Source of the DNA: Microbacterium ginsengisoli
GTDB taxonomy: Bacteria > Actinomycetota > Actinomycetes > Actinomycetales > Microbacteriaceae
Direction of reading: 5' to 3'
Length of the DNA: 64,000 nt
NCBI RefSeq assembly: GCF_000956535.1
Contig: NZ_JYIY01000072.1
Span: 1 to 64,000 of the forward strand
Below, piece by piece: positions 1 through 64,000 of the stretch; positions within the stretch are counted from its first letter, which is position 1, and the number at the start of each line of letters is the position of its first letter. A program made the translations under genes and the position numbers. The notes under the pieces are model-generated. The model was not told the DNA's origin. It worked only from the letters and a program-made list of their open reading frames with translations, and did no database searches.

Positions 1-89
1 GGGCTGTCACGCCTGCCGCAGCCCTAGCGCGCGGCGCGCCGGCCGGCGGCGGGCGCCGCGCGCTAGGGCTGCGGCAGGCGTGACAGCCC
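1..89. repeat. Long perfect inverted repeat at the window edge
   Basis: Bases 1-37 are the exact reverse complement of bases 53-89, leaving a 15-base GC-only centre at 38-52. The right arm contains the last codons and TAG stop of the aminotransferase that ends at 63, so the left arm is a second, inverted copy of coding sequence. Coding sequence repeated in inverse beyond its own stop is unusual for a natural terminator. A fold-back assembly error at a contig end is a serious alternative. Confidence 0.9.
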
Positions 90-1199
90 GGTGAGCAGCG
101 GCTCGACGCGGCCTGCGTAGCAGACGCGCACCCACCCTTCGCCGGCCGCGCCGAACGCGGACCCCGGTGCCACGGCCACCCGCTCGGCGACGAGGAACCG
201 CTCCGCCCAGCTGGACACGTCGCCGCCCGACGCGTGGGACACATCGATCCAGAGGTAGAACGCCCCGTCGGAGCGCAGGTATGGGATGCCGCGGGCGTCG
301 AGCAGCTCGCGGGCGGCGGCGAGGTTCGCGGCATAGGTCGCGCGGGCGGACTCGACCGCATCCTGAGGGCCTGTGACCGCCGCGAGCGCCGCGTACTGCG
401 CGGGCGCGTTGACGCAGCTGACGATCGCCTCGTTCGCCGGACCGAAAAGGGGCGTGAGCGGCGGCGGCGTCACGAGGTAGCCGATGCGCGCGCCGGTGAG
501 CGCGTAGGTCTTGGAGAGCGAGAACACACCGACGGTGCGCTCAGGGGCGGCCGCGAGCACGCTCGTGAACGGCACCCCGAACGTGAGGTACTCGTAGACC
601 TCGTCGCTGATGATCCACAGGTCATGACGGCGGGCGAACGCGACCAGCGCGTCCACCACCTCCGGCGGGTACACGACGCCGAGCGGGTTCGACGGGCTGT
701 TGACCAGCAGCACCCGCGTGCGCTCGGTGACGAGCGAGTCGAGCCGGTCGACGTCGGGCACGAACGCGTCGGCCACCGTCAGCGTGTACGGCACCGGCAC
801 GGCGCCGACGAGCCGCGGCGCCATCGCGAACGTCGAGTAGCCGGGGTCGGGAATGAGGATCTCGTCGCCCGGCGACAGGGTCAGCGTCATCGCGAGATGC
901 AGCGCCTGCGATCCGCCTGCCGTGACGTGCACGTGATCCGCACCGCCGGTGTAGCCGTTGAACGACGCGAGCTTCGCGGCCAGTGCCGCGCGCAGCGGCG
1001 CGATGCCCGAGTTCGCGGTGTAGTTGGTGACATCCTGCTCCCACGCATCCGCCCCCGCGGCGAGCACGTGCGGGGCGACAGCGACCTCCGGCTCCCCGAC
1101 GGACAGTGCGATCACGTCGTCGAGCGTCTGGGCGAGCTCGAAGATGCGACGGATGCCGCTGGGTGGCACCGACTGCGCGAGAGGGGACGGGCGCGGCAT
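63..1199 (-). CDS. Pyridoxal-phosphate aminotransferase, class I/II
   Basis: A 378-residue fold-type I aminotransferase, transferring amino groups between an amino acid and a 2-oxo acid in the cytosol. The substrate is not resolvable from sequence. Family marks are visible in order: the VGEPE segment near the N-terminus, NSPSNPLG around residue 167, ISDEVYEYL around 197, the SLSKTYALTGARIGY segment with the PLP-binding lysine near 231, and the C-terminal arginine region (GWVRVCYA). Length is usual. It starts with ATG only 8 bases after the glycyl-tRNA synthetase stop, so the two are probably co-transcribed. Its last codons lie in the terminal inverted repeat. Confidence 0.9.
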   Translation of the reverse strand: MPRPSPLAQSVPPSGIRRIFELAQTLDDVIALSVGEPEVAVAPHVLAAGADAWEQDVTNYTANSGIAPLRAALAAKLASFNGYTGGADHVHVTAGGSQALHLAMTLTLSPGDEILIPDPGYSTFAMAPRLVGAVPVPYTLTVADAFVPDVDRLDSLVTERTRVLLVNSPSNPLGVVYPPEVVDALVAFARRHDLWIISDEVYEYLTFGVPFTSVLAAAPERTVGVFSLSKTYALTGARIGYLVTPPPLTPLFGPANEAIVSCVNAPAQYAALAAVTGPQDAVESARATYAANLAAARELLDARGIPYLRSDGAFYLWIDVSHASGGDVSSWAERFLVAERVAVAPGSAFGAAGEGWVRVCYAGRVEPLLTGLSRLPQP

Positions 1200-1206
1200 C
1201 CGGAGC

Positions 1207-2592
1207 CTAGGCGCCGCGCAGCCGCTCGGCCAAGTAGCCGTGCAGGGCCTCGAGCGGCACCCGCTCCTGGCTCATCGTGTCGCGCTCGCGCACAGTGACC
1301 GCCCTGTCCTCGAGGGAGTCGAAGTCGACGGTGACGCAGAACGGCGTGCCGATCTCGTCCTGGCGGCGGTAGCGGCGACCGATCGCGCCGGCGTCGTCGA
1401 AGTCGACGTTCCACGCACCGCGCAGATCGTCGGCGACCTCACGCGCGAGCGGCGAGAGGTTCTCGTTGCGCGACAGCGGTAGCACCGCGACCTTGACGGG
1501 GGCGAGGCGCGGGTCGAGCTTGAGCACCGTGCGCACGTCGGTGCCGCCCTTCGCGTTCGGCACCTCCTCCTCGACGAAGGCATCGACGAGGAACGCCATC
1601 ATCGACCGCGTGAGGCCGAAGGAGGGCTCGATGACGTAAGGCGTGTACTTCTCGCCCGACGCCTGGTCGAAGTACGTGAGCGACTGGCCCGACGCGGTCG
1701 AGTGGTTGCCGAGGTCGAAGTCGGTGCGGTTCGCGATGCCCATGAGCTCGCCCCACTCCTTGCCCGGGAAGCCGAAGCGGTACTCGACGTCGATCGTGCC
1801 GGCCGAGTAGTGCGCACGGTCCTCTTCGGGGACGTCGAAGCGGCGCATGTTGTCGGCATCGATGCCGAGGTCGATGAACCAGTTCCAGCAGGCTTCGACC
1901 CAGTGCTCGAACCACTCGTCGGCTTCGGCCTCCGGGGTGAAGTACTCGATCTCCATCTGTTCGAACTCGCGGGTGCGGAAGATGAAGTTGCCGGGGGTGA
2001 TCTCGTTGCGGAACGCCTTGCCGATCTGGCCGACGCCGAACGGCGGCTTCTTGCGGCTCGCGGTGAGCACGTTCGCGAAGTTGACGAAGATGCCCTGCGC
2101 GGTCTCCGGGCGCAGGAACTGCAGGCCCGACTCGTCGTCGACGACGCCGACGTAGGTCTTCATCAGACCCGAGAACGCACGCGGCTCGGTGTACTGACCC
2201 TTGGTGCCGCAGTTCGGGCACGGCACATCGGCGAGGCCGTTCTCGGCCGGGCGGCCCTTGCGGGCCTCGAAGTCCTCGAGCAGATTGTCGGCTCGGAAGC
2301 GCTTGTGGCAGCTCAGGCACTCCACCAGCGGGTCGGTGAACGTCGCGACATGACCCGACGCCTCCCACACCTGCTTGGGCAGCACGATCGACGAGTCGAG
2401 GCCGACCATGTCGGCGCGACCGCGCACGAACGTCTGCCACCACTGCCGACGGATGTTCTCCTTCAGCTCGGTGCCGAGGGGTCCGTAGTCCCATGCGGAC
2501 CGGGATCCGCCGTAGATCTCGCCCGCTTGGAACACGAACCCGCGGTGGCGGGCGAGGGCGATCACTTTGTCGAGGCGGGACTGCACGGCCAC
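1207..2592 (-). CDS. glyS: Glycyl-tRNA synthetase, single-chain dimeric type
   Basis: Charges tRNA-Gly with glycine. The 461-residue product has the class II order: an N-terminal motif 1 region ([25 protein letters not shown]), a four-cysteine zinc site (CLSC and CPNC), motif 2 ([19 protein letters not shown]), and a C-terminal anticodon-binding domain beginning near [13 protein letters not shown] chose the GTG at 2592 because TTGGAG sits five bases upstream and the protein then starts [10 protein letters not shown], as in relatives. The reading frame stays open to an ATG at 2655, where a TAGACT box lies six bases upstream. That box more likely marks the transcription start of a 63-base leader than an extended leaderless start. 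Confidence 0.95.
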
Positions 2593-2671
2593 GGTGGCTC
2601 CAATGGTCGGAGGGGGAGAGTGCGAGAAATCGCGGATGCCGCGGGCCGGCGGCATCCCCCGAGTCTAATCG

Positions 2672-3241
2672 TCAGCGGGCGCCGCACTGGGCGGCGTAGG
2701 CGGAGTCGAGGACGCCGTTCGGGTCGTCGAGCGGCGTGTAGGCGACGCCGACGGCCGCCCCGAGGGCGAATCCGACCGACACGGTGGCGCTGGCGGCGCT
2801 GGTCGCCGCGGGCGTGGCGCGCGGGGAGGCGTCCGTCAGGGCCTCGGCGGCCGCCGTGGCAGCGCTGCCCGTCTCGTCGCAGATCATCTCCGGAAGCTGC
2901 ACGGCGATGCGCGCCTCCTCACCGGCGGCGACCGAGCTGGAGACGGCGCCGACGCGGTAGCCGAGGCCGAGGAAGCGGGGGTCGTCGATGCGCACCCGGT
3001 TGATGACGATCGGCTGGGTGGTGTCGTTGCGCACCACGAGGTAGGCCTCTTGGCCGCTCGTCGAGGTGACGATGCTCGGCGCCGTCTCGGGCGACGTCGC
3101 GAGCCACGCGGTGATGCCCGTCGGCAGCGCGGTCGCCGACGGCGCCGGGTGCGCGACGGCGCGGCCGGCGCAGCCGGCGAGGAGGCCGATCGCGGCGACG
3201 GCGACGAGGGCCGTGGCGGCGAGGCGCGGCATCCGGATCAT
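2672..3241 (-). CDS. Putative lipoprotein, unknown function
   Basis: A 189-residue protein with a lipoprotein signal: basic start, hydrophobic stretch (residues about 8-22), and lipobox LAGC. It should be exported and lipid-anchored. The rest has no recognised domain; it is rich in Ala, Thr and Val with one internal segment typical of small beta-sandwich surface proteins (YLVVRNDTTQPIVINRVRI). Its ATG overlaps the menC stop codon (ATGA), so it is translationally coupled to menC, although nothing links it functionally to menaquinone. An alternative start is the second methionine, four residues in. Confidence 0.75.
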   Translation of the reverse strand: MIRMPRLAATALVAVAAIGLLAGCAGRAVAHPAPSATALPTGITAWLATSPETAPSIVTSTSGQEAYLVVRNDTTQPIVINRVRIDDPRFLGLGYRVGAVSSSVAAGEEARIAVQLPEMICDETGSAATAAAEALTDASPRATPAATSAASATVSVGFALGAAVGVAYTPLDDPNGVLDSAYAAQCGAR

Positions 3242-4395
3242 CGGCGCACCTCCTCGCGCACGACGGTGAACTCATCGAGGGCGACCGGATCGATATCGAT
3301 GCCGAGGCCGGGACCGGTGGGAACGTCGACGTGCCCGTCGACGAGGGTGATGGGGTCGCGCACGATGTCCTGCGTGTAGAAGCGGTTCGAGGCCGACACG
3401 TCGCCGGGCAGGGTGAAGCCGGGGAGCGCGGCGAGGGCGGCGTTCGCGGCGCGGCCGATGCCCGTCTCGAGCATGCCGCCGCACCACACCGGCACGTCGG
3501 CGTTGCGGCACAGGTCGTGGATGCGCACCGCCTCGAGGTAGCCGCCCACGCGTCCGGCCTTGATGTTGATGACGGATGCCGCGCCCAGCGCGAGCGCGTC
3601 TCCGGCGGCCTTGAACGAGGTGATCGACTCGTCGAGGCAGACGGGCGTCGACAGGCGCTCGGCGAGGGTGGCGTGGTCGACCAGGTCGTCCTCCTGCAAG
3701 GGCTGCTCGATGAGCAGCAGGTCGAAGCGGTCGAGCTCGACGAGCGTGTCGATGTCGGCGAGCGTGTAGGCGGAGTTCGCGTCGACCTGCAGGGGGATGT
3801 CGCCGAACGCGTCGCGTACCGCTGCGGTGTCGGCGACGTCGCGGCCCGGCTTGATCTTGATCTTGATGCGGCGGTAACCCTCGGCGAGGTAGCCGGCGAC
3901 GGTGTCGACGAGCGTCGACGCGTCGCGCTGGATGCCCACCGAGACGCCCGAGGGGATCCGCGGCACGACGGCGCCCAGGCGCTCACCGAGTGAGCGGCCC
4001 TCGCTGCGCAGCGACGCGTCGAGAACGGCGAGCTCGAGGCCGGCCTTGGCCATGCGGTGGCCGACGATGGGGGCGAGCGTGCCGGCGACCTCCTCGGGGG
4101 CGAGGCGGTGACGGTCGAGCAGCGCCGGGATCAGGAAGCGGCGCGCCACGTCCCATGCGCCCTGCGTGTACTCGCTCGAGTAGAGCGGCGCCTCCTGCGT
4201 GACGATCTCGCCCCAGCCGTCGCCGTCGGAGGTGAGCGCCCGCACGACGATGACCTCGCGCACCGACTCGGTGCCGAACGAGGTCGTGAAGGGACTCACG
4301 AGGGGGATGTGCAGCACCCGCAGCTCGATGCCGTCGAGCGTGACGGATCGGCAGGATTGTGGGGAAGGCACGCCTTTCAGGGTACCGAGGGGCAT
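3238..4395 (-). CDS. menC: o-Succinylbenzoate synthase / enolase-superfamily racemase
   Basis: An enolase-superfamily enzyme of 385 residues, expected to dehydrate SHCHC to o-succinylbenzoate in menaquinone synthesis. Catalytic marks of the MenC / N-acylamino-acid racemase branch are in place: the KIKIKPG lysine pair, VDANSAY, LIEQPL and CLDES metal ligands, and NIKAGRVGG with the second catalytic lysine. The open frame runs much further upstream (to 5271), but the enzyme homology begins near the ATG at 4395, which has GGGGG six bases before it. No other men genes are in view, so an N-acylamino-acid racemase role cannot be excluded; sequence alone often does not separate the two. Confidence 0.88.
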   Translation of the reverse strand: MPLGTLKGVPSPQSCRSVTLDGIELRVLHIPLVSPFTTSFGTESVREVIVVRALTSDGDGWGEIVTQEAPLYSSEYTQGAWDVARRFLIPALLDRHRLAPEEVAGTLAPIVGHRMAKAGLELAVLDASLRSEGRSLGERLGAVVPRIPSGVSVGIQRDASTLVDTVAGYLAEGYRRIKIKIKPGRDVADTAAVRDAFGDIPLQVDANSAYTLADIDTLVELDRFDLLLIEQPLQEDDLVDHATLAERLSTPVCLDESITSFKAAGDALALGAASVINIKAGRVGGYLEAVRIHDLCRNADVPVWCGGMLETGIGRAANAALAALPGFTLPGDVSASNRFYTQDIVRDPITLVDGHVDVPTGPGLGIDIDPVALDEFTVVREEVRR

Positions 4396-4457
4396 GCTGT
4401 GCCCCCGCTGAAGAACGCCCGCCGTCACCGGATCGTGATCGGGTGCGGAGCCGGGTC

Positions 4458-5228
4458 TCAGACGAGGGGGCGGATGCCGACGGGGAGCCCGTCGTCCGCG
4501 ACCTCGTCGACGAGCCGGTCGAGCGCCGTGAGGGCGGCACGCTGCGGCCACGGACCGAACGAGACGCGGGCGACGCCGAGCGCGGCGAGCACGGGGAGCG
4601 GGAGCGACCCCGGAGCGGCGAGAACGCTGAGCCTTCCGGGCCCGAACGCGGCGACGAGCTCGCGCACCTCGGGCTCGTCGAGCACGCCGGGCACGAACAC
4701 GCAGGTGGCGCCCTCCGCGAGGTAGGCGCGCCCACGGGTGATCGCGTCGGCCAGCGACTCCGCACGGCCACGGCCCTCGGCGCGCAGGAACGCATCCGTT
4801 CTGGCGTTGAGGGAGAACGGCGCGCCCGCGGCATCCGCCGCCTCGACAGCGGCCGCGACCGCCGCGCTCGCCGCCGCGAGCGGTCGCAGTTCGTCCTCGA
4901 GGTTCGCGCCCACCACGCCCACGTCGATCGCGCGGCGCACGGTTGCCGCGGGGTCGCCGTAGCCCGCCTCGAGGTCGGCGGTCACCGGCAGCGTGGTCGA
5001 CGCGACGATGCGCTCGACGGTGGCGAGGTGCAGCTCGAGCGGGATCCGCTCGCCGTCGTCGTAGCCGAAGGCTGCCGCGATCGCGTGACTGGCCGTCGCG
5101 ATCGCGCGGGTGCGCGGGTGGGCGGCCACGACCCGGGCGGAGGCGACATCCCACACGTTCACCAGGGTCAGCAACGGCGGATCGGTGTGCAGCGCGCGCA
5201 GCGCGGCGCCCTTCTCGACGATCGACAT
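4458..5228 (-). CDS. Isocitrate lyase / PEP mutase family protein
   Basis: A 256-residue single-domain member of the phosphoenolpyruvate mutase / isocitrate lyase superfamily, which makes or breaks C-C or C-P bonds next to a carboxylate. Visible elements are LVNVWDVASARVV at the N-terminus, PVTADLEAGYGD (the Mg-binding acidic loop), ANLEDEL, and NARTDAFLR. The usual KKCGH loop of true isocitrate lyase is missing, so a mutase, oxaloacetate decarboxylase or carboxyvinyl-phosphonate type reaction is likelier. Start ATG at 5228. It is divergent from the N-acetylglutamate synthase gene with 69 bases between them. Confidence 0.85.
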   Translation of the reverse strand: MSIVEKGAALRALHTDPPLLTLVNVWDVASARVVAAHPRTRAIATASHAIAAAFGYDDGERIPLELHLATVERIVASTTLPVTADLEAGYGDPAATVRRAIDVGVVGANLEDELRPLAAASAAVAAAVEAADAAGAPFSLNARTDAFLRAEGRGRAESLADAITRGRAYLAEGATCVFVPGVLDEPEVRELVAAFGPGRLSVLAAPGSLPLPVLAALGVARVSFGPWPQRAALTALDRLVDEVADDGLPVGIRPLV

Positions 5229-5297
5229 GGCACGAGTCAACACCGGTGACGCCGGTACGCCCGGATGCCACGGGGTGTGCGGTCTACTGTGGTCAGC

Positions 5298-5840
5298 ATG
5301 ACCGACGCCGCATCCTCCGGAGCGTCCCCCGTCAACACCGGATCGTTCGAGATCCGCCGTGCGCGCACCGCCGATGTGCGCGCCATCCATCGCCTGCTCG
5401 AGCCGTACGTGCAGCGTCGCATCCTGCTCGGCAAAGACCTCGTCGTGCTCTACGAGGCCACGCAGCAGTTCGTCGTCGCCGTCGACGCTGAGGGCGAGGT
5501 CATCGCGTGCGGTGCTCTGCACGTCATGTGGGAGGACCTCGGCGAGGTGCGCACTCTCATCGTGGCCGACCCGTGGCTGCACACCGGCGTCGGCCGTGCC
5601 GTCGTCGAGACCCTCGAGGAGCACGCCCGCCTGCTCGGCCTCACACGCCTGTTCTGCCTCACCTTCGAGGTCGACTTCTTCACCCGTCGCGGCTTCGCGC
5701 CCATCGGCGAGCACGTCGTCGACAACGACGTCTACTCGCAGCTCGTGCGCAGTCCCGACGAGGGTGTGGCCGAGTTCCTCGACCTCGCGCACGTGAAGCC
5801 GAACACCCTCGGCAACACGCGCATGCTCAAGAACCTCTGA
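5298..5840 (+). CDS. argA: Short N-acetylglutamate synthase (GNAT)
   Basis: A 180-residue GNAT acetyltransferase resembling the actinobacterial stand-alone N-acetylglutamate synthase (the mycobacterial Rv2747 type), the first step of arginine synthesis. Recognisable are the acetyl-CoA loop HTGVGRAVVE, the segment WEDLGEVRTL, FEVDFFTRRGF, and the ending VAEFLDLAHVKPNTLGN that typifies this group. The lysine-kinase-like domain of long ArgA is absent, as expected. ATG 5298 is preceded by TACTGT at 5285-5290, seven bases upstream, so the message is probably leaderless. No other arg genes lie nearby. Confidence 0.9.
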   Translation: MTDAASSGASPVNTGSFEIRRARTADVRAIHRLLEPYVQRRILLGKDLVVLYEATQQFVVAVDAEGEVIACGALHVMWEDLGEVRTLIVADPWLHTGVGRAVVETLEEHARLLGLTRLFCLTFEVDFFTRRGFAPIGEHVVDNDVYSQLVRSPDEGVAEFLDLAHVKPNTLGNTRMLKNL

Positions 5841-5923
5841 CCCGTCCCGGTCGCGACGCACGGATGCCGCCGCCCCCGGCGCGGGCGTCGCGTCGCCGTC
5901 GACCCGCCGCCTAGCCTGGAACG

Positions 5924-6598
5924 GTGACCACCCCGCCGCTCCGCCGTCGTCGGCACTCGCGCGCCGTCTATCGGCGCCGGCGCCTGGCCGTGCTGTTCGT
6001 GCTGGTGGTCGTCATCGCCGCGGTCGTCTTCGTCGTCATCGCCCAGCCGTGGCGCGGGGCGCCGCAGTCGTCCTCGTCTCTCTCCCCTGTCGATTCGCCC
6101 GCCGCGACCGGAGCGGCCAGCCCGTCTGCGCCTCCCGGTGCGGTGACACCGGGGGCCGCGGCATCCACTCCGACTCCCGGCGGGACGCCGGGCGCCTGCA
6201 CGGCGAACGAGGTGACTGTCGACCCGGTCGTCGACCAGACCTCGTACGCGTCGGGGCAGAACCCGAAGCTGTCGATCAAGCTGACCAACACATCAGGCGT
6301 CGACTGCACCATCAACGTCGGCTCCGCGCAGCAGGTGTTCACGATCACGAGCGGTTCCGACACCTGGTGGCGCTCCACCGACTGCCAGACCGACCCGAGC
6401 GATCAGGTCGTGACCCTCACCGCCGGGCAGAGTGTGCAGAGTGCGAGCCCGCTCACCTGGGACCGCACCCGATCGTCCGTCGACACGTGCAACAGCACCT
6501 CGCGCCCCCGCGCGGGTGCGGGCGGGGCGACCTACCATCTGTCGGTGTCGATCGGCGGGATCCCCTCGACCCAGACCGCGTCGTTCCAGCTGAACTGA
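5924..6598 (+). CDS. Membrane-anchored protein with Ser/Pro-rich linker
   Basis: 224 residues: an arginine-rich cytoplasmic tip (RRRRHSRAVYRRRR), one transmembrane helix at about 22-42, a low-complexity Ser/Pro/Ala/Gly linker to about residue 85, and an extracytoplasmic domain with four cysteines predicted as a beta-sandwich. Function unknown. The architecture (anchor, linker, small Cys-containing domain) recurs in the protein at 20,767-21,420, but I see no clear sequence match between the domains. Start GTG 5924 has TAGCCT at 5912-5917 and no Shine-Dalgarno, so it looks leaderless. Confidence 0.8.
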   Translation: MTTPPLRRRRHSRAVYRRRRLAVLFVLVVVIAAVVFVVIAQPWRGAPQSSSSLSPVDSPAATGAASPSAPPGAVTPGAAASTPTPGGTPGACTANEVTVDPVVDQTSYASGQNPKLSIKLTNTSGVDCTINVGSAQQVFTITSGSDTWWRSTDCQTDPSDQVVTLTAGQSVQSASPLTWDRTRSSVDTCNSTSRPRAGAGGATYHLSVSIGGIPSTQTASFQLN

Positions 6599-6651
6599 CC
6601 GGTCCCGCCGCCGCGCGGCGACGGGTCGCAGGGGGTGCCAGGATTCTCGGT

Positions 6652-7398
6652 ATGACCGCCGCACCCGCAGGCCGCCCGCCCGTCATTGGGCTCACGACCT
6701 ACCTCGAGCGCATCCAGCAGGACATCTGGGACCTTCGCGCGCCCTACCTTCCCGCCACGTACCTCGACGCTGTCACCACCCAAGGCGGTGTGGGCGTGCT
6801 GCTGCCGCCGCAGCCCGTGACGGATGCCGCGGTGGAGGCGACGCTCGACGGCATCGACGCGCTCGTGATCACCGGGGGCCTCGACGTCGACCCGGCGCGA
6901 TACGGACAGGCACCGCATCCGACCACCGATCGGCCGCGCGAAGACCGGGACGCGTGGGAGCTGGCTCTGCTCGCGGGGGCGCGACGCCGCGGCATCCCGG
7001 TGTTCGGCATCTGCCGCGGACTGCAGCTGATCAACGTCGCCTTCGGCGGCACCCTGCATCAGCACCTGCCCGACGTGCTCGGCGATTCGCGGTACCAGAT
7101 CGGCGGCGGAGTCTTCGCCCGCGGCGAGGCGACAGTCGAGCCCGGGACACGGCTCGCCGATGCGCTCGGCGCCGGTGGCACGAGCATTCTCAGCTACCAC
7201 CACCAGGGCATCGACCGGGTCGGTGATGGTCTCGTCGTCTCGGCTCGCAGCGCCGACGGTCTCGTGCAGGGCATCGAGACGGCGGGGGAGGACTACCTCG
7301 TCGCGGTGCAGTGGCACCCCGAGCAGGATCCGTCCGACCCTCGCCTGTTCGCCGCGGTCATCGACCAGGCCGCGGCCCGCGCGGCGCGGCTACGCTGA
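6652..7398 (+). CDS. Gamma-glutamyl-gamma-aminobutyrate hydrolase family amidotransferase
   Basis: A 248-residue class I glutamine-amidotransferase-fold hydrolase of the PuuD type, which splits gamma-glutamyl-GABA or a similar gamma-glutamyl amide in polyamine breakdown. The nucleophile elbow is GICRGLQ (cysteine near residue 121), followed by the conserved NVAFGGTLHQHL and the histidine-glutamate pair in VQWHPEQ. LVITGGLDVDPARYG near residue 70 is the family signature. Start ATG 6652; the open frame continues upstream only as read-through of another frame. No polyamine genes are adjacent, so the substrate is uncertain. Confidence 0.9.
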   Translation: MTAAPAGRPPVIGLTTYLERIQQDIWDLRAPYLPATYLDAVTTQGGVGVLLPPQPVTDAAVEATLDGIDALVITGGLDVDPARYGQAPHPTTDRPREDRDAWELALLAGARRRGIPVFGICRGLQLINVAFGGTLHQHLPDVLGDSRYQIGGGVFARGEATVEPGTRLADALGAGGTSILSYHHQGIDRVGDGLVVSARSADGLVQGIETAGEDYLVAVQWHPEQDPSDPRLFAAVIDQAAARAARLR

Positions 7399-7402
7399 TC
7401 GG

Positions 7403-7807
7403 ATGCCGGGCAAGAAGAAGGCGTCGAGCGCGCAGGCCGAGTTCCGCAACACGCAGCTGAGCGACGCGTTGCAGACGCAGGATGTCGCGGCCGTCGCGTT
7501 CGCGCTGCGTCATGGCCCGACAGTGGTGCCGCTCATGCGACCCGGTGCGCGGGACAACCCGCTCGACGTCGGCGAGGTGTGGACCTACCGCGACCCGGCG
7601 AACGGCAATGTCGCGCTGCTGCTGTTCAGCGACGCGGCGCACAAGCCGGCCACGCTTCCGAAGGAGGTGGCGCTGCAGTCACCGGCCGCCCTGCTCCTCT
7701 TCCTCCGGGCGCACCGTGACGAGCTGACGACGGTGTTCTTCGACATCGCCGGGCCGCATCCCATGCAGGCGACACCCGACGATCTGATCGCGGCGCTCGA
7801 GGCCTGA
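7403..7807 (+). CDS. Conserved hypothetical, SseB-like
   Basis: A 134-residue soluble protein starting with a lysine-rich tip (MPGKKKASSAQ). The centre (a Trp-Thr-Tyr strand followed by VALLLFSDAAHKP) and the C-terminal helix resemble the SseB N-terminal-like family, whose molecular function is not established. It begins 5 bases after the amidotransferase gene. TACGCT at 7391-7396 lies six bases before its ATG, inside the end of that gene, so it may also have its own leaderless promoter. Confidence 0.65.
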   Translation: MPGKKKASSAQAEFRNTQLSDALQTQDVAAVAFALRHGPTVVPLMRPGARDNPLDVGEVWTYRDPANGNVALLLFSDAAHKPATLPKEVALQSPAALLLFLRAHRDELTTVFFDIAGPHPMQATPDDLIAALEA

Positions 7808-7886
7808 GCGCGGCGCGACCGCGAGCCGCGATCGCTGCGAGAGCGCGGTACCGCCGCGCCCGAGCGCCCGCCCGCCGCGGCGCCGC

Positions 7887-9245
7887 TCAGAACCCTGGTT
7901 CGCCCTCGTCGCGCGTGCGGGCGGCGATGAGCGACGGATGCCGCAGGGCCTTCGCGATCGTGCCGACCGACGCGTCGAGCACGGTGCGGTAGCCGAGGCG
8001 CTCGGCCTCGCTGTGGCGTTGCGGCGCCTGGGTGACGTGACGGATCTCGCCTGCGAGGCTCAGCTCGCCGATCGCGGCGACCTGTCGGGGCACGGCGCTC
8101 TCGCGGACGGCCCCCGCGACGGCGATCGCGATCGCGAGGTCGGCCGCCGGCTCGGTGAGGCGCACCCCGCCGACCGTCGAGACGTAGACGTCGCAGTCCG
8201 AGAGCTTGACGCCCGCGCGCCGTTCGAGCACGGCGAGCACCATCGCCACGCGAGACGCATCGACCCCGCTGACCACCCTGCGGGGGTTGGGTGCGCCGGT
8301 GTGGATCGTGAGGGCCTGCACCTCGACGGGGAGTGCCCGGCGTCCCTCCATCGCGATGGCGACGCAGGTGCCGGCGACGGGGGCGCCGGTGCCGAGGAAC
8401 AGGGCGCTGGGGTCGGCGACCTCGACGATGCCCGATCCGGTCATGTCGAAGCATCCGACCTCGTCGGTGGGGCCGAAGCGGTTCTTGAGCGCGCGCACGA
8501 ACCGCAGCGAGGTCTGCCGGTCGCCCTCGAAGTGGCAGACGACGTCGACGAGGTGCTCGAGGATGCGCGGCCCGGCCACCTGGCCGTCTTTCGTGACATG
8601 GCCGACGATGATGATCGGCAGGTCGCGCTCCTTGGCGACCCGGATCAGGGATGCCGCCACCTCGCGCACCTGCGCGGGCTGGCCGGCGGCGCCGTCGGAG
8701 AGCGACGAGGTGACCGTCTGCACCGAGTCGACGATGACGAGGTCGGGTCGGGTCTCGTCGATGTGGCCGAGGATCGTGGCGAGGTCGGTCTCGCTGGCGA
8801 GGTAGAGCTCGTCGTGCAGCGCGCCGGTGCGCTCGGCCCGCAGTCGCACCTGAGCGGTCGACTCCTCGCCGCTCGCGTAGAGCACGCGTCGGCCTGCGCG
8901 GGCGCTCTGAGCGGCGACCTCGAGCAGCAGCGTCGACTTGCCGACGCCGGGCTCGCCGGAGAGGAGTATCGCCGCCCCGGGCACGAGTCCGCCGCCGAGC
9001 ACACGGTCGAATTCGGCCACCCCGCTGGTGCGTCGCTGGGCGTCGCGGGTGTCGATCGTCGTGATCGGTCGCGCCGAGCGCGTCGGCGCGACCGCGCTGA
9101 CCTGCCGCACGATGCCCGTCTCGGTGGCGGCCTCGACGACCGTGCCCCACTGCTGGCATTCGGCGCAGCGGCCGGCCCATTTCGCCGTCGTCCACCCGCA
9201 CTCGGTGCAGCGGTAGGCGGGCGGAGCGGCCTTGCGGGTCGGCAT
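7887..9245 (-). CDS. radA: DNA repair protein RadA
   Basis: The RecA-like branch-migration helicase RadA (Sms), acting on recombination intermediates with RecA. The 452 residues show the full domain order: N-terminal C4 zinc finger (CTECGWTTAKWAGRCAEC), RecA core with Walker A GEPGVGKST near residue 102 and Walker B LVIVDSVQT, the RadA-specific KNRFG motif, and a C-terminal Lon-protease-like domain without the Lon catalytic dyad. Length is typical. Start ATG 9245, with only 59 bases to the convergently organised lactate dehydrogenase stop side. Usually constitutive or DNA-damage linked; no LexA box was seen. Confidence 0.97.
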   Translation of the reverse strand: MPTRKAAPPAYRCTECGWTTAKWAGRCAECQQWGTVVEAATETGIVRQVSAVAPTRSARPITTIDTRDAQRRTSGVAEFDRVLGGGLVPGAAILLSGEPGVGKSTLLLEVAAQSARAGRRVLYASGEESTAQVRLRAERTGALHDELYLASETDLATILGHIDETRPDLVIVDSVQTVTSSLSDGAAGQPAQVREVAASLIRVAKERDLPIIIVGHVTKDGQVAGPRILEHLVDVVCHFEGDRQTSLRFVRALKNRFGPTDEVGCFDMTGSGIVEVADPSALFLGTGAPVAGTCVAIAMEGRRALPVEVQALTIHTGAPNPRRVVSGVDASRVAMVLAVLERRAGVKLSDCDVYVSTVGGVRLTEPAADLAIAIAVAGAVRESAVPRQVAAIGELSLAGEIRHVTQAPQRHSEAERLGYRTVLDASVGTIAKALRHPSLIAARTRDEGEPGF

Positions 9246-9304
9246 GCGTCCAGGTTAGGTCGCGGGTGCGACATCGGCGCCCCGCGCGGTGACCGGCGCG
9301 GCGA

Positions 9305-10255
9305 CTATCGCAGCGAGGCGGCGACGGCGCCGAGCGCGTCGGCCGAGCGGCGCAGCAGGCCCAGCTCGCTGGGCGAGAACGCGCTCTCGCGCACCGGCAC
9401 CGCCCCGCGGGAACTCACGATCGACGGCACCGAGAGCGCGACCCGATCGACGCCGTGGAAGTCGCTCAGCACGGTCGAGACCGGCATCACGGCGTGCTCG
9501 TCGCGCAGGATCGCCTCGATGATGCGGGCGCTCGACAGGCCGATCGCGTAGTTGGTCGCGCCCTTGCCCTGGATCACCTTGTAGGCCGCGTCGCGCACCT
9601 CCACGGCGATCTGGTCGAGCTCGTCGACGGTCATCGGCGGGTGGCCCGCGCTCTGCCAGTCGAGGATCGGCACGGTGCCGATCGTGGCCGACGACCACAG
9701 TGGGAACTCGGTGTCGCCGTGCTCGCCGACGATGTAGGCGTGCACGCTCGACGGCGACACCCCGGCGCGCTGCGCGAGCCGCACCCGCAGCCGGGACGTG
9801 TCGAGCACGGTGCCGGAGGCGAAGATCCGCTCGGGCGGCAGGGCGGTGGCCTCCTGCGCGAGCACTGTCAGCACGTCGCACGGGTTCGTGACGATGACGT
9901 AGATGGCGTCGGGGGCGACCTCGAGCAGCTGCGGCATCATCGTGCGCAGGATGCCGGCGTTCACGCCGGCCAGTTCGATGCGCGTCTGCCCCGGTTTCTG
10001 CTTCGCGCCGGCCGTGATCACCACGACGTGCGAGCCTTCGGCGACGCTCACGTCACCGCCGCCGATGATGTCGCTCGACCCGGTGAACTGGGTGCCGTGC
10101 TGTAGGTCGAGCACTTCGGCCTCGACCTTCTCGGTCGCGACGTCGTACAGGGCGACGTGCCGCGCCGACCCGCGGATGAGGGCGGCGTAGGCGGCGCTCG
10201 ACCCGACGGCTCCCGCGCCGACGATGGTGACCTTCGAGTTCTCGATCGCGCTCAC
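9305..10255 (-). CDS. ldh: L-lactate dehydrogenase
   Basis: NAD-dependent interconversion of pyruvate and L-lactate. The 316-residue product has the Rossmann start VTIVGAGAVGSS, the substrate-loop arginine in KPGQTRIELAGVN, NPCDVLT, and the catalytic histidine in GEHGDTEFPLWSS. The residues pattern (Gln-Lys-Pro-Gly-Gln-Thr-Arg loop) fits lactate rather than malate dehydrogenase. Start GTG at 10255 gives VSAIENSKVTIV directly before the nucleotide fold; the frame is open further upstream but that part is not family-like. Stop is TAG at 9305-9307. Confidence 0.94.
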   Translation of the reverse strand: MSAIENSKVTIVGAGAVGSSAAYAALIRGSARHVALYDVATEKVEAEVLDLQHGTQFTGSSDIIGGGDVSVAEGSHVVVITAGAKQKPGQTRIELAGVNAGILRTMMPQLLEVAPDAIYVIVTNPCDVLTVLAQEATALPPERIFASGTVLDTSRLRVRLAQRAGVSPSSVHAYIVGEHGDTEFPLWSSATIGTVPILDWQSAGHPPMTVDELDQIAVEVRDAAYKVIQGKGATNYAIGLSSARIIEAILRDEHAVMPVSTVLSDFHGVDRVALSVPSIVSSRGAVPVRESAFSPSELGLLRRSADALGAVAASLR

Positions 10256-10392
10256 GGGGTCAGTCTGGCAGTGACGGATGCCCCGTGCCCCCGGTTCGCA
10301 CCGTGTTAATCGACCAGACGGCCCGGCGTCGCGCGAGCGGTCGTAGCCTGTGCGAGGAGACGGGTGCGGCACCCGTCGGATCGGAGCGCGTC

Positions 10393-11253
10393 GTGGAGTT
10401 CGGACTGCACATCGCTGATTTCACCTGGAAGACCGGACCCGCCCAGCTCGGCCCTGCGCTCGCGGCGCACGTGCGCAATGCGGAGGCCGCCGGCATCCAG
10501 CGACTGACCGTCATGGACCACTTCTGGCAACTGCCCGGTATCGGCCCGGAGGATCACGAGATGCTCGAGGCGTACGCGACGCTCGGCTTCATCGCGGCCC
10601 ACACGGAGAAGGCGCTTCTCCACACTCTCGTCACGGGCGTGATCTACCGGCATCCGTCGCTGCTGGCGAAGCAGATCTCCACGCTCAACGTGCTCTCAGG
10701 CGGTCGCGTCGGGCTCGGCATCGGCGCCGCCTGGAACGAGCAGGAGTGCGTCGGGCTGGGGTTCCCGTTCCCGCCGGTCGCGCAGCGCTTCCGCGAGCTC
10801 GAGGAGACCCTGCAGATCTGCGCGCAGATGTGGTCGGACGACGACGGGCCGTTCGAGGGCAGGATCTGGCAGCTCGAGCGCACCATCAACTCGCCGCAGA
10901 ACATCACCAAGCCCTACCTCATGATCGGCGGCGGCGGGGAGAAGAAGACGCTGCGCCTCGTCGCCGAGCACGCCGACGCCTGCAACCTGTCGGCGATGGC
11001 AGACCTCGAGGTGCCCGCGCACAAGCTCGACGTGCTGCGCGGCCACTGCGACGCCGTCGGCCGCGACTACGACACGATCGAGAAGACCGCCATGATCGCG
11101 GTCTCCCCGGCCTCGACCGTCGACGACGTCGCCGAGCGGGTGGAGGCGCTCGCCGGCCTCGGCTTCACGGCGACCTACGTGTTCTCCGTCGGCATCGACG
11201 AGCCCGCGCGGGTGGTCGACATCGTCTCGGATGTCGCAGCCCGCGTCGCCTGA
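10393..11253 (+). CDS. LLM-class F420-dependent oxidoreductase
   Basis: A 286-residue luciferase-like monooxygenase-fold enzyme that would use coenzyme F420 (or FMN) to reduce or oxidise an unidentified substrate. Family segments are VMDHFWQ, ATLGFIAAHTEKALLHTLVTG, ISTLNVLSGGRVGLGIGAAWNEQE, and KPYLMIGGGGEKKTLRLVAEHADACN. GTG 10393 is chosen because GGAG stands six bases upstream and the homology begins with EFGLHIADF. The frame stays open to 10285, but that extension is unlike the family. A TAGCCT box near 10344 may be the -10. It is the last gene before tRNA-Ser and the island. Confidence 0.88.
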   Translation: MEFGLHIADFTWKTGPAQLGPALAAHVRNAEAAGIQRLTVMDHFWQLPGIGPEDHEMLEAYATLGFIAAHTEKALLHTLVTGVIYRHPSLLAKQISTLNVLSGGRVGLGIGAAWNEQECVGLGFPFPPVAQRFRELEETLQICAQMWSDDDGPFEGRIWQLERTINSPQNITKPYLMIGGGGEKKTLRLVAEHADACNLSAMADLEVPAHKLDVLRGHCDAVGRDYDTIEKTAMIAVSPASTVDDVAERVEALAGLGFTATYVFSVGIDEPARVVDIVSDVAARVA

Positions 11254-11315
11254 GACGGCACCGTCAGACGGGCGCCGATTGGCGGCATCCGTCACCCTCA
11301 CGTACACTCGTCGGC

Positions 11316-11403
11316 GGTGACGTGTCCGAGCGGCCGAAGGTGCAACTCTCGAAAAGTTGTGTAGGGTAACCCCCTACCGTGGGTTCAAATCCCACCGTCA
11401 CCG
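11316..11403 (+). tRNA. tRNA-Ser (anticodon CGA)
   Basis: The acceptor arms GGTGACG (11316-11322) and CGTCACC (11396-11402) pair perfectly, followed by discriminator G and an encoded CCA (11404-11406). The anticodon stem 11343-11347/11355-11359 closes a seven-base loop, CTCGAAA, giving anticodon CGA at 11350-11352. The long variable arm (GTAGGGTAACCCCCTAC) and the T-loop GTTCAAAT are standard for class II serine tRNA. An insertion-sequence cluster starts about 120 bases downstream, a common position for mobile DNA. Confidence 0.97.
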
Positions 11404-11408
11404 CCATG

Positions 11409-11434
11409 AAAACCCCCGATTAGTCGGGGGTTTT
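11409..11434 (+). terminator. Rho-independent terminator of tRNA-Ser
   Basis: A stem CCCCCGA (11413-11419) and TCGGGGG (11424-11430) around a TTAG loop, preceded by AAAA and followed by TTTT. It sits five bases after the tRNA CCA end. Confidence 0.92.
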
Positions 11435-11549
11435 CGTACGTTTGGGGGTCGACGCGGTGCATCTGTGGTGCAGATCTGAGTGGGTCCTCGAGGACGTGAC
11501 CCTGGCGATGTAGATGCGGGACTGCTGAGGGTCTTGGTGACTCTTCGAT

Positions 11550-12407
11550 TTAGGCCGCGGACGCGGCCTGTGTGGTCATGATTGCTTCGAACTCGACGGG
11601 GGTCAACTTGCCTAGGACCCGTTGCCGACGTCGCCGGTGGTAGGTCCGTTCGATCCAGGTCACGATGGCGAGGCGGAGGTCTTCGCGGGTGGCCCATCGG
11701 CGGCTGTTGAGCACGTTCTTCTGCAGGAGCGCGAAGAACGATTCCATGGCCGCGTTATCTCCGGCAGCGCCGACTCTGCCCATGGAGCCGACGAGCCCGT
11801 GGCGGTCGAGTTCTGCTTGGAAGCGCCGGGAACGGAACTGGCTGCCTCTATCGCTGTGAACGGTGGTGCCGGCGGGGTTGCGGCGTTGGATCGCCATCCG
11901 CAGGGCCGAGACGGCAAGCTCGGACGTCATGCGTTCGTTGATCGAGTAGCCGACGATCCGATTCGACCAGACGTCCTTCACGGCGCACAGGTAGATCTTC
12001 CCTTCACCGGTCGGGTGCTCCGAGATGTCGGTGAGCCAGAGCTGGTCAGGGCCGGGTGCGGTGAACTCGCGCCGGACGAGGTCATCCCGCACCGGAGGGC
12101 CGACCAGGCGCCCCTTCCCGCGACGTTTGCGGACGAACGCGCTGAAGATCTCGTTCTCCGAACACACCCGCCACACCCGCCGCTCCGACGCGGTAAACCC
12201 CGCCGCAGCGAGCTCGTCCGCGATGAACCGGTAACCGAACGCCGGGTCGTCGGCATGCACGTCGATCGCCGCGTTGATCAGATGAGCATCGTCCCAGTCC
12301 CGCTGAGACACGGGATCTTGCAGCCGCCAGTGGTACGGCTGTTTCGCGAACGTCAGCACCCGACACGTCACCGCGACGGGAGTACCGTCGGCGGCGAGTT
12401 CACTCAC
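11550..12407 (-). CDS. IS3-family transposase OrfB (DDE integrase core)
   Basis: 285 residues forming the catalytic part of the IS3 transposase. An N-terminal helix-turn-helix-like HTH_21 region (YRFIADELAAAGFTASERRVWRV) precedes the rve domain with the DDE triad: Asp in LTDISEH, Asp in VHSDRGSQF, Glu in NAAMESFFALLQ. It starts with GTG at 12407, overlapping the OrfA stop (GTGA). In this family the active protein is normally an OrfA-OrfB fusion made by frameshifting near such an overlap. Both frames are intact, so the element may still be active. Confidence 0.93.
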   Translation of the reverse strand: MSELAADGTPVAVTCRVLTFAKQPYHWRLQDPVSQRDWDDAHLINAAIDVHADDPAFGYRFIADELAAAGFTASERRVWRVCSENEIFSAFVRKRRGKGRLVGPPVRDDLVRREFTAPGPDQLWLTDISEHPTGEGKIYLCAVKDVWSNRIVGYSINERMTSELAVSALRMAIQRRNPAGTTVHSDRGSQFRSRRFQAELDRHGLVGSMGRVGAAGDNAAMESFFALLQKNVLNSRRWATREDLRLAIVTWIERTYHRRRRQRVLGKLTPVEFEAIMTTQAASAA

Positions 12408-12709
12408 GAGCGGGTAGAGCCTTTTGGGCCAGACAGGTTCGCCTGTGACAGATACGCCGCCGCGCGGCGGAGGATCTCGACCTCCTGCTCGAGCAGCTTC
12501 ACCCGCTTACGCAGCTCATGGTTCTCCGCGGCCTCGCTCGAGGTCACGCCGGAGCGGCGACCACCGTCGACGTCGGCGATCTTCACCCAGCGCTGCACAC
12601 ACGACTCGGAGATCCCAAAGTCCTTCGCGATCTGCGAGAACGACGACTCCCGACGCAACGCGATCGCGACCACGTCATCCCGGAACTCCTTGGGAAACGG
12701 CTTAGGCAT
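12404..12709 (-). CDS. IS3-family transposase OrfA (DNA-binding)
   Basis: A 101-residue DNA-binding subunit. An HTH of the transposase-8 type (FRDDVVAIALRRESSFSQIAKDFGISESCVQRWVK) is followed by a leucine-rich coiled coil (ELRKRVKLLEQEVEILRRAAAYL) used for multimerisation. I place the start at ATG 12709 (MPKPFPKEFR), the usual beginning for the family; the frame is open 33 bases further upstream. Its end overlaps OrfB by four bases. Confidence 0.92.
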   Translation of the reverse strand: MPKPFPKEFRDDVVAIALRRESSFSQIAKDFGISESCVQRWVKIADVDGGRRSGVTSSEAAENHELRKRVKLLEQEVEILRRAAAYLSQANLSGPKGSTRS

Positions 12710-12770
12710 GAGGACATCCTTCCAGCGGCGACAAATCGCCACAGGTCAGGAGTCACCTAAACCCTCAGCA

Positions 12771-13321
12771 CTCCCTGCTGGGTTCCCTTACTGCTCGGGT
12801 GCTGGCGCTGCTGTCGGACTAGCCACGCTGCTGAGCGGAGCCCGAAGTCGGTCCGCTTGTTCGCGCGGCGATACTGCCGTAGAGCCGCTAATCGCTGCGG
12901 CAGAAGAACGAGGGTTTGTCATTTGAACTGACCCGCTCGGGACCCGCGGATCCGATGTGACCAGATCCTCTGAGGGGAGAGCGCGCCCCGAGCCGGCCCC
13001 TCGGTCCGTCGACATCGTGCCCGGTGGAGGGCCGGTCGACGAGCGGTGGCGGCCGTCGACCCGTCGATTACGGCCTCGCCATCGCGCGAGCCTCTGGTGG
13101 CGGCTCTACTTTGACCGTTTACCCTGCCCCCTCGCCGGCTCGATCGTGGTGCCTCATACGCGACAGCATCGACCGCCACTTTCCGAACCGTAGCGGGGGA
13201 CAGACCCCCCGATAGTCCGGATAAGCGGAAATATCGCGGGTATCGATCCGACCCCTTGAAGTGAGATGGGGCTGAGCAGCAACGCGGGCGGCGGCCACGG
13301 CGGCGGTAGCGCCCGGGGACG
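12771..13321. other. Accessory stretch with no recognisable gene
   Basis: About 550 bases between the IS3 element and hipA. Several frames are open by chance but none has a family-like sequence, a good start or normal third-position bias. A GGGGG-ACAGA-CCCCC hairpin lies at 13195-13209, followed by a relatively A/T-richer patch (13211-13262). It most likely consists of remains of deleted mobile DNA; I could not identify the source. Confidence 0.6.
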
Positions 13322-14566
13322 TCAGCCGCGGAGAATCCTGATCCCCTGATCGAAGGTGTCCGCGAAGCGCTCGATCTCGGACTGTCGGATTCGGTTTGTG
13401 GCTGCGGCGTCGCGCCATCCCTCCAGCACGTCGCCGATGCGATCCAGTTCCGCTTGGGCGGCGCGCTCACTGAGTCGACATGCGCGCGCGAGCTCTTTCA
13501 GACCGTCTGCCTCGTCGTCCGGGTCGCTGGCCCCGGCGATCGTGGTCTGGCGCGCCTTCGGATCGGGCTCGGGGTTGATGTCGAAGGCGGGGCTAAGGGC
13601 CCAGCCGGCTTCGCTTCGCAGGAACCCGTGATTGCGTAGGTGGTCGTCAGTGTTGTGCAGCCCAACGCTAACCGCGACGCGCCGGAACAGCTCACCGAGG
13701 TCGTGCTTTACCCGGCCGCCGGCTTCCTCGATCCGTTCCGCGATCTCCACATAGTCGCCCCCGTCGCCGTCGCGCCGCTCGAGGAGAGTCATCGCGCTCA
13801 TGTAGCCAAGACGTGTGCCGTCGGCATGGCGGTCGAAGCGGTCGAGGAGCAGCACATGCCGACCATCCAGCTGGATGAGTTGATACGTCGGGACGATGAC
13901 ACCGGCGGCTTTCGCGAGGTCGAGTGCTGTAGCCTCCCAGGCCATCACGTCCCATCCGTCGTCGGGGTGAGGGAACTTCGCGATGAGGAGCTGGTCGTCG
14001 TCGCCCCGCACGGCAGCCTTTGGACGGGCGCCACCGAGAGAGCCAGTTCCGGCATCGAGCAGCGTCTTGACTGCGGTCAGCTCGTGGTCACCGTCGTCGC
14101 GCGCTGCGTCCTCCGATGCGCGCATGAGTTCGGGCAAGCGAATCATGCTCGGCACGACGGGGTCCGGATCGAGGAAAGGAGAGCTCGCATCTTCGCGGAA
14201 TCGGAGCGCACCCTGGCGGGTGAAGTCGCTGACACCGGCGAGAAAGTCCACGTCACCCAGCGTGCGCGGCCGACGCTTTTGCTCCAGGGCGAGAGTCCGC
14301 TCCCGCTTGGTGATGAGATTGCGCCCCCAGCGGTCAGGGGCACAGTCCGAGAACGCGCCGGGCAGCCCCGAGGCCTGCTGGGACCCGCTGTAGAGCTCCA
14401 AGCCTGGATCGAGCGCGTACGCCAGAGGATGAGCGAGGTAGTCAGGGTCGTACTGGAACATCGTGGAGGCCAACCGCCCCCGGGTGTGGTTGAACTGAGC
14501 TCGGCCGGCGCGAACGGTCTCTGTCCCCAGGCTGACGTGCACCTCAAGGGCCTCGAAACCGGTCAT
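13322..14566 (-). CDS. hipA: HipA-family toxin kinase
   Basis: Toxin of a type II toxin-antitoxin module. HipA kinases phosphorylate a target, in E. coli glutamyl-tRNA synthetase, stalling translation and favouring dormancy. The 414 residues show the HipA N-domain (ALDPGLELYSGSQQASGLPGAFSDCAPDRWGRN fold region, near residues 50-85), the Gly/Ser autophosphorylation loop GTGSLGGARPKA (about 172-184), the catalytic NTDDHLRNHG (about 304-313) and the metal-binding SPAFDINP (about 326-333). All key residues are present, so it should be an active kinase. Its ATG overlaps the hipB stop (ATGA), the usual antitoxin-first arrangement. It lies in an IS-flanked island. Confidence 0.94.
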   Translation of the reverse strand: MTGFEALEVHVSLGTETVRAGRAQFNHTRGRLASTMFQYDPDYLAHPLAYALDPGLELYSGSQQASGLPGAFSDCAPDRWGRNLITKRERTLALEQKRRPRTLGDVDFLAGVSDFTRQGALRFREDASSPFLDPDPVVPSMIRLPELMRASEDAARDDGDHELTAVKTLLDAGTGSLGGARPKAAVRGDDDQLLIAKFPHPDDGWDVMAWEATALDLAKAAGVIVPTYQLIQLDGRHVLLLDRFDRHADGTRLGYMSAMTLLERRDGDGGDYVEIAERIEEAGGRVKHDLGELFRRVAVSVGLHNTDDHLRNHGFLRSEAGWALSPAFDINPEPDPKARQTTIAGASDPDDEADGLKELARACRLSERAAQAELDRIGDVLEGWRDAAATNRIRQSEIERFADTFDQGIRILRG

Positions 14567-14886
14567 CGGACTCGCTTCCGGCCGATGAGACCAGCGCGGG
14601 CGCGGCCGAGGTCTGTGTTCAGTGGATCGAGCGCGTCGGCGAGCGTGTCGAGCACGCCGAGAGCGCGAGCGACTCTCAGGACGACATGGAAGCCCACCGC
14701 GGGATCGCCGTGCTCCAACCGACGGAGAGTCCCCCGTGAGATGTCGGCACGCTCCGCCACCTGCTCAGCTGTCAGTCCAAGAATCTTCCGCCACGCAGCG
14801 AAGTCGTCACCGATCTCCTCGGCGGCACGGCGCACCTTCGGAGGCAACGGCGCGGTGTCCGCTGGACGCCGCTTAATGGAAGACAT
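14563..14886 (-). CDS. hipB: HipB-like antitoxin, XRE-type HTH
   Basis: 107 residues with a central Cro/C1-type helix-turn-helix (WRKILGLTAEQVAERADISRGTLRRLEHG, about residues 31-60). It would neutralise HipA and repress the operon. ATG 14886 is preferred over the ATG at 14895: the latter lies inside the -10 box, and transcription should begin at about 14886-14887, making the antitoxin message leaderless. The C-terminus is basic (GRARAGLIGRKRVR). It lacks the Trp-ending tail of E. coli HipB, so recognition of HipA may differ. Confidence 0.9.
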   Translation of the reverse strand: MSSIKRRPADTAPLPPKVRRAAEEIGDDFAAWRKILGLTAEQVAERADISRGTLRRLEHGDPAVGFHVVLRVARALGVLDTLADALDPLNTDLGRARAGLIGRKRVR

Positions 14887-14893
14887 GCAGATC

Positions 14894-14922
14894 ATTATCG
14901 CTTGTAAAGGTCATTATGTAAA
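14894..14922 (-). promoter_or_regulatory. hipBA promoter with overlapping direct repeats
   Basis: Read on the minus strand: -35 TTTACA (14917-14922), a 17-base spacer, and -10 GATAAT (14894-14899). The A/T-rich block stands out from the GC-rich surroundings. Within it, CATTAT followed by GTAAA occurs twice on the plus strand (from 14893 and from 14912), a plausible HipB operator covering both promoter boxes. This is a sequence-based inference. Confidence 0.75.
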
Positions 14923-14934
14923 CCGGTGCGGGAC

Positions 14935-15093
14935 TCAGAAGAGGCGCATGCCTCCGTCACGCCGCGCATCGGCCATCATGAACGACTTCACCGCTGCGGC
15001 GACTGCCGTGTGCCGGTCTTCGCGGATGGCTGTAAAAGGGGTGTCCGCTCCATATCGAAGGTGCGAGCCGAAACCTTCGGTATGGCGCAGCAT
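14935..15093 (-). CDS. Small ORF or gene remnant, unknown
   Basis: A 52-codon frame (MLRHTEGFGSHLRYG... ending MRLF) between hipB and the IS5 element. It shows codon-like composition but no recognised family and no good ribosome binding site, and an in-frame TAG precedes it eight codons upstream. It may be the 3' end of a gene cut away when the IS5 element arrived, or noise. Confidence 0.25.
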   Translation of the reverse strand: MLRHTEGFGSHLRYGADTPFTAIREDRHTAVAAAVKSFMMADARRDGGMRLF

Positions 15094-15152
15094 CGTAGCG
15101 CCGCGGCGCTACGCCTAGGCCGTGTTGCTAAACGTGGTCGGGCGCTTCGGGG

Positions 15153-16058
15153 GTGAGTCTTGGATGCGTGTCGCGTGATGTGATCTCGGATGAAGCATGG
15201 GCTGTGATCGGCCCGTTGTTCCCGAATGTGAAGTCGACGGGGCAGCCGCCGGTGGATCGGCGCACGGTCGTCGAGGCGACAGCGCGGCGGTTCCGGACCG
15301 GGGCACCGTGGCGGGATGTGCCGGAGCGGTTCGGGAACTGGAACACGATCTACAAGAACTTCAACCGGTGGTCCGAGCAGGGGGTGTGGGCGCGGGTGCT
15401 GGAGAGGACGCAGTCGCTCGCGCAGCAGTCCGGGGATCTGGACTGGGTCGCGTCGATCGACTCCACGATCGTGCGCGTGCACCAGCACGGCGCGACACTT
15501 CCCCGGACTACAGGGGGCGACATCGAACTACAAGAAGTTCGGCGACGAGCCACCTGATCATGCGATCGGCCGCTCTCGCGGCGGGCTGACGACGAAGAAT
15601 CACCTGGTTTGCGACGGGAAGGGACGCGCCCTCGCGTTCATTCTCACCCTGGGGCAGGCGGCAGATACCAGCATGCTCGCCGCGACGCTGAGCGAGATTC
15701 GCGTCCCGGGCGCGAGAGGCAGGCCGAGATCGAGGCCGAACCGGGTGCTCGCTGACAAGGGCTACCCGTCGAGGGCGAATCGGGCGTGGCTGCGCGAGCG
15801 CGGGATCGCCTCGACGATTCCCGAACGCGACGATCAGATCGCTCACCGACGCAAGCGCCGCGGCCGACCGATCGACTTCGGCGATCAGCAACGGACCCGC
15901 TACCGCGGCCGTAACGTCGTCGAGAGGTGCTTCAACAAACTCAAACGGTGGCGCGGGATCGCGATGCGCTCAGACAAGACCCCCGCAACTACCACGCCGG
16001 CCTCTGCCTCGCCGCAACCCTCCACTGGCTCACCAGTAGCGCCAGCAATACGGGCTAA
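15153..16058 (+). pseudogene. IS5-family transposase, frame broken twice
   Basis: The first frame (GTG 15153) encodes the DUF4096/IS5 N-terminus (SDEAWAVIGPLFP, FRTGAPWRDVPERFGNWNTI, and the first Asp in ASIDSTIVR). At the GGGGG tract near 15516-15520 the reading must move +1 to continue with NYKKFGDEPPDHAIGRSRGGLTTK and the second Asp (VLADKGYPS) and Glu (NVVERCFNKLKRWR). At the CCCCC tract near 15980-15984 it must shift back to finish with NYHAGLCLAATLHWLTS and the TAA at 16056. The first shift could be programmed, as in some IS427-type elements; the second looks like a lost base. Homopolymer sequencing error is a further alternative. Confidence 0.82.
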
Positions 16059-16420
16059 TCGTCGAACACTTCGGCTTTCGTGGTTTCAGGATCCGCGAGG
16101 CCGATCACTACGCGGCTGTATGGCTCGCCGGACAACTCAATCCGCAGCCCGCGTGGCGTGTCTGAGTGCACGAGAGCGAGCGTGATTCCGCGCTCTTCGC
16201 CGTTGCGGAAGGTTCCCACGGCGGTCGTGTCGGGAACATATCGGCCCGCGAGCTTGAAGTCTCTTCCCCACCCTTTGATCTGCTCATGTGCGTCGTCCAG
16301 AACCTCCACGGAGGTGACGTTGCTCAACGAGAAGCGAGTCGACGCGAGCAATCCTTCAACCTTCTCGAACACCGACAGAGTGACCACGGCATCGGAGCCA
16401 TCACGAGTTATCTGAGCCAT
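16055..16420 (-). CDS. IS5 passenger gene, conserved small protein of unknown function
   Basis: 121 residues, no signal or membrane segment, mostly predicted beta-strand, with the phrases VTLSVFEKVEGLLAS, VTSVEVLDDAHEQIKGWG, FKLAGRYVPDTTAVGTF and LALVHSDTPRGLRIEL. I recognise this as a small actinobacterial family seen in many genomes as a hypothetical protein, not a transposition protein. Its stop codon overlaps the transposase stop tail to tail (TAA 16056-16058 against 16055-16057). TACTCT (minus strand, 16427-16432) lies six bases before its ATG, so it seems to have its own leaderless promoter inside the element. Function unknown. Confidence 0.8.
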   Translation of the reverse strand: MAQITRDGSDAVVTLSVFEKVEGLLASTRFSLSNVTSVEVLDDAHEQIKGWGRDFKLAGRYVPDTTAVGTFRNGEERGITLALVHSDTPRGLRIELSGEPYSRVVIGLADPETTKAEVFDD

Positions 16421-16533
16421 GCGCCCAGAGTAACTCGCGCGCTGAACACCAATGCCGAACGCCCTGATCCATCAGCATCGACGCATCGGTAGGCACAACG
16501 TCCGGTAAGTGAACCGCGTTTAGCAACACGGCC

Positions 16534-17087
16534 TAGCCCTCGTCGCCGCCGCAGCGCGTGCATCTTGCGGACCACGTAGACGCCGTAGTTCTCCGCATGC
16601 AGCCGCACGATCTCCGGGATCAACAGCTCGTCCCGAAGCTGCCGGGCGGACGCGGGCCGCGCTTTCGCAGCCCGGTATCCGCGGGCGGTGAGGAACCCCA
16701 CCTCGGCGTGCCGCATCACACGGCAGACGAGCTCGACCAGGAAACGACTACGCATCCTGTCAACGAACGCGATCATCTCGACGAGCGGCGGCCGAGCTCG
16801 GTCGCGAAGAACACGCTCGCTGACCGGAGGATCTCGTTCGCCCCCTCCAACTCGGCGATCTACTTCTTCAACCGTTTGATCTCCGCTTGGGCCTCGCTCG
16901 AGGTCCCCGGCTGACGGCCCTCGTCGACGTCGAGGCGCTTCTTCCACAATCGCAGCGTCTCGGGATTGACCCGGAGGTTGGCGGCGAGGTGCGTGATCGC
17001 GGCGTGATCGGTCTTGTGATCGGGGCGAGCCTCGCTCAGCATCCGCAGCGCACGCTGACGGAACTCGTCCGGATACGGTCCTGGCAT
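16534..17087 (-). pseudogene. Remnant of a second IS3-family element (OrfA and start of OrfB)
   Basis: OrfA starts at ATG 17087 (GGAGG eight bases upstream) with MPGPYPDEFRQRALRM, an HTH (ITHLAANLRVNPETLRLWKKR) and EAQAEIKRLKK, then hits an in-frame TAG at 16860-16862. Beyond it the same frame continues IAELEGANEILRSASVFFATELG, so the stop replaces what is usually Glu. The beginning of OrfB follows (MIAFVDRMRSRFLVELVCRVMRH ... YGVYVVRKMHALRRRRG) and ends at the IS5 border. The catalytic DDE part is absent on both sides of the IS5 element. It is a different IS3 lineage from the complete element at 11,523. Confidence 0.85.
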
Positions 17088-17192
17088 AACTCCATCCTCC
17101 AAAAGGAAAGGACGGAACGAAACGCAGGGAGAATCATTCACCAGATCGGCCCCAGTTTTGGCCGGGGCCGATCTGCGTTGTGGGGTGCGGCC

Positions 17193-17816
17193 TCACACTG
17201 TGCTCGCGGGCGCCGCGAGTGCGTCGACCGCGAGCAGTGCCAGGTCGGCCGACGCGCGCAGCTGCCGTCTCGAGACGCCCGCGGTGGCGTGCACGGCATG
17301 CCCCTCGGTGACGACCATGAGGTAGCGGGCGAGAGCCGCGGCATCCGTCCCTGCGACGAAGTCGCCTTCAGCGACCGCGCGAGCGAGGCGCTCGGCCAGT
17401 CGTCGTTCGCCCGCCAGGCGGCTCTGCCCGAGGAAGGCGGGCACGGTCTCGTTGCCGTCGGCGCTGGCGAGTCCGCCCTGGATGGTGAGGCATCCCGCGG
17501 GCCGATCGGAGCGCGTCACGGCATCGATGTTGTCGAGAAGTAGGGCACGCGCGACGGCGGGGCCGGTCGGCTGGTCGAGCGCACGCTCGGCGTAGGTCAT
17601 GTCGGTCTGCGCGTAGCGGGCGATGACCCGTTGGAAGAGCTCTTCCTTGCTGCCGAACGCCCCGTACAGGCTCGGCCGGTTGATGCCCATGGCGGCGGTG
17701 AGATCGGTCAGGGATGCCCCGTCGTACCCGTGCACCCAGAACACCCGTGCGGCGGCGTCGAGTGCAGCATCGGGGTCGAAGGCGCGCGGTCGTCCGCGTT
17801 CTCTCGTCTCAGCCAT
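17193..17816 (-). CDS. TetR/AcrR-family transcriptional regulator
   Basis: 207 residues: an N-terminal HTH (LDAAARVFWVHGYDGASLTDLTAAMGINRPSLYGAFGSKEELF) and a C-terminal ligand domain of the TetR_C type (CLTIQGGLASADGN, ending in a helix of small residues). Start at ATG 17816 (MAETRERGRPRAF) fits the family; the frame is open 36 bases upstream. It is divergent from the SDR gene across 97 bases that contain two copies of TACCGNNCGGTA, so it is expected to repress both itself and the SDR-MDR pair until a reactive small molecule binds. Confidence 0.92.
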   Translation of the reverse strand: MAETRERGRPRAFDPDAALDAAARVFWVHGYDGASLTDLTAAMGINRPSLYGAFGSKEELFQRVIARYAQTDMTYAERALDQPTGPAVARALLLDNIDAVTRSDRPAGCLTIQGGLASADGNETVPAFLGQSRLAGERRLAERLARAVAEGDFVAGTDAAALARYLMVVTEGHAVHATAGVSRRQLRASADLALLAVDALAAPASTV

Positions 17817-17826
17817 GCCTGAATCA

Positions 17827-17895
17827 TACCGTGCGGTACAAAAATTTGACATGCGATCCCCGCGCGCCTATCTTGCCTTTAGTACCGATCGGTAC
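17827..17895. promoter_or_regulatory. Two TetR-type operators, TACCGNNCGGTA
   Basis: Site one is TACCGTGCGGTA at 17827-17838; site two is the perfect 14-bp palindrome GTACCGATCGGTAC at 17882-17895. Both share the same 12-bp frame, are 45 bases apart (centre spacing about 56), and flank the SDR promoter. Site one lies 11 bases before the TetR gene start and would block its promoter. Confidence 0.88.
17846..17874 (+). promoter_or_regulatory. Promoter of the SDR-MDR genes
   Basis: A consensus -35 TTGACA (17846-17851), 17-base spacer, and -10 TATCTT (17869-17874). The expected transcription start, about 17881, is immediately before the second operator, so repressor binding would overlap the start site. 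Confidence 0.82.
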
Positions 17896-17913
17896 ATAAA
17901 GAAGGAGAGGGAC

Positions 17914-18663
17914 ATGGAAGAGCTCGCGGGAAAGACCGCACTGGTCACCGGAGGGACGGCGGGCATCGGTCTCGCGGCCGTGCGTGCGTTCGCGGCGGAG
18001 GGAGCGCACGTGGTCGTGACCGGCCGTCGGGAGGCTGGCCTTGCCGCCGTGGCCGCGGAGTTCGGAGATGCGGTGACGACGGTCGCGGCCGACGTCGCCT
18101 CGCTCGATGACCTCGACCGCGTCGCCGAGGCGATCGCCGCGCGGGGCGCCGGCCTCGACGTGGTGTTCGCCAACGCGGGCGGCGGCGAGTTCGCGGCCCT
18201 CGAGGACATCACGTGGGAGCACGTCACCCAGACGTTCGGGGCGAACGTCGGCGGCGTCGTCTTCACCGTGCAGAAGGTGCTGCCGCTGCTGAACGCGGGC
18301 GCGTCGATCGTGCTGACCGGATCGAACATCGATGTGAAGGGCAGCCCGTCGTTCAGCATCTACGCCGCCTCCAAGGCGGCCGTGCGCTCGCTCGCACGCA
18401 GCTGGGCCGCAGAGCTCGTCGGCCGCGGCATCCGGGTCAACAGCGTCGCTCCGGGCCCGATCGAGACCCCCGGACTCGCCGGACTCGCGACCGATCCGGC
18501 GCAGTCCGACGCCCTGCTCTCTGGACTCGCCGCCGGGGTGCCGATGCAGCGCCTCGGCCGCCCGGAGGAGATCGCGCAGGCCGTACTGTTCTTGGCGAGC
18601 GCACGCAGCGCCTACATGACCGGCGCGGAACTGTACGTCGACGGCGGCGCGAGCCAGATCTGA
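17914..18663 (+). CDS. SDR-family oxidoreductase
   Basis: A 249-residue classical short-chain dehydrogenase: NAD(P) motif TGGTAGIG (residues about 13-20), NAG near 89, catalytic Ser in VLTGSN and Tyr-X-X-X-Lys in YAASK (about 150-154), and the C-terminal PGPIETPG loop. An Arg after the second beta strand (VTGRRE) favours NADPH. RBS AAGGAGAGG lies close before ATG 17914. It is followed 12 bases later by an MDR oxidoreductase and controlled by the divergent TetR; together they look like an inducible aldehyde/ketone or quinone detoxification pair. The substrate is unknown. Confidence 0.92.
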   Translation: MEELAGKTALVTGGTAGIGLAAVRAFAAEGAHVVVTGRREAGLAAVAAEFGDAVTTVAADVASLDDLDRVAEAIAARGAGLDVVFANAGGGEFAALEDITWEHVTQTFGANVGGVVFTVQKVLPLLNAGASIVLTGSNIDVKGSPSFSIYAASKAAVRSLARSWAAELVGRGIRVNSVAPGPIETPGLAGLATDPAQSDALLSGLAAGVPMQRLGRPEEIAQAVLFLASARSAYMTGAELYVDGGASQI

Positions 18664-18675
18664 GAGGGGCGAGCA

Positions 18676-19590
18676 ATGTCGCATGCGATGGTGGTGACCG
18701 CTTTCGGGGAGCCGGAGGTGCTGCAGTGGCGCGAGATGGCGGCGCCCGTGCCCGCGCCCGGCGAGGTGCTGCTGCGCGTGAGGGCGGCAGGCATCGGCCC
18801 GACCGACCTGCAGATCCGTCGCGGTCGTCTCGCTGCCGTCTTCCCGCAGGGCCCTGGGTCGGTGCTCGGATTCGAAGCGGCAGGAGTCGTCGAGTCGGTC
18901 GGAGCGGGCGTCGCCGATGTTGCCGTCGGCGATGAGGTGGTCGCGCACCTGCCGCAGCAGGGCGGGTATGGCGAGCTCGTTGCCGCGCCGGTGTGGTTCC
19001 CGAAGCCCGCTTCGCTGTCGTGGGCGGATGCCGCGGCCCTGCCCGCGTCCGCGGAGGCCGCCGTCGGCACACTGCGCGAGGTCAGGGCTGAGGCGGGGGA
19101 GACTCTCGTGGTGCTCGGTGCGGCCGGATCGGTCGGGGCGCTCATCGTGCAGCTCGCGAGCGCGCGCGGAGTGCGCGTGATCGGTGCGGCGTCGGAGAGG
19201 GACGCCGACACCGTCGCCGCCTACGGCGGGGAGCCGGTCGTCTACGGCGATGGGGTCTTCGAGCGGATCGCCGCCACGGGTGTCCGCCGCATCGACGCGG
19301 TCATCGACGCGGCCGGCCGCGGCGGACTGGTCGAGGCCGTCGCCGCCACCGGCGACCCCTCGCGCGTGGTCACCCTCGTCGGGTCGGCGGAGGTCGCCCG
19401 CAGCGGCGCACGCCTGTCGCACCCGTCGCCCGATCGGGCACCCGATGCGCTCGCGATCACGGTTCCGCTGCTCGCCGCTGGAACGCTTCGCCTGAAGCCG
19501 CACCGCGAGTTCGCGCTCACCGACGCGGCCCGCGCGCACGCGCTGCTCGAGTCGGGAGACGTGCGGGAGAAGGTCGTGCTGCGGGCCTGA
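18676..19590 (+). CDS. Zinc-independent MDR oxidoreductase (quinone reductase-like)
   Basis: 304 residues of the medium-chain dehydrogenase family. The GroES-like domain (VLQWREMAAPVPAPGEVLLRVRAAGIGPTD) is followed by a Rossmann domain with VLGAAGSVGALIVQLASARG around residue 145. Zinc ligands are absent, as in NADPH:quinone reductases. ATG 18676 is 12 bases after the SDR stop with GAGGGG upstream, so they form an operon under the TetR operators. Reaction inferred only by family. Confidence 0.9.
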   Translation: MSHAMVVTAFGEPEVLQWREMAAPVPAPGEVLLRVRAAGIGPTDLQIRRGRLAAVFPQGPGSVLGFEAAGVVESVGAGVADVAVGDEVVAHLPQQGGYGELVAAPVWFPKPASLSWADAAALPASAEAAVGTLREVRAEAGETLVVLGAAGSVGALIVQLASARGVRVIGAASERDADTVAAYGGEPVVYGDGVFERIAATGVRRIDAVIDAAGRGGLVEAVAATGDPSRVVTLVGSAEVARSGARLSHPSPDRAPDALAITVPLLAAGTLRLKPHREFALTDAARAHALLESGDVREKVVLRA

Positions 19591-19609
19591 TCGTTGCGGA
19601 TGCGGCGGA

Positions 19610-19897
19610 TCAGACCGAGGCGCCGACCTGACCGTCAGTCGGCCCGGCCGGGGCGGTGCGATAGGCCTCACGCCAGCGCTGCGCGCGCCGTTGGGGGCGG
19701 CGCGCATACGTCGCTATTGCGATGCAGACGGCAGGAGCTCCGATCTGCACCGGCTCTTGCCAGACGGCGGAGGGGGCGATGCTCAGGCCGATCGCGAGCA
19801 TGAGCAACGCAACGAGCATGCCGTCACCCGCAGCCGCCCACAGATCTTGCTCCTGCAGTGTCCACATCGCCCACCATTCGCGCGCAGCTCTGGCCAC
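19610..19897 (-). CDS. Small membrane protein, unknown
   Basis: 95 residues from GTG 19897, which has GGGGG five bases upstream. Two hydrophobic segments (GMLVALLMLAIGLSI and IGAPAVCIAIATYA) with a basic C-terminal tail (RRPQRRAQRWREA). No family recognised. The frame is open to 20005 but that extension has no fitting ribosome binding site. Confidence 0.65.
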   Translation of the reverse strand: MARAAREWWAMWTLQEQDLWAAAGDGMLVALLMLAIGLSIAPSAVWQEPVQIGAPAVCIAIATYARRPQRRAQRWREAYRTAPAGPTDGQVGASV

Positions 19898-20110
19898 GTC
19901 GACCCCCGTCCCCGTGCGCTCACGGTAGCGGGAGGATGCGGCATCCGTCTGTCGCCCGTGCGGGGGACGGGGTGGCGCGGGGAGCCCGCCGTGCCGGCCG
20001 GGCATCCCGCGAGACGCGGGTCAGTGCGAGGAACGGCGGCACGCTGATCTCGGACTGAGCGCGCCGCTCGCGCTCTCGCTATGCTCACGGCAACGTCGTG
20101 AGGGGGAACG

Positions 20111-20332
20111 ATGATGACGGATGACTCGTCCGCCCGTCGCCGGATCCGCATCGGCTGGATCGGATCTCTCGTGTTCGCGCTCATGTGGGTGGCGCTCGGA
20201 ACCTGGAGCCTCGCGACCGGCGGTGGGCTGATCGGAGGTGCGCAGCTGGCGCTCGGCGCGATCTGGCTGGTGCTGGCGGGGATTCGCGGGGGCGCGCTCA
20301 GCCGAGGGCGAGCACCCCGAGCACCGCACTGA
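20111..20332 (+). CDS. Small two-helix membrane protein
   Basis: 73 residues: a short charged N-terminus (MMTDDSSARRRIR), two transmembrane helices (about 15-33 and 41-60) joined by a Gly-rich turn, and a basic end. GAGGGGGAACG precedes ATG 20111, and TATGCT at 20080-20085 may be its -10. The end overlaps the convergent DoxX-like gene by 35 bases. Confidence 0.72.
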   Translation: MMTDDSSARRRIRIGWIGSLVFALMWVALGTWSLATGGGLIGGAQLALGAIWLVLAGIRGGALSRGRAPRAPH

Positions 20333-20663
20333 CCAGCGACAGCACCAGCGCCACGGCGGCGGGCGCCGGATTCTCGCCCCGGCGCACATGCACGACGGTC
20401 GCGCCGACCATGAGCACAGCGAGCGCTGCGGCGGCGACGGCCGCGATGAAGGGCAGGATGCCGGTGGCCAGCGGTGCGATCAATCCGACCGCGCCGACCA
20501 CTTCGGCGACGCCGATGAGCACCACCTGGCCACGGGTGAACGACTCGACCCATGCGAGTCCGACCGTTCTCAGCTGATCCGGCGTGCGGATGATCTTCAG
20601 GCCGCCGGTCGCGAGGAAGGCGAGTGCGAGCACCACGTTGACGATCCAGAGGGCGATGAGCAC
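20298..20663 (-). CDS. DoxX-like family membrane protein
   Basis: 121 residues with four predicted membrane helices. The opening WIVNVVLALAFLATGGLKI and the second-helix GVAEVVGAVGLIAP are characteristic of DoxX-like proteins, small integral membrane proteins sometimes linked to redox stress. The exact role is not known. ATG 20663; it ends inside the convergent small membrane protein gene. Confidence 0.82.
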   Translation of the reverse strand: MLIALWIVNVVLALAFLATGGLKIIRTPDQLRTVGLAWVESFTRGQVVLIGVAEVVGAVGLIAPLATGILPFIAAVAAAALAVLMVGATVVHVRRGENPAPAAVALVLSLVSAVLGVLALG

Positions 20664-20766
20664 GCGGCATCCTTTCGTCGAGCGGGTGCGACGCCGCGTT
20701 CGGCGTCGTCACGCGGGTTTCGTCGCTGTCGCGAGAGTATCGCGCCGCGGATCGCCGCGCGCGGGA

Positions 20767-21420
20767 TTACGAGCAGGTCTGCTTCGGCGTGACGGATCCG
20801 GGGCACAGGCGCAGGGTCACGGTCGAGTTCGTCTTGGTGCCGTCGGTGTGCAACAGCGTGAACGTGAACGGCTCGGAGGACCGTGAGCAGTCGTAGACGA
20901 AGCCCGTCGCGGTGCCCTGCGTCTGCGTCGCCAGCGACCACTCCTGGAAGGGTGCGGCGCTCGCATCGGTGGTGTTCACGCCGAACCAGAGCGTCGTGCC
21001 GGTCGCTTTCCACGCTGCCGTGAGCGGGAGGTTGGGCGTGCTCGAGCAGTCGCCGCCGCCGCTCTCGACGCCTACGGCCGCGTGACTGATCGACCTCGTC
21101 GACGGCGCGGTCGTCGTGGTGCCCGTTCCGCCTCCTCCGGACGATCCTGAAGTGCTCGATGTGTGCGCCGGTGTCGGGGTGGCCGAGGCGGGCGGCGACG
21201 ACGGCGCCGACGGTGTCGGAGTCGGCGTCGACACGAATGTCGCGGCGGCGCCCGCGACCTGCGCACCGCCCATGAGTAGCACGGTGACGAGCACCGATGC
21301 GGTGGCGATGAGCAGCGCGGCCAGCACGGCGATGATCGCGATCAGTCCTCGGCGCGATCGTTGTGGCGGCGCAGGCGGAGTCGGCGGGAGCGGTGCGGTG
21401 GGGCCTGCGGGATCCGACAT
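20767..21420 (-). CDS. Membrane-anchored protein with Pro/Ser/Thr/Gly linker
   Basis: 217 residues: Pro-rich cytoplasmic start, one transmembrane helix (about residues 24-48), a Thr/Pro/Ser/Gly low-complexity linker to about 115, then an extracytoplasmic domain with three to four cysteines (GGGDCSS, FVYDCSRSS, RLCPGSVTPKQTCS). No family recognised. Same build as the protein at 5,924, with unrelated end domain as far as I can tell by eye. Confidence 0.78.
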   Translation of the reverse strand: MSDPAGPTAPLPPTPPAPPQRSRRGLIAIIAVLAALLIATASVLVTVLLMGGAQVAGAAATFVSTPTPTPSAPSSPPASATPTPAHTSSTSGSSGGGGTGTTTTAPSTRSISHAAVGVESGGGDCSSTPNLPLTAAWKATGTTLWFGVNTTDASAAPFQEWSLATQTQGTATGFVYDCSRSSEPFTFTLLHTDGTKTNSTVTLRLCPGSVTPKQTCS

Positions 21421-21583
21421 GTGCGGAACGCCCTTCGACGCGAGGCGGGAGTTGTGGCCGCCAGTCTAGGGATCGGTCGAGGCGCGCGACAGGGGGATTC
21501 GAGCATTGCGCCGGAAGGTTCGAGCATCCAGCCGACGCAGAGGTACGGCATAGTGAGCTCTCAGGTTCTGTCATACTCGCGGC

Positions 21584-22525
21584 ATGACCTCCGTGCCGCC
21601 GCCCGAGAGCCCCACTCCTCCGAACGACGGCGAGGCGGCGCCTCCGACGGGAGCACCGGCTGCGGACCCGCCCGCTCCGGTCACCTCGCCCGCGTCCGGC
21701 GCCGGCGAGAGCGGCGTCGCTCCTTCCATCGAAGCGCCGGACTCGACGTCCCCGGCAGGACCCGCGCTGCCGCCCCCGCCGGCCTATCCCGCGCCGCCCC
21801 GGCCGTCGTCCGGCCCCCGCGCCGGCGGCCTCGCGATCGCGGCGCTCGTGGTCGGCATCGCGGCGTTCGTCTTCGGGCTGGCTCCCGGGCTCGGCATCCT
21901 GATCGGCGGGACTGCGGTCGTGCTGGGTATCGTGGCGCTCGTGAAGGGCGCCCGGAAGGGCTTCCCGGTCACGGGCATCATCCTCGGCGCTCTCGGCGTG
22001 CTGGCCTCGATCGCAACGACGATCGCCCTGATCGTCGGGCTGTCCCTGCTGCCGACGATCGTCGAGAGGTCGGCCTCGGCGAGCCCGCAGACTCTCCCCT
22101 CCGCCACCCCGCGGGACGAGGCATCCGTCGCACCCGGCGCGGGCGCGGTGCCGACCGGATTCGACGACGTCGACGCGGCCGTCCTCGCCGACATCGTCGC
22201 AGACCCCGACGGTCACGTCGGCGAGAAGGTCGTGGTCTACGGGTTCGTCAGCCAGTTCGACGAGGCGACCGGGCCGTGCCTCGCGCTTCTCGGCGTCGGC
22301 GCAGCGCAGTCGACGTCGAGCTGGGACTACCCGCACGACGTCATCGGCGGCGGCGGTGACGGCATCACGTGCCCGACGCTCGAGGGTGTCCTCGAAGGCG
22401 ACCATCTGAAGCTGTGGGTGACGGTCGCCGGCAGCTACACCTATGGTGCGGTCTCGGGTGAGGACGTCAGCGCTCCCGCGTTCGACATCGCGCACGTCGA
22501 GCTGCTCGAGCCGCTCACGTCCTGA
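21584..22525 (+). CDS. DUF4190-like membrane protein with C-terminal extracytoplasmic domain
   Basis: 313 residues. A Pro/Ala/Ser-rich cytoplasmic region (1-78) leads to a DUF4190-type pair of hydrophobic segments (AIAALVVGIAAFVFGLAPGLG, then VTGIILGALGVLASIATTIALI), followed by a linker and a domain of about 120 residues with two cysteines (GPCLALLG, GITCPTLEG). Function unknown. CATACT at 21572-21577 is six bases before ATG 21584, suggesting a leaderless message. A strong palindromic terminator follows three bases after the stop. Confidence 0.8.
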   Translation: MTSVPPPESPTPPNDGEAAPPTGAPAADPPAPVTSPASGAGESGVAPSIEAPDSTSPAGPALPPPPAYPAPPRPSSGPRAGGLAIAALVVGIAAFVFGLAPGLGILIGGTAVVLGIVALVKGARKGFPVTGIILGALGVLASIATTIALIVGLSLLPTIVERSASASPQTLPSATPRDEASVAPGAGAVPTGFDDVDAAVLADIVADPDGHVGEKVVVYGFVSQFDEATGPCLALLGVGAAQSTSSWDYPHDVIGGGGDGITCPTLEGVLEGDHLKLWVTVAGSYTYGAVSGEDVSAPAFDIAHVELLEPLTS

Positions 22526-22527
22526 AC

Positions 22528-22551
22528 GAGCGGATGCCGCGGCATCCGCTC
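22528..22551. terminator. Palindromic terminator containing GGATGCCGCGGCATCC
   Basis: A perfect 24-bp palindrome (GAGC + 16-bp core + GCTC) lies between the convergent genes ending at 22525 and 22556, able to form a very stable hairpin in RNA from either strand. No U-tract follows, so factor-independent termination is not certain. The core is the genome-wide GGATGCC/GGCATCC word in its full palindromic form. Confidence 0.7.
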
Positions 22552-22555
22552 TTCC

Positions 22556-23038
22556 TCACAGCACCAGCAGCGAGCTGGTGGCGGTGGCGAGCACGGTGCC
22601 GGCGGCGTCGGTGATCGCGCCCTCGGTGAAGATGACGCGTCGGCCGGGCTTCACGACCCGTCCCGTCGCGAGCAGTGGACCTGTCGCCAGGGTGATCGGG
22701 CGCAGGTACGACACGGTGATGTCGATCGACGTGTAGCCCTGGCCGGCGTCGAGGGTGGTGTGGCCGGCGCAGCCGCACACGGTGTCGAGCAGCGTGCACG
22801 CGAGCCCGCCGTGCACGGTGCCGATCGGGTTGTAGTGCTCGCCGCCCGGCTCGCACACGAACACCACGCGTCCGGGCTCGACCTCGGTCAGGCGGAAGTT
22901 CATCGTCTGCGCGATCGGGGGCGGGGGGAGGTGTCCGTCGCGCAGGGCCAGCATCGCGTCGAGTCCGCTCATCGCGGCGACACCGTCGCGCACGGCGATC
23001 GGGTCCGTCCACGTGAGGGTGCGGGTGTGCTCGGTCAT
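22556..23038 (-). CDS. PaaI-family hotdog thioesterase
   Basis: 160 residues from ATG 23038 (GAGG six bases upstream). The hotdog-fold signature is clear: HYNPIGTVHGGLACTLLDTVCGCA with the GG-LA helix, then YTSIDITVSYLRPI and PGRRVIFTEGAI. Such enzymes hydrolyse acyl- or aryl-acyl-CoA thioesters. Divergent from an acyl-CoA dehydrogenase with a shared palindromic operator, which supports a role in acyl-CoA turnover. Confidence 0.9.
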   Translation of the reverse strand: MTEHTRTLTWTDPIAVRDGVAAMSGLDAMLALRDGHLPPPPIAQTMNFRLTEVEPGRVVFVCEPGGEHYNPIGTVHGGLACTLLDTVCGCAGHTTLDAGQGYTSIDITVSYLRPITLATGPLLATGRVVKPGRRVIFTEGAITDAAGTVLATATSSLLVL

Positions 23039-23079
23039 GCTGCTCCTCTGCATCGAGGTGGTCGGGTCACACCCTACTC

Positions 23080-23096
23080 GTGAAACTCAGTCTCAC
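23080..23096. promoter_or_regulatory. Putative TetR-type operator between thioesterase and acyl-CoA dehydrogenase
   Basis: GTGAAACTCAGTCTCAC is an imperfect 17-bp palindrome (14 of 17 positions symmetric). It lies 41 bases before the thioesterase start and 70 bases before the dehydrogenase start. Motifs of the GTGAGACTCAGTCTCAC type are typical for TetR repressors of fatty-acid genes in actinobacteria. No cognate regulator is in this window next to it. Confidence 0.65.
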
Positions 23097-23165
23097 GTAC
23101 TATGGTTCTCGATGTCACCCGCGACCCCGCGTCGCGCGCGCCGCCCGCCCAACGAGGGGAACCCC

Positions 23166-24893
23166 ATGGCCGCCCAGTCCTCGCCGTACACCCCGCCCGT
23201 CGCCGAGTACGGATTCCTCTATCGCGAGGTGTTCGGCGGCGACGTCGTCGCCCGCGCGACCAGTGGCGCCCTCAGCGCCGACGACGCCGTCGACGTGCTC
23301 GAGGCCGCCGGCGACTTCGCCGCCGAGGTCATCGCCCCCCTCAACGCCATCGGCGACGCCGAAGGCACCGTCGTCGTCGACGGCGACGCCCGCACCGCCC
23401 CCGGTTTCAAGGAGGCCTACGCCGCGCTGGTGGAGGCCGGGTGGGTGGCCGCCGAGGCGCCCGAGTCGGCCGGCGGCGAGGGCCTCCCCGCCGTCGTGCA
23501 GGCCGGGCTCGGGGAGATCTGGAACGCCGCCAACCCGGCGCTCGCCCTGTGCTGGATGCTCACCCACGGTCAGATCCACGCGCTCGACGCCTATGCGGGC
23601 GACGAGGTGCGCGAGACCTACCTGGCACGACTCGTCGAGGGGAGCTGGACCGGCACCATGAACCTCACCGAACCGCAGGCCGGCACCGACCTCGGCGCGA
23701 TCCGCACGACCGCCACCCCGAACGGCGACGGCAGCTGGTCGATCACCGGCCAGAAGATCTTCATCACCTGGGGAGACCACGACGTCGCCGAGAACATCGT
23801 GCACCTCGTGCTCGCCCGCACCCCTGACGCTCCCGCGGGCGCCAAGGGCCTCTCCTTGTTCGTCGCCCCGAAGTTCCTCGTCGAGCCCGACGGGTCGCTC
23901 GGCGCACGCAATGCCGTGACGACCGTGTCGGTCGAGCACAAGCTCGGCATCCACGGCAGCCCGACCTGCGTGCTCGCCTACGACGGCGCGACCGGCTACC
24001 TGGTCGGCGAGGTCGGCGGCGGACTCGCCGGCATGTTCGTCATGATGAACTCCGCCCGCCTCGGCATGGGACACCAGGGCATCGGCCTTGCAGAGCGCGC
24101 CTACCAGCAGGCCTCCGCCTACGCCACAGCCCGTCTGCAGGGGCCCGTGCCCGGTCGCCCCGACGGCACCGCCATCGCCGAGCACCCCGACGTGCGTCGA
24201 CTGCTGCTGTCGATGTCGAGCAGCATCAGCGCGATGCGAGCGCTCGCCGTCTACGTCGGCGACCTGTTCGACCGCGCGGACGACGCCGACAACCCTCAGC
24301 TCGCCGAGTTCTTCGTGCCCATCCTCAAGGGGTGGGCGAGCGAAGAGGCCGTGCGCATCGCCTCCGACGGCATCCAGGTGCACGGCGGCATGGGCTTCAT
24401 CGAGGAGACCGGCGCGGCCCAGCACTACCGCGACGCCCGCATCATCCCGATCTACGAGGGCACCACCGCGATCCAGTCCAACGACCTCGTCGGGCGCAAG
24501 ACGGTGCGCAACCAGGGCGAGACCGCGCGCCGCATGTTCGACCTCGCGCGCGCCGCGGTCGCGACGCTGGCGGGCTCCGACGAGCCGGTCGCGCGCCGCA
24601 CGGCCGAGCGCCTCGAGCGCGCCGTCGCCGCCGCCGACCGTGCGACCGTTGCCGTGGTCGGCTTCGGCGCCAGCCCCCGCGACGCCCACGCCGTGAGCGT
24701 CGACTACCTGTGGCTGCTCGCGCTCGTCGCCGGCGGGTGGATGCACGCGCTGATCGTCGCCGCGACCCTCGCACACGACGGACGCGACGCCGACGACGAA
24801 CGCCGGCTCACCGAGGCCGACTTCTTCGGGGCGCACCAGCTCGCGCACGCGCACGCGCTCGCCGAGTCGGTGGCCGCCGGCGAGATCGGGTGA
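23166..24893 (+). CDS. Acyl-CoA dehydrogenase
   Basis: FAD enzyme introducing the alpha-beta double bond of acyl-CoA in beta-oxidation. The 575-residue length and sequence match the long FadE5/AcdA-like class with an extra C-terminal domain. Marks: MNLTEPQAGTDLGAIRT and the FAD-binding QKIFITWGDHD region in the middle domain, VHGGMGFIEETGAAQHYRDARI, and the catalytic Glu in YEGTTAIQSNDL (about residue 436). ATG 23166 follows AGGGGA. Regulated probably through the 23,080 palindrome. Confidence 0.93.
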   Translation: MAAQSSPYTPPVAEYGFLYREVFGGDVVARATSGALSADDAVDVLEAAGDFAAEVIAPLNAIGDAEGTVVVDGDARTAPGFKEAYAALVEAGWVAAEAPESAGGEGLPAVVQAGLGEIWNAANPALALCWMLTHGQIHALDAYAGDEVRETYLARLVEGSWTGTMNLTEPQAGTDLGAIRTTATPNGDGSWSITGQKIFITWGDHDVAENIVHLVLARTPDAPAGAKGLSLFVAPKFLVEPDGSLGARNAVTTVSVEHKLGIHGSPTCVLAYDGATGYLVGEVGGGLAGMFVMMNSARLGMGHQGIGLAERAYQQASAYATARLQGPVPGRPDGTAIAEHPDVRRLLLSMSSSISAMRALAVYVGDLFDRADDADNPQLAEFFVPILKGWASEEAVRIASDGIQVHGGMGFIEETGAAQHYRDARIIPIYEGTTAIQSNDLVGRKTVRNQGETARRMFDLARAAVATLAGSDEPVARRTAERLERAVAAADRATVAVVGFGASPRDAHAVSVDYLWLLALVAGGWMHALIVAATLAHDGRDADDERRLTEADFFGAHQLAHAHALAESVAAGEIG

Positions 24894-24914
24894 GGCGCGG
24901 CATCCGCCCCTGAC

Positions 24915-26123
24915 TCAGTGCGCGGCGCGCACCGCGACGATCGCGTCCCACAGGGCGTCGGCCGTCTCGCGCTTCGAGCCGCTCGTGCGTCCGACGATGT
25001 CGCCCGCGGCGTCGACGAAGAAGAGACTGTTCTCGGATGCCTCTAACCCGGCCTCCCAGCCGACCTCGTTGACGGCGAGCAGGTCGACGCCCTTGCGCTC
25101 GCGCTTGCGGCGCGCGCGCTCGACGAGCGCGTCGCCAGTGGCGGTCTCGGCGGCGAATCCGACGACGGTCTGCCCGGCCCGCCGGTCACGGGCCAGTCCC
25201 GCCAGGATGTCGGGGTTCTGCACCAGCTCGAGCGTCAGCGTCTCGCCGGCGGCCTCCTTCGTGACCTTGCCGTCCGCGATCTGCGGCACCCGGTAGTCGG
25301 CGACGGCCGCCGCCATGACGACGACGTCGGCTGTCGCTGCGGCATCCGTCGTCGCGGTCAGCAGCTCCGCCGCGGTGCCGGCGTGCGACACGGCGATGCC
25401 GGGCACGGATGCCGCGGCCCCCACGCCCTCGTCGACGTGCGCGAGGATCAGGTCGACCTGCGCGCCGCGCGCCGCCGCCGCGAGCGCGACGGCGACACCC
25501 TGCTTCCCGCTGGAACGGTTGCCGATGAAGCGCACCGGGTCGATCGGCTCGCGGGTTCCGCCCGCGGTCACGGTGACCCGCAGACCCTCGAGGTCACGGG
25601 GGCGCACGGCGGCGAGCGCGATCCGAAGGATCTCATCGGGCTCGAGCATGCGTCCGGGTCCGGAGTCGCCCCCGGTCAACTCGCCCTCGGCCGGACCGGC
25701 GATCACGACACCACGGGAGCGCAGCGTCGCGACGTTCGCGACGGTCGACGGATGCCGCCACATCTCGGTGTGCATCGCGGGGGCGACCACCACGGGCGCC
25801 GTGGTGGCGAGCAGCGTCGTGCCGAGCAGATCGTCGGCGATACCCGCCGCCATGCGGGCCAGGGTGTTGGCGGTGGCCGGAGCGATCACGACCAGGTCGG
25901 CGGACTGCCCGAGCGCCACATGGCGCACCGTCGCGACGTCGTCGTGCACCGACGTCGTCACGGGGTGACGGCTGAGCGCCTCCCAGGTCGGAGCGCCGAC
26001 GAAGCGCAGCGCATCCGCGGTAGGAATGACGTGCACCTCGTGGCCGTTCTTCACCAGCGTGCGCACCAGCGTCGCCGACTTGTACGCGGCGATCCCGCCG
26101 GTGACCCCTACGACGACGAACAC
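24915..26123 (-). CDS. coaBC: Bifunctional CoaBC, coenzyme A synthesis
   Basis: Joins cysteine to 4'-phosphopantothenate and decarboxylates the product. The 402 residues start with the flavoprotein CoaC half (VVVGVTGGIAAYKSATLVRTL, PATANTLARMAAGIADDLL, PAMHTEMW in place of the usual PAMN..MW) and continue with the CoaB half (VTAGGTREPIDPVRFIGNRSSGKQG, VVVMAAAVADYR, KVTKE, VGFAAET). Length is typical. The His in PAMHTEMW is common in the actinobacterial branch. Start ATG 26123, divergent from the NRDE gene. Confidence 0.95.
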   Translation of the reverse strand: MFVVVGVTGGIAAYKSATLVRTLVKNGHEVHVIPTADALRFVGAPTWEALSRHPVTTSVHDDVATVRHVALGQSADLVVIAPATANTLARMAAGIADDLLGTTLLATTAPVVVAPAMHTEMWRHPSTVANVATLRSRGVVIAGPAEGELTGGDSGPGRMLEPDEILRIALAAVRPRDLEGLRVTVTAGGTREPIDPVRFIGNRSSGKQGVAVALAAAARGAQVDLILAHVDEGVGAAASVPGIAVSHAGTAAELLTATTDAAATADVVVMAAAVADYRVPQIADGKVTKEAAGETLTLELVQNPDILAGLARDRRAGQTVVGFAAETATGDALVERARRKRERKGVDLLAVNEVGWEAGLEASENSLFFVDAAGDIVGRTSGSKRETADALWDAIVAVRAAH

Positions 26124-26176
26124 GCCCCGATTCTCGCACGACCCGCGGGCACGGCAGCCCGCTGCAGGAGGACCCC

Positions 26177-26899
26177 ATGTGCACCGTGATCGTTCGAGTG
26201 CCCGACGACCCGCGGCATCCGACCCGCGTGCTCGCCGTGCGCGACGAGGATCCCGAGCGCGAGTGGAACCCGCTCGGCGACTGGTGGCCCGAGGCGCATC
26301 CGGGGGTGATCGGCGTGCGCGACGTCCGCGCGGGGGGCGCGTGGCTCGCTGCCGCGCCCGACCGCGGACTCCTGGCCGTGCTGCTCAACCGGGCGGAGGG
26401 GCACGATCTTCCCGAGAGCGCCGTGGTCTCCCGCGGAGCCCTGCCGCTCGCCGCCGTCGAGGGCGAGGCCGTGCCCGCCGCCCCCCGGACGCGCGGGTTC
26501 AACCTGCTCACCGTGGGCGCCGCGGCATCCGTCGTCACCCGGTGGGACGGCACCGCTGTGCACGAGACCGTGCTCGGGCCGGGCACCCACATGGTCGCCC
26601 ACGACGACGTCGACGACCCCGCCACCGGACGCATCGCCGCCTGGCTTCCCGCGTTCGCTGCCGCACCCCTCTCGGCGACCGGCGACCGCGCCTGGTGGGA
26701 GGACTGGTTCGACGTGCTCGCGGCGTCGACGGGCGACGGGGCTTCGAGCGACGCGGCGATCGTGCGGGACAACCGCTACCTGGGCATCCCGACCCAGTCG
26801 CTGCTCGTGTGCGTCGCCGAGGTGACCGCCGACGCCGTCGACGTGCGCTACGCCGAACTTCCCGCGCCCGGCGTGTGGGCGCACGTGCACCCGGCCTGA
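26177..26899 (+). CDS. NRDE / TANGO2-family protein
   Basis: 240 residues beginning MCTVIVRVPDDP, with Cys2 as the likely N-terminal nucleophile after methionine removal, typical of the NRDE (transport and Golgi organisation 2-like) family. AVRDEDPEREWNPLGDWWP and LLAVLLNRAEG match the family; molecular function is unsettled (haem or acyl metabolism has been proposed for relatives). A good AGGAGG stands six bases before the ATG. It is followed 12 bases later by a DUF1304 gene. Confidence 0.85.
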   Translation: MCTVIVRVPDDPRHPTRVLAVRDEDPEREWNPLGDWWPEAHPGVIGVRDVRAGGAWLAAAPDRGLLAVLLNRAEGHDLPESAVVSRGALPLAAVEGEAVPAAPRTRGFNLLTVGAAASVVTRWDGTAVHETVLGPGTHMVAHDDVDDPATGRIAAWLPAFAAAPLSATGDRAWWEDWFDVLAASTGDGASSDAAIVRDNRYLGIPTQSLLVCVAEVTADAVDVRYAELPAPGVWAHVHPA

Positions 26900-26911
26900 G
26901 AGGATGCGCTC

Positions 26912-27298
26912 ATGATCATCGCCGCCCTCGTGTTCGCCGCGCTCGCCGCGCTCGTGCACGTCTACATCTTCGTGCTCGAGTCGCTGCGCTGGACCGAGCC
27001 GGCCACGCGCCGCATCTTCGGCCTGCGCAGCGCCGAGGAGGCCGAGCTCACCAGGTCGCTCGCCTTCAACCAGGGCTTCTACAACCTGTTCCTCGCCCTC
27101 GCGACCGCGATCGGCATCGTGCTCGTCGCGACCGGGTCGCTCACGATCGGCGCGACCCTCGTGATCGTGGGCACCGGGTCGATGCTCGCTGCGGCCCTCG
27201 TGCTCGTGCTCTCGAGCCCGAAGCTCGCCCGCTCTGCCGCGATCCAGGGCACGTTCCCGCTCATCGCCGTCGTGCTGACGGCGCTCGCGCTGATCTGA
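26912..27298 (+). CDS. DUF1304 family membrane protein
   Basis: 128 residues with four transmembrane helices. The first loop carries the family signature: HVYIFVLESLRW followed by a Thr/Arg-rich stretch and FNQGFYNLFLALA. Function unknown. Probably co-transcribed with the upstream NRDE gene; GAGG sits eight bases before the ATG. Confidence 0.9.
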   Translation: MIIAALVFAALAALVHVYIFVLESLRWTEPATRRIFGLRSAEEAELTRSLAFNQGFYNLFLALATAIGIVLVATGSLTIGATLVIVGTGSMLAAALVLVLSSPKLARSAAIQGTFPLIAVVLTALALI

Positions 27299-27353
27299 GC
27301 GCGACGCCGCCGGCTACTTCCGACGTCGGCCGGTCGTCAGCCGTTCAGCGTGA

Positions 27354-27677
27354 TCAGCGCGACGCCACGTCGCCGGCGTGCAGGTGCTCGTCGACGAGCA
27401 TGATGCCGCCCGAGGAGTTCGCCGAGCTCGCCAGCTCCTCGATCCACTCCCGGCTCAGGAGAGCGGGCTCGGGGTCGAGGAACGTGAACCGCAGCGGGAT
27501 CGACGGGTGCAGCCAGATGGTGCTGCGACCGACCGGCTCGCCCTCGGGGTGCCGCCACGACAGCGTGAAGCTCTCGCCGCGACGCAGCTTCGTCGCGATG
27601 ACCACCTTGAGGTGTGCGAGGGCGCGGTCCTCGATGTGGATCGGCGTCTCAGAACCGCCGTAGTAGATCGTGCCCAT
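27354..27677 (-). CDS. DUF7882-like small protein (paralogue 1)
   Basis: 107 residues, soluble, no catalytic motif. MGTIYYGGSETPIHIEDRAL begins a pattern shared with the gene at 32,540: ...IEDR-LAHL-(K/R)-VV---KLRR-E-F, then (W/F)(L/V)HPS(I/V)PL-F-F. The family is common in Microbacteriaceae, sometimes mislabelled as DNA ligase; function unknown. TATGGT (minus strand, 27684-27689) lies six bases before the ATG, so it appears leaderless. Confidence 0.8.
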   Translation of the reverse strand: MGTIYYGGSETPIHIEDRALAHLKVVIATKLRRGESFTLSWRHPEGEPVGRSTIWLHPSIPLRFTFLDPEPALLSREWIEELASSANSSGGIMLVDEHLHAGDVASR

Positions 27678-27847
27678 GCGCCCACCATAATCCCCGCGCG
27701 CCGATCCCGCGCCTCTCGGATGCCCCGCGCGGTCTCGGTCGCCTCAGACGGCGTCGTCGATCTGCTCCGGCTCTGCGCTTCCTATGCGTTGCCCGAGGAA
27801 CCCGCATTCTTGGCGAAATCTTGCGCCCGCGCGGTCACCATCGAGCC

Positions 27848-29275
27848 ATGACCACCTACGCCACCGAACGGTCCGTCCGCAGGCAGGACGCCGCCACCGA
27901 CGCGCTGCTCGGCTCGCGACGGTCGCCGCGACTCCTCTGGAACCTCGCCGCCACCGCCATCGTGTGGGGGACGAGCCTCGTCATCCTCGCGCTGTGGATC
28001 CACGGCGGGGGCATTCAAGCGGTCATCGGCCTCAACGCGGAGACCTACTCCACGCTCGGTCGACTCACCGGACTCATCTCGGCCAACCTGCTCCTCTACC
28101 AGGTGCTCCTGATGGCGCGCGTGCCGATCTTCGAGCGCGGATGGGGCCGCGACGGCCTCGTGCGGGCGCACCGCCTGACCGGCTTCTGGTCGTTCTGGCT
28201 GATGCTCGCCCACATCGCGCTGCTCAGCATCGGCTACGCCGTCAACGCGCACGTGAATCCCCTCCTGCAGCTGTGGGACTTCGTGTGGAACTACCCCGGA
28301 ATGATGCTCGCGACAGCGGGCACGGGGCTGCTCATCCTCGTCGTGGTCACCTCGATCCGGAAGGCGCGCAAGAAGCTGCGCTACGAGTCCTGGCACCTCA
28401 TCCACCTCTACGCCTACCTCGGCGTGGGGCTGGCCATCCCGCACATGCTGTGGACCGGCTCGGACTTCATCGGGCAGCCGCTGGTCAGTGCCTACTGGTG
28501 GACGCTCTGGGCGATCGCCGCCGCCGCGGTGCTGGTCTTCCGCCTCCTCGTGCCGTTGAGCCGCTCGATGCGGCATGACCTACGGGTCGTCGCCGTGGAG
28601 GCAGACGGCTCCAACGGCGTCACCGTGCGCATGCGCGGACGTGACATCCACAAGCTCGGCGCGCAGGCGGGCCAGTTCTTCAACTGGCGCTTCCTGGACG
28701 GCCCCGGCTGGACCCGCTCCCACCCCTTCTCGCTCTCGACCGCACCGCGCGGCGACGAGCTCACCGTGACCGCGCGCATCGTCGGCGACGGCACCTCCCG
28801 CATGACGCGGATGCGCAAGGGAACGAAGGTCATGTTCGAGGGCCCCTACGGCGCGATGACCGGCGACGCACGACGCCGTTCGAAGATGCTCATGCTCGGA
28901 GCGGGAGCCGGTGTCGCGCCGCTTGTGGCGATCCTCGAAGCCGAACGATTCGTGCCCGGCGAGGCGATCCTCGTCACCCGCGACCACGATCCCGCTCATG
29001 CCCTCCGCCGACCGCAGATCGCCCGGATGGTCGCCAAGCGCGGTCTGCGACACTACACGCTCGACGGGCACCGCTCGCACGGCGACTCGACGTGGATCCC
29101 CGCGACTCACGCGTCGTGGGCGGGGGAGGATCTTCTCCGCTACATCGCTCCCGACATCGAGGACTACGACATCTTCCTGTGCGGACCGGGCCACTGGATG
29201 GACAGCATCCGCGATGACCTGCTCGAGACCGGAATCCTCCCCTCGCAGATCCACAGCGAGAACTTCTCGATCTGA
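27848..29275 (+). CDS. Ferric reductase-like transmembrane flavocytochrome
   Basis: 475 residues carrying electrons from NAD(P)H through FAD and two haems across the membrane. The N-terminal half has six helices with haem histidines in RAHRLTGFWSFWLMLAH and YESWHLIHLYAYLG...PHML. The C-terminal half is a ferredoxin-reductase module: FAD site SHPFSLSTAP, NAD site LGAGAGVAPL, and the end FLCGPGHWMDSI. It heads a cluster with an FMN-binding exported protein and ApbE, so electrons probably go to a covalently bound flavin outside the membrane. ATG 27848 lacks a strong Shine-Dalgarno. Confidence 0.92.
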   Translation: MTTYATERSVRRQDAATDALLGSRRSPRLLWNLAATAIVWGTSLVILALWIHGGGIQAVIGLNAETYSTLGRLTGLISANLLLYQVLLMARVPIFERGWGRDGLVRAHRLTGFWSFWLMLAHIALLSIGYAVNAHVNPLLQLWDFVWNYPGMMLATAGTGLLILVVVTSIRKARKKLRYESWHLIHLYAYLGVGLAIPHMLWTGSDFIGQPLVSAYWWTLWAIAAAAVLVFRLLVPLSRSMRHDLRVVAVEADGSNGVTVRMRGRDIHKLGAQAGQFFNWRFLDGPGWTRSHPFSLSTAPRGDELTVTARIVGDGTSRMTRMRKGTKVMFEGPYGAMTGDARRRSKMLMLGAGAGVAPLVAILEAERFVPGEAILVTRDHDPAHALRRPQIARMVAKRGLRHYTLDGHRSHGDSTWIPATHASWAGEDLLRYIAPDIEDYDIFLCGPGHWMDSIRDDLLETGILPSQIHSENFSI

Positions 29276-29325
29276 GCGGATGCCGCGGCATCCTCTCGTC
29301 TCTCACCACCTACGGAGCGCACACC

Positions 29326-29874
29326 ATGAAGAAGATCGTCTGGACGATCCTCGTGACCATCAGCGGCGTCGTGCTGCTGTTCAGTTACCGCACCTCCCTC
29401 GGGGCGGGAACGACCGTCGCCTCCTCGACGACCGGCTTCTCGGGGAGCATCGGCGGCTCGACGGGAAGCGGCACGAGCTCGAGCACCACGAGCGGATCAG
29501 CCGCTGCTGCGACGCCGTCGGCGAGCGCGACGGCGTCCGCGTCGACCGGTAGCAGCTCGTCGTCCTCCTCGAGCGGGACGTCGACCTCGACCGGCCTCAA
29601 GAACGGCACCTTCACCGGGTCGGCCGCCTCGACGCGCTTCGGCGACGTGCAGGTCGCCATCACGGTGTCGGGCGGGAAGATCACCAACGTCGCCGTGCCG
29701 CAGTACCCGAACAACAACGGCCGTGACGTCGAGATCGCGAACTACTCGCTCCCGCAGCTGATCAGCGAGACCCTGTCTGCGCAGAGCGCGAACATCGACA
29801 TGGTCTCGGGCGCGACCTACACGAGCGAGGGCTACCTGCAGTCGCTGCAGAGCGCGATCGACCAGGCGAAGTGA
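29326..29874 (+). CDS. Membrane-anchored FMN-binding domain protein
   Basis: 182 residues: an N-terminal signal-anchor helix (about 5-22), a very long Ser/Thr/Gly/Ala linker (about 28-90), and an FMN_bind domain. The flavinylation motif SGAT places the acceptor at Thr164 (MVSGATYTSEGY). ApbE encoded next would attach FMN there by a phosphoester bond. The Ser/Thr run probably spans the cell wall region. It lies between the flavocytochrome and ApbE, 50 bases after the former, and its TGA overlaps the apbE start. Confidence 0.93.
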   Translation: MKKIVWTILVTISGVVLLFSYRTSLGAGTTVASSTTGFSGSIGGSTGSGTSSSTTSGSAAAATPSASATASASTGSSSSSSSSGTSTSTGLKNGTFTGSAASTRFGDVQVAITVSGGKITNVAVPQYPNNNGRDVEIANYSLPQLISETLSAQSANIDMVSGATYTSEGYLQSLQSAIDQAK

Positions 29875-30689
29875 TGAGCGCCGAGCTGCACCGCACCGTG
29901 CGCGTGGCCGATGTCATGGGCATGGTGATCAGCGTGCACGTGCTCACGCACGCCCCCACGGTCGCGGGCGTCGACGATGCGACGGCCGACGCGTTCGCCG
30001 AGCTGCGCGACATCGACCGCGTGTTCTCGACCTATCGGTCCGACTCGGATGTCTCCCGCCTCCGCCGCGGCGAGCTGACCCTCGCGGCGGCCGACCCACG
30101 GGTGGCGGAGGTCGCCCGCGCGTGCGAGGAGGCGGAGGCAGTCACCCGCGGACTGTTCAGCGCCCGCTTCGGCGGAGCGTTCGACCCGACGGGGTATGTC
30201 AAGGGCTGGGCGGTGGAGAGCGTCGCCCGGGGGCATCTCGGAGCACTGTTAGAGAACGCCGATGTCGCCGCCTGGGCCATCAACGCCGGCGGTGACATGC
30301 AGGTCGCGACGGCCGCGGGTCTCGATCGAGACTGGCGGGTCGGCATCGCCGACCCGGCGCGGCCCGGACAGCTGGCCGCCGTCGTCGAACTGCGCGACGG
30401 TGCCGTCGCGACGTCGGGCACGGCCGAGCGGGGGGCGCACATCCTCGATCCGCGCACGGGTCGCGCGGCGCTCGGCGCGACCAGCTCGACGGTGGTCGCC
30501 GACAGTCTCGCCGTCGCCGACGTCTGGGCGACGGTCGGCGTGGTCGCCGGCATCGACGACCTCGGCTGGATCCGCGAGTGCCCGGGACGCAGCGGCATGG
30601 TGATCGGCGCCGGAGGGCGCACCCGGCGCTGGGTGTCGGGGGTGGAGGTCGCCGCCGCGGCAGGCGATCCGTTTCGCGTGAGCGCGTAA
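29874..30689 (+). CDS. apbE: FAD:protein FMN transferase
   Basis: Transfers FMN from FAD onto a Thr of the neighbouring FMN-binding protein. 271 residues from ATG 29874, which overlaps the upstream TGA (TGATG); a GTG one codon earlier (29871) is possible. ApbE marks are FDPTGYVKGWAVE, INAGGDM, HILDPRTG and the metal-site segment STVVADSLAVADVWAT. The usual lipoprotein signal of Gram-negative ApbE is absent, so it is probably cytoplasmic or loosely membrane associated, meaning its target would have to be flavinylated before export; alternatively export is by a route not seen in sequence. Confidence 0.93.
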   Translation: MSAELHRTVRVADVMGMVISVHVLTHAPTVAGVDDATADAFAELRDIDRVFSTYRSDSDVSRLRRGELTLAAADPRVAEVARACEEAEAVTRGLFSARFGGAFDPTGYVKGWAVESVARGHLGALLENADVAAWAINAGGDMQVATAAGLDRDWRVGIADPARPGQLAAVVELRDGAVATSGTAERGAHILDPRTGRAALGATSSTVVADSLAVADVWATVGVVAGIDDLGWIRECPGRSGMVIGAGGRTRRWVSGVEVAAAAGDPFRVSA

Positions 30690-30717
30690 GCGTACGCCCG
30701 GCGGGTCGCCGGACGCG

Positions 30718-31728
30718 TCAGCGCGCGAGCGGCAGGTCGATGAGGAACGTGGTGCCGGCGGCATCCGTCTGCTCGACGACCACAGACCCGCCGTGGCGCA
30801 CGGCGACGTCGCGCACGAGGGAGAGCCCGAGGCCGAAGCCACGCCGGCGACCGGTCTCGCCCAGTCGCGCGAAGCGCTCGAAGATGCGCTCGCGGTCTTC
30901 GGGCCGGATACCTGACCCCTCGTCGGTCACCCGGATGTGCACCCGATCCCGCACGATGCGTGAGGAGACCGTGACGGTCGATCGTCCCGGAGTGTGCTGG
31001 ATGGCGTTGTCGACGAGGGCGACGCACATGCGCGTGAGGCTGGTCGCCGGGAGGGCGACGGATGCCGCCTCGGCCACGTCGATCGCGAGCGTGACCTCGC
31101 GATCGTCGGCGAGCGGCCGCAGCGAGTCGAGTGTCGCGGCGATGACCTCGCCCACCTCCGCCCGCGCCGACGGATCGCGCGCGTCGGCCTCCGCGGCGAC
31201 GAGCAGGTCGGTGAGCACGTCGTCCATCGCGGCGGCATTGCGCCGCAGGTCCGAGAGGGTGGAGTCGATCTCCTCCCCGCGGCGGTGACGTCGCTCGACC
31301 AGCTGGATACGGCTCGTGAGCGCGGTGAGGGGGGTGCGCAGCTCGTGGCTCGCATCCGAGACGAAGTGGCGCTGCAGCCGCATCGCCTCGGCGAGCGGAC
31401 GGGTGGCGCGCCGCGCCGCGTACCAGGCGATGAGCCCGAGCACGGCGACGCCCACGAGCGACAGCGCGATGACGATTGGCACAGTGCGGTCGACGTCGAC
31501 CACGATGGGGTCGTACGCGCGGATTCCGTCGGGAAGCGAGGGTGAGCCGGTCACGCCGGGGTCGGGGCTGACCACGTCGCCGCGCGTTTCGGGCCGTCCG
31601 GTCGCCAGAAGGAGCCACACGAGGATGCCCGCACCGCCGAGCAGCACGAGGGCGGAGGCGATGCCGACGGTCAGCCCGATGCGCCGCGCGGCACGCCGCA
31701 GGCGCTCGGAGTCGGTGTGGGGGCTCAC
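30718..31728 (-). CDS. Two-component sensor histidine kinase
   Basis: 336 residues: two transmembrane helices (about 18-40 and 90-110) enclosing a short extracytoplasmic loop of about 50 residues, then HisKA with the H-box SDASHELRTPLTA (His about 145), N-box VDNAIQHTPG, G1 box DEGSGI and G2 box GFGLGLSLV. The GTG start at 31728 overlaps the response-regulator stop, so both are made from one message. It converges on apbE and may sense envelope redox or metal state, an inference from position only. Confidence 0.92.
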   Translation of the reverse strand: MSPHTDSERLRRAARRIGLTVGIASALVLLGGAGILVWLLLATGRPETRGDVVSPDPGVTGSPSLPDGIRAYDPIVVDVDRTVPIVIALSLVGVAVLGLIAWYAARRATRPLAEAMRLQRHFVSDASHELRTPLTALTSRIQLVERRHRRGEEIDSTLSDLRRNAAAMDDVLTDLLVAAEADARDPSARAEVGEVIAATLDSLRPLADDREVTLAIDVAEAASVALPATSLTRMCVALVDNAIQHTPGRSTVTVSSRIVRDRVHIRVTDEGSGIRPEDRERIFERFARLGETGRRRGFGLGLSLVRDVAVRHGGSVVVEQTDAAGTTFLIDLPLAR

Positions 31729-32411
31729 CCGGGATCTCCGATCCGGTATCCCCGCGCGCGCACGGTCTCGATGATCTCGGGTGTCGCCTTGCGACGGATG
31801 TAGTGCACGTAGGTGTCGACCGAGCTCTCCGAGTCGCCCGAGGCGAAGACCGCGTCGGAGATCTCGGCACGGGAGAAGACATGGTCGGGGCTCTCGGCGA
31901 GCAGGCGCAGCAGGGCGGTCTCGGTCGCCGTGAGCGCGACGCGGCGTCCTTCGGGTGAGAAGAGCGCGAGCGCTGCCGGCGCGAACTGCCACTCGCCGAC
32001 GTCGCGGCGCACGCCGTCGGTGCGGAACCCGCGCCGCAGCGCTCGCAGTCGGGCGAGCAGCTCGTCGTAGTCGAACGGCTTTACGAGGTAGTCGTTGGCG
32101 CCGACGTCGAGTCCCTCGACGCGGTCGTGCACCGACCCGAGCGCCGTCAGCAGCAGGATGGGCGTCGCGATGTGGGCCGTGCGCACCGCCTGCACGAGGG
32201 CGATGCCGTCCATCCCCGGCAGACGGCGGTCGACGACCATCGCCTCGTACCGCCGCGACAGCGCACGCTGCAGGGCGCTCTCACCGTCGGCGACGTGGTC
32301 GACCCGGTAGACCTCCGAGAGCACCTCGACCGTGATCTCCGCGATCTCGGGGTCGTCCTCGACGTAGAGCAGCGCGGGTCGCTCGGCGCCGTCGGCCTGG
32401 GGGGTGCTCAC
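31725..32411 (-). CDS. OmpR-family response regulator
   Basis: 228 residues: receiver domain (YVEDDPEIAEI, phospho-acceptor Asp in VVDRRLPGMDG, Thr in LLTALGS, Lys in YLVKPFD) and C-terminal winged helix (LTATETALLRLLAE, VDTYVHYIRRK, RGYRIGDPG). GTG start at 32411. Cognate to the kinase that overlaps its 3' end by four bases. Probable target is the flavin electron-transfer genes downstream, not demonstrated. Confidence 0.94.
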   Translation of the reverse strand: MSTPQADGAERPALLYVEDDPEIAEITVEVLSEVYRVDHVADGESALQRALSRRYEAMVVDRRLPGMDGIALVQAVRTAHIATPILLLTALGSVHDRVEGLDVGANDYLVKPFDYDELLARLRALRRGFRTDGVRRDVGEWQFAPAALALFSPEGRRVALTATETALLRLLAESPDHVFSRAEISDAVFASGDSESSVDTYVHYIRRKATPEIIETVRARGYRIGDPG

Positions 32412-32539
32412 GCACCCAGCACACCATGCGGGCGCTGAGATGTCACCAAGACGAGCGGATGCCGCATCTCGCCGCCCCGCGACGGCGTGGCGTGAACACG
32501 GTGACGGCGCGGAGGATCACCCGCGTTTAGGCTCCTCAC

Positions 32540-32863
32540 ATGGGGAGATTCATCTACGACACGATCGGCAACTCGGTGGAGATCGAGGACCGCACGCTCG
32601 CGCATCTGCGCATCGTCGTGATGAACAAGCTGCGTCGTGCCGAGCCGTTCATGTTCGACGTCGAGATGGGCCACGGCAGCGGTCGCCGCAGCTTCTGGGT
32701 GCACCCCTCCGTGCCGCTGCAGTTCCACTTCTTCGGCAGCCGCCAGCCGCGCATCAACCGCGCCTGGGTCGAGGATCTGATGGCCGCGGCATCCGGCCCG
32801 AACGGCCTGACGATCACGCCGGAGCCGGCGGAAGAGCCTCCCGCCGGACCCCCGGCGGACTGA
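32540..32863 (+). CDS. DUF7882-like small protein (paralogue 2)
   Basis: 107 residues, the same length and layout as the gene at 27,354: MGRFIYD--GNSVEIEDRTLAHLRIVVMNKLRR, then FWVHPSVPLQFHFFGS, then a helix and a Pro/Glu-rich tail. Function unknown. TAGGCT at 32528-32533 lies six bases before ATG 32540: another leaderless-type start. Two paralogues on opposite sides of the electron-transfer cluster may be chance. Confidence 0.82.
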   Translation: MGRFIYDTIGNSVEIEDRTLAHLRIVVMNKLRRAEPFMFDVEMGHGSGRRSFWVHPSVPLQFHFFGSRQPRINRAWVEDLMAAASGPNGLTITPEPAEEPPAGPPAD

Positions 32864-32958
32864 GTCGTTCGGATCCGTCGCCGCCTTGTCAAGACCTGGG
32901 CGGATCCTCGCTCGCGCGGGACAGTGGAACCTGCTGTCCTCAGGAGGTGATGCGTGCG

Positions 32959-33108
32959 ATGACACGAGGCGAACCCGAGCCGAGGGACGAGGGGATCGAT
33001 GCGGCATCCGAGGTGCCCATCGACGCCCACCCGGCGTTCGATCAGGTGCCGGCGATCGATGTGATCGACGGCGAGCTGGTGCCGCGGAGTCCCCGGACGC
33101 GCCCCTGA
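32959..33108 (+). CDS. Small acidic protein behind a perfect Shine-Dalgarno
   Basis: 49 residues (MTRGEPEPRDEGIDAASEVP... ending VPRSPRTRP), strongly acidic in the middle, no membrane segment, no family known to me. The reason to believe it is the ribosome site: AGGAGGTGAT at 32942-32951, full anti-Shine-Dalgarno complementarity. In-frame starts are GTG 32947, ATG 32950 and ATG 32959; the last has the longest, though slightly long (11-base), spacing. Third positions are G/C rich as in real genes. Confidence 0.55.
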   Translation: MTRGEPEPRDEGIDAASEVPIDAHPAFDQVPAIDVIDGELVPRSPRTRP

Positions 33109-33171
33109 CGGTCATGCTTTTCCGCGGGCGCTCACAGCGTCCCCCGATGAGACGGTCGTAGCGTCGGCCGG

Positions 33172-33843
33172 GTGAGTGTGCCGCTCGACGACCAGTCCAT
33201 CACCGTCTCCCCGTCGCAGTTGCGCGATGCGCGCGACGAGCTGCAGCGTTTCCTGCTGGAGTACCGCTTCGGCATGCAGGAGATCGAGACCAAGATCCAG
33301 ATCCTGCGGGACGAGTTCCTGCACATGCACGACTACAACCCGATCGAGCACGTCTCGAGTCGCGTCAAGAGCCCGGACAGTCTGGTCGAGAAGGTGCTGC
33401 GCAAGGGCATCGCCCCCGACTTCGACTCGATCCGGGCGAACATCACGGATGTCGCGGGCGTGCGCGTGACCTGCAGCTTCACCGCCGACGCCTATCGTCT
33501 CTTCGATCTGCTCACCTCGCAGCCCGACATCACGGTGCGCACCGTGAAGGACTACATCGCGGAGCCCAAGCCGAACGGCTACAAGTCGCTGCACGCGATC
33601 GTCGAGGTGCCGGTGTTCCTCTCGACAGGGCCGATGCCGATCCCCGTCGAGGTGCAGTTCCGCACGATCGCGATGGACTTCTGGGCGAGCCTCGAGCACA
33701 AGATCTACTACAAGTACGCGCGCCAGGTGCCGGCGGGGCTCGTGGAGAGTCTGAAGGATGCCGCCGACACCGCATCCGAGCTCGACGGGCGCATGGAGCG
33801 GCTGCACCGCGAACTCCACGGACCCCACGCGGTCGACGTCTGA
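33172..33843 (+). CDS. Small alarmone synthetase (GTP pyrophosphokinase)
   Basis: 223 residues with only the RelA/SpoT synthetase domain, so it makes (p)ppGpp from ATP and GTP/GDP without a hydrolase or ribosome-binding part. Motifs: SPDSLVEKVLRKG, DVAGVRVTC, YIAEPKPNGYKSLHAIVEVPV and VEVQFRTIAMDFWASLEHKI. It resembles the RelQ/YjbM clade. GTG 33172 has TAGCGT seven bases upstream (33159-33164) and no Shine-Dalgarno, so it looks leaderless, which would keep it translatable under stress. Confidence 0.92.
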   Translation: MSVPLDDQSITVSPSQLRDARDELQRFLLEYRFGMQEIETKIQILRDEFLHMHDYNPIEHVSSRVKSPDSLVEKVLRKGIAPDFDSIRANITDVAGVRVTCSFTADAYRLFDLLTSQPDITVRTVKDYIAEPKPNGYKSLHAIVEVPVFLSTGPMPIPVEVQFRTIAMDFWASLEHKIYYKYARQVPAGLVESLKDAADTASELDGRMERLHRELHGPHAVDV

Positions 33844-33861
33844 TCCGACGAGAATGAGCGG

Positions 33862-34356
33862 GTGGACGACGTCGAAGCGCTGATCGCGGGTGCCCGCGCG
33901 CGTCTGACCGCCGCGGGAGCGCCGCGCGAGGCGCTGGGCCGGTGGCGCAGCCGGCGGTTCGTCGGCATCCCGCTGGCGCCGAACGTGGTTCCCGAGGGCG
34001 CCGCCTGGCACCTCGGGGTGCTGCTCATCGGCCCGGAGGACGTCTTCGCGACCGGGGAGATCGTGCGCGCGCGACCCGAGGTCCGCCGCGGGTTCGCCGC
34101 CGAGTCGCAGCGCCGACGGGCGGATGTCGCGGCCGCCGCCTCCCGCGGAGGCTTCGCCGACGGGCAGGTCGTGCACCTCGGCTGGGAGGGGCTCGACCTC
34201 GCAGCGGTCGGGCGGGGCGAGGCATCCGGCCCGCTGCGGCAGGGGACGGACGGACCCGAGGTGCGCTGGAGCGCCCGCGGTGGGTGGCGGCCGCTCGCCG
34301 CCTACCTCGACGAGCGCATCGCGCTGCTGCTCGACCCGCCGTCCGGCGCGACCTGA
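33862..34356 (+). CDS. Conserved hypothetical protein
   Basis: 164 residues, soluble, starting DDVEALIAGARARLTAAGAPREALGRWRSRRFVGIPLAPNVVPEGAAWHLG-like sequence from GTG 33862, 18 bases after the alarmone synthetase gene. I recognise it as a conserved actinobacterial hypothetical (occasionally labelled glutaminase without support). GAGAAT at 33850-33855 might act as a weak -10 for a leaderless start. Confidence 0.7.
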   Translation: MDDVEALIAGARARLTAAGAPREALGRWRSRRFVGIPLAPNVVPEGAAWHLGVLLIGPEDVFATGEIVRARPEVRRGFAAESQRRRADVAAAASRGGFADGQVVHLGWEGLDLAAVGRGEASGPLRQGTDGPEVRWSARGGWRPLAAYLDERIALLLDPPSGAT

Positions 34357-34508
34357 GCCCGCAGGACGCGCCCGTCAAGCCCCGCCGCGACGACGCGCGG
34401 ATGGCCGATGCTCGGAAGGTGAGTGACCCGAACGCCGAGCCGACCGCCGACACGTCCGCGACATCCGCACCCGCTAATGTGGGGGCTCCCGAGCAGGGAG
34501 GGGCGCAC

Positions 34509-36722
34509 GTGCAGGCTTGGCCGGGATCCGCGTACCCCCTGGGCGCGACCTTCGACGGCAACGGCACCAACTTCGCCCTGTTCAGCGAGGGCGCCGAGAG
34601 TGTCGAGCTGTGTCTGTTCGACGACGCCGGCACCGAGACCCGCGTCGAGCTCGTCGACGTCGACGCGTTCGTGTGGCACGCCTACCTGCCGAACATCGAG
34701 CCGGGTCAGCGCTACGGCTACCGCGTGCACGGCGAATACGATCCGGCCGCGGGGGCGCGCTACAACCCGAACAAGCTGCTCCTCGACCCCTACGCGAAGG
34801 CCGTCGACGGCCAAATCGACTGGGACCAGGCGCTGTTCGCCTACACGTTCGGCGACCCCGACTCCCGCAACGACGACGACTCCGCCGCGCACATGATGAA
34901 GGGCGTCGTCATCAACCCCTTCTTCGACTGGGGCGGCGATCGGCAGCCGAAGACGCCGTACTCCGAGACCTTCATCTACGAGGCCCACGTGAAGGGCCTC
35001 ACGAAGCTGCATCCGCTCGTGCCGGAGGAGATCCGCGGCACGTACAGCGCGATCGCCCACCCCGCGGTCATCGAGCACCTGAAGAAGATCGGCGTCACCG
35101 CGATCGAGCTCATGCCCGTGCACCAGTTCGTCAACGACGACACCCTGCAGCAGAAGGGCCTGTCGAACTACTGGGGCTACAACACCATTGCCTTCCTCGC
35201 CCCGCAGAACACCTACGCCTCAACCGGCCAGCGCGGCCAGCAGGTGCAGGAGTTCAAGGGGATGGTGCGGGCGCTGCACGCCGCGGGCATCGAGGTGATC
35301 CTCGACGTGGTCTACAACCACACGGCCGAGGGCAACCACCTCGGGCCGACCCTGTCGATGCGGGGCATCGACAACGAGGCGTACTACCGGCTCGAGCAGG
35401 ACGACAAGCGCTACTACACCGACTACACCGGCACGGGCAACAGTCTCAACGTCGGCAACCCCCACGCGCTGCAGCTCATCATGGACTCGCTGCGCTACTG
35501 GGTGCTCGAGATGCACGTCGACGGGTTCCGGTTCGATCTGGCGGCGACCCTCGCCCGCGAGTTCTACGACGTCGACCGCCTGGCCGCCTTCTTCGAGCTC
35601 GTGCAGCAGGACCCGGTGGTCTCGCAGGTCAAGCTCATCGCCGAACCGTGGGACGTCGGCCCCGGCGGCTACCAGGTCGGCAACTTCCCCCCGCAGTGGA
35701 CCGAGTGGAACGGCAAGTACCGCGACACCGTGCGCGACTTCTGGCGGGGCGAGGCGGCGACCCTCGGCGAGTTCGCCTCGCGGCTCACCGGGTCGGCCGA
35801 CCTGTACGAGCACAGCGGGCGGCGGCCCGTGGCATCCATCAACTTCGTGACCGCCCACGACGGGTTCACCCTGCGCGACCTGGTGTCGTACAACGAGAAG
35901 CACAACGATGCGAACGGCGAGGACGGCAACGACGGGGAGTCGTTCAACCGGTCGAGCAACTGCGGCGTCGAGGGGCCGACCGACGACCCGGTGGTGCTCG
36001 CCCGGCGCGCGCAGCAGCAGCGCAACTTCATCGCCACCCTGCTGCTCAGCCAGGGCGTGCCGATGCTGCTGCACGGCGACGAGCTCGGCCGCACCCAGCA
36101 GGGCAACAACAACACGTACGCGCAGGACAACGAGCTCAGCTGGATCGACTGGGAGCACGTCGATCAGCCCCTCGTCGAGTTCACTGCGGCCCTCGCGCGC
36201 CTGCGACACGACCACCCGACCTTCCGTCGCAGTCGCTTCTTCGACGGCCGCCCGGTGCGCCGCGAGGAGGGGAGCCCGGTGCCCGACATCGTGTGGCTGC
36301 GCCCCGACGGCACCCCGATGCAGCCCGAGGACTGGGACGCCGGCTTCGGCCGCGCGGTCGGGGTGTTCCTCAACGGCGGCGGCATCCGCGAGCGCGATCG
36401 GCGCGGGAGCGAGATCGTCGACGCGCACTTCCTCGTCTACTTCAACGGGGGCGACGAGGCGGTCGACTTCACCGTTCCCGAGGTGGAGTATTCGCCGAGC
36501 TGGGACGTGCTGGTCGACACCGCCGGCCATCTCGCGAACACCGGCGTCGTCGATCCTGGCGACGTGGTCGGCGTCGGCGCGGCGTCGCTGCTGGTGCTGA
36601 TCGAGCACCGTGCCGCCCCGCCCGAGGTCGACCACTCGGTGGCCGCGTCGCTCGCGCAGGCGGTCACCGCGGCGATCGACGAGGTGCCGGGGGCCGCCCC
36701 CAAGAGCGAACTGCCGAGGTGA
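34509..36722 (+). CDS. glgX: Glycogen debranching enzyme GlgX
   Basis: A GH13 isoamylase-type enzyme that cuts alpha-1,6 branches of phosphorylase-trimmed glycogen. 737 residues: CBM48 (YPLGATFDGNGTNFALFSEG, QRYGYRVHGEYDP) then the GH13 barrel with DVVYNHTAEGN, the nucleophile Asp in DGFRFDLAATLAREF, catalytic Glu in LIAEPWDVGPGGY and the Asp in FVTAHDGFTLRDL. GTG 34509 has GGGAGGGG five bases upstream; a longer start at an ATG near 34400 would add a disordered head. First gene of a glgX-treY-treZ operon, supplying linear maltodextrins for trehalose formation. Confidence 0.95.
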   Translation: MQAWPGSAYPLGATFDGNGTNFALFSEGAESVELCLFDDAGTETRVELVDVDAFVWHAYLPNIEPGQRYGYRVHGEYDPAAGARYNPNKLLLDPYAKAVDGQIDWDQALFAYTFGDPDSRNDDDSAAHMMKGVVINPFFDWGGDRQPKTPYSETFIYEAHVKGLTKLHPLVPEEIRGTYSAIAHPAVIEHLKKIGVTAIELMPVHQFVNDDTLQQKGLSNYWGYNTIAFLAPQNTYASTGQRGQQVQEFKGMVRALHAAGIEVILDVVYNHTAEGNHLGPTLSMRGIDNEAYYRLEQDDKRYYTDYTGTGNSLNVGNPHALQLIMDSLRYWVLEMHVDGFRFDLAATLAREFYDVDRLAAFFELVQQDPVVSQVKLIAEPWDVGPGGYQVGNFPPQWTEWNGKYRDTVRDFWRGEAATLGEFASRLTGSADLYEHSGRRPVASINFVTAHDGFTLRDLVSYNEKHNDANGEDGNDGESFNRSSNCGVEGPTDDPVVLARRAQQQRNFIATLLLSQGVPMLLHGDELGRTQQGNNNTYAQDNELSWIDWEHVDQPLVEFTAALARLRHDHPTFRRSRFFDGRPVRREEGSPVPDIVWLRPDGTPMQPEDWDAGFGRAVGVFLNGGGIRERDRRGSEIVDAHFLVYFNGGDEAVDFTVPEVEYSPSWDVLVDTAGHLANTGVVDPGDVVGVGAASLLVLIEHRAAPPEVDHSVAASLAQAVTAAIDEVPGAAPKSELPR

Positions 36723-36726
36723 GCGC

Positions 36727-39162
36727 ATGAACCCGTCGTCGACCTATCGTCTGCAGATCCGACCCGGGTTCGGCCTCGACGACGCCGCCGCGATCGTGCC
36801 GTACCTGCGCGATCTCGGCGTCGGCTGGGTCTACCTGTCGCCGCTGTTGACGGCGACGACCGGTTCCGACCACGGCTACGACGTCGTCGACCCGGCGCGC
36901 ATCGACCCGGCGCGTGGCGGCGCGGAGGGGTTCGCGCGCTTCGTCGCGGCGGCACGGGAGGCGGGCCTCGGCGTGCTCGTCGACATCGTGCCCAACCACA
37001 TGGGCGTCGCGGTGCCGCGCGAGAACCCGTGGTGGTGGGACGTGCTGCGGCTCGGCGAGGCGTCCGCCCACGCCCGCGCGTTCGACATCGACTGGGCGTT
37101 CGGCGGCGGCCGCGTGCGCCTCCCCGTGCTCGGCGGCGAGTTCGACGACGTCATCGGCGATCTCGTGATCGACCGGGATCCCGCGGCATCCGCACCCGAC
37201 GGAGTCTTGCGGTACGTCGACCACGTCTTCCCTCTCGCGCCCGGCTCGCTCGACGGCATCGGGAGCGCGCCCACGACCGTCGACGTGCGCACCGTGCTCG
37301 GCCGGCAGCACTATGAGCTGCGGTTCTGGCGCGACGAGGCGACCGACCTCAACTACCGGCGCTTCTTCGCCGTCACCTCCCTCGCGGGGGTGCGCGTCGA
37401 GGATCCCGCGGTGTTCGCTGCCGCCCACGTCGAGATCGTGCGGTGGGCGACGGAGGGGCTCGTCGACGGCCTGCGCGTCGACCATCCCGACGGCCTCGTC
37501 GACCCGGCCGGCTACCTCGAGCGGCTGCGGTCCGCCGTCGGCGGGCTGCCGGTGTGGGTCGAGAAGATCCTCGAGCACGCCGCGACCGACCACCCGGAGC
37601 GCCTCGCACCGTGGTGGGCGAGCGCGGGCACGACGGGCTACGACGCGATGGCCGAGCTCGACCGGCTCTTCATCGACCCGCGCGGCGTCGCGGCGCTCGA
37701 CGGGCTCGACGCGGCCCTGCGCGCCCAGACCGGCCTGCCGCCCGCGCCCGCCTGGGACGACCTGATCGTCGAGACGAAGCGCACGATGGCTGCGACGATC
37801 CTGCAGTCCGAGGTGCGGCGGCTCGTGCGCACGCTCCCGGCCGAGGTGCTCGAGGCGGTGGGGGCGGATGCCGCGGCCCCCGCGCTCGCCGAGATCCTGG
37901 CCGCCTTCCCGGTGTACCGCTCCTACCTGCCCGCGGGTGCCGCCGACCTGGTGCGGGCGGGGGAGGAGGCATCCGCCCGCCGGCCCGACCTCGCGGACGC
38001 GATCGCCGCCCTGCTGCCGGTGCTCGGGGATGCGACGCTCGAGGTCGCGCGCCGGTTCGAGCAGACCACCGGGCCCGTCATGGCGAAGGGCGTCGAGGAC
38101 ACGGCGTTCTACCGGTTCACCCGGCTCGGCACGCTCACCGAGGTCGGCGGCGACCCGTCGGTCGCCTCGCTCGACGTCGAGGGGTTCCACGCGGCGTTCG
38201 CGGAGCGTCACGCGCGCTGGCCCCACGCGCTGACGGCCCTGTCGACCCACGACACCAAGCGCAGCGAAGACGTGCGCGCCCGCCTCAGCGTGCTGAGCGA
38301 GCAGCCCGAGCGCTGGGCGACCGCGCTGGGCGCGCTGCGCGCGGTCGCGACGACCGGGCACGGTCCCACCGACGAGCTGCTGTGGCAGGCGATCGTCGGC
38401 AGCTGGCCCGCGTCGGCCGAGCGCCTGCACGCCTACGCCGAGAAGGCCGTGCGCGAAGCGGGGGAGCGAACGGGGTGGCTCGCCCCCGACGCCGCGTTCG
38501 AGGCCGGGGTGCACGCGCTCGTCGACGCCGCGTTCGGCGCGGCGCGGCCGCTCGTCGACGACCTCGTGGCCCACATCGCCCCGGCCGGCTGGTCGAACGC
38601 GCTGGGCCAGAAACTGCTGCAGCTGGCCGGCCCCGGCGTGCCCGACGTCTACCAGGGGTCCGAGGTGCAGGAGCTCTCGCTCGTCGACCCCGACAACCGG
38701 CGACCCGTGGACTTCACGGCCCACGCGGCGCTGCTGCACGACATCGACGCGGCGGTCGCGGCCACCGAGCTCGATGCGCGCCTGGGTGCAGAGGGCGGAC
38801 CGGGGATGGGGGAGCCGCTGCTGCCGCCGGTCGACGCGACCGGGCGGGCGAAGCTCCTCGTGACGTCGCGGGTGCTGCGGCTGCGCCGCGACCGCCCGGA
38901 GCTGTTCACCCGCTATCTGCCGCTGGAGGTCGTCGGCGAGGCCGCCGCGCACCTCGTCGCGTTCGACCGGGGCGGCGTCATCGCCGCCGCGACCCGACTA
39001 CCCGTGGGGCTCGGACGCCGCGGCGGGTGGGGCGACACCGCCCTGCTGCTGCCGCCCGGAGACTGGGTCGACACCCTCACGGGGCGCGTCGAGTCGGGCG
39101 CCGTGCCGGTCGCCCAGCTCTGCGCGACCTACCCGGTCGCACTGCTCGTGAGGGCCGGCTGA
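36727..39162 (+). CDS. treY: Malto-oligosyltrehalose synthase TreY
   Basis: Converts the reducing-end alpha-1,4 bond of maltodextrins to alpha-1,1, giving maltooligosyl trehalose. 811 residues of GH13_26: [16 protein letters not shown] at the N-terminus, [10 protein letters not shown], the nucleophile region [13 protein letters not shown], acid/base VEKIL, and [16 protein letters not shown] near the C-terminal part. ATG 36727 is four bases after the glgX stop. It works with TreZ just downstream, so the operon makes trehalose, a stress protectant, from glycogen. Confidence 0.95.
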
Positions 39163-39184
39163 GCCGGCGGATGCGGAGGACGAC

Positions 39185-40930
39185 GTGATCGAGGTGTGGG
39201 CGCCGAACGCCGCGCGCGTGCGGCTGCGGCGGGTGGCGGCATCCGTCGACATCGACCTGACCCCCGCCGACGACGGCTGGTGGCGCGCCGACGTCGACCT
39301 CGCCGACGGCGAGCGGTACGGGTTCGTGCTCGACGACGGCGAGCTGCGTCCCGACCCGCGCTCGCGCCGGCAGCCCGACGGGGTGCACGGCGCCTCGGCC
39401 GTCGACGATCCGGGCTCCTTCGCGTGGACGGATGCCGCGTGGACCGGGCGTCCACTCGCGGGCGGCCTCGTCTACGAGCTGCACATCGGCACATTCACCC
39501 CCGACGGGACGCTCGACGCCGCAGCCGCGCGACTCGACCACCTTGCCTCGATCGGCGTCACCCACGTCGAGCTGCTGCCGGTGAACGGCTTCAACGGCCA
39601 GTGGAACTGGGGCTACGACGGCGTGCTCTGGTACACCGTGCACGAGGCGTACGGCGGACCCGCCGCCTACCGTCGCTTCGTCGACGCCGCCCACGCGCAC
39701 GGCATCGCCGTCATCCAGGACGTCGTCTACAACCACCTCGGACCGAGCGGCAACTACCTGCCCGAGTTCGGTCCCTACCTGCGCACCGGCAGCCGCAACA
39801 CCTGGGGCGACTCCGTGAACCTCGACGAGCCCGCGGTGCGCGCGTACATCGTCGAGAACGCGCTCATGTGGCTGCGCGACCAGCACGTCGACGGACTGCG
39901 GCTCGACGCGGTGCACGCCCTGCACGACGAGCAGCCGGTGCACATCCTGCAGGAGCTGGCCGCGGCATCCGATGCCCTCTCCGCGCACCTGGGACGCCCG
40001 CTCACCCTCATCGCCGAGAGCGACCTCAACGACCCGCGGCTGATCCTGCCGCGCGAGGCCGGCGGCTACGGTCTGCACGCGCAGTGGAGCGACGACTGGC
40101 ATCACGCCGTCCACGTCGCCCTGACCGGTGAGACGAGCGGCTACTACGAGGACTTCGCGGCAGTCGACGCCCTGCCGAAGGTGTGGACCGCCGGGTTCTT
40201 CCACAACGGCACCTACTCGTCGTTCCGGGGGCGTGACCACGGCTCCCCCATCCCGTCCGAGGTGCCCACCTCCCGCCTTGTGACCTTCTCGCAGGACCAC
40301 GACCAGATCGGCAACCGTGCCGCCGGCGATCGCCTCACCGCGACCCTCTCGACCGACCGGCTCGCGGTCGCCGCCGTGCTGACCCTCACCACCCCCGGCA
40401 CCCCGATGCTGTTCATGGGCGAGGAGTGGGGTGCGTCGACGCCGTGGCCGTTCTTCACGTCCCACCCCGAGGAGTGGCTGGGGGAGGCCGTGCGCAAGGG
40501 GCGCACTGAGGAGTTCGCGCGCATGGGCTGGGACGAGTCGGTCGTGCCCGACCCGCAGAGCCCGGCGACGTTCGCGAGCGCCAAGCTCGACTGGACCGAG
40601 CAGACGCACGGCGCCCATGCCCGCCTGCTCGCGCTCTACCGCGCGCTCGCCGACCTGCGGCGCGCGCGGGCCGAGCTCACCGACCCGGCGTTCGCCGACC
40701 TGACGGCGGAGGACCTCGACCCCGACGCTCCCCCCGCCGCGCGGCGGTTCCTGCTCGGACGCGGCGCCCTGCGCATCGCCGTCAACCTGAGCGCCGACGC
40801 GTGGCCGCTCGCGCTCGAGCCCGGCGAGACGGTGCTGCTCACGAGCGGGGCGGATGCCGCGGCATCCGCCGACGGCACCGTGACCGTGGCGCCCGACACG
40901 GCCGTGATCGTCGGGCCACCGCTCCGCTGA
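39185..40930 (+). CDS. treZ: Malto-oligosyltrehalose trehalohydrolase TreZ
   Basis: Releases free trehalose from maltooligosyl trehalose. 581 residues: N-terminal CBM48-like domain ([12 protein letters not shown]), GH13_10 barrel with [19 protein letters not shown], nucleophile in [10 protein letters not shown], acid in LIAESDLND, and [19 protein letters not shown] 39185 has GGAGG five bases upstream and lies 22 bases after treY. A TAGCCT promoter for the next gene follows its end. Confidence 0.95.
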
Positions 40931-40984
40931 GCCCCGCGCGAGGACATCCGGATGCGCCGTCACGCGCAGGAAACGTGCGCTCGG

Positions 40985-41086
40985 TAGCCTGGCCGCGCTC
41001 ATGAAAGCGAGCCGCCCACCGGCGGCGGGAAAGCGTGAAGCGACTGCCTGACACCGGCCCGCGGGCCACGACCTCACGGAGTTGCC
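40985..41086 (+). promoter_or_regulatory. Promoter and structured leader of the IPNS-like gene
   Basis: TAGCCT at 40985-40990 is a likely -10, giving an RNA leader of about 90 bases. The leader contains a 16-codon ORF from ATG 41001 (MKASRPPAAGKREATA, stop 41049-41051), a GCCGCC-CACC-GGCGGC hairpin within that ORF, and the self-complementary GGCCCGCGGGCC (41056-41067) before the gene. This arrangement resembles a leader peptide with alternative hairpins; I could not match it to a known riboswitch. Confidence 0.45.
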
Positions 41087-42133
41087 ATGACGTTCCATGT
41101 CCCCCTCGTCGACATCACGCCCTACGTGACCGGCGGCACCGGCGCCGAGCGCGCCGCCGTCGCCCGCGCGATCGACGACGCCTGCCGCACGGTCGGCTTC
41201 ATCCAGATCACCGGGCACGGGGTGCCGGCCGCGGTCATCGCGGGGCTCGAGGCATCCATCGACGGATTCTTCGGGCTCGACCTCGATGTGAAGAACACGT
41301 ACCGCACGCCGCCCGAGATCAACCGCGGCTACAGCCCGCCGAAGTCGGAGTCGTTGAGCCTGTCGCTCGGCGTCGAGCAGGCCAGCCGCATGAACGACTT
41401 CTTCGAGGCGTTCAATGTGGGCGCGACCGCGGCGCACTACCCGCACGTCGCGCACCTCGACCCGATCGACTACGCCGACAACGTGTGGCCCGACGTCGCC
41501 GGGTTCGAGCCGGCCGTCAGCGCCTACTTCGGCGAGGCGGCGCGCGTCGCCCGCACGCTCACCGACATCTTCGCCGACGCCCTCGGCATCGATCGCGCCT
41601 TCTTCGACGCCCGCACCGACCACTCCCTCGACGTGCTGCGGATGAACAACTACGCCCTCCCGCCGGGCACCGACGTCACCCTCGACGGCGACCTCATCGG
41701 CATGGGCGAGCACACCGACTACGGCATCGTGACCGTGCTGTGGGCCGACCGGGTGGCGGGCCTGCAGGTGCTCGGATCCGACGGCTCGTGGAACGACGTG
41801 CAGCCCGCCGAGGGCGCGCTGCTGGTCAACCTCGGCGACGTGACCGCACGGCTCACCAACGAGCAGTGGATGTCGACGCTGCACCGCGTGAAGCCGCCCG
41901 TCATCGACGGCACGATCCGCCGGCGCCGCTCCGCGGCGTTCTTCCACGACGGCAACGTCGACGCGCTCATCGAGACGCTGCCGCAGTGCGTCGACCCGCA
42001 GCATCCGGCGATCTACGAGCCCGTCACCGTGCAGGAGCACATCCGGGCGAAGCTCGCCGGATCGCGCGCGGGCGTGCGCAACGAGACCGCCGACCGCGAG
42101 TCGGCGAGGGTGCTCTCCAGCGACCGGTACTGA
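41087..42133 (+). CDS. Isopenicillin N synthase-family 2-oxoglutarate/Fe(II) oxygenase
   Basis: 348 residues of the DIOX_N plus 2OG-FeII_Oxy build. Iron ligands are His and Asp in GEHTDYGIVTVL and His in MSTLHRVKPP; the 2-oxoglutarate-binding Arg-X-Ser is in RRRRSAAFFHDGN. The N-terminal VPLVDITPYV and GFIQITGHGV are typical. These enzymes hydroxylate or oxidise small molecules; the substrate is not evident. Downstream of the trehalose operon but with its own promoter and leader. Confidence 0.88.
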   Translation: MTFHVPLVDITPYVTGGTGAERAAVARAIDDACRTVGFIQITGHGVPAAVIAGLEASIDGFFGLDLDVKNTYRTPPEINRGYSPPKSESLSLSLGVEQASRMNDFFEAFNVGATAAHYPHVAHLDPIDYADNVWPDVAGFEPAVSAYFGEAARVARTLTDIFADALGIDRAFFDARTDHSLDVLRMNNYALPPGTDVTLDGDLIGMGEHTDYGIVTVLWADRVAGLQVLGSDGSWNDVQPAEGALLVNLGDVTARLTNEQWMSTLHRVKPPVIDGTIRRRRSAAFFHDGNVDALIETLPQCVDPQHPAIYEPVTVQEHIRAKLAGSRAGVRNETADRESARVLSSDRY

Positions 42134-42163
42134 GGGGCGGGGTGCGGGCCTCCGGTGCGGGGT

Positions 42164-42237
42164 GCCGTGCCGTAACTCCGGAGATCTGCGGTGTCGGGAG
42201 GGTTCGCGGGGCGGCAGCGTGCGGAACTCCGGAGTTG
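42164..42237 (+). repeat. 74-bp palindromic intergenic repeat, copy A
   Basis: Begins GCCGTGCCGTAACTCCGG and ends GGAACTCCGGAGTTG; AACTCCGGAGTT is a 12-bp perfect palindrome and AACTCCGG is repeated inverted and direct at the two ends. It matches copy B at 63 of 74 positions, with most differences in the middle. Located in the 371-base gap between the oxygenase and an amidotransferase gene, where no coding sequence is supported. Confidence 0.85.
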
Positions 42238-42370
42238 GAGTACGCGCAACGGGGTGCGGCGCCGAGCAGACCGGGCGCGCGGTGCCGGTCGGGGCGGACC
42301 GTGCTGTTCGAGCGGGTCGACGCGGGCGGGGCCGGGCGTCGGTGCGGGGCGACGCGCCGTGCCGGGTCGT

Positions 42371-42444
42371 GCCGTGCCGTAACTCCGGAAATTCGCATGT
42401 TCGGGCGGGTTCGCCGGGTGGCAGTGTGCGGAACTCCGGAGTTG
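42371..42444 (+). repeat. 74-bp palindromic intergenic repeat, copy B
   Basis: Same orientation as copy A, 207 bases downstream, with identical 18-base and 22-base end blocks apart from one change. The 133 bases between the copies are GC-rich, with no gene evident. Ends suited to cruciform or hairpin formation recall REP/BIME or MITE-like elements. Confidence 0.85.
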
Positions 42445-42504
42445 ACGCACGGCACGCGAGCGGAATCGCGCGTCCGAGCGAGGGACGCGGCGGTGCGGCG
42501 CGGC

Positions 42505-43221
42505 TCAGAGCGCCGCGAAGGCCGCGACGATCGCCGTCGGCACCGTGACGGTCGCGGCGCGCACGCCCGCGACCACGGCGGCGTAGTCGTCGGGGTCGAA
42601 GTAGCCGAAGTCCCGGTAGACGGCGATGCGCGCGGCGAACGAGTCGGCGGTCAGCTCCGGGTGGAACTGCGTCGTCCACAGCGACCCGACCCGGTAGGCC
42701 TGCACGGGGCATCCGTCGCTCGTCGCCAGCGCGACCGCCCCCGTCGGCGTCGTCCCCGACCCCTCCTTGTGCGCGGTGTAGGCGGTGAACGTCGCAGGCA
42801 GAGCACCGAAGACCGGGTCGGCGGCCCCATCCGCGCCGACGGTCACCTCGGTCGTGCCGGTGTCCTCGCCGAACGTCCGGTCGATCGTGCCGCCGAGCAG
42901 CCGCGTCGCGATGCCGATGCCGTAACAGGTGAGCAGCGCTCGGGTGGCGCCGGATGCCGCGGCCCCCGCGACCCTGGCGAGGTCGGCCTCGACGCGGCGC
43001 TGGGTGTCGGACTTGCCGGCCTCGGGGTCGCCGACGTTGAACGGGCTGCCGCCGCCGATGAACCCGGCGTAACGGTCGAGGGCCCCCTCGGGGAGAGGGG
43101 AGCGGGTGAGGTCGTGGCGGGCCAGCGACACGCCGGCGGCGGCGGCGAACGCGGCGAACTCGCCGTCGGCCGCGTTCTGCTCCGGGCGCGCGCCGAGGAA
43201 GAGCAGCGGCCGGGAGTCCAT
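42505..43221 (-). CDS. Class I glutamine amidotransferase-like protein
   Basis: 238 residues, stand-alone GATase1 fold as in GMP-synthase-like amidotransferases. The nucleophile is Cys in LLTCYGIGI, the His/Glu pair is in TTQFHPELT, and GFIGGGSPFNVGDPE forms the oxyanion-side loop. Stand-alone members hydrolyse a gamma-glutamyl bond or supply ammonia to a partner; no partner synthetase is nearby. Start ATG 43221. Confidence 0.88.
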   Translation of the reverse strand: MDSRPLLFLGARPEQNAADGEFAAFAAAAGVSLARHDLTRSPLPEGALDRYAGFIGGGSPFNVGDPEAGKSDTQRRVEADLARVAGAAASGATRALLTCYGIGIATRLLGGTIDRTFGEDTGTTEVTVGADGAADPVFGALPATFTAYTAHKEGSGTTPTGAVALATSDGCPVQAYRVGSLWTTQFHPELTADSFAARIAVYRDFGYFDPDDYAAVVAGVRAATVTVPTAIVAAFAAL

Positions 43222-43265
43222 CCCGCGAGTCTAGGGCGAGGGACGGGCCGGCCGTCCGGCGGGTC

Positions 43266-44030
43266 TCAGCGTGACGAGCGCGCGGTGCGCCCGCGCACGA
43301 TGCCGACGAACGCGTCGATCAGCGGGTGGGCGTCCTCCCGCGGCCAGACGAGGCCGACCGGGGCGAGCGGGCCCCCGTCGAGCTCGCGGAAGGTGATGTC
43401 CTTGCGGTGGTGGAGCCGGGCGAGCGACATGGGCACGACGGAGATGCCGACGCCCGCGGCGACCGTCGCGATGGCCTCCTCGGTGCTGGCGGGGGGAGCG
43501 AACCGGGGCCGCTCGACGGGCCAGGCCGCGGCGGTCGCGGCGAGGCCGAGCACGTCGTCGGCGGGCACGATCAGCACCTCGCCGGCCAGATCGGATGCCG
43601 CCAGCCGCTCGGCGACCGACAGCGAGGCGTCGGCCGTCATCACCACGACCGGCACCTCGTCGTAGAGGGCGATCGCGTGCCACCGCTCCCGGTCGACGGG
43701 GAGGCGGGCGATCACGGCGTCGACGTCGCCGGCCGCGAGAGCGGTCTGCTGCCGGGCGACGTCGAGCTGCACGAGCTCGAGCGGGGTGTCGGGGTGGCGG
43801 TCGCGCCAGCGTTCGATCCAGATGCCGGGCGTCGCACCGGGCACCGCACCGAGGCGGAACGGCGGCGCGGGAGCGGCCGGGGGCTCTGCGGTCGGCGCGG
43901 GCCGTCGTGCGGCCGTCTGTCGCGGCGCCTTCTGGGTGGAGCGGCCGCCCTTCGCGCCGGACTTCTTGCCCGCGCCGCGCCCACCGGCGCCCGCGCCCGA
44001 CGGGCGGCGGTCAGGCGTGCGCGGACTCAT
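43266..44030 (-). CDS. LysR-type substrate-binding domain without DNA-binding HTH
   Basis: 254 residues. The first 58 are a disordered basic tail (Lys, Arg, Gly, Ala, Pro), and the rest is a periplasmic-binding-like LysR effector domain (FRLGAVPGATPGIWIERWRDRHPDTPLELVQLD, VDAVIARLP, AGVGISVVPMSLA, GLVWPREDAHPLIDAFV). The winged HTH that a regulator needs is missing. It may bind DNA through the basic tail, act as a dominant partner of another LysR, or be a ligand sensor. Start ATG 44030; a GTG or ATG further in would remove the tail but none has a better context. Confidence 0.85.
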   Translation of the reverse strand: MSPRTPDRRPSGAGAGGRGAGKKSGAKGGRSTQKAPRQTAARRPAPTAEPPAAPAPPFRLGAVPGATPGIWIERWRDRHPDTPLELVQLDVARQQTALAAGDVDAVIARLPVDRERWHAIALYDEVPVVVMTADASLSVAERLAASDLAGEVLIVPADDVLGLAATAAAWPVERPRFAPPASTEEAIATVAAGVGISVVPMSLARLHHRKDITFRELDGGPLAPVGLVWPREDAHPLIDAFVGIVRGRTARSSR

Positions 44031-44144
44031 CCGTCCAGCATGCCCGATCTCCCGCGCCGAGCGCGCGCCACGGCGGCCGGGTGGGCGAGCGGCGGCCGGT
44101 CAGAGAGCGGATACCGCGGCATCCGCCCACGCGTGAATGGCCGG

Positions 44145-44552
44145 TCAGGCCGCGAGACGCAGCCCGCGACGGTCGGTCGCGACGCGCTCGCCCGCGGCGA
44201 TGGTCTGGTCGTCGCCGATGAGGGAGCCGCCGGCGACCAGCGCGTTCTCACCGACGTACGTGCGGATGCCGATCTTCGCGCCCGCGCCCACCCGGGCGCC
44301 CGCGCCGATGTGCGCGTGAGGGGCGATCTCGGCCTTCGGCCCGATGACGACGTCGTTCTCGATCCACACCCCGCGTCCGACGTGCGCGCCCGCGGCGATC
44401 TGCACACCCGGTTCGATGTAGGCGCCCGCCTCGACGACGGCGCTTGCGTGCACCTTGGCGCCGTTCGCGATCAGGCCGCGACCGTTGACGTGCTTGCGAT
44501 AGCGCAGCGTCTCGCCCCGGTCGTCTTCGATATCGACGTAGTTCTTGCCCAC
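44145..44552 (-). CDS. Left-handed beta-helix (hexapeptide-repeat) protein
   Basis: 135 residues from GTG 44552, with AGGAGGGG three bases upstream. After a short head ([22 protein letters not shown]) come about fourteen hexapeptide repeats of the [IV]-X-[AG]-X4 kind ([24 protein letters not shown]...). This is the gamma-carbonic-anhydrase / acyltransferase scaffold, but there is no room for a catalytic loop and no zinc histidine set, so enzymatic activity is doubtful. Confidence 0.82.
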
Positions 44553-44848
44553 GTTCCCCTCCTGCGGCGGCTCTCCCGCCGAACACTCGGTATCAACCCC
44601 GATGCACCCGCATGCATTCCCGTGCACTCCATTCGGAGCGGACGACGCAACGGATGCCTCGTGGGCCGGCTCCGTCGCCGTGTTCCCTCCGATCGTGCCA
44701 CCGCCCGAACACACCGTCCCGGGGCTTGACAGAACGCGGAGAACCGGGGCTGCCGGGGCCCCCGTCGCGGGGCGGGAATAGACTTCCCGCGGGTCTCGAG
44801 CGACGGCGCCCGAGCGCCGCACATCGGATGAGCGCGAAGGGAACGACG

Positions 44849-45898
44849 ATGCAGATCGCCATGGTGGGACTCGGACGGATGGGGGCGAACATCGTTCGTC
44901 GCCTGATGCGGGACGGACACGACTGCGTCGTCTACGACGTCAACCCAGACTCCGTCGCCGCCCTCGTCGCCGAAGGCGCGGTCGGGGCATCCGATCTCGC
45001 CGACCTGGTCTCGAAGCTCGAGGTGCCGCGCACGGTCTGGTTGATGATCCCGGCGGGTCTCACCGGCTCCCTCGTCGATCAGATCTCCCCCCACCTCGAG
45101 GCGGGGGACATCATCATCGACGGCGGCAACTCGAACTACCACGACGACGTCCGGCGGGCCGCAGCGCTCAAGGACAGCGGCATCCACTTCGTCGACATCG
45201 GCACGAGTGGCGGCGTCTTCGGGCTCGAACGCGGCTACTGCCTCATGGTCGGCGGACCCGACGAGGCGTTCGCGCACATCGAGCCGGTGCTGCGCACGAT
45301 CGCGCCCGGCTCGGGCGACGTGGAGCGCACCCCTGGCCGCACCGGGGAGCTCGCCCCCGAGGAGCTCGGCTACCTGCACACCGGCCCCAGTGGCTCGGGA
45401 CACTTCGTGAAGATGGTGCACAACGGCATCGAATACGGCATCATGGCCGCGCTCGCCGAGGGACTGAACATCCTCAAGAACGCCGACGCGGGAGTGCGCG
45501 AGGCCGAGCACTCCGCTGAGGTGGCGCCGCTCGAGGAGCCCGAGTTCTACCAGTTCACCATCGACACCCCGAAGGTCGCGGAGCTCTGGCGCCGCGGCTC
45601 GGTGATCTCGTCGTGGCTGCTCGATCTCACCGCCGCCGCCCTCGCCGAGAACCCCACCCTCGACGGGCTCGCCGGCCGTGTCTCCGACTCGGGTGAGGGC
45701 CGGTGGACCGTGAAGGCCGCGGTCGATGTGGGTGTGCCCGCGCCGGTGCTCGCCGCATCGCTGTTCGAGCGGTTCGCGTCCCGCGGGGAGGACCACTACG
45801 CCAACCAGGTGCTCTCTGCGATGCGCCTGCAGTTCGGCGGACACCACGAGCTTCCCGCCGGCGACGTGCTGGAGGCCGGAGGGCGAAAGGCCGAGTGA
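44849..45898 (+). CDS. gnd: 6-phosphogluconate dehydrogenase, decarboxylating
   Basis: Oxidises 6-phosphogluconate to ribulose 5-phosphate, CO2 and NAD(P)H. 349 residues, i.e. the shorter YqeC/GntZ-like class, often NAD-dependent. Marks: Rossmann [42 protein letters not shown] (substrate loop), and the catalytic Lys in [17 protein letters not shown] 44849 follows GAAGGGA; an ATG at 44828 would add seven residues. TAGACT at 44779-44784 is a plausible -10. The next gene overlaps its stop. Confidence 0.93.
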
Positions 45899-46584
45899 GC
45901 GCGGGGGACGCGGCATCCGCCCCGGACGGCGCATCGACGGGCGTCGAACCGGATCCGACGACGGCGCCCACGCTCGTCTTCGAGAAGAGCGCCACGAGGC
46001 ATTCACTGCTCGAAGACGTGCTCGGTCTCGTGACGGGCACGTTCCTGGTGTCGTTCGGCCTCTACCTGCTGCAGACGGCCGGCGCAGTGACGGGCGGCAC
46101 TGCCGGTCTCGCCCTGCTTCTCGGCTACGCGACGTCGTGGCCGTTCCCGCTGCTCTTCGCGGTCGTGAACCTGCCGTTCGCGGTGCTCGCGATCTGGAAG
46201 AAGGGCTGGGACTTCACGGTGCGCACGGCCGTCGCGATCGGTCTCGTCTCGGGGTTCGCCCTCGTGCACCACGCGTTCCTGCAGCTCGGCCACATCGATG
46301 CCGTCTACGGCACCCTCGGCGGCAACCTCATGGTCGGCGTCGGGGTGCTCATCATCTTCCGCCACCGCGCGAGCCTCGGCGGGATCAACATCATCGCGAT
46401 CGTGCTGCAGGAGCGCACGGGCTTCCGTGCGGGTTGGACGCAGATGGTCTTCGACGTGCTCATCATCGCCGCCGGACTGCTTGTCGTGTCGTGGGACAAA
46501 GTGCTGCTGAGCGCCGCCGGCGCGGTGGTGCTGAACCTGGTGCTGGCCATGAACCACCGGCCGGGGCGCTACATCGGGCGCTGA
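45895..46584 (+). CDS. YitT/YczE-family membrane protein
   Basis: 229 residues: a disordered 35-residue head, then five to six transmembrane helices. [31 protein letters not shown] and [26 protein letters not shown] fit the YitT family, whose transported substrate is unknown. GTG 45895 overlaps the gnd stop (GTGA), so it is translationally coupled to gnd. It ends two bases from the convergent aldolase stop. Confidence 0.86.
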
Positions 46585-47553
46585 TCAGCGGTGGCGGTAC
46601 GCCTGTCCGGCCTGCCCGAAGACGTGCATGCGCTCAGCGACGATCTTCTCCATCGCCTGCCGTGCGGCCCGCTGGAACGGGGCCGGGTCGACGGTCAGGC
46701 CGTCCTCGGCGAGGGAGCGTCGCGCCGCCGCGGCATAGGCCATGTGCGAGTCCATGCCCTGGTTGATCTTGCGAACCCCGAGCTTCGTCGATCGCGCCTT
46801 CTCGTCCTCGGGCACCCCCCACGACTCGGGCAGGCTCCCGCCGTACCGATTGATCTCGTCACGCAGGTCCGCCGGCAGCGACGACGATCCGTGCATCACC
46901 AACGCGGTCTCGGGGATGCGCGCCGCAATCGCCGAGATGAGGTCCATGTGCAGCACCGACCCGTCGGGCGGGCTGGTGAACTTGTACGCGCCGTGGGACG
47001 TGCCGATCGCGACGGCGAGTGCATCGACGTCGGTCAAGGCGACGAAGCGTTCCGCCTCGTCGGGGTCGGCGAGCACGATCTCCTTGACGGTCGCGCCGCC
47101 GTCCTCCGAGCCGCCGATCGTGCCGAGCTCACCCTCCACCGAGACTCCGCGGGCGTGCGCGTACTCGACGACCTTTCGGGTCAGTGCGGCGTTCTCCTCG
47201 AAGCTGGCGTGCGTGACGCGGTCGGGGAGAAGGCTGCCGTCGATCATGACGCTCGTGAAGCCGGCTTCGATCGCTCGCGCGCAGTCCTCGAAGGATGCCC
47301 CGTGGTCGAGGTGGAGAACGACCGGCACCTCGTCGTAGCGGTGGATGAGTGCGACCAGCGCCTCCCAGAACGCCCCCTCGTCACCGTGGGCGGAGGAACC
47401 CGCGATCGTCTGCAGGATCACGGGTGAATCGGTCTCCCGTGCGGCATCCAGCACGGCTTCCGCCTGGACGAGGTCGGTGACGTTGAAGGCGCCGACCCCA
47501 TACGCGCCAGCTTTGGCGGCATCGAGGGCTTGACGCAGGGTGATGAGTGGCAC
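46585..47553 (-). CDS. Class II fructose/tagatose-bisphosphate aldolase family
   Basis: 322 residues, a zinc-dependent aldolase cleaving a ketose phosphate into dihydroxyacetone phosphate and an aldehyde. Zinc ligands and active site: HLDHGASFEDC, GELGTIGGSEDG (Glu), AIGTSHGAYKF and VMHGSSS. GTG 47553 follows AAGGAG six bases upstream. It is divergent from an FGGY kinase whose operator region it shares, so it probably acts in catabolism of one imported sugar, not in central glycolysis. The bisphosphate could be fructose-, tagatose- or another ketose-type. Confidence 0.92.
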   Translation of the reverse strand: MPLITLRQALDAAKAGAYGVGAFNVTDLVQAEAVLDAARETDSPVILQTIAGSSAHGDEGAFWEALVALIHRYDEVPVVLHLDHGASFEDCARAIEAGFTSVMIDGSLLPDRVTHASFEENAALTRKVVEYAHARGVSVEGELGTIGGSEDGGATVKEIVLADPDEAERFVALTDVDALAVAIGTSHGAYKFTSPPDGSVLHMDLISAIAARIPETALVMHGSSSLPADLRDEINRYGGSLPESWGVPEDEKARSTKLGVRKINQGMDSHMAYAAAARRSLAEDGLTVDPAPFQRAARQAMEKIVAERMHVFGQAGQAYRHR

Positions 47554-47601
47554 GAGTGCTCCTTCGCTGAACGACGTTGTTCGCAGCCGGGGGTTGCGAT
47601 T

Positions 47602-47660
47602 TTCTGACAACGGTAGACAGAGTAGGGGACCTCTGTTAGCTTGTCCATCGTTAGACAGAA
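47602..47660. promoter_or_regulatory. Operator cluster between aldolase and kinase genes
   Basis: Three copies of a half-site: TAGACAGAG (47614-47622), its inverse CTCTGTTAG (47631-47639), and TAGACAGAA (47652-47660). The first also pairs with TCTG at 47603-47606 as TCTG-N11-CAGA. The LacI-type or GntR-type regulator of this locus is the likely binder; which one is not decidable here. The A/T-richer stretch around 47630-47660 probably holds both promoters. Confidence 0.7.
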
Positions 47661-47685
47661 CCGGCGTCGAAGGAGACCTGGAATC

Positions 47686-49071
47686 ATGCGCGACGAGTTG
47701 CTCCTGGGCATCGACCTGGGTACGTCCTCGATCAAGGCGAATGCCGTCGATCGACACGGACGCTCGCTCGGCATCGGTACCGCTCCGACGCCGTTCGTCG
47801 CGAACCGCAGCGGCGTGGAGATGACTCCGACTGCTCTGCTCGACGCCGTTCACGACGCCGTTGCCCACCTCGGTGAGCTGCGACACCGGGTCGCGGGAGT
47901 CGGAATCGCCAGCATGGGTGAGACGGGAACCACCATTCGCGCCGACGGCCCGACCGATCTTCCTCTCGTCGCTTGGCACGACCGGCGCGGGGCGTCGGTC
48001 GTGAAAATCCTGCTCTCCCGTTTCGGTGCGTCGGAGATCCTGCGGCGAACCGGACGAGAGGCGCGAGACGTCACGAGCATCGCGAAGCTCGGGTGGCTCC
48101 AGCAGGCAGGAGCCGTCGTCGAGGGCACGTGGACGGGCGTCGCCGGGGTCGTGCTCTGGCGACTCACGGGCGCCCTCGGGCAGGAGCAGTCGCTCGCTGC
48201 GACGAGCGGCGCATACGATCCGATATCCCATCGGTACGATCGCGAGATCCTCGCCGCCGTCGGACTCGACCACATCGCGTGGGCGCCGGCACGCCAAGCG
48301 GGCACCCTGCTCGGGCGCATCGGCGGGCCCGGGGCGGAGTGGAGCGGGTTGCCCGCGGGTATCCCGGTCACGATCGCCGGACACGACCACCCCGTCGGAG
48401 TGGTCGGCGCAGGCGGCGAGAAGAACGAGGTGATCGACTCGCTCGGAACCGGGGAGCCCCTGGTCGTGAGCTGGCAGGCAGTGAAGGGTGCACCGCATCC
48501 CGTGGCGCCCGCCCTTCCGGGCGATCTCACGCTCACGGCGTGGCCCGGCACATCGCGGCACATGCTGCTGTGGGAGACGCTGCGGCCGGGACTTGCGATG
48601 TCGTCCCTCCTCGAGCATGTCGGCGGCACGCGCAACGACATCGAGTTCGCGGCCATCCGCGTGCAGGCTGAGCCGCTCGCCGTCGAGGACCTGCTCTCGA
48701 TGCAGGCGGGCGACGTGCCCGAGCACGTCCGGCAGGTCGCGCCGGAGGTCGCATGGGCGGCCACCCTCGAGGGGTACGCCGCCGCCGCCGCGCAGGCGGA
48801 GGTCGAGATGCGACGCATGGCCGGCGTCACGGGACGCACCCTACTCATCGGCGGGGGACTGCGTTCGCGGCGCTGGGTGGAGGCGAAGATGCACCGGGCG
48901 ACGGGCAACCTCGCGATGGCATCCGAGCGTGAAGCAGTCTCACGCGGTGCAGCGCTCATTGCCGGCGTCGCCGCAGGCTGGTGGGATGCGGAAGAGTATC
49001 CGCCGGCGGATGTCGTCGACATGACCGGGACGACCTTCGTGCCGGGCGCCACGAGCGCCGCACGATCGTGA
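47686..49071 (+). CDS. FGGY-family carbohydrate kinase
   Basis: 461 residues phosphorylating a sugar or polyol at the expense of ATP. FGGY N-domain: LLLGIDLGTSSIKANAVD (phosphate 1), GVGIASMGETG, VAWHDRRG; C-domain: VTIAGHDHPVGVVGAGG and TLLIGGGLRSRRWVEAKM (adenosine site), then SREAVSRGAALIAGVAA. ATG 47686 has AAGGAGACC upstream. Its place between an aldolase and a ribose-type ABC importer suggests it phosphorylates the imported sugar. The specificity cannot be read from sequence. Confidence 0.92.
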   Translation: MRDELLLGIDLGTSSIKANAVDRHGRSLGIGTAPTPFVANRSGVEMTPTALLDAVHDAVAHLGELRHRVAGVGIASMGETGTTIRADGPTDLPLVAWHDRRGASVVKILLSRFGASEILRRTGREARDVTSIAKLGWLQQAGAVVEGTWTGVAGVVLWRLTGALGQEQSLAATSGAYDPISHRYDREILAAVGLDHIAWAPARQAGTLLGRIGGPGAEWSGLPAGIPVTIAGHDHPVGVVGAGGEKNEVIDSLGTGEPLVVSWQAVKGAPHPVAPALPGDLTLTAWPGTSRHMLLWETLRPGLAMSSLLEHVGGTRNDIEFAAIRVQAEPLAVEDLLSMQAGDVPEHVRQVAPEVAWAATLEGYAAAAAQAEVEMRRMAGVTGRTLLIGGGLRSRRWVEAKMHRATGNLAMASEREAVSRGAALIAGVAAGWWDAEEYPPADVVDMTGTTFVPGATSAARS

Positions 49072-49089
49072 GAGGCGAGAGGACGAGCT

Positions 49090-49128
49090 ATGACGCGTGG
49101 ATCATCGCCTTCGTGGTGGCGCGAATGA
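49090..49128 (+). CDS. Short leader ORF coupled to the LacI-type gene
   Basis: Twelve codons, MTRGSSPSWWRE, with GAGAGG seven bases before its ATG. Its TGA (49126-49128) overlaps the ATG of the regulator (ATGA at 49125), which itself has no good ribosome site. Translation of the leader would deliver ribosomes to the regulator start. Two adjacent Trp codons are notable but not enough to claim attenuation. Confidence 0.5.
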   Translation: MTRGSSPSWWRE

Positions 49129-50192
49129 GTGCCGAACGAGGAGCCTCCGGGCTCCGACCGCCGGCGCGGCTCGTCGACATCGCCGAGCATGCAGGGGTCT
49201 CCGTCAAGACGGTCTCCCGCGTCCTGAACGGCGAGCAGTACGTCACCGAGGCGACGCGTCGCCGGGTCATGGACTCGGTGGATGCGCTCAGCTACGTGGG
49301 CGACGCGGCCGCTGCCGGACTGCGCACCCGCCGCTCGGGCACGGTGGGTCTGATCATCCCCGACGTGCGCAACGGCTATTTCAGCCTGCTGACGCGCGCG
49401 ATCGAGGAGAGATTGACATCGGCGAGTCCGACCCTGCTCCTCGGCGACTCCGACGAGGAGCAGGCGCAGGAGGAACGATACCTGCGCACATTCCGTCAGC
49501 AGCGAGTCGACAGCCTGATCGTCCTTCCGGCCGGAGCGCCCAGCCTCCCCGATGCCGTGCACGAGATTCCGACGGTGATCGTCGATCGTACGGTGCCCGC
49601 CGTCGAGGGCCTCGCCGATCATGTGCTCGCGGACGACCACCGCGCCGCCGATCGGTTGGTCGAGCACCTCGTCCGGCATCACGGGATGCGCGATGTCGTT
49701 CTCGTCGCCGGGCGCCGATCCGTCTCGTCCGTCGCCGAACGCGAGCGCGGATACCAGTCGGCGATGCGACGTGCCGGCCTTGTCGAACGGGTGTCCGGTG
49801 AGCACGTGACCCCCGACGATGCCGCCGCGGGAGCGATCCGCATATTCCGCGATCTCACGCCCCCGTTCGGGGTGTTCACGACCAACAACCGCATGTTCTG
49901 GGGCGTCATCGCCGCGATCTCTCGGCTGGGTCTCCAGATCCCTCGCGATGTGCTGGTCACCACGATCGATTCGATCGGCGAGGCGACCTATACCGGCCTC
50001 AAGCCCACGCAAGGGGTGGTCCCCGCTCATGAAGTGGCCGCGCGCACGATGGAGCTGCTCGCCGACCGCTCGGCAGATCCGGCGCGTGCCCCCCGCACGC
50101 TCACGGTCGACATCGATATCGAGTTCGGAACCACCTGCGGCTGCGTGCCGCTCACGGCTTCGCCGCTCCTCGCCGGTTCCTCGCCGGGATGA
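49125..50192 (+). CDS. LacI-family transcriptional regulator
   Basis: 355 residues: N-terminal LacI HTH and hinge (RLVDIAEHAGVSVKTVSRVLNGEQYVTEATRRRV, then AAAGLRTRRSGTVGLIIPDV) and a periplasmic-binding-like effector domain (GVFTTNNRMFWGVIAAISRLGLQIPRDVLV). The start ATG 49125 is inferred from the ATGA junction with the 12-codon leader; GTG codons at 49113 and 49116 are possible. Presumably controls the kinase, aldolase and transporter through the TAGACAGA sites. Confidence 0.92.
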   Translation: MSAERGASGLRPPARLVDIAEHAGVSVKTVSRVLNGEQYVTEATRRRVMDSVDALSYVGDAAAAGLRTRRSGTVGLIIPDVRNGYFSLLTRAIEERLTSASPTLLLGDSDEEQAQEERYLRTFRQQRVDSLIVLPAGAPSLPDAVHEIPTVIVDRTVPAVEGLADHVLADDHRAADRLVEHLVRHHGMRDVVLVAGRRSVSSVAERERGYQSAMRRAGLVERVSGEHVTPDDAAAGAIRIFRDLTPPFGVFTTNNRMFWGVIAAISRLGLQIPRDVLVTTIDSIGEATYTGLKPTQGVVPAHEVAARTMELLADRSADPARAPRTLTVDIDIEFGTTCGCVPLTASPLLAGSSPG

Positions 50193-50228
50193 GCCCACGG
50201 CCCTGACGCGGGGCCAGGCAGAAGAACG

Positions 50229-50271
50229 GCTGGCTGCAGCGGTGTATGGGAACCCCAGCTGCAACCAGCCA
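50229..50271 (+). promoter_or_regulatory. Inverted repeat between regulator and transporter genes
   Basis: GGCTGGCTGCAGC (50229-50241) and GCTGCAACCAGCC (50259-50271) pair at 12 of 13 positions around a 17-base loop. It sits 55 bases before the binding-protein gene and 37 bases after the LacI stop. It could be an operator or a hairpin that sets different expression of regulator and transporter. Confidence 0.6.
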
Positions 50272-50325
50272 TCGCGTCACCGCGTGACAGGCGGACCAAT
50301 CCCCACCCTCAAAGGAGAGAAAGAG

Positions 50326-51360
50326 ATGTCCCTTTTCGTACGCAAGCGCAGCGCCGGCCTCGTCGTTGTCGCGACGGCTTCGATTCTAGTGACGGCCCTC
50401 GCAGGCTGTTCGTCGTCATCGACTCCGTCATCGACCGGTTCTTCCGGATCCATCAAGATCGCTCTCGTGCTGAAGCCGCTCGACAACACCTACTTCGGTG
50501 CGATGGCGCAGGGAGCCCAGGCTGAGGCGACCAAGGACGGCGTCTCGCTGACAGTCGTCGCCGCCGACAACGTCACCGACGACTCGGGTCAGGCGGCGAA
50601 GCTGAACGCCCTCGCCACCGAAGGCTACGACTGCTACATCGTCAACCCCACAAGCCAGACCAACCTGCTGACCGGACTCGCTCCGATCTCGGCTGCCGGC
50701 ACGCCGATCGTCAACCTGGACCTGCCGATCGACACGAGCGCCGCGAAGTCCGCAGGCGTGAACATCACGACCTACGTCGGCACCAACAACGAGACTGCCG
50801 GTCAGGCCGGAGGAAAGGCGATGATGAACCTCCTCTCGAAGGGTGACGGCGTCGCGCTCATCGGCGGGCTCGTCGGCGATCCGGGCAGCAACGCCCGCCT
50901 CAAGGGGTTCACCGACGCGGTCAACGGCACTCTGACGATCACGCAGACCGTCGCCGCCGATTTCGACAAGGCGAAGGCGAAGAGCGCGGCCGCCACGATC
51001 CTGCTCGCCAACCCGAACATCAAGGGCTTCTTCACCCCCTCGGGCGACATGGCCCTCGGCATCCAGCAAGCCGTCGAAGAAGCGGGCAAGAAGGGCCAGG
51101 TCGCGGTGATCGGAATCGACGGCACCCAGGACCAGCTCAAGGACATCGTGGCCGGCGGCGAGCCTGCGGCGATCGAGCAGTTCCCGTACCTGATGGGCGC
51201 CCAGTCCGTGCAGGCCTGCATTGCGGCTCACAGCGGCAAGACCATCCCGACCAGCGTCGAGACGCCCGTGCTCACCGTGACGAAGGACAACGCCCAGGCC
51301 GCACTCGACGCCTTCCCGGCGCCGCCGTCGGACTTCGTGGTCCCGAACCCCTTCCAGTAA
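50326..51360 (+). CDS. Sugar ABC transporter substrate-binding lipoprotein
   Basis: 344 residues: lipoprotein signal with lipobox ALAGC (Cys about 28), Ser-rich linker, then a ribose-binding-protein-like (peripla_BP_4) fold: IALVLKPLDNTYFGAMAQGAQAEA, VNPTSQTNLLTGL, VALIGGLVGDPGSNARLKGF, VAVIGIDGTQDQLK. Lipid-anchored outside the membrane, it delivers sugar to the permease encoded next. AAAGGAGAG precedes ATG 50326 by six bases. It is close to RbsB/FrcB in form. Confidence 0.94.
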   Translation: MSLFVRKRSAGLVVVATASILVTALAGCSSSSTPSSTGSSGSIKIALVLKPLDNTYFGAMAQGAQAEATKDGVSLTVVAADNVTDDSGQAAKLNALATEGYDCYIVNPTSQTNLLTGLAPISAAGTPIVNLDLPIDTSAAKSAGVNITTYVGTNNETAGQAGGKAMMNLLSKGDGVALIGGLVGDPGSNARLKGFTDAVNGTLTITQTVAADFDKAKAKSAAATILLANPNIKGFFTPSGDMALGIQQAVEEAGKKGQVAVIGIDGTQDQLKDIVAGGEPAAIEQFPYLMGAQSVQACIAAHSGKTIPTSVETPVLTVTKDNAQAALDAFPAPPSDFVVPNPFQ

Positions 51361-51386
51361 TCCGCAACGATCGGGGATCTTCACCC

Positions 51387-52382
51387 ATGTCCACCCAGAC
51401 CAGTCCCGTCGACACGACGAATCCGATCACAGCCAGCACGCGCACCCTTCGCCGTCGCCTCGCGAACGAGGACCTGTGGACCCGCGCAACCGCTCCTGTG
51501 GCACTCGTCGTGCTCACGGTCACGTTCACCATCGTCAACCCGAAGTTCCTCACCTGGCCGAGCCTGACGAGCATGCTCGCCGACTCCACGATCCCGATCG
51601 TGCTGGCTCTGGGAGCGACGTTCGCGGTGACGCTCGCCGGCATCGATCTGTCGCTCGCGTCGACGGTCGCCCTGGGCAGCGTCACGATGGGGCTCGCCTA
51701 TCAGGCCGGACTGCCGCTATGGCTGTGCTGCCTGGTCGCGATGGCAACGGGACTGTCGGTCGGTGCGCTCAACGGCGTCATCATCGGCTGGGTGAGGATC
51801 CCCGACTTCATCGTCACCCTGGGGAGCATGAGCCTCGTGATGGGGCTCAGCCTGATCTTCTCGCAGGGCAAGCCCGTGCAGATCCCCGAACGCGCTCTCA
51901 CCTTCGTCAGCATCACGTCGGTGGGTGGCATCCGGTTCAATTTCCTCATCGCGCTCGCGATCGGTGTCCTCCTGCACATCGTGCTGTTCCACACTCGGTT
52001 CGGCACTCACCTCCTCGCAGTCGGCGACAACCCCGACGCCGCCCGCGCCATGGGACTCAAGGTCGCCCGCGTCAAGCTCGCCGGGTATGTCATCTGCGGT
52101 CTGATGGGCGGGGTGGGGGCCGTGCTCCTGACCTCGTACATCGGGTCGAGCCAGCCGGCGACCAATACCGACTACCTGCTCAAGGCGATCGCGGCCGTCG
52201 TGCTCGGCGGGGTGAGCCTCTTCGGAGGTCGAGCCACGATCATCGGGCCCATCCTGGGCGCCATCCTCCTGACATTCCTGCAGTCCGGCCTCACGCTCGT
52301 CGGCGTAAGCGCCTTCTACTCGCCCCTGGTCATCGGCATCGTCGTGATCGCCGCCGCCATGCTCATGAGAGGTCGAAAGTGA
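51387..52382 (+). CDS. Sugar ABC transporter permease, RbsC type
   Basis: 331 residues with about ten predicted membrane helices. VLALGATFAVTLAGIDLSLASTVALGSVTMG and the EAA-like loop GDNPDAARAMGLKVARVKLAGYVICGLM are typical of ribose/xylose/fructose permeases, followed by ATNTDYLLKAIAAVVLGGVSLFGGRATI. It would form the membrane channel as a homodimer. Twenty-six bases after the binding-protein gene; its stop overlaps the ATPase start. Confidence 0.93.
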   Translation: MSTQTSPVDTTNPITASTRTLRRRLANEDLWTRATAPVALVVLTVTFTIVNPKFLTWPSLTSMLADSTIPIVLALGATFAVTLAGIDLSLASTVALGSVTMGLAYQAGLPLWLCCLVAMATGLSVGALNGVIIGWVRIPDFIVTLGSMSLVMGLSLIFSQGKPVQIPERALTFVSITSVGGIRFNFLIALAIGVLLHIVLFHTRFGTHLLAVGDNPDAARAMGLKVARVKLAGYVICGLMGGVGAVLLTSYIGSSQPATNTDYLLKAIAAVVLGGVSLFGGRATIIGPILGAILLTFLQSGLTLVGVSAFYSPLVIGIVVIAAAMLMRGRK

Positions 52383-53128
52383 ACGACATCAAGGTCGAAC
52401 TCCGCGACATCCGCAAGACGTTCGGCAGCGTCGAGGCGCTGAAGGGCGCCTCCCTCACAGCTCGTCGCGGCGAGGTCACGGCCATCGTCGGTGACAACGG
52501 TGCCGGCAAGTCGACGCTGGTCAAATGCCTGACGGGGCTCATCACGCCCGACAGCGGAACGATCACCATCGATGGGAAGGACGTGCGCTTCTCCTCGCCC
52601 AAGCATGCGCGGGCGGCGGGCATCGAGACGGTGTACCAGGATCTCGCGCTGAGCGATCAGCTCAGCATCTGGCAGAACCTCTACATGGACCGCGAGCTCA
52701 CCGCCGGCATCGGTCCGCTGCGTTTCCTCCGCCGCGGCGAGATGAAGCGCGAGGCGCATCGTCTCGTCGCCGACCTCGCCGTCAACGTGCCGTCGGTGAC
52801 GAGGGCGGTCAAACGCCTCTCCGGTGGGCAGCGGCAGGCGGTCGCGATCGCACGGGGTGTGATGTGGGCCCGCGGCCTCATCATCCTCGACGAGCCCACG
52901 GCGGCGCTCGGGCTGCGGGAGACCGCTCAAGTCGAGGGGCTGATCCGCCGCGTCGTCGATGCCGGTGAGACGGTGCTCGTGGTCTCGCACAACTTCGAGC
53001 AGGTAAAGCGCCTCTCGTCCCAGGTGTGGGTCATGCGAGCGGGCAACGTCGTGCAGGGGGTGCGTACCGAGGACGTCTCCGGTGAGGAGCTCGTCGGCCT
53101 CGTGACCGGCGCGATCACCGCCGTCTGA
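52379..53128 (+). CDS. Sugar ABC transporter ATP-binding protein, single NBD
   Basis: 249 residues: Walker A GDNGAGKST, Q-loop VYQDLALSDQLS, signature LSGGQRQAVAIARG, Walker B LIILDEPTAALG, H-loop VVSHN. It holds one nucleotide-binding domain, unlike RbsA/XylG with two fused ones, so it resembles FrcA of the fructose transporter. GTG 52379 overlaps the permease stop (GTGA). Energises uptake by the two upstream gene products. Confidence 0.93.
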   Translation: MNDIKVELRDIRKTFGSVEALKGASLTARRGEVTAIVGDNGAGKSTLVKCLTGLITPDSGTITIDGKDVRFSSPKHARAAGIETVYQDLALSDQLSIWQNLYMDRELTAGIGPLRFLRRGEMKREAHRLVADLAVNVPSVTRAVKRLSGGQRQAVAIARGVMWARGLIILDEPTAALGLRETAQVEGLIRRVVDAGETVLVVSHNFEQVKRLSSQVWVMRAGNVVQGVRTEDVSGEELVGLVTGAITAV

Positions 53129-53136
53129 CGTGTCGG

Positions 53137-53781
53137 CTACGACGTCGCGAGGATGTGGAGCACGTCGCCGCGGATTCGGCTGAGGTGCTCCTGCATCGCG
53201 GCCTCGGCCAGAGCCGAATCGCCCGTCATGATGCCGCGCAGGATCTCGTCGTGATCGTGGGCGATGTCGATCGGGCTGTGGAGGCGGTCGGTCGTGGTGT
53301 GGCGACGGTTGATCAGCAGGTCGCGCAGGTCGTCGACGATGCTCGCGAGTCGCGCATTGCCGGTGGCGCTGAGGATCGCGGAGTGGAACTGGGCGTCGTA
53401 GCGCTCGAGGTCGGCGGAGCGGCCGGCGGCGGCGACCTCGAGCATGCGGTCGTAGGCGTGCTGGATGCGCTGCTTGGCCTTCGCGTCGGCCTGGGCGGCG
53501 AGGCCCGCGGCCGGCACCTCGAGCCACGAGCGGATCTGGAAGATGCGCTCGAGATCGGCCGGGTCATGCTCGATGACGATGAAGCCGCGGTTCTTCTGGA
53601 TCTCCACGAGCCCGAGGTTCGCGAGCTGCAGCACTGCCTCGCGCACGGGCGTACGGGAGACGCCGAGCTGGTCGGCGATCGAGCCGACCGAGTGCAGCAC
53701 GCCGCCCGGCATCGTGCCGTCCTTGATGGCGGCGCGGATCGAGGTGACGACCTGCGATGTGAGTGTTTCCTGTGTGCGCAC
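53137..53781 (-). CDS. GntR-family (FadR subfamily) regulator
   Basis: 214 residues: N-terminal winged HTH (QVVTSIRAAIKDGTMPGG, SIADQLGVSRTPVREAVLQLANLGLVEIQKNRGF) and an FCD effector domain with metal/ligand-binding positions (DAQFHSAIL, AHDHDEILRGI, MQEHLSRIRGDVL). GTG 53781. Convergent with the ATPase gene; it may be a second regulator of the sugar locus, or belong to the upstream nei-lhr side, from which it is separated by 133 bases with no gene. Confidence 0.9.
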   Translation of the reverse strand: MRTQETLTSQVVTSIRAAIKDGTMPGGVLHSVGSIADQLGVSRTPVREAVLQLANLGLVEIQKNRGFIVIEHDPADLERIFQIRSWLEVPAAGLAAQADAKAKQRIQHAYDRMLEVAAAGRSADLERYDAQFHSAILSATGNARLASIVDDLRDLLINRRHTTTDRLHSPIDIAHDHDEILRGIMTGDSALAEAAMQEHLSRIRGDVLHILATS

Positions 53782-53914
53782 CTTTGCGAGCGACGGAGAC
53801 CTCTTCTGGTTCTGGGGTGCTGCTCTGGGAAGGGCGGCTGCGTGGGGGTGGATGTGTGGGGATGGCTCTGTGGGGTGCGGCGCGCGGCCGTGCGGGCCGC
53901 GGCATCATGCCGCG

Positions 53915-54694
53915 TCAGAGGGCCGGCTGGCAGCGCGGGCACCAGAAGACGTTGCGCTGCGCGGTGGGGTCGGCGCCGAGCGTGGTCTCGGCGATCGTCG
54001 TCCCGCACCGCCGGCAGGGCTGGCGGGCGCGGCGGTAGACCCATGTGCGCTGCCCCGGCTTGTCGATGCCGGTGAACGTGCGACGGGCGCGGTCGCGGTT
54101 GCCCCGGATGAGGCGCGCCCCCGCCTGCGCGAGAGCGAGCGTGTCCACCGCGCTCGCCGGGGTGTGCGGGTCGATGCCGCGCAGGAAAAGCAGCTCGTTG
54201 ACGTATTCGTTGCCGAGACCGGCGAGGTTGCGCTGATCGAGCAGGGCGACGTGCGCGGGCCGCTCGTCGGCGCTGAGGCGTCGGGCGGCTTCCGCGGCGT
54301 CCCAGTCGGGTCCGAGCGTGTCGGGGCCGAGGTAGCCGACGAGCTCGTCCTCGTGGTCCGTGGGCACGACGTCGATCATGGCGAGGTCGAACCCGACCGC
54401 GAGGGCGCGGGCGGTGCCGACGATCGCCCGGGCCTTGAAGGCCGGCGCGCGCCACGCTTCACCGGGACGGTAGAGGTGCCACTGGCCCTCCATCTTGAGG
54501 TGCGAGTGCACCGACATGTCGCCGATGCGCTGCAGCAGGTGCTTTCCGCGGGGGATCACGCCGTGCACGCTCTCGCCGGTGAGATCGACGGTCGCGACCT
54601 GCGGCACGCGTAGCTCGAACCGGGTGACGACGTCGCCCGCGAGCGCCTCGTGCAGCCGGCGCGCAGTCTGGAAGACGGTGTCGCCCTCAGGCAC
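53915..54694 (-). CDS. nei: Formamidopyrimidine/endonuclease VIII-type DNA glycosylase
   Basis: Removes oxidised bases and nicks the backbone. 259 residues: MPEGDTVFQTARRL with Pro as Schiff-base nucleophile and Glu3 (after Met removal Pro1, Glu2), the helix-two-turn-helix segment GLGNEYVNELLF, and a C-terminal zinc finger (CRRCGTTI and CPRCQ). The second residue pattern PEGDT fits Nei rather than Fpg (PELPE). GTG 54694 lies inside the end of lhr, with an eight-base overlap, so the two proteins are translationally coupled. Confidence 0.94.
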   Translation of the reverse strand: MPEGDTVFQTARRLHEALAGDVVTRFELRVPQVATVDLTGESVHGVIPRGKHLLQRIGDMSVHSHLKMEGQWHLYRPGEAWRAPAFKARAIVGTARALAVGFDLAMIDVVPTDHEDELVGYLGPDTLGPDWDAAEAARRLSADERPAHVALLDQRNLAGLGNEYVNELLFLRGIDPHTPASAVDTLALAQAGARLIRGNRDRARRTFTGIDKPGQRTWVYRRARQPCRRCGTTIAETTLGADPTAQRNVFWCPRCQPAL

Positions 54695-57600
54695 GTGCGC
54701 CCTCGAGCTGGCGCCGCAGCGTGAGCCCGCGCGTCGCCTCGACGAATCCCGCCTCCCGCAGCGCGCGACCGGCGGGCGTGCCGAACACGAACACGCCGTT
54801 GACCTGTTCGACGGTCAGAGTGTCGAGGCGCCCGCCGCGCGCCGTCGCGACGAAGGCACGGGATGCCGCGGCGAGCACAGCCTCGTCGTCGGTGAACGCG
54901 AGCGCGGTCTTGCCGCCGCGCTCGAGGTAGAGCGCCAGTGCACCGTCGACGAGCACGACGACCGCGCCCGCCTTGCGGCCGGGGCGGTGCGTGATGCCGT
55001 CGAGCCCGGGCCAGGCGAGGGCGGCGCCGTAGGGGTTGGCGGGGTCGGTGGCCGCGAGAGCGACCGCCTCGAGCGGCGGCGGATCGGCGAGCGCGGCGTA
55101 CTCGCGCAGCCGGTCGATCGTCGACGAGGCGGCGAACTGCGCCGCGCCGAGCTTCTCGATCACGTAGCCGCGGCGGCAGTGCCCGGCCTCCTCGAACCCG
55201 GCGAGCACGCGGTAGGCCTGCGCGAAGCCACCGGGAAGTCCCTCGTTCTGCACCGAGCCTCGGGTGACGACGCCGTACCTGTCGAGCAGCAGCGAGGCGG
55301 CCGCGGTGGCGCGAACGGTCGGGTCGGTCTCGGGCTCCGGCAGCAGCGACCAGCGTCCGCCGATCGCCGCGGGGCGCGGCGGCGCCGCCGGCCGGGCGAT
55401 CGGCGTGCCGCGGTACATCCGTGCCCGCGGGGCGCGCCGCGCGACGCGGTGGGCCTGGGAGCCGCCGGCGAGCAGCGCCCGCACCGGCGCGAACGTGTCG
55501 TTCGTGATGCGTCCGGCCCAGGCGAGCGCCCACAGTGCCTCGATGACCGACTGCTCGTTCTCGGCGCCCGTCGCCTGCCGCAGCTGTGCCGCGAAGTACG
55601 CTCCGCCGCCCGCGAGCGCCTCGAGCACAGCCCGCTCGAGCTCGCCGGGTGTCGCGTCGTCGTCGGGTGCGGCGAGGGTGACGGATGCCGCATCCGCCGG
55701 ATGCAGCGCGATCCAGCCGTCTCTGCCGGGCAGGGTGCCGTGCCCGGACCACAGCACCTCTCCCGACGCGGTGAGCTCGTCGAGAAGCGCCGGTGTGTAG
55801 TCGCGCACGCGCGACGGGAGGATGAGCGACTCCCAGGCGCTCGCCGGGATCGGCACCCCCGCGAGCTGCTCGACGACCTGCAGCACGCCGTCGACGCCCT
55901 CGAGGGGACGTGTGACGTGCTGCCAGACCGGCAGGAAGCGTGCGAACGCCTCGGGCGGCACCGGTTCGACGCTGCCCCGGATCGCGGCGAGCGAGCGCAT
56001 CCGCAGTCGACGCAGCACCTCGCTGTCGCACCACTCCAGGTCGTCGGTCGACCCGGATGCCCCGGGCAGGAAGTATCCGCTCGTGACCCGTCCGACGGCG
56101 TCGAGGCGCTGCAGGGCGTGGCGGGCGACGGCGGCGCCGAGGCCCAGCCGCTCGGCGACCGCGGCGACGGTGAACGGACCGTGCGTGCGTGCGTGGCGGG
56201 CGACGAGGTCGGCGAGCGGGTCGGTGACCGGTTCGAGGAACGCCGTCGGGATGCCCACCGGCAGCGCCGCGCCGAGCGCGTCGCGCAGGCGCCCGGCGTC
56301 TTCGATCGCGGCGAAGCGGGGGTGTCCGGCGATGGTCACCGCGATCGCGCGGCGCGCGTCGACGAGGTCGTGCGCGAGCGCGCTGGCGCGGGCCGGGGTG
56401 GCCGCGGCATCCTCGTCGTCATCGGCCTGCAGACGCAGGGCGATCTCGTCGGCGTCGAGAGGGCCGAGCAGGCGCAGCAGGTCGGCGACCCCCTCGAGCC
56501 CGCGCACCCGCCGCCCGGGGTCGAGGCGCTGGGCCTCCCGCGCGAACTGCGCGATCACCGCGGGGTCGAGCAGCTCCCGCAGCTCGACCTTGCCGAGCAG
56601 CTCGCTCAGCAGCGCCGGGTCGACCGAGAGCGCGGCGGCGCGGCGCTCCGCCAGCGGCGAGTCGCCCTCGTACATGAACGCGCCGACGTAGCCGAAGAGC
56701 AGGTCGCGGGCGAAGGGCGACGGCTGCGTCGTGGTGGTCTCGACGAGTCGGATGCGCCGGTCGGCGATGCTGCGGGCGATGCGGGTGAGGGCGGGCAAGT
56801 CGTAGACGTCCTGCAGCACCTCGCGGAGGGTCTCGAGGATGATCGGGAACGTCGGATGCCGGCGGGCCACCTCGAGCAGCTGCGCCGAGCGCTGCCGCTG
56901 CTGCCACAGGGGGCTCCGCCGGTTCGGGTTGGTACGCGGCATCAGCAGGGCGCGCGCGGCGCATTCGCGGAAGCGAGAGGCGAAGAGAGCCGAGCCGCCG
57001 ACCTCGTCGGTGACGATCTGCTCCAGCTCGTCGGCGTCGAAGACGAACAGCTCGGCGCCGGGTGGCTCGCTCGTCGCGTCGGGGATGCGCGCGATGATGC
57101 CGTCGTCGCTCGCGACCGCCGAGCCCTCGACGCCGAGGCGCTCCCGGATGCGCGCGTTGACCGCGAGCGCCCACGGCGCGTGCACCTGCATGCCGTAGGG
57201 GGAGTGCAGGATGATGCGCCAGTCGCCGACCTCGTCGTGACCGCGCTCGACGGTGAGCTGCCGGTCGGTGGGCACCGAGCCGGTAGCCTCCTTCTGCTCG
57301 TCGAGGTAGGCCAGCAGGTTGTCGATCGCGTTCTCGTCGAGCCCCGCCTCGACGAGGCGGGGCACGGCCTTCTCGCGACCGGCGGCCGACACCTCGCGGG
57401 AGAAGCGGCCGAGGGCCTCGCCGAGCTCGGCGGGGCGCCCGATGCCGTCGCCGTGCCAGAACGGCACCTTGCCGGGCTGCCCGAACGCGGGCACGACGTT
57501 CACGCGGTCATGGGTGATCTCGACGATGCGCCAGCTGGTGGTGCCGAGGGTGAAGACGTCGTTCACCCTCGACTCGTAGACCATCTCCTCGTCGAGCTCG

Positions 57601-59318
57601 CCCACTCGCGCGTTCTGCGTCTCGCCGGCGACGAACACGCCGAACAGGCCGCGGTCGGGGATCGTGCCGCCGCTCGTCACGGCGATGCGCTGCGCGCCGG
57701 GTCGCCCCGTGAGGGTGCCGGCGTCGCGGTCCCACACGACGCGGGGTCGCAGCTCCGCAAACTCGTCTGACGGATAGCGCCCGGCGAGCAGGTCGAGGGT
57801 GGCCTCGTAGGCCGAGCGTGGGAGCGACCGGAACGGGGCGCTGCGCCGCACGGTCTCGAACCAGGCCTCGACGTCGATCGCCCCGCGGGCGGCGGCGGCC
57901 ACCGTCTGCTGGGCGAGGATGTCGAGCGGGTTCTGCGGGATGCGCACCTCTTCGATCTGTCCGTGCAGCATGCGCTCGGTGACGACCGCCGTGTGCAGCA
58001 CGTCGCCGCGGTGCTTCGGGAAGAGGGCGGCCGTCGACACCTCGCCCACCTGGTGGCCGGCGCGGCCCACGCGCTGCAGACCCGACGCCGCCGACGGCGG
58101 CGCCTCGACCTGGATCACGAGGTCGACAGCGCCCATGTCGATGCCGAGCTCGAGGCTCGAGGTCGCGACCACGCATCGCAGCGCGCCCGACTTCAGCTCG
58201 TCTTCGACCTGCGCGCGCTGCTCCTTCGAGACCGAGCCGTGGTGCGCTTTCGCGAGCACGGGGTCGGCCCCGGCGGTCGCGCCGGCCTGCGCCATCACGG
58301 CGGCCGGCGGCGCGGAGGCGGTCGGCAGGTCGAGCCCCAGGCGCTCCGCGTAGATCTCGTTCAGCCGCCCGGTGAGTCGTTCGGCGAGGCGTCGCGAGTT
58401 GGCGAAGACGATCGTCGACCGGCGCTCGAGCACCCGGTCGACGATCGCCTCCTCGACGTGCGGCCACACCGATCCGGTGATCTCGGTGTTCGACGTGCCC
58501 TCGGCGAACCAGTCGTCGGATGCCGCCTCCTCACGCCCGCCCGCAGCGGGCGGTTCACCCGGGGGCGGTGGGGGATGCAGCATGTCGTCGACGGGCACGA
58601 CGACGGACAGGTCGAAGGTCTTCGAGGCGCGGGGCGCGACGATGTCGACCGGTGCGGCACCGCCGAGGAAGCCGGCGACCGCGTCGATCGGGCGCACCGT
58701 GGCCGACAGGCCGATGCGCTGGGCGGGACGGTCGAGCAGGTCGTCGAGCCGTTCCAGGCTCACGGCCAGGTGCGCCCCGCGCTTCGTGGCCGCGACCGCG
58801 TGCACCTCGTCGACGATGACCGTGTGCACCCCTCGCAGGGTGTCGCCCGCCTGCGACGTGAGCATCAGGTAGAGCGACTCGGGGGTCGTGATGAGGATGT
58901 CGGGCGGCGCCTGCACGAGTCTGCGCCGGTCGCCCGAGGTCGTGTCGCCCGACCGCACGCCCACGGTCACCGCGGGCACATCGAGCCCGAGGCGTCGTGC
59001 CGACTGGCCGATGCCGACGAGCGGTGAGCGCAGGTTGCGTTCGACGTCGACGCCGAGTGCCTTCAGGGGTGAGATGTAGAGGATGCGGGTGGTGGGGGCA
59101 TCCGCCACCGGGGTCGCCGACTTCTCGCGGAAGACGCGGTCGATCGCCCAGAGGAACGCGGACAGCGTCTTGCCGGAGCCGGTCGGGGCGACCACCAGTG
59201 CGTGCCGGCCGCCCGAGATCGCCTCCCACGCGCCGATCTGCGCCGTGGTCGGAGCCGCGAAGGCGCCGCGGAACCAGTCCTGCGTCGCAGGCGAGAACCG
59301 GTCGAGCACGTCGCTCAT
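54687..59318 (-). CDS. lhr: Lhr-family ATP-dependent helicase
   Basis: 1543 residues, the usual size of Lhr, a 3'-5' DNA/RNA-DNA helicase involved in mutagenic-damage repair. Superfamily 2 motifs: VVAPTGSGKT (about residue 40), ILYISPLKALG, ITTPESLYLML, VIVDEVHAV, SATVRP, and in the second RecA domain VVATSSLELGIDMG and QRVGRAGH. Winged-helix and Lhr C-terminal domains follow, with a long C-terminal part also used for multimerisation in the family. ATG 59318. The overlap with nei fits a joint damage-repair role, known as a conserved neighbourhood in actinobacteria. Confidence 0.95.
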   Translation of the reverse strand: MSDVLDRFSPATQDWFRGAFAAPTTAQIGAWEAISGGRHALVVAPTGSGKTLSAFLWAIDRVFREKSATPVADAPTTRILYISPLKALGVDVERNLRSPLVGIGQSARRLGLDVPAVTVGVRSGDTTSGDRRRLVQAPPDILITTPESLYLMLTSQAGDTLRGVHTVIVDEVHAVAATKRGAHLAVSLERLDDLLDRPAQRIGLSATVRPIDAVAGFLGGAAPVDIVAPRASKTFDLSVVVPVDDMLHPPPPPGEPPAAGGREEAASDDWFAEGTSNTEITGSVWPHVEEAIVDRVLERRSTIVFANSRRLAERLTGRLNEIYAERLGLDLPTASAPPAAVMAQAGATAGADPVLAKAHHGSVSKEQRAQVEDELKSGALRCVVATSSLELGIDMGAVDLVIQVEAPPSAASGLQRVGRAGHQVGEVSTAALFPKHRGDVLHTAVVTERMLHGQIEEVRIPQNPLDILAQQTVAAAARGAIDVEAWFETVRRSAPFRSLPRSAYEATLDLLAGRYPSDEFAELRPRVVWDRDAGTLTGRPGAQRIAVTSGGTIPDRGLFGVFVAGETQNARVGELDEEMVYESRVNDVFTLGTTSWRIVEITHDRVNVVPAFGQPGKVPFWHGDGIGRPAELGEALGRFSREVSAAGREKAVPRLVEAGLDENAIDNLLAYLDEQKEATGSVPTDRQLTVERGHDEVGDWRIILHSPYGMQVHAPWALAVNARIRERLGVEGSAVASDDGIIARIPDATSEPPGAELFVFDADELEQIVTDEVGGSALFASRFRECAARALLMPRTNPNRRSPLWQQRQRSAQLLEVARRHPTFPIILETLREVLQDVYDLPALTRIARSIADRRIRLVETTTTQPSPFARDLLFGYVGAFMYEGDSPLAERRAAALSVDPALLSELLGKVELRELLDPAVIAQFAREAQRLDPGRRVRGLEGVADLLRLLGPLDADEIALRLQADDDEDAAATPARASALAHDLVDARRAIAVTIAGHPRFAAIEDAGRLRDALGAALPVGIPTAFLEPVTDPLADLVARHARTHGPFTVAAVAERLGLGAAVARHALQRLDAVGRVTSGYFLPGASGSTDDLEWCDSEVLRRLRMRSLAAIRGSVEPVPPEAFARFLPVWQHVTRPLEGVDGVLQVVEQLAGVPIPASAWESLILPSRVRDYTPALLDELTASGEVLWSGHGTLPGRDGWIALHPADAASVTLAAPDDDATPGELERAVLEALAGGGAYFAAQLRQATGAENEQSVIEALWALAWAGRITNDTFAPVRALLAGGSQAHRVARRAPRARMYRGTPIARPAAPPRPAAIGGRWSLLPEPETDPTVRATAAASLLLDRYGVVTRGSVQNEGLPGGFAQAYRVLAGFEEAGHCRRGYVIEKLGAAQFAASSTIDRLREYAALADPPPLEAVALAATDPANPYGAALAWPGLDGITHRPGRKAGAVVVLVDGALALYLERGGKTALAFTDDEAVLAAASRAFVATARGGRLDTLTVEQVNGVFVFGTPAGRALREAGFVEATRGLTLRRQLEGARA

Positions 59319-59388
59319 CCCTCTATCTTCGCGCCGGGCGCCGACATCGACGCCCGGTTGCGCCGCACCCCGTTGCTATGGTGTGGCT

Positions 59389-59904
59389 ATGACAGCGGCA
59401 CGCGGGCGGAGTGCAGCGATCGCCGTCGCCGTCGCCGGCACCGTGCTCGTCATCGCCTATGCGGCGCTCGCCGCGGTTCAGGTACTCGTGCTCAATCCGC
59501 TCGCCGCCTGGCCTGGCTCCGATCTGGCCGCGATCCGCGCCGACGTCGAGGCCGCCGGCGAGTCGCTCGACGAACTCACGGTCGGCATCGTGCTCGGGAT
59601 CGGCGTGGCACTCGCGGTCGTGATGCTGGTCGTCGTGATCGTCGAGCGGTCCGCGGGGGTGCTGGCCGCCACGGCGATCTACCTCGCGCTGCTCGTGCTC
59701 GGGGAGCCGGCGTACATCTTCGCGTCGTTCGGCGCCGGCATGGCGCTGGCCGACACCTACGGCATCGCCGGTGCCGACGCGTCGCCGTGGGCCATGCCCC
59801 TGCACGTGACGAGCCTGCTCGCGCTCCTCGGTCTCGTGGTCGTCGGGGTGGTCGCAGTGGGTCGACGACTGCGTCGCACGCCCGCGGCTCCCACCCCGGC
59901 CTGA
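59389..59904 (+). CDS. Four-helix membrane protein, unknown
   Basis: 171 residues with four hydrophobic segments (about 10-32, 60-84, 88-108, 130-155) and a basic C-terminus. The order and Ala/Val/Gly richness resemble many unassigned actinobacterial membrane proteins. TATGGT at 59377-59382 lies six bases before ATG 59389, so it appears leaderless. Divergent from lhr. Confidence 0.75.
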   Translation: MTAARGRSAAIAVAVAGTVLVIAYAALAAVQVLVLNPLAAWPGSDLAAIRADVEAAGESLDELTVGIVLGIGVALAVVMLVVVIVERSAGVLAATAIYLALLVLGEPAYIFASFGAGMALADTYGIAGADASPWAMPLHVTSLLALLGLVVVGVVAVGRRLRRTPAAPTPA

Positions 59905-59990
59905 TCCGCCGTCGCGCGGCCCGCAACATCCTCGACATGCGGCCTCGCTAGCATGGCCGCACGCTCCACCCCCCCGGAGAAGAAGAGCGG

Positions 59991-61085
59991 ATGTCGCACC
60001 CCCTCCAGACCGCATCCCATGCCCCGGTCGCGCCCCGGCGTCAGATCGGTCGCCTCGTTGTGCCCGATGTGCTCCGCGGCATCGCGATCGTCGCGATGCT
60101 CATCGCCCACGCCGACGGAGCCCTGCTGCGCGGGATGCCGGCGCCCATCGACCTCGCGATGGACGAACTGAACGACCTGGCGTCCCCGCTGTTCGCGTTC
60201 GTCATGGGGATCTCCGCACAGCTGGTGTGGGATCGCACCGTTCCCGGTCGGCGGGGCGTCGTCGTGGTGCAGCAGATGGCGCGCGGGGTCATCCTCATCG
60301 TGCTCGGTGTCTGGCTCGCCGCGTGGGGCGGATGGGTCGACGTCGTGCTCGCCTACCTCGGCGTGCTGCTCATCGTCGCGGCGCCGCTGCTCGTGCTCTC
60401 CTCGGTGTGGATCGTCGGCATCGCGGCGGCGCTCGTTCTGCTCGCCGAGCCGCTCGTGCAGACCGCCCAGCTCCTGCTCGGGCCTGCGGTCGCCGACCTC
60501 TCGGTGCCGATCGCGGCGGATGCCGCGCGGTGGGTCGCCCTCGGCGCCAACTACCGCCTGCTGAGTCTTCTGCCGATGTTCCTGCTCGGTGTGCTCGCCG
60601 CACGTCGTGGAATGCCCGCGGGGGCCGCGCTCGGCCCGATCGCCGGCGTCGGGCTGATGCTCGCCGCGGTGGAGCCGATCGCGACCGCGACCCTTCCCGG
60701 CGGATGGCCGTCGGGCGGGTGGATCGACACAGCCCACGACCTCGCGCTCGTGCTGCTCGTCTACGCGGGGGTGGCCGGCCTCGCGGGCGTGCGCTCACCC
60801 GCCCTGCGGAGGGTGCTGCGGGTGCTGGCGGTGCCCCTGCGGGCGTGCGGTTCGGTCGCGCTGAGCCTGTATGTGCTGCAGATCGCCCTCATCGCGTGGT
60901 GGTGGTCGATGGGCATCGGATACCAGCGCACCGAATGGGGACTGTGGCTGGTGCTCGTGCCGGGGCTCGTGCTGATCGGGCTCGGGTGGTGGCGCGTCGT
61001 CGGCCTCGGCCCGATCGAATGGCTGCTCGGCGCCGTCACCGGGCGTTATCGCCTCATCGGTCGGCCGCAGTCCGGCGAACGCTGA
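59991..61085 (+). CDS. DUF418 / acyltransferase-like multi-spanning membrane protein
   Basis: 364 residues, about ten membrane helices. VPDVLRGIAIVAMLIAHA near the start and the C-terminal SVALSLYVLQIALIAWWW and GPIEWLLGAVTG are typical of the DUF418 / DUF1624 group, related to membrane acyltransferases that modify sugars or lipids. Cell-envelope role is inferred; no partner gene is adjacent. Its end overlaps the convergent gene at 61,054. Confidence 0.82.
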   Translation: MSHPLQTASHAPVAPRRQIGRLVVPDVLRGIAIVAMLIAHADGALLRGMPAPIDLAMDELNDLASPLFAFVMGISAQLVWDRTVPGRRGVVVVQQMARGVILIVLGVWLAAWGGWVDVVLAYLGVLLIVAAPLLVLSSVWIVGIAAALVLLAEPLVQTAQLLLGPAVADLSVPIAADAARWVALGANYRLLSLLPMFLLGVLAARRGMPAGAALGPIAGVGLMLAAVEPIATATLPGGWPSGGWIDTAHDLALVLLVYAGVAGLAGVRSPALRRVLRVLAVPLRACGSVALSLYVLQIALIAWWWSMGIGYQRTEWGLWLVLVPGLVLIGLGWWRVVGLGPIEWLLGAVTGRYRLIGRPQSGER

Positions 61086-61386
61086 GCCGCCCCAGCAGGA
61101 ACGCGGTCACGGCGAGCGCGACGCCGGTGAGTGTGAGCGTGGGGATCAGCCACGGGGACACCGCCATCCACGCTGCGACGGGCGAGTACACCGACGTGCT
61201 GAGTGGCTGGTAGGCGAACCAGCCGAACGACGTCCCACCTGGCGCCTGCGCGGCGATCGCGACCGCACCTACGGCGGCGCCAACGGTCACCACGCCGGCC
61301 ACGATCGTCGCCGCGATCAACCCCCGTCTCGACGTGGGCGCGCCATCGCCGTGATGCAGACGTCGCCGTGCGGGTGTCCCTCTCAT
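61054..61386 (-). CDS. Small membrane protein coupled to an esterase gene
   Basis: 110 residues from ATG 61386 (MRGTPARRRLHHGD), which overlaps the esterase TGA (ATGA). Two hydrophobic segments (LIAATIVAGVVTVGAAVGAVAI and LIPTLTLTGVALAVTAFLLG) enclose an extracytoplasmic loop of about 40 residues with aromatic groups (FGWFAYQPLSTSVYSP). No family recognised. It overlaps the DUF418-like gene by 32 bases tail to tail. Confidence 0.72.
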   Translation of the reverse strand: MRGTPARRRLHHGDGAPTSRRGLIAATIVAGVVTVGAAVGAVAIAAQAPGGTSFGWFAYQPLSTSVYSPVAAWMAVSPWLIPTLTLTGVALAVTAFLLGRLSVRRTAADR

Positions 61387-62051
61387 GCCGACGCCTCGCC
61401 GATGTCGCCGAGTCGTGCCACGAGGAACGCGTGCACGTCGGCCAGCTCCGCCTCCGAGACGCTGTGGGTGAGGCCGGGATACACACGGCCGCTCAGCGCG
61501 ACGACGTCGGGGAGCCACCGCACGGTGTGCTCGACGAGCGCCGCCGGAATGACCTCGTCGCGCGCGCCGCGGCCCCAGAACACCGGCGGGCGCAGCCGGG
61601 CGAGCTCGGTGTCGGTCGGCAGCCCGCCGGGTGCGACGTAGCCCGACAGGTTCACCGCGAACGCGAAGCGCTCGGGGCGCAGTCGCAGCGCCTGTAGCGA
61701 CACCGCCGCGCCCTGCGAGAACCCGAGGAGACCGACGGATGCCGCGGCATCCACGTTCTCGTCGACCCAGTCGAGCACGCGCTCGGCGGCCGCGGTGATC
61801 GCCGCCGGGTCACGGCCGTCGAGGTCGTCGATGGGATACCAGCGGTGGCCCGACATCGGCCACGGAGCGGGCATCGGCGCGCGCAGCGAGACGCCCAGGT
61901 ACTCGGACGGGAGGGAGGGGAGCAGGCCCACCAGGTCGTTCTCATCCGAGCCGTAGCCGTGAAGAAGCAACAGCACAGGCCGGTCGCCGCGGTCGGACAG
62001 CGGGGCGGCGTAGCGCACGGCGCTGCCGTCGAGGGGTGGGATCTCGCTCAC
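61383..62051 (-). CDS. Phospholipase/carboxylesterase family hydrolase
   Basis: 222 residues, alpha/beta hydrolase: LLLLHGYGSDENDLVGLLPSL oxyanion region, nucleophile Ser in GFSQGAAVS, Asp in ARDEVIP and His in LTHSVSEAE. Such carboxylesterases hydrolyse short acyl esters or lysophospholipids. GTG 62051 begins at VSEIPPLDG; the frame is open upstream but without homology. It overlaps the small membrane protein gene. Confidence 0.9.
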   Translation of the reverse strand: MSEIPPLDGSAVRYAAPLSDRGDRPVLLLLHGYGSDENDLVGLLPSLPSEYLGVSLRAPMPAPWPMSGHRWYPIDDLDGRDPAAITAAAERVLDWVDENVDAAASVGLLGFSQGAAVSLQALRLRPERFAFAVNLSGYVAPGGLPTDTELARLRPPVFWGRGARDEVIPAALVEHTVRWLPDVVALSGRVYPGLTHSVSEAELADVHAFLVARLGDIGEASA

Positions 62052-62152
62052 GCCCCCATCCTGCCGCACCGCCCCGACACGGCGGCATCCGTTCTGCGTC
62101 GCCGGCCCCGGTCGACATCTGTGCGTCACACGCGGTGGGGTATACAGGAGGC

Positions 62153-62788
62153 ATGGCGGTGCGAACTCCCGATCCCGACCCCTCGGAGGGGAACGACGAC
62201 GCGCGCGGCGAGGTGCCGCGCGACCCGTTCCGATCGTTCGCCGGCGGTTTCGCCGAGTCGGGCGGCGGCCCGAACCCGGCATGGCTCACCGACGTCGAGC
62301 TCACCGAGGCACGACGTCGACTGCCGATGCTCTACGTCGAGGCGCTGCCCGTGCGCACCGACGGCGTCGGCACCGTGACGCAGGTGGGCATCCTGCTGCG
62401 TGCGACGCCGCTGGGTGAGATCACCCGCACGCTGGTGTCGGGGCGGGTGCGCTACGGCGAGACCGTGCGCGACGCTCTGTTCCGGCACCTCGAGAACGAC
62501 CTCGGGCCGATGGCCTTCCCGCTGCTTCCGCCCCAGCCGAACCCGTTCACGGTGGCCGAGTACTTCCCGATCCCCGGTGTCAGCGCCTTCTACGACGAGC
62601 GTCAGCACGCTGTGTCGCTCGCGTTCGTCGTGCCGGTCACGGGCACGTGCGAGCCGCGCCAGGATGCTCTCGAGGTCACCTGGATGACGCCGGAGGAGGC
62701 GGCATCCGACACGCTCTCGGCCGAGATGGAGGGCGGCCGCGGCACGCTCATCCGTCTGGCGCTCGCGAGCGTCGGCGCACTGCGCTGA
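62153..62788 (+). CDS. NUDIX-like (DUF4916) protein
   Basis: 211 residues. After a flexible head comes a NUDIX-type domain (MLYVEALPVRTDGVGTVTQVGILLRATPLGEITRTLVSGRVRYGETVRDALFRHLENDLG region), but the catalytic GX5EX7REUXEEXGU box is not complete, as in the DUF4916 branch. Hence it may not hydrolyse nucleoside diphosphates. AGGAGG lies just before ATG 62153. Confidence 0.8.
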   Translation: MAVRTPDPDPSEGNDDARGEVPRDPFRSFAGGFAESGGGPNPAWLTDVELTEARRRLPMLYVEALPVRTDGVGTVTQVGILLRATPLGEITRTLVSGRVRYGETVRDALFRHLENDLGPMAFPLLPPQPNPFTVAEYFPIPGVSAFYDERQHAVSLAFVVPVTGTCEPRQDALEVTWMTPEEAASDTLSAEMEGGRGTLIRLALASVGALR

Positions 62789-62809
62789 GGCGCCCCCTAG
62801 GCTCGAAGG

Positions 62810-64000
62810 GTGAGAGAGCCGCTGCAGTTCCCTGAGGCCGCCGACGCGTGGCTCCCGTTCGTGACCGCCTTCGCCGCCGACCGCACCGCGGTCGTCTCCG
62901 ACGTCGACTGGCGCCTCGTGCAGGATGCCTCGCTCGCACCGATCGAGCGGCTGGAGCTGTGGAACGAGGCGGACATCGCGCTCGGCGAGCTGCTCGGCGC
63001 CGCCTACCTGATCAGCGAGTCGCACCCGGACGCGGCCGTGCGCGAGGCCGCCGAGTCGGCCGCGCAGGAGGCCGAGGCGCTCGCCGCCGCCCGCCTGCTG
63101 AACCCCGACCTGTGGGCGGTGTTCGCCGCCGCGGATGCCGCGGCCCTCCACCCGCTCGAGCAGCGCCTGCTGTCCCACATCCGCCGCGACTTCCGCCGCG
63201 GCGGCGTCGACCTCGACGCCGAGACCCGCGAGCGGGTGCGCTCCCTCGTCGAACGTGACACCGCGCTGAGCCTGGCGTTCTCCCGCAACATCCGTGACGG
63301 CCGTCGTGAGATCCGCGTGCCCGCCGAGGGGCTCGCGGGTCTCCCGCAGGACTTCATCGACGCGCATCCGGTCGACGAGGACGGCTTCGTGACCCTCACG
63401 ACCGACTACACCGACCTCATGCCGGTGCGCGAGTACGCGCGGGTGCGCGAGACCCGCCTCGCCCTCGTCGCCGCCTACAACGACCTCGCCTGGCCCGACA
63501 ACGAGTCGGTGCTCGCCGAGCTGCTCGAGGTGCGCGCCGAGCGCGCCCGCCTGCTCGGCTACGCCGACTGGGCCGAGTACGAGACCGAGACCCGCATGAT
63601 CGGCTCGGGCGCCGCGATCCCGGCGTTCCTCGAGCGCCTCGACATCGCGAGCGACCTCGCTTCGTCCGCCGAGTACGACCGCGTGCTCGCGCGCCTGCGG
63701 CAGGACGCCCCCGACGTCGACGAGGTCACGATCGCCGACTTCTGGTACGTGCTGGGCGCGATCAAGCGCGAGGAGTACGACGTCGACGCGCAGCTGGTGC
63801 GCTCCTACTTCCCGTTCGAGCGGGTGCGCGACGGCATCCTCGACGTCACCGGGCGCCTGCTCGACATCGAGTACGTGCCGGTCGCGGCGCCCACGTGGCA
63901 TCCGGATGTCGCGTCCTACGACGTCGTGCGCGGCGGCACGGCGCTCGGACGCATCCATCTCGACCTGCACCCGCGCCCCGGCAAGTACAGCCACGCCGCC
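62810..64000 (+). CDS. M3-family metallopeptidase (partial, cut by window end)
   Basis: 397 codons of an open frame running off the window. Sequence resembles the oligoendopeptidase/thimet (M3) family: RLLSHIRRDFRRGGVDLDAETRERVRSL, EREYAR-type helix (MPVREYARVRETRLALVAAYN), ELLEVRAERARLLGYADWAEY, and an end with RIHLDLHPRPGKYSHAA just before where HEXXH would follow about 50-60 residues on. TAGGCT (62798-62803) stands six bases before the GTG start and no Shine-Dalgarno is present, so it looks leaderless. Confidence 0.88.
   Translation, partial: MREPLQFPEAADAWLPFVTAFAADRTAVVSDVDWRLVQDASLAPIERLELWNEADIALGELLGAAYLISESHPDAAVREAAESAAQEAEALAAARLLNPDLWAVFAAADAAALHPLEQRLLSHIRRDFRRGGVDLDAETRERVRSLVERDTALSLAFSRNIRDGRREIRVPAEGLAGLPQDFIDAHPVDEDGFVTLTTDYTDLMPVREYARVRETRLALVAAYNDLAWPDNESVLAELLEVRAERARLLGYADWAEYETETRMIGSGAAIPAFLERLDIASDLASSAEYDRVLARLRQDAPDVDEVTIADFWYVLGAIKREEYDVDAQLVRSYFPFERVRDGILDVTGRLLDIEYVPVAAPTWHPDVASYDVVRGGTALGRIHLDLHPRPGKYSHAA

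Follow-up and report, generated by a model that had tools for sequence, protein, structure and literature searches.

IS1595 is the type case of the transporter IS (tIS). Transporter IS elements are described as insertion sequences that carry passenger genes (PMC9330008, PMC3129680, PMC7986276), and the examples described elsewhere include an IS6-family element (PMC7986276) and actinobacterial IS481, ISL3 and ISNCY elements with passengers (PMC6305408). The IS231 group is described as modular, with additional genes located between the transposase and one of the ends (PMC2266710), and MICs are described as elements without a transposase of their own (PMC3129680), MIC231 being named in a title cited by PMC2266710. 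IS1237 of Leifsonia xyli is described as an 899-bp element of the IS427 group of the IS5 family whose transposase needs a frame change (PMC2516522). In the passages of the literature that were searched, no prior report of an IS5-family tIS or cargo lineage was found; ISfinder lay outside that scope, and a prior listing there is possible.

The window analyzed here is a stretch of 64,000 nucleotides of Microbacterium ginsengisoli DNA (contig NZ_JYIY01000072.1), and the preferred reading, to which a probability of roughly 0.78 is given, is that it holds an IS5-family transporter IS, IS427-like, from an actinobacterial lineage that has repeatedly enclosed neighboring host genes. What is new here is the context, that is, bare relatives set against cargo relatives with many kinds of cargo. 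An IS of this sort is usually annotated as a transposase only and its extra gene as an ordinary neighbor, as in the plasmid records of relatives.

The element and its passenger gene

The element occupies 15118-16533 (1416 bp) and ends, as an earlier note on this DNA had claimed, in perfect 17-bp inverted repeats, which lie in CTAG targets. The left terminal repeat, GGCCGTGTTGCTAAACG, runs from 15118 to 15134 on the plus strand and the outer right one, a perfect match to it, from 16517 to 16533 on the minus strand, with CTAG at 15115-15118 on the left flank and at 16533-16536 on the right. Together with the flanking CTAG the terminal arms are 24 nt long and 96% complementary. CTAG stands on both sides and is palindromic, so it fits more than one length of the target duplication. 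Relatives with the same ends were found as well, in many cases bounded by the same 15-bp end sequence (GGSCGTGTTGCTAAA). A chance pairing of the two ends was ruled out by the perfect repeats, the CTAG targets and the many relatives.

One full copy of the element was found in its own genome (3.05 Mb), the assembly of which is fragmented into 80 contigs and has an estimated contamination of 6.3%, and no second copy of the right flank of the element is present in that genome. A scan of little power, for which 0.3 sigma-70 promoters are expected by chance, detected no sigma-70 promoter and no terminator within the element. The surroundings are a patch of broken mobile DNA. Directly to the left lies a hipBA-type pair, formed by a HipA-like kinase (HipA_C, Couple_hipA; 13322-14895, minus strand) and an overlapping small HTH protein, and transposase remnants with HTH_Tnp_1 matches and a weak HTH_21 match were seen at 16408-17141 and 12404-12742 (minus strand).

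The element has both a DDE transposase and short terminal inverted repeats, the features by which it was placed in the IS5 family. The transposase is divided on the plus strand between orfA (15153-15557, 134 aa; PF13340, IS5_3) and an orfB part with the DDE domain (DDE_Tnp_1, PF01609; approximately 15510-16058) that ends, in the frame of its relatives, with the TAA at 16056-16058, and NCBIfam NF033580 (transpos_IS5_3) matches both parts above its cut-off. A G-run at 15513-15517 of the plus strand (GGGGG) would carry translation from orfA to orfB by a -1 shift, and a run of at least four G is found at this junction in 45 of 46 printed rows, L055 being the exception and several rows being copies of one element. 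Two overlapping frames joined by a frameshift mark the IS427 group, to which the element, with its orfA, orfB and G-run, may belong. The C-run at 15980-15984 (plus strand) contains a one-base frameshift, after which the last 30 or so residues of the transposase are read in another frame than the preceding part of orfB, which suggests that the window copy may now be defective or that the base call may be wrong. Both transposase motifs were found in 17 elements, in the same frame in 14 and in different frames in three (the window, L073 and L142).

Between the transposase and the right end lies the passenger gene (16055-16420, minus strand), which encodes a 121-aa protein and has a putative leaderless promoter in the form of a TANNNT box (TACTCT, 16427-16432, minus strand) 6 nt before its ATG. 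The profile matches of the transposase and this open frame inside the ends agree with the earlier description of the locus as an IS5-family element that carries a gene other than the transposase. The encoded protein belongs, as a distant member, to a family that was said to be widespread in actinobacteria, and a profile built from five members did detect this family in 47 of the 248 genomes searched in the order, counting the own genome. Among the profile matches listed are ten genus genomes (again own included), each with a member, and the chromosomal paralog in the own genome lies at C73:23333-23671. A search with the single sequence gave matches in 4 of 249 genomes of the family and in 8 of 295 of the genus, own genome included, with 27-34% identity outside the own genome and no relative above 34% in the 295 genus genomes; identity to the 27 family members that were compared is 18-28%. 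The protein has no match in Pfam or NCBIfam, and a profile search of the PDB gave best matches of only E 0.2 and 0.42. Its structure was modeled, as had been proposed, and the two predictions consist mostly of strands at low confidence (mean pLDDT 52 and 48); the protein may be a PH-like bacterial domain. A phage, plasmid or defense gene was ruled out as its identity, since tblastn found no match in phages or plasmids and PADLOC gave no hit.

Bare, cargo-carrying and transposase-less relatives

The end pattern CTAGGSCGTGTTGCTAAA was found in at least 118 stretches of named genomes and in two viral contigs, and 13 of the 398 genomes searched in the family had matches. The left 946 bp of the window element have a match of some degree in 141 of 295 genus genomes, and 14 genus genomes besides its own match at 80-89% over at least 844 bp. 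Among elements with GCTAAA-type ends and a transposase there are 23 bare copies (922-944 bp) and 34 cargo copies (1192-2912 bp), and the cargo lies to the right of the transposase in 29 of the latter and to the left in five. It should be noted that an element entered this tally only if both ends and a transposase were found, that no record was counted twice, and that bare and cargo proportions are not a census because stretches in which both ends were not found were left out. Records counted once, recognized by contigs of equal length, are L223 = L124, L235 = L029, L225 = L057, L228 = L054 and L145 = L011, and L142 is made up of L040 and L067 as its halves; L054, cut by a contig end, was left out of the complete elements, and L077 (the inner part of the L143 element, on the same contig) and the inner L046 copy were excluded. 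Identical pairs inside the tally are L022/L127, L221/L222 and L011/L144.

Three further elements have both ends and cargo and no whole transposase: L031 (2396 bp, 2624-5019), L079 (773 bp), which keeps short pieces of the deleted transposase gene, and L096 (563 bp). A sister subgroup with GTTGATCAA ends comprises three bare and two cargo copies; in L010 of this subgroup an annotated DUF6226 gene runs through the outer end, and L015, also with these ends, carries a small hypothetical gene in an M. paraoxydans plasmid. The viral contigs (L134, L135) share the same end with a 100% identical interior and no transposase match. Interiors next to the ends of L030, L062, L104 and L132, from different actinobacteria, are at least 90% identical, and an element with cargo on the left was resolved only in L104.

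Across the relatives there are over 20 kinds of cargo, about two dozen. Those named by Pfam or NCBIfam, in a scan that did not extend to L098 and L147, include MerR-TipAS (L055), GAPDH with TetR (L035), LysE with AsnC/Lrp (L115), MerA mercury(II) reductase, above cut-off (L076), PIG-L (L071), a formyltransferase (L118), a glyoxalase (L217), an aldo/keto reductase (L219) and GNAT proteins (L112, L220 and the transposase-less L079). The other named cargoes are CPBP/Rce1 (L057), DUF1254/DUF1214 (L058), AHSA1 (L070), Imm8 (L054), EXLDI (L011), an L-PSP/RidA type protein (the transposase-less L096) and, by weak matches, a P-loop kinase-like protein (L109, L031). The scan gave no match for the cargo proteins of L049, L086, L012, L089, L015, L227, L104 and L073. 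In nine pairs covering five cargo types the dN/dS of the cargo is 0.17-0.40, which indicates that the compared cargo genes have been kept as coding genes. A mercuric reductase cargo was also seen in two Brachybacterium species, L076 and L123, at 90% amino acid identity and a dN/dS of 0.19; both ends of the L123 element were not resolved.

The passenger in the window is probably host cargo as well and not a transposition factor, because sister elements carry cargoes that show no relationship among themselves and because ordinary enzymes and regulators make up most of the cargoes that could be identified. It could instead be an accessory IS gene for transposition or its regulation, since the element encloses it as a small open frame and since L089, an element of the same group, encodes a distant relative of it in the opposite orientation (23% identity, E 2e-4 in a single comparison). 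However, the genes in most sister elements are unrelated and bare elements have no such gene, and the passenger family has chromosomal members in many genomes, own genome included, so that an accessory function is very unlikely. The first 928 bp of L089 are 88% identical to those of the window element, and the two captures of this family look independent.

Cargo elements move as units, as is seen in relatives of the window element. Two 1550-bp copies with the EXLDI gene (L144/L145) are 100% identical and occupy two sites on one Leifsonia plasmid. L141 from Brachybacterium equifaecis (Dermabacteraceae) and L086 from Janibacter indicus (Intrasporangiaceae) are 99.8% identical over 1303 bp, L143 from Arachnia (Propionibacteriaceae) and L046 from Bowdeniella (Actinomycetaceae) are 98.5% identical over 1958 bp, and L142 from Microbacterium hominis and L070 from Arsenicicoccus piscis (Intrasporangiaceae) are 86% identical along their entire 1.4 kb. 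The 600-bp flanks did not match in any of the four pairs. The suggestion that element and passenger moved as one unit is thus upheld on relatives. In a tree of 47 transposase rows the cargo and bare labels need 8 changes, compared to an average of 14 by shuffling, although row L077, labeled bare there, is in fact the inner part of L143 and the contrast between these two is not an independent change. The window falls among 11 rows that all carry cargo and form a group, with near-copies (L086/L141) and shared cargo (L070/L142) in it; the support for this group is only 88/89 and it was drawn open.

The comparison of related copies with and without the passenger gave a mixed outcome. No second copy of the element with this passenger was found in the own genome, the 295 genus genomes, the 249 family genomes, plasmids or phages, and there are bare relatives with the same ends, so the passenger looks like a single capture. 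However, many relatives carry other genes, which makes capture itself recurrent, and with about two dozen other cargo kinds among its members the element family repeatedly picks up and spreads host genes. A passenger in so small an element had been called unusual, which may hold for IS in general but does not hold for this lineage. The locus might still be an accident in which a host gene happened to have an IS on one side and a solo end on the other, the 1416-bp stretch never having moved as a unit. The pairing found only here and the frameshifted transposase are in keeping with this, but CTAG stands at both outer ends, many sister elements share the layout with four pairs that demonstrably moved, and the contrast of perfect outer 17-bp ends with a decayed inner end suggests that the outer pair was kept in use. 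Such an accident is therefore considered improbable.

The inner junction and the origin of the outer end

The passenger stops with TAG at 16057-16055 and the transposase with TAA at 16056-16058, so that both codons fall within the four letters CTAA at 16055-16058, which confirms the overlap reported from the sequence earlier. The same letters lie within a decayed inner right end with a decayed CTAG target (16041-16058, plus strand) that matches an intact end plus CTAG at 12 of 18 letters (shuffle p=0.019) and is positioned +12 nt after LHW, as is the end in the bare copies L022, L110 and L221. L049 has an inner relic of the same kind (13/18, p 0.004). No relic was seen in the other 19 of 21 tested elements, and the combined p for all 21 is 0.75, so the relic is a finding on two elements and not a rule; with 2 of 21 significant, a general inner-end relic across all cargo elements was ruled out.

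In the same genus, the bare L221/L222 are two identical 938-bp copies, 84% identical to the window over 925 bp, with an intact end exactly where the window has a degenerate one. The distance from CTCACCAG to the end of the target is 30 nt in both; the transposase frame of L221/L222 ends FSNTA with the TAG of the target as its stop, and that of the window ends ASNTG with TAA. In bare copies the transposase frame enters the right end, and its stop is inside the end (L050 type) or in the flanking CTAG (L022 and L221 type). Homology of cargo copies to bare copies ends where the bare transposase frame stops. Since the overlapping stops lie within the decayed inner end and CTAG, at the point where bare relatives end, the passenger was most likely a neighboring host gene that was enclosed once a more distal end took over. 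The earlier note had taken the tail-to-tail join as a sign of long partnership, and this is not supported; an insertion scar in the stop codon of the passenger fits best, and with the join read as a decayed CTAG plus a decayed inner IS end, the pairing of passenger and IS looks specific to this lineage.

For the window element we infer the following order of events. An ordinary IS of about 0.94 kb, with a transposase frame running through its right end to a stop in the CTAG target, would have inserted into a CTAG containing the stop codon (TAG) of a host gene, so that the transposase gene and the host gene came to lie tail to tail. A second end would then have become available beyond the gene and the inner end would have decayed, and a transposase acting on the left and the distal right ends could have made the gene travel with the IS.

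Beside the repeat, 42 outer ends, including several copies of one element type, were compared with IS interiors, and for L224, L054, L143, L046, L147 and L049 the match exceeds all 975 control segments; L096 equals the control maximum, and L115 and L071 are at p 0.009. The use of blastn adds second-IS remnants at L073 (87 bp, 89%) and L079. At least six distinct element types thus have such remnants (L054/L224, L046/L143, L147, L049, L096 and, by blastn, L073), pointing to a second IS copy, direct or inverted, and to collapsed composite transposons. At the outer end of the window no IS remnant was detected beyond the repeat (16/30, p=0.31), and a second-IS origin of this end was not supported. 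These tests support the collapse of composites for several elements and leave it as only possible for the window.

Neither test found an IS remnant beyond the repeat in 33 of the 42 outer ends, that of the window included, as would be expected if the transposase used end-like sequences in the host flank by one-ended or bypass transposition, with no second IS. However, at least six element types do carry second-IS remnants, and most outer ends match at least 13 letters of the 15-bp consensus, which is much for a chance host sequence. Relaxed end choice of this kind is rather unlikely, though not negligible. The preferred reading remains a transporter IS that enclosed a neighboring gene. In a broader and tentative form, for which the odds are somewhat below even, this IS5 lineage would be a platform for gene capture that possibly lands at gene ends, in which collapse of copies or loss of the inner end regularly gives a one-gene transposon. 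In the group of 11 tree rows around the window, all with cargo, the cargoes would have been exchanged again and again as the elements passed between actinobacterial families. Landing at gene ends may be favored because the transposase frame runs through the right end into a CTAG target that contains a TAG stop.

Comparison with described elements

More than 20 kinds of host gene, carried singly, are found in one small IS lineage, which has taken some of them from one actinobacterial family to another; among the carried genes are those for a mercuric reductase, acetyltransferases and an immunity protein. The stages on the way from IS to transposon appear frozen side by side, as the bare IS, the relic inner end, the second-copy remnant at the outer end and the transposase-less cassette, and with all of them in one lineage, the question of how transporter IS arise can be put to the test in a simple system.

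IS1237 and ISLxx6 resemble the window element as IS5-family elements from a related actinobacterium, and they belong to the IS427 group (PMC2516522), as the window element may. However, no passenger is mentioned in that description, on which the comparison is based. The lineage resembles composite transposons in that two IS copies or ends enclose host DNA, with remnants of the second copy in several cargo elements, but the tallied cargo elements have one recognizably whole transposase gene in a single-IS layout.

The IS231 group and MIC231 share modular extra genes and transposase-less cassettes with the window lineage, as far as they are described in the sources cited above (PMC2266710, PMC3129680). 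In those descriptions they belong to the IS4 family and the Bacillus cereus group and have the extra DNA to the left of the transposase, whereas the window lineage belongs to the IS5 family and has it mostly to the right; unlike in IS231 and MIC231 as described there, the relic of a former end is found in two elements of the window lineage and remnants of a second IS in several. The window element has a (frameshifted) transposase and is not a MIC, whereas L031, L079 and L096 fit the MIC definition.

The closest likeness is to transporter IS, which are described as having one pair of ends, a transposase of their own and a passenger unrelated to transposition (PMC9330008, PMC3129680, PMC7986276). 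The window element is a tIS under this definition, as its passenger lies inside one pair of IS ends and is from a family that is chromosomal elsewhere; movement as a unit, seen in its sister elements, may extend to this copy. Compared to the IS6, IS481, ISL3 and ISNCY examples as they are described (PMC7986276, PMC6305408), this lineage differs in that it belongs to the IS5 family, mostly carries one small gene, and has gathered many different cargoes within one close lineage.
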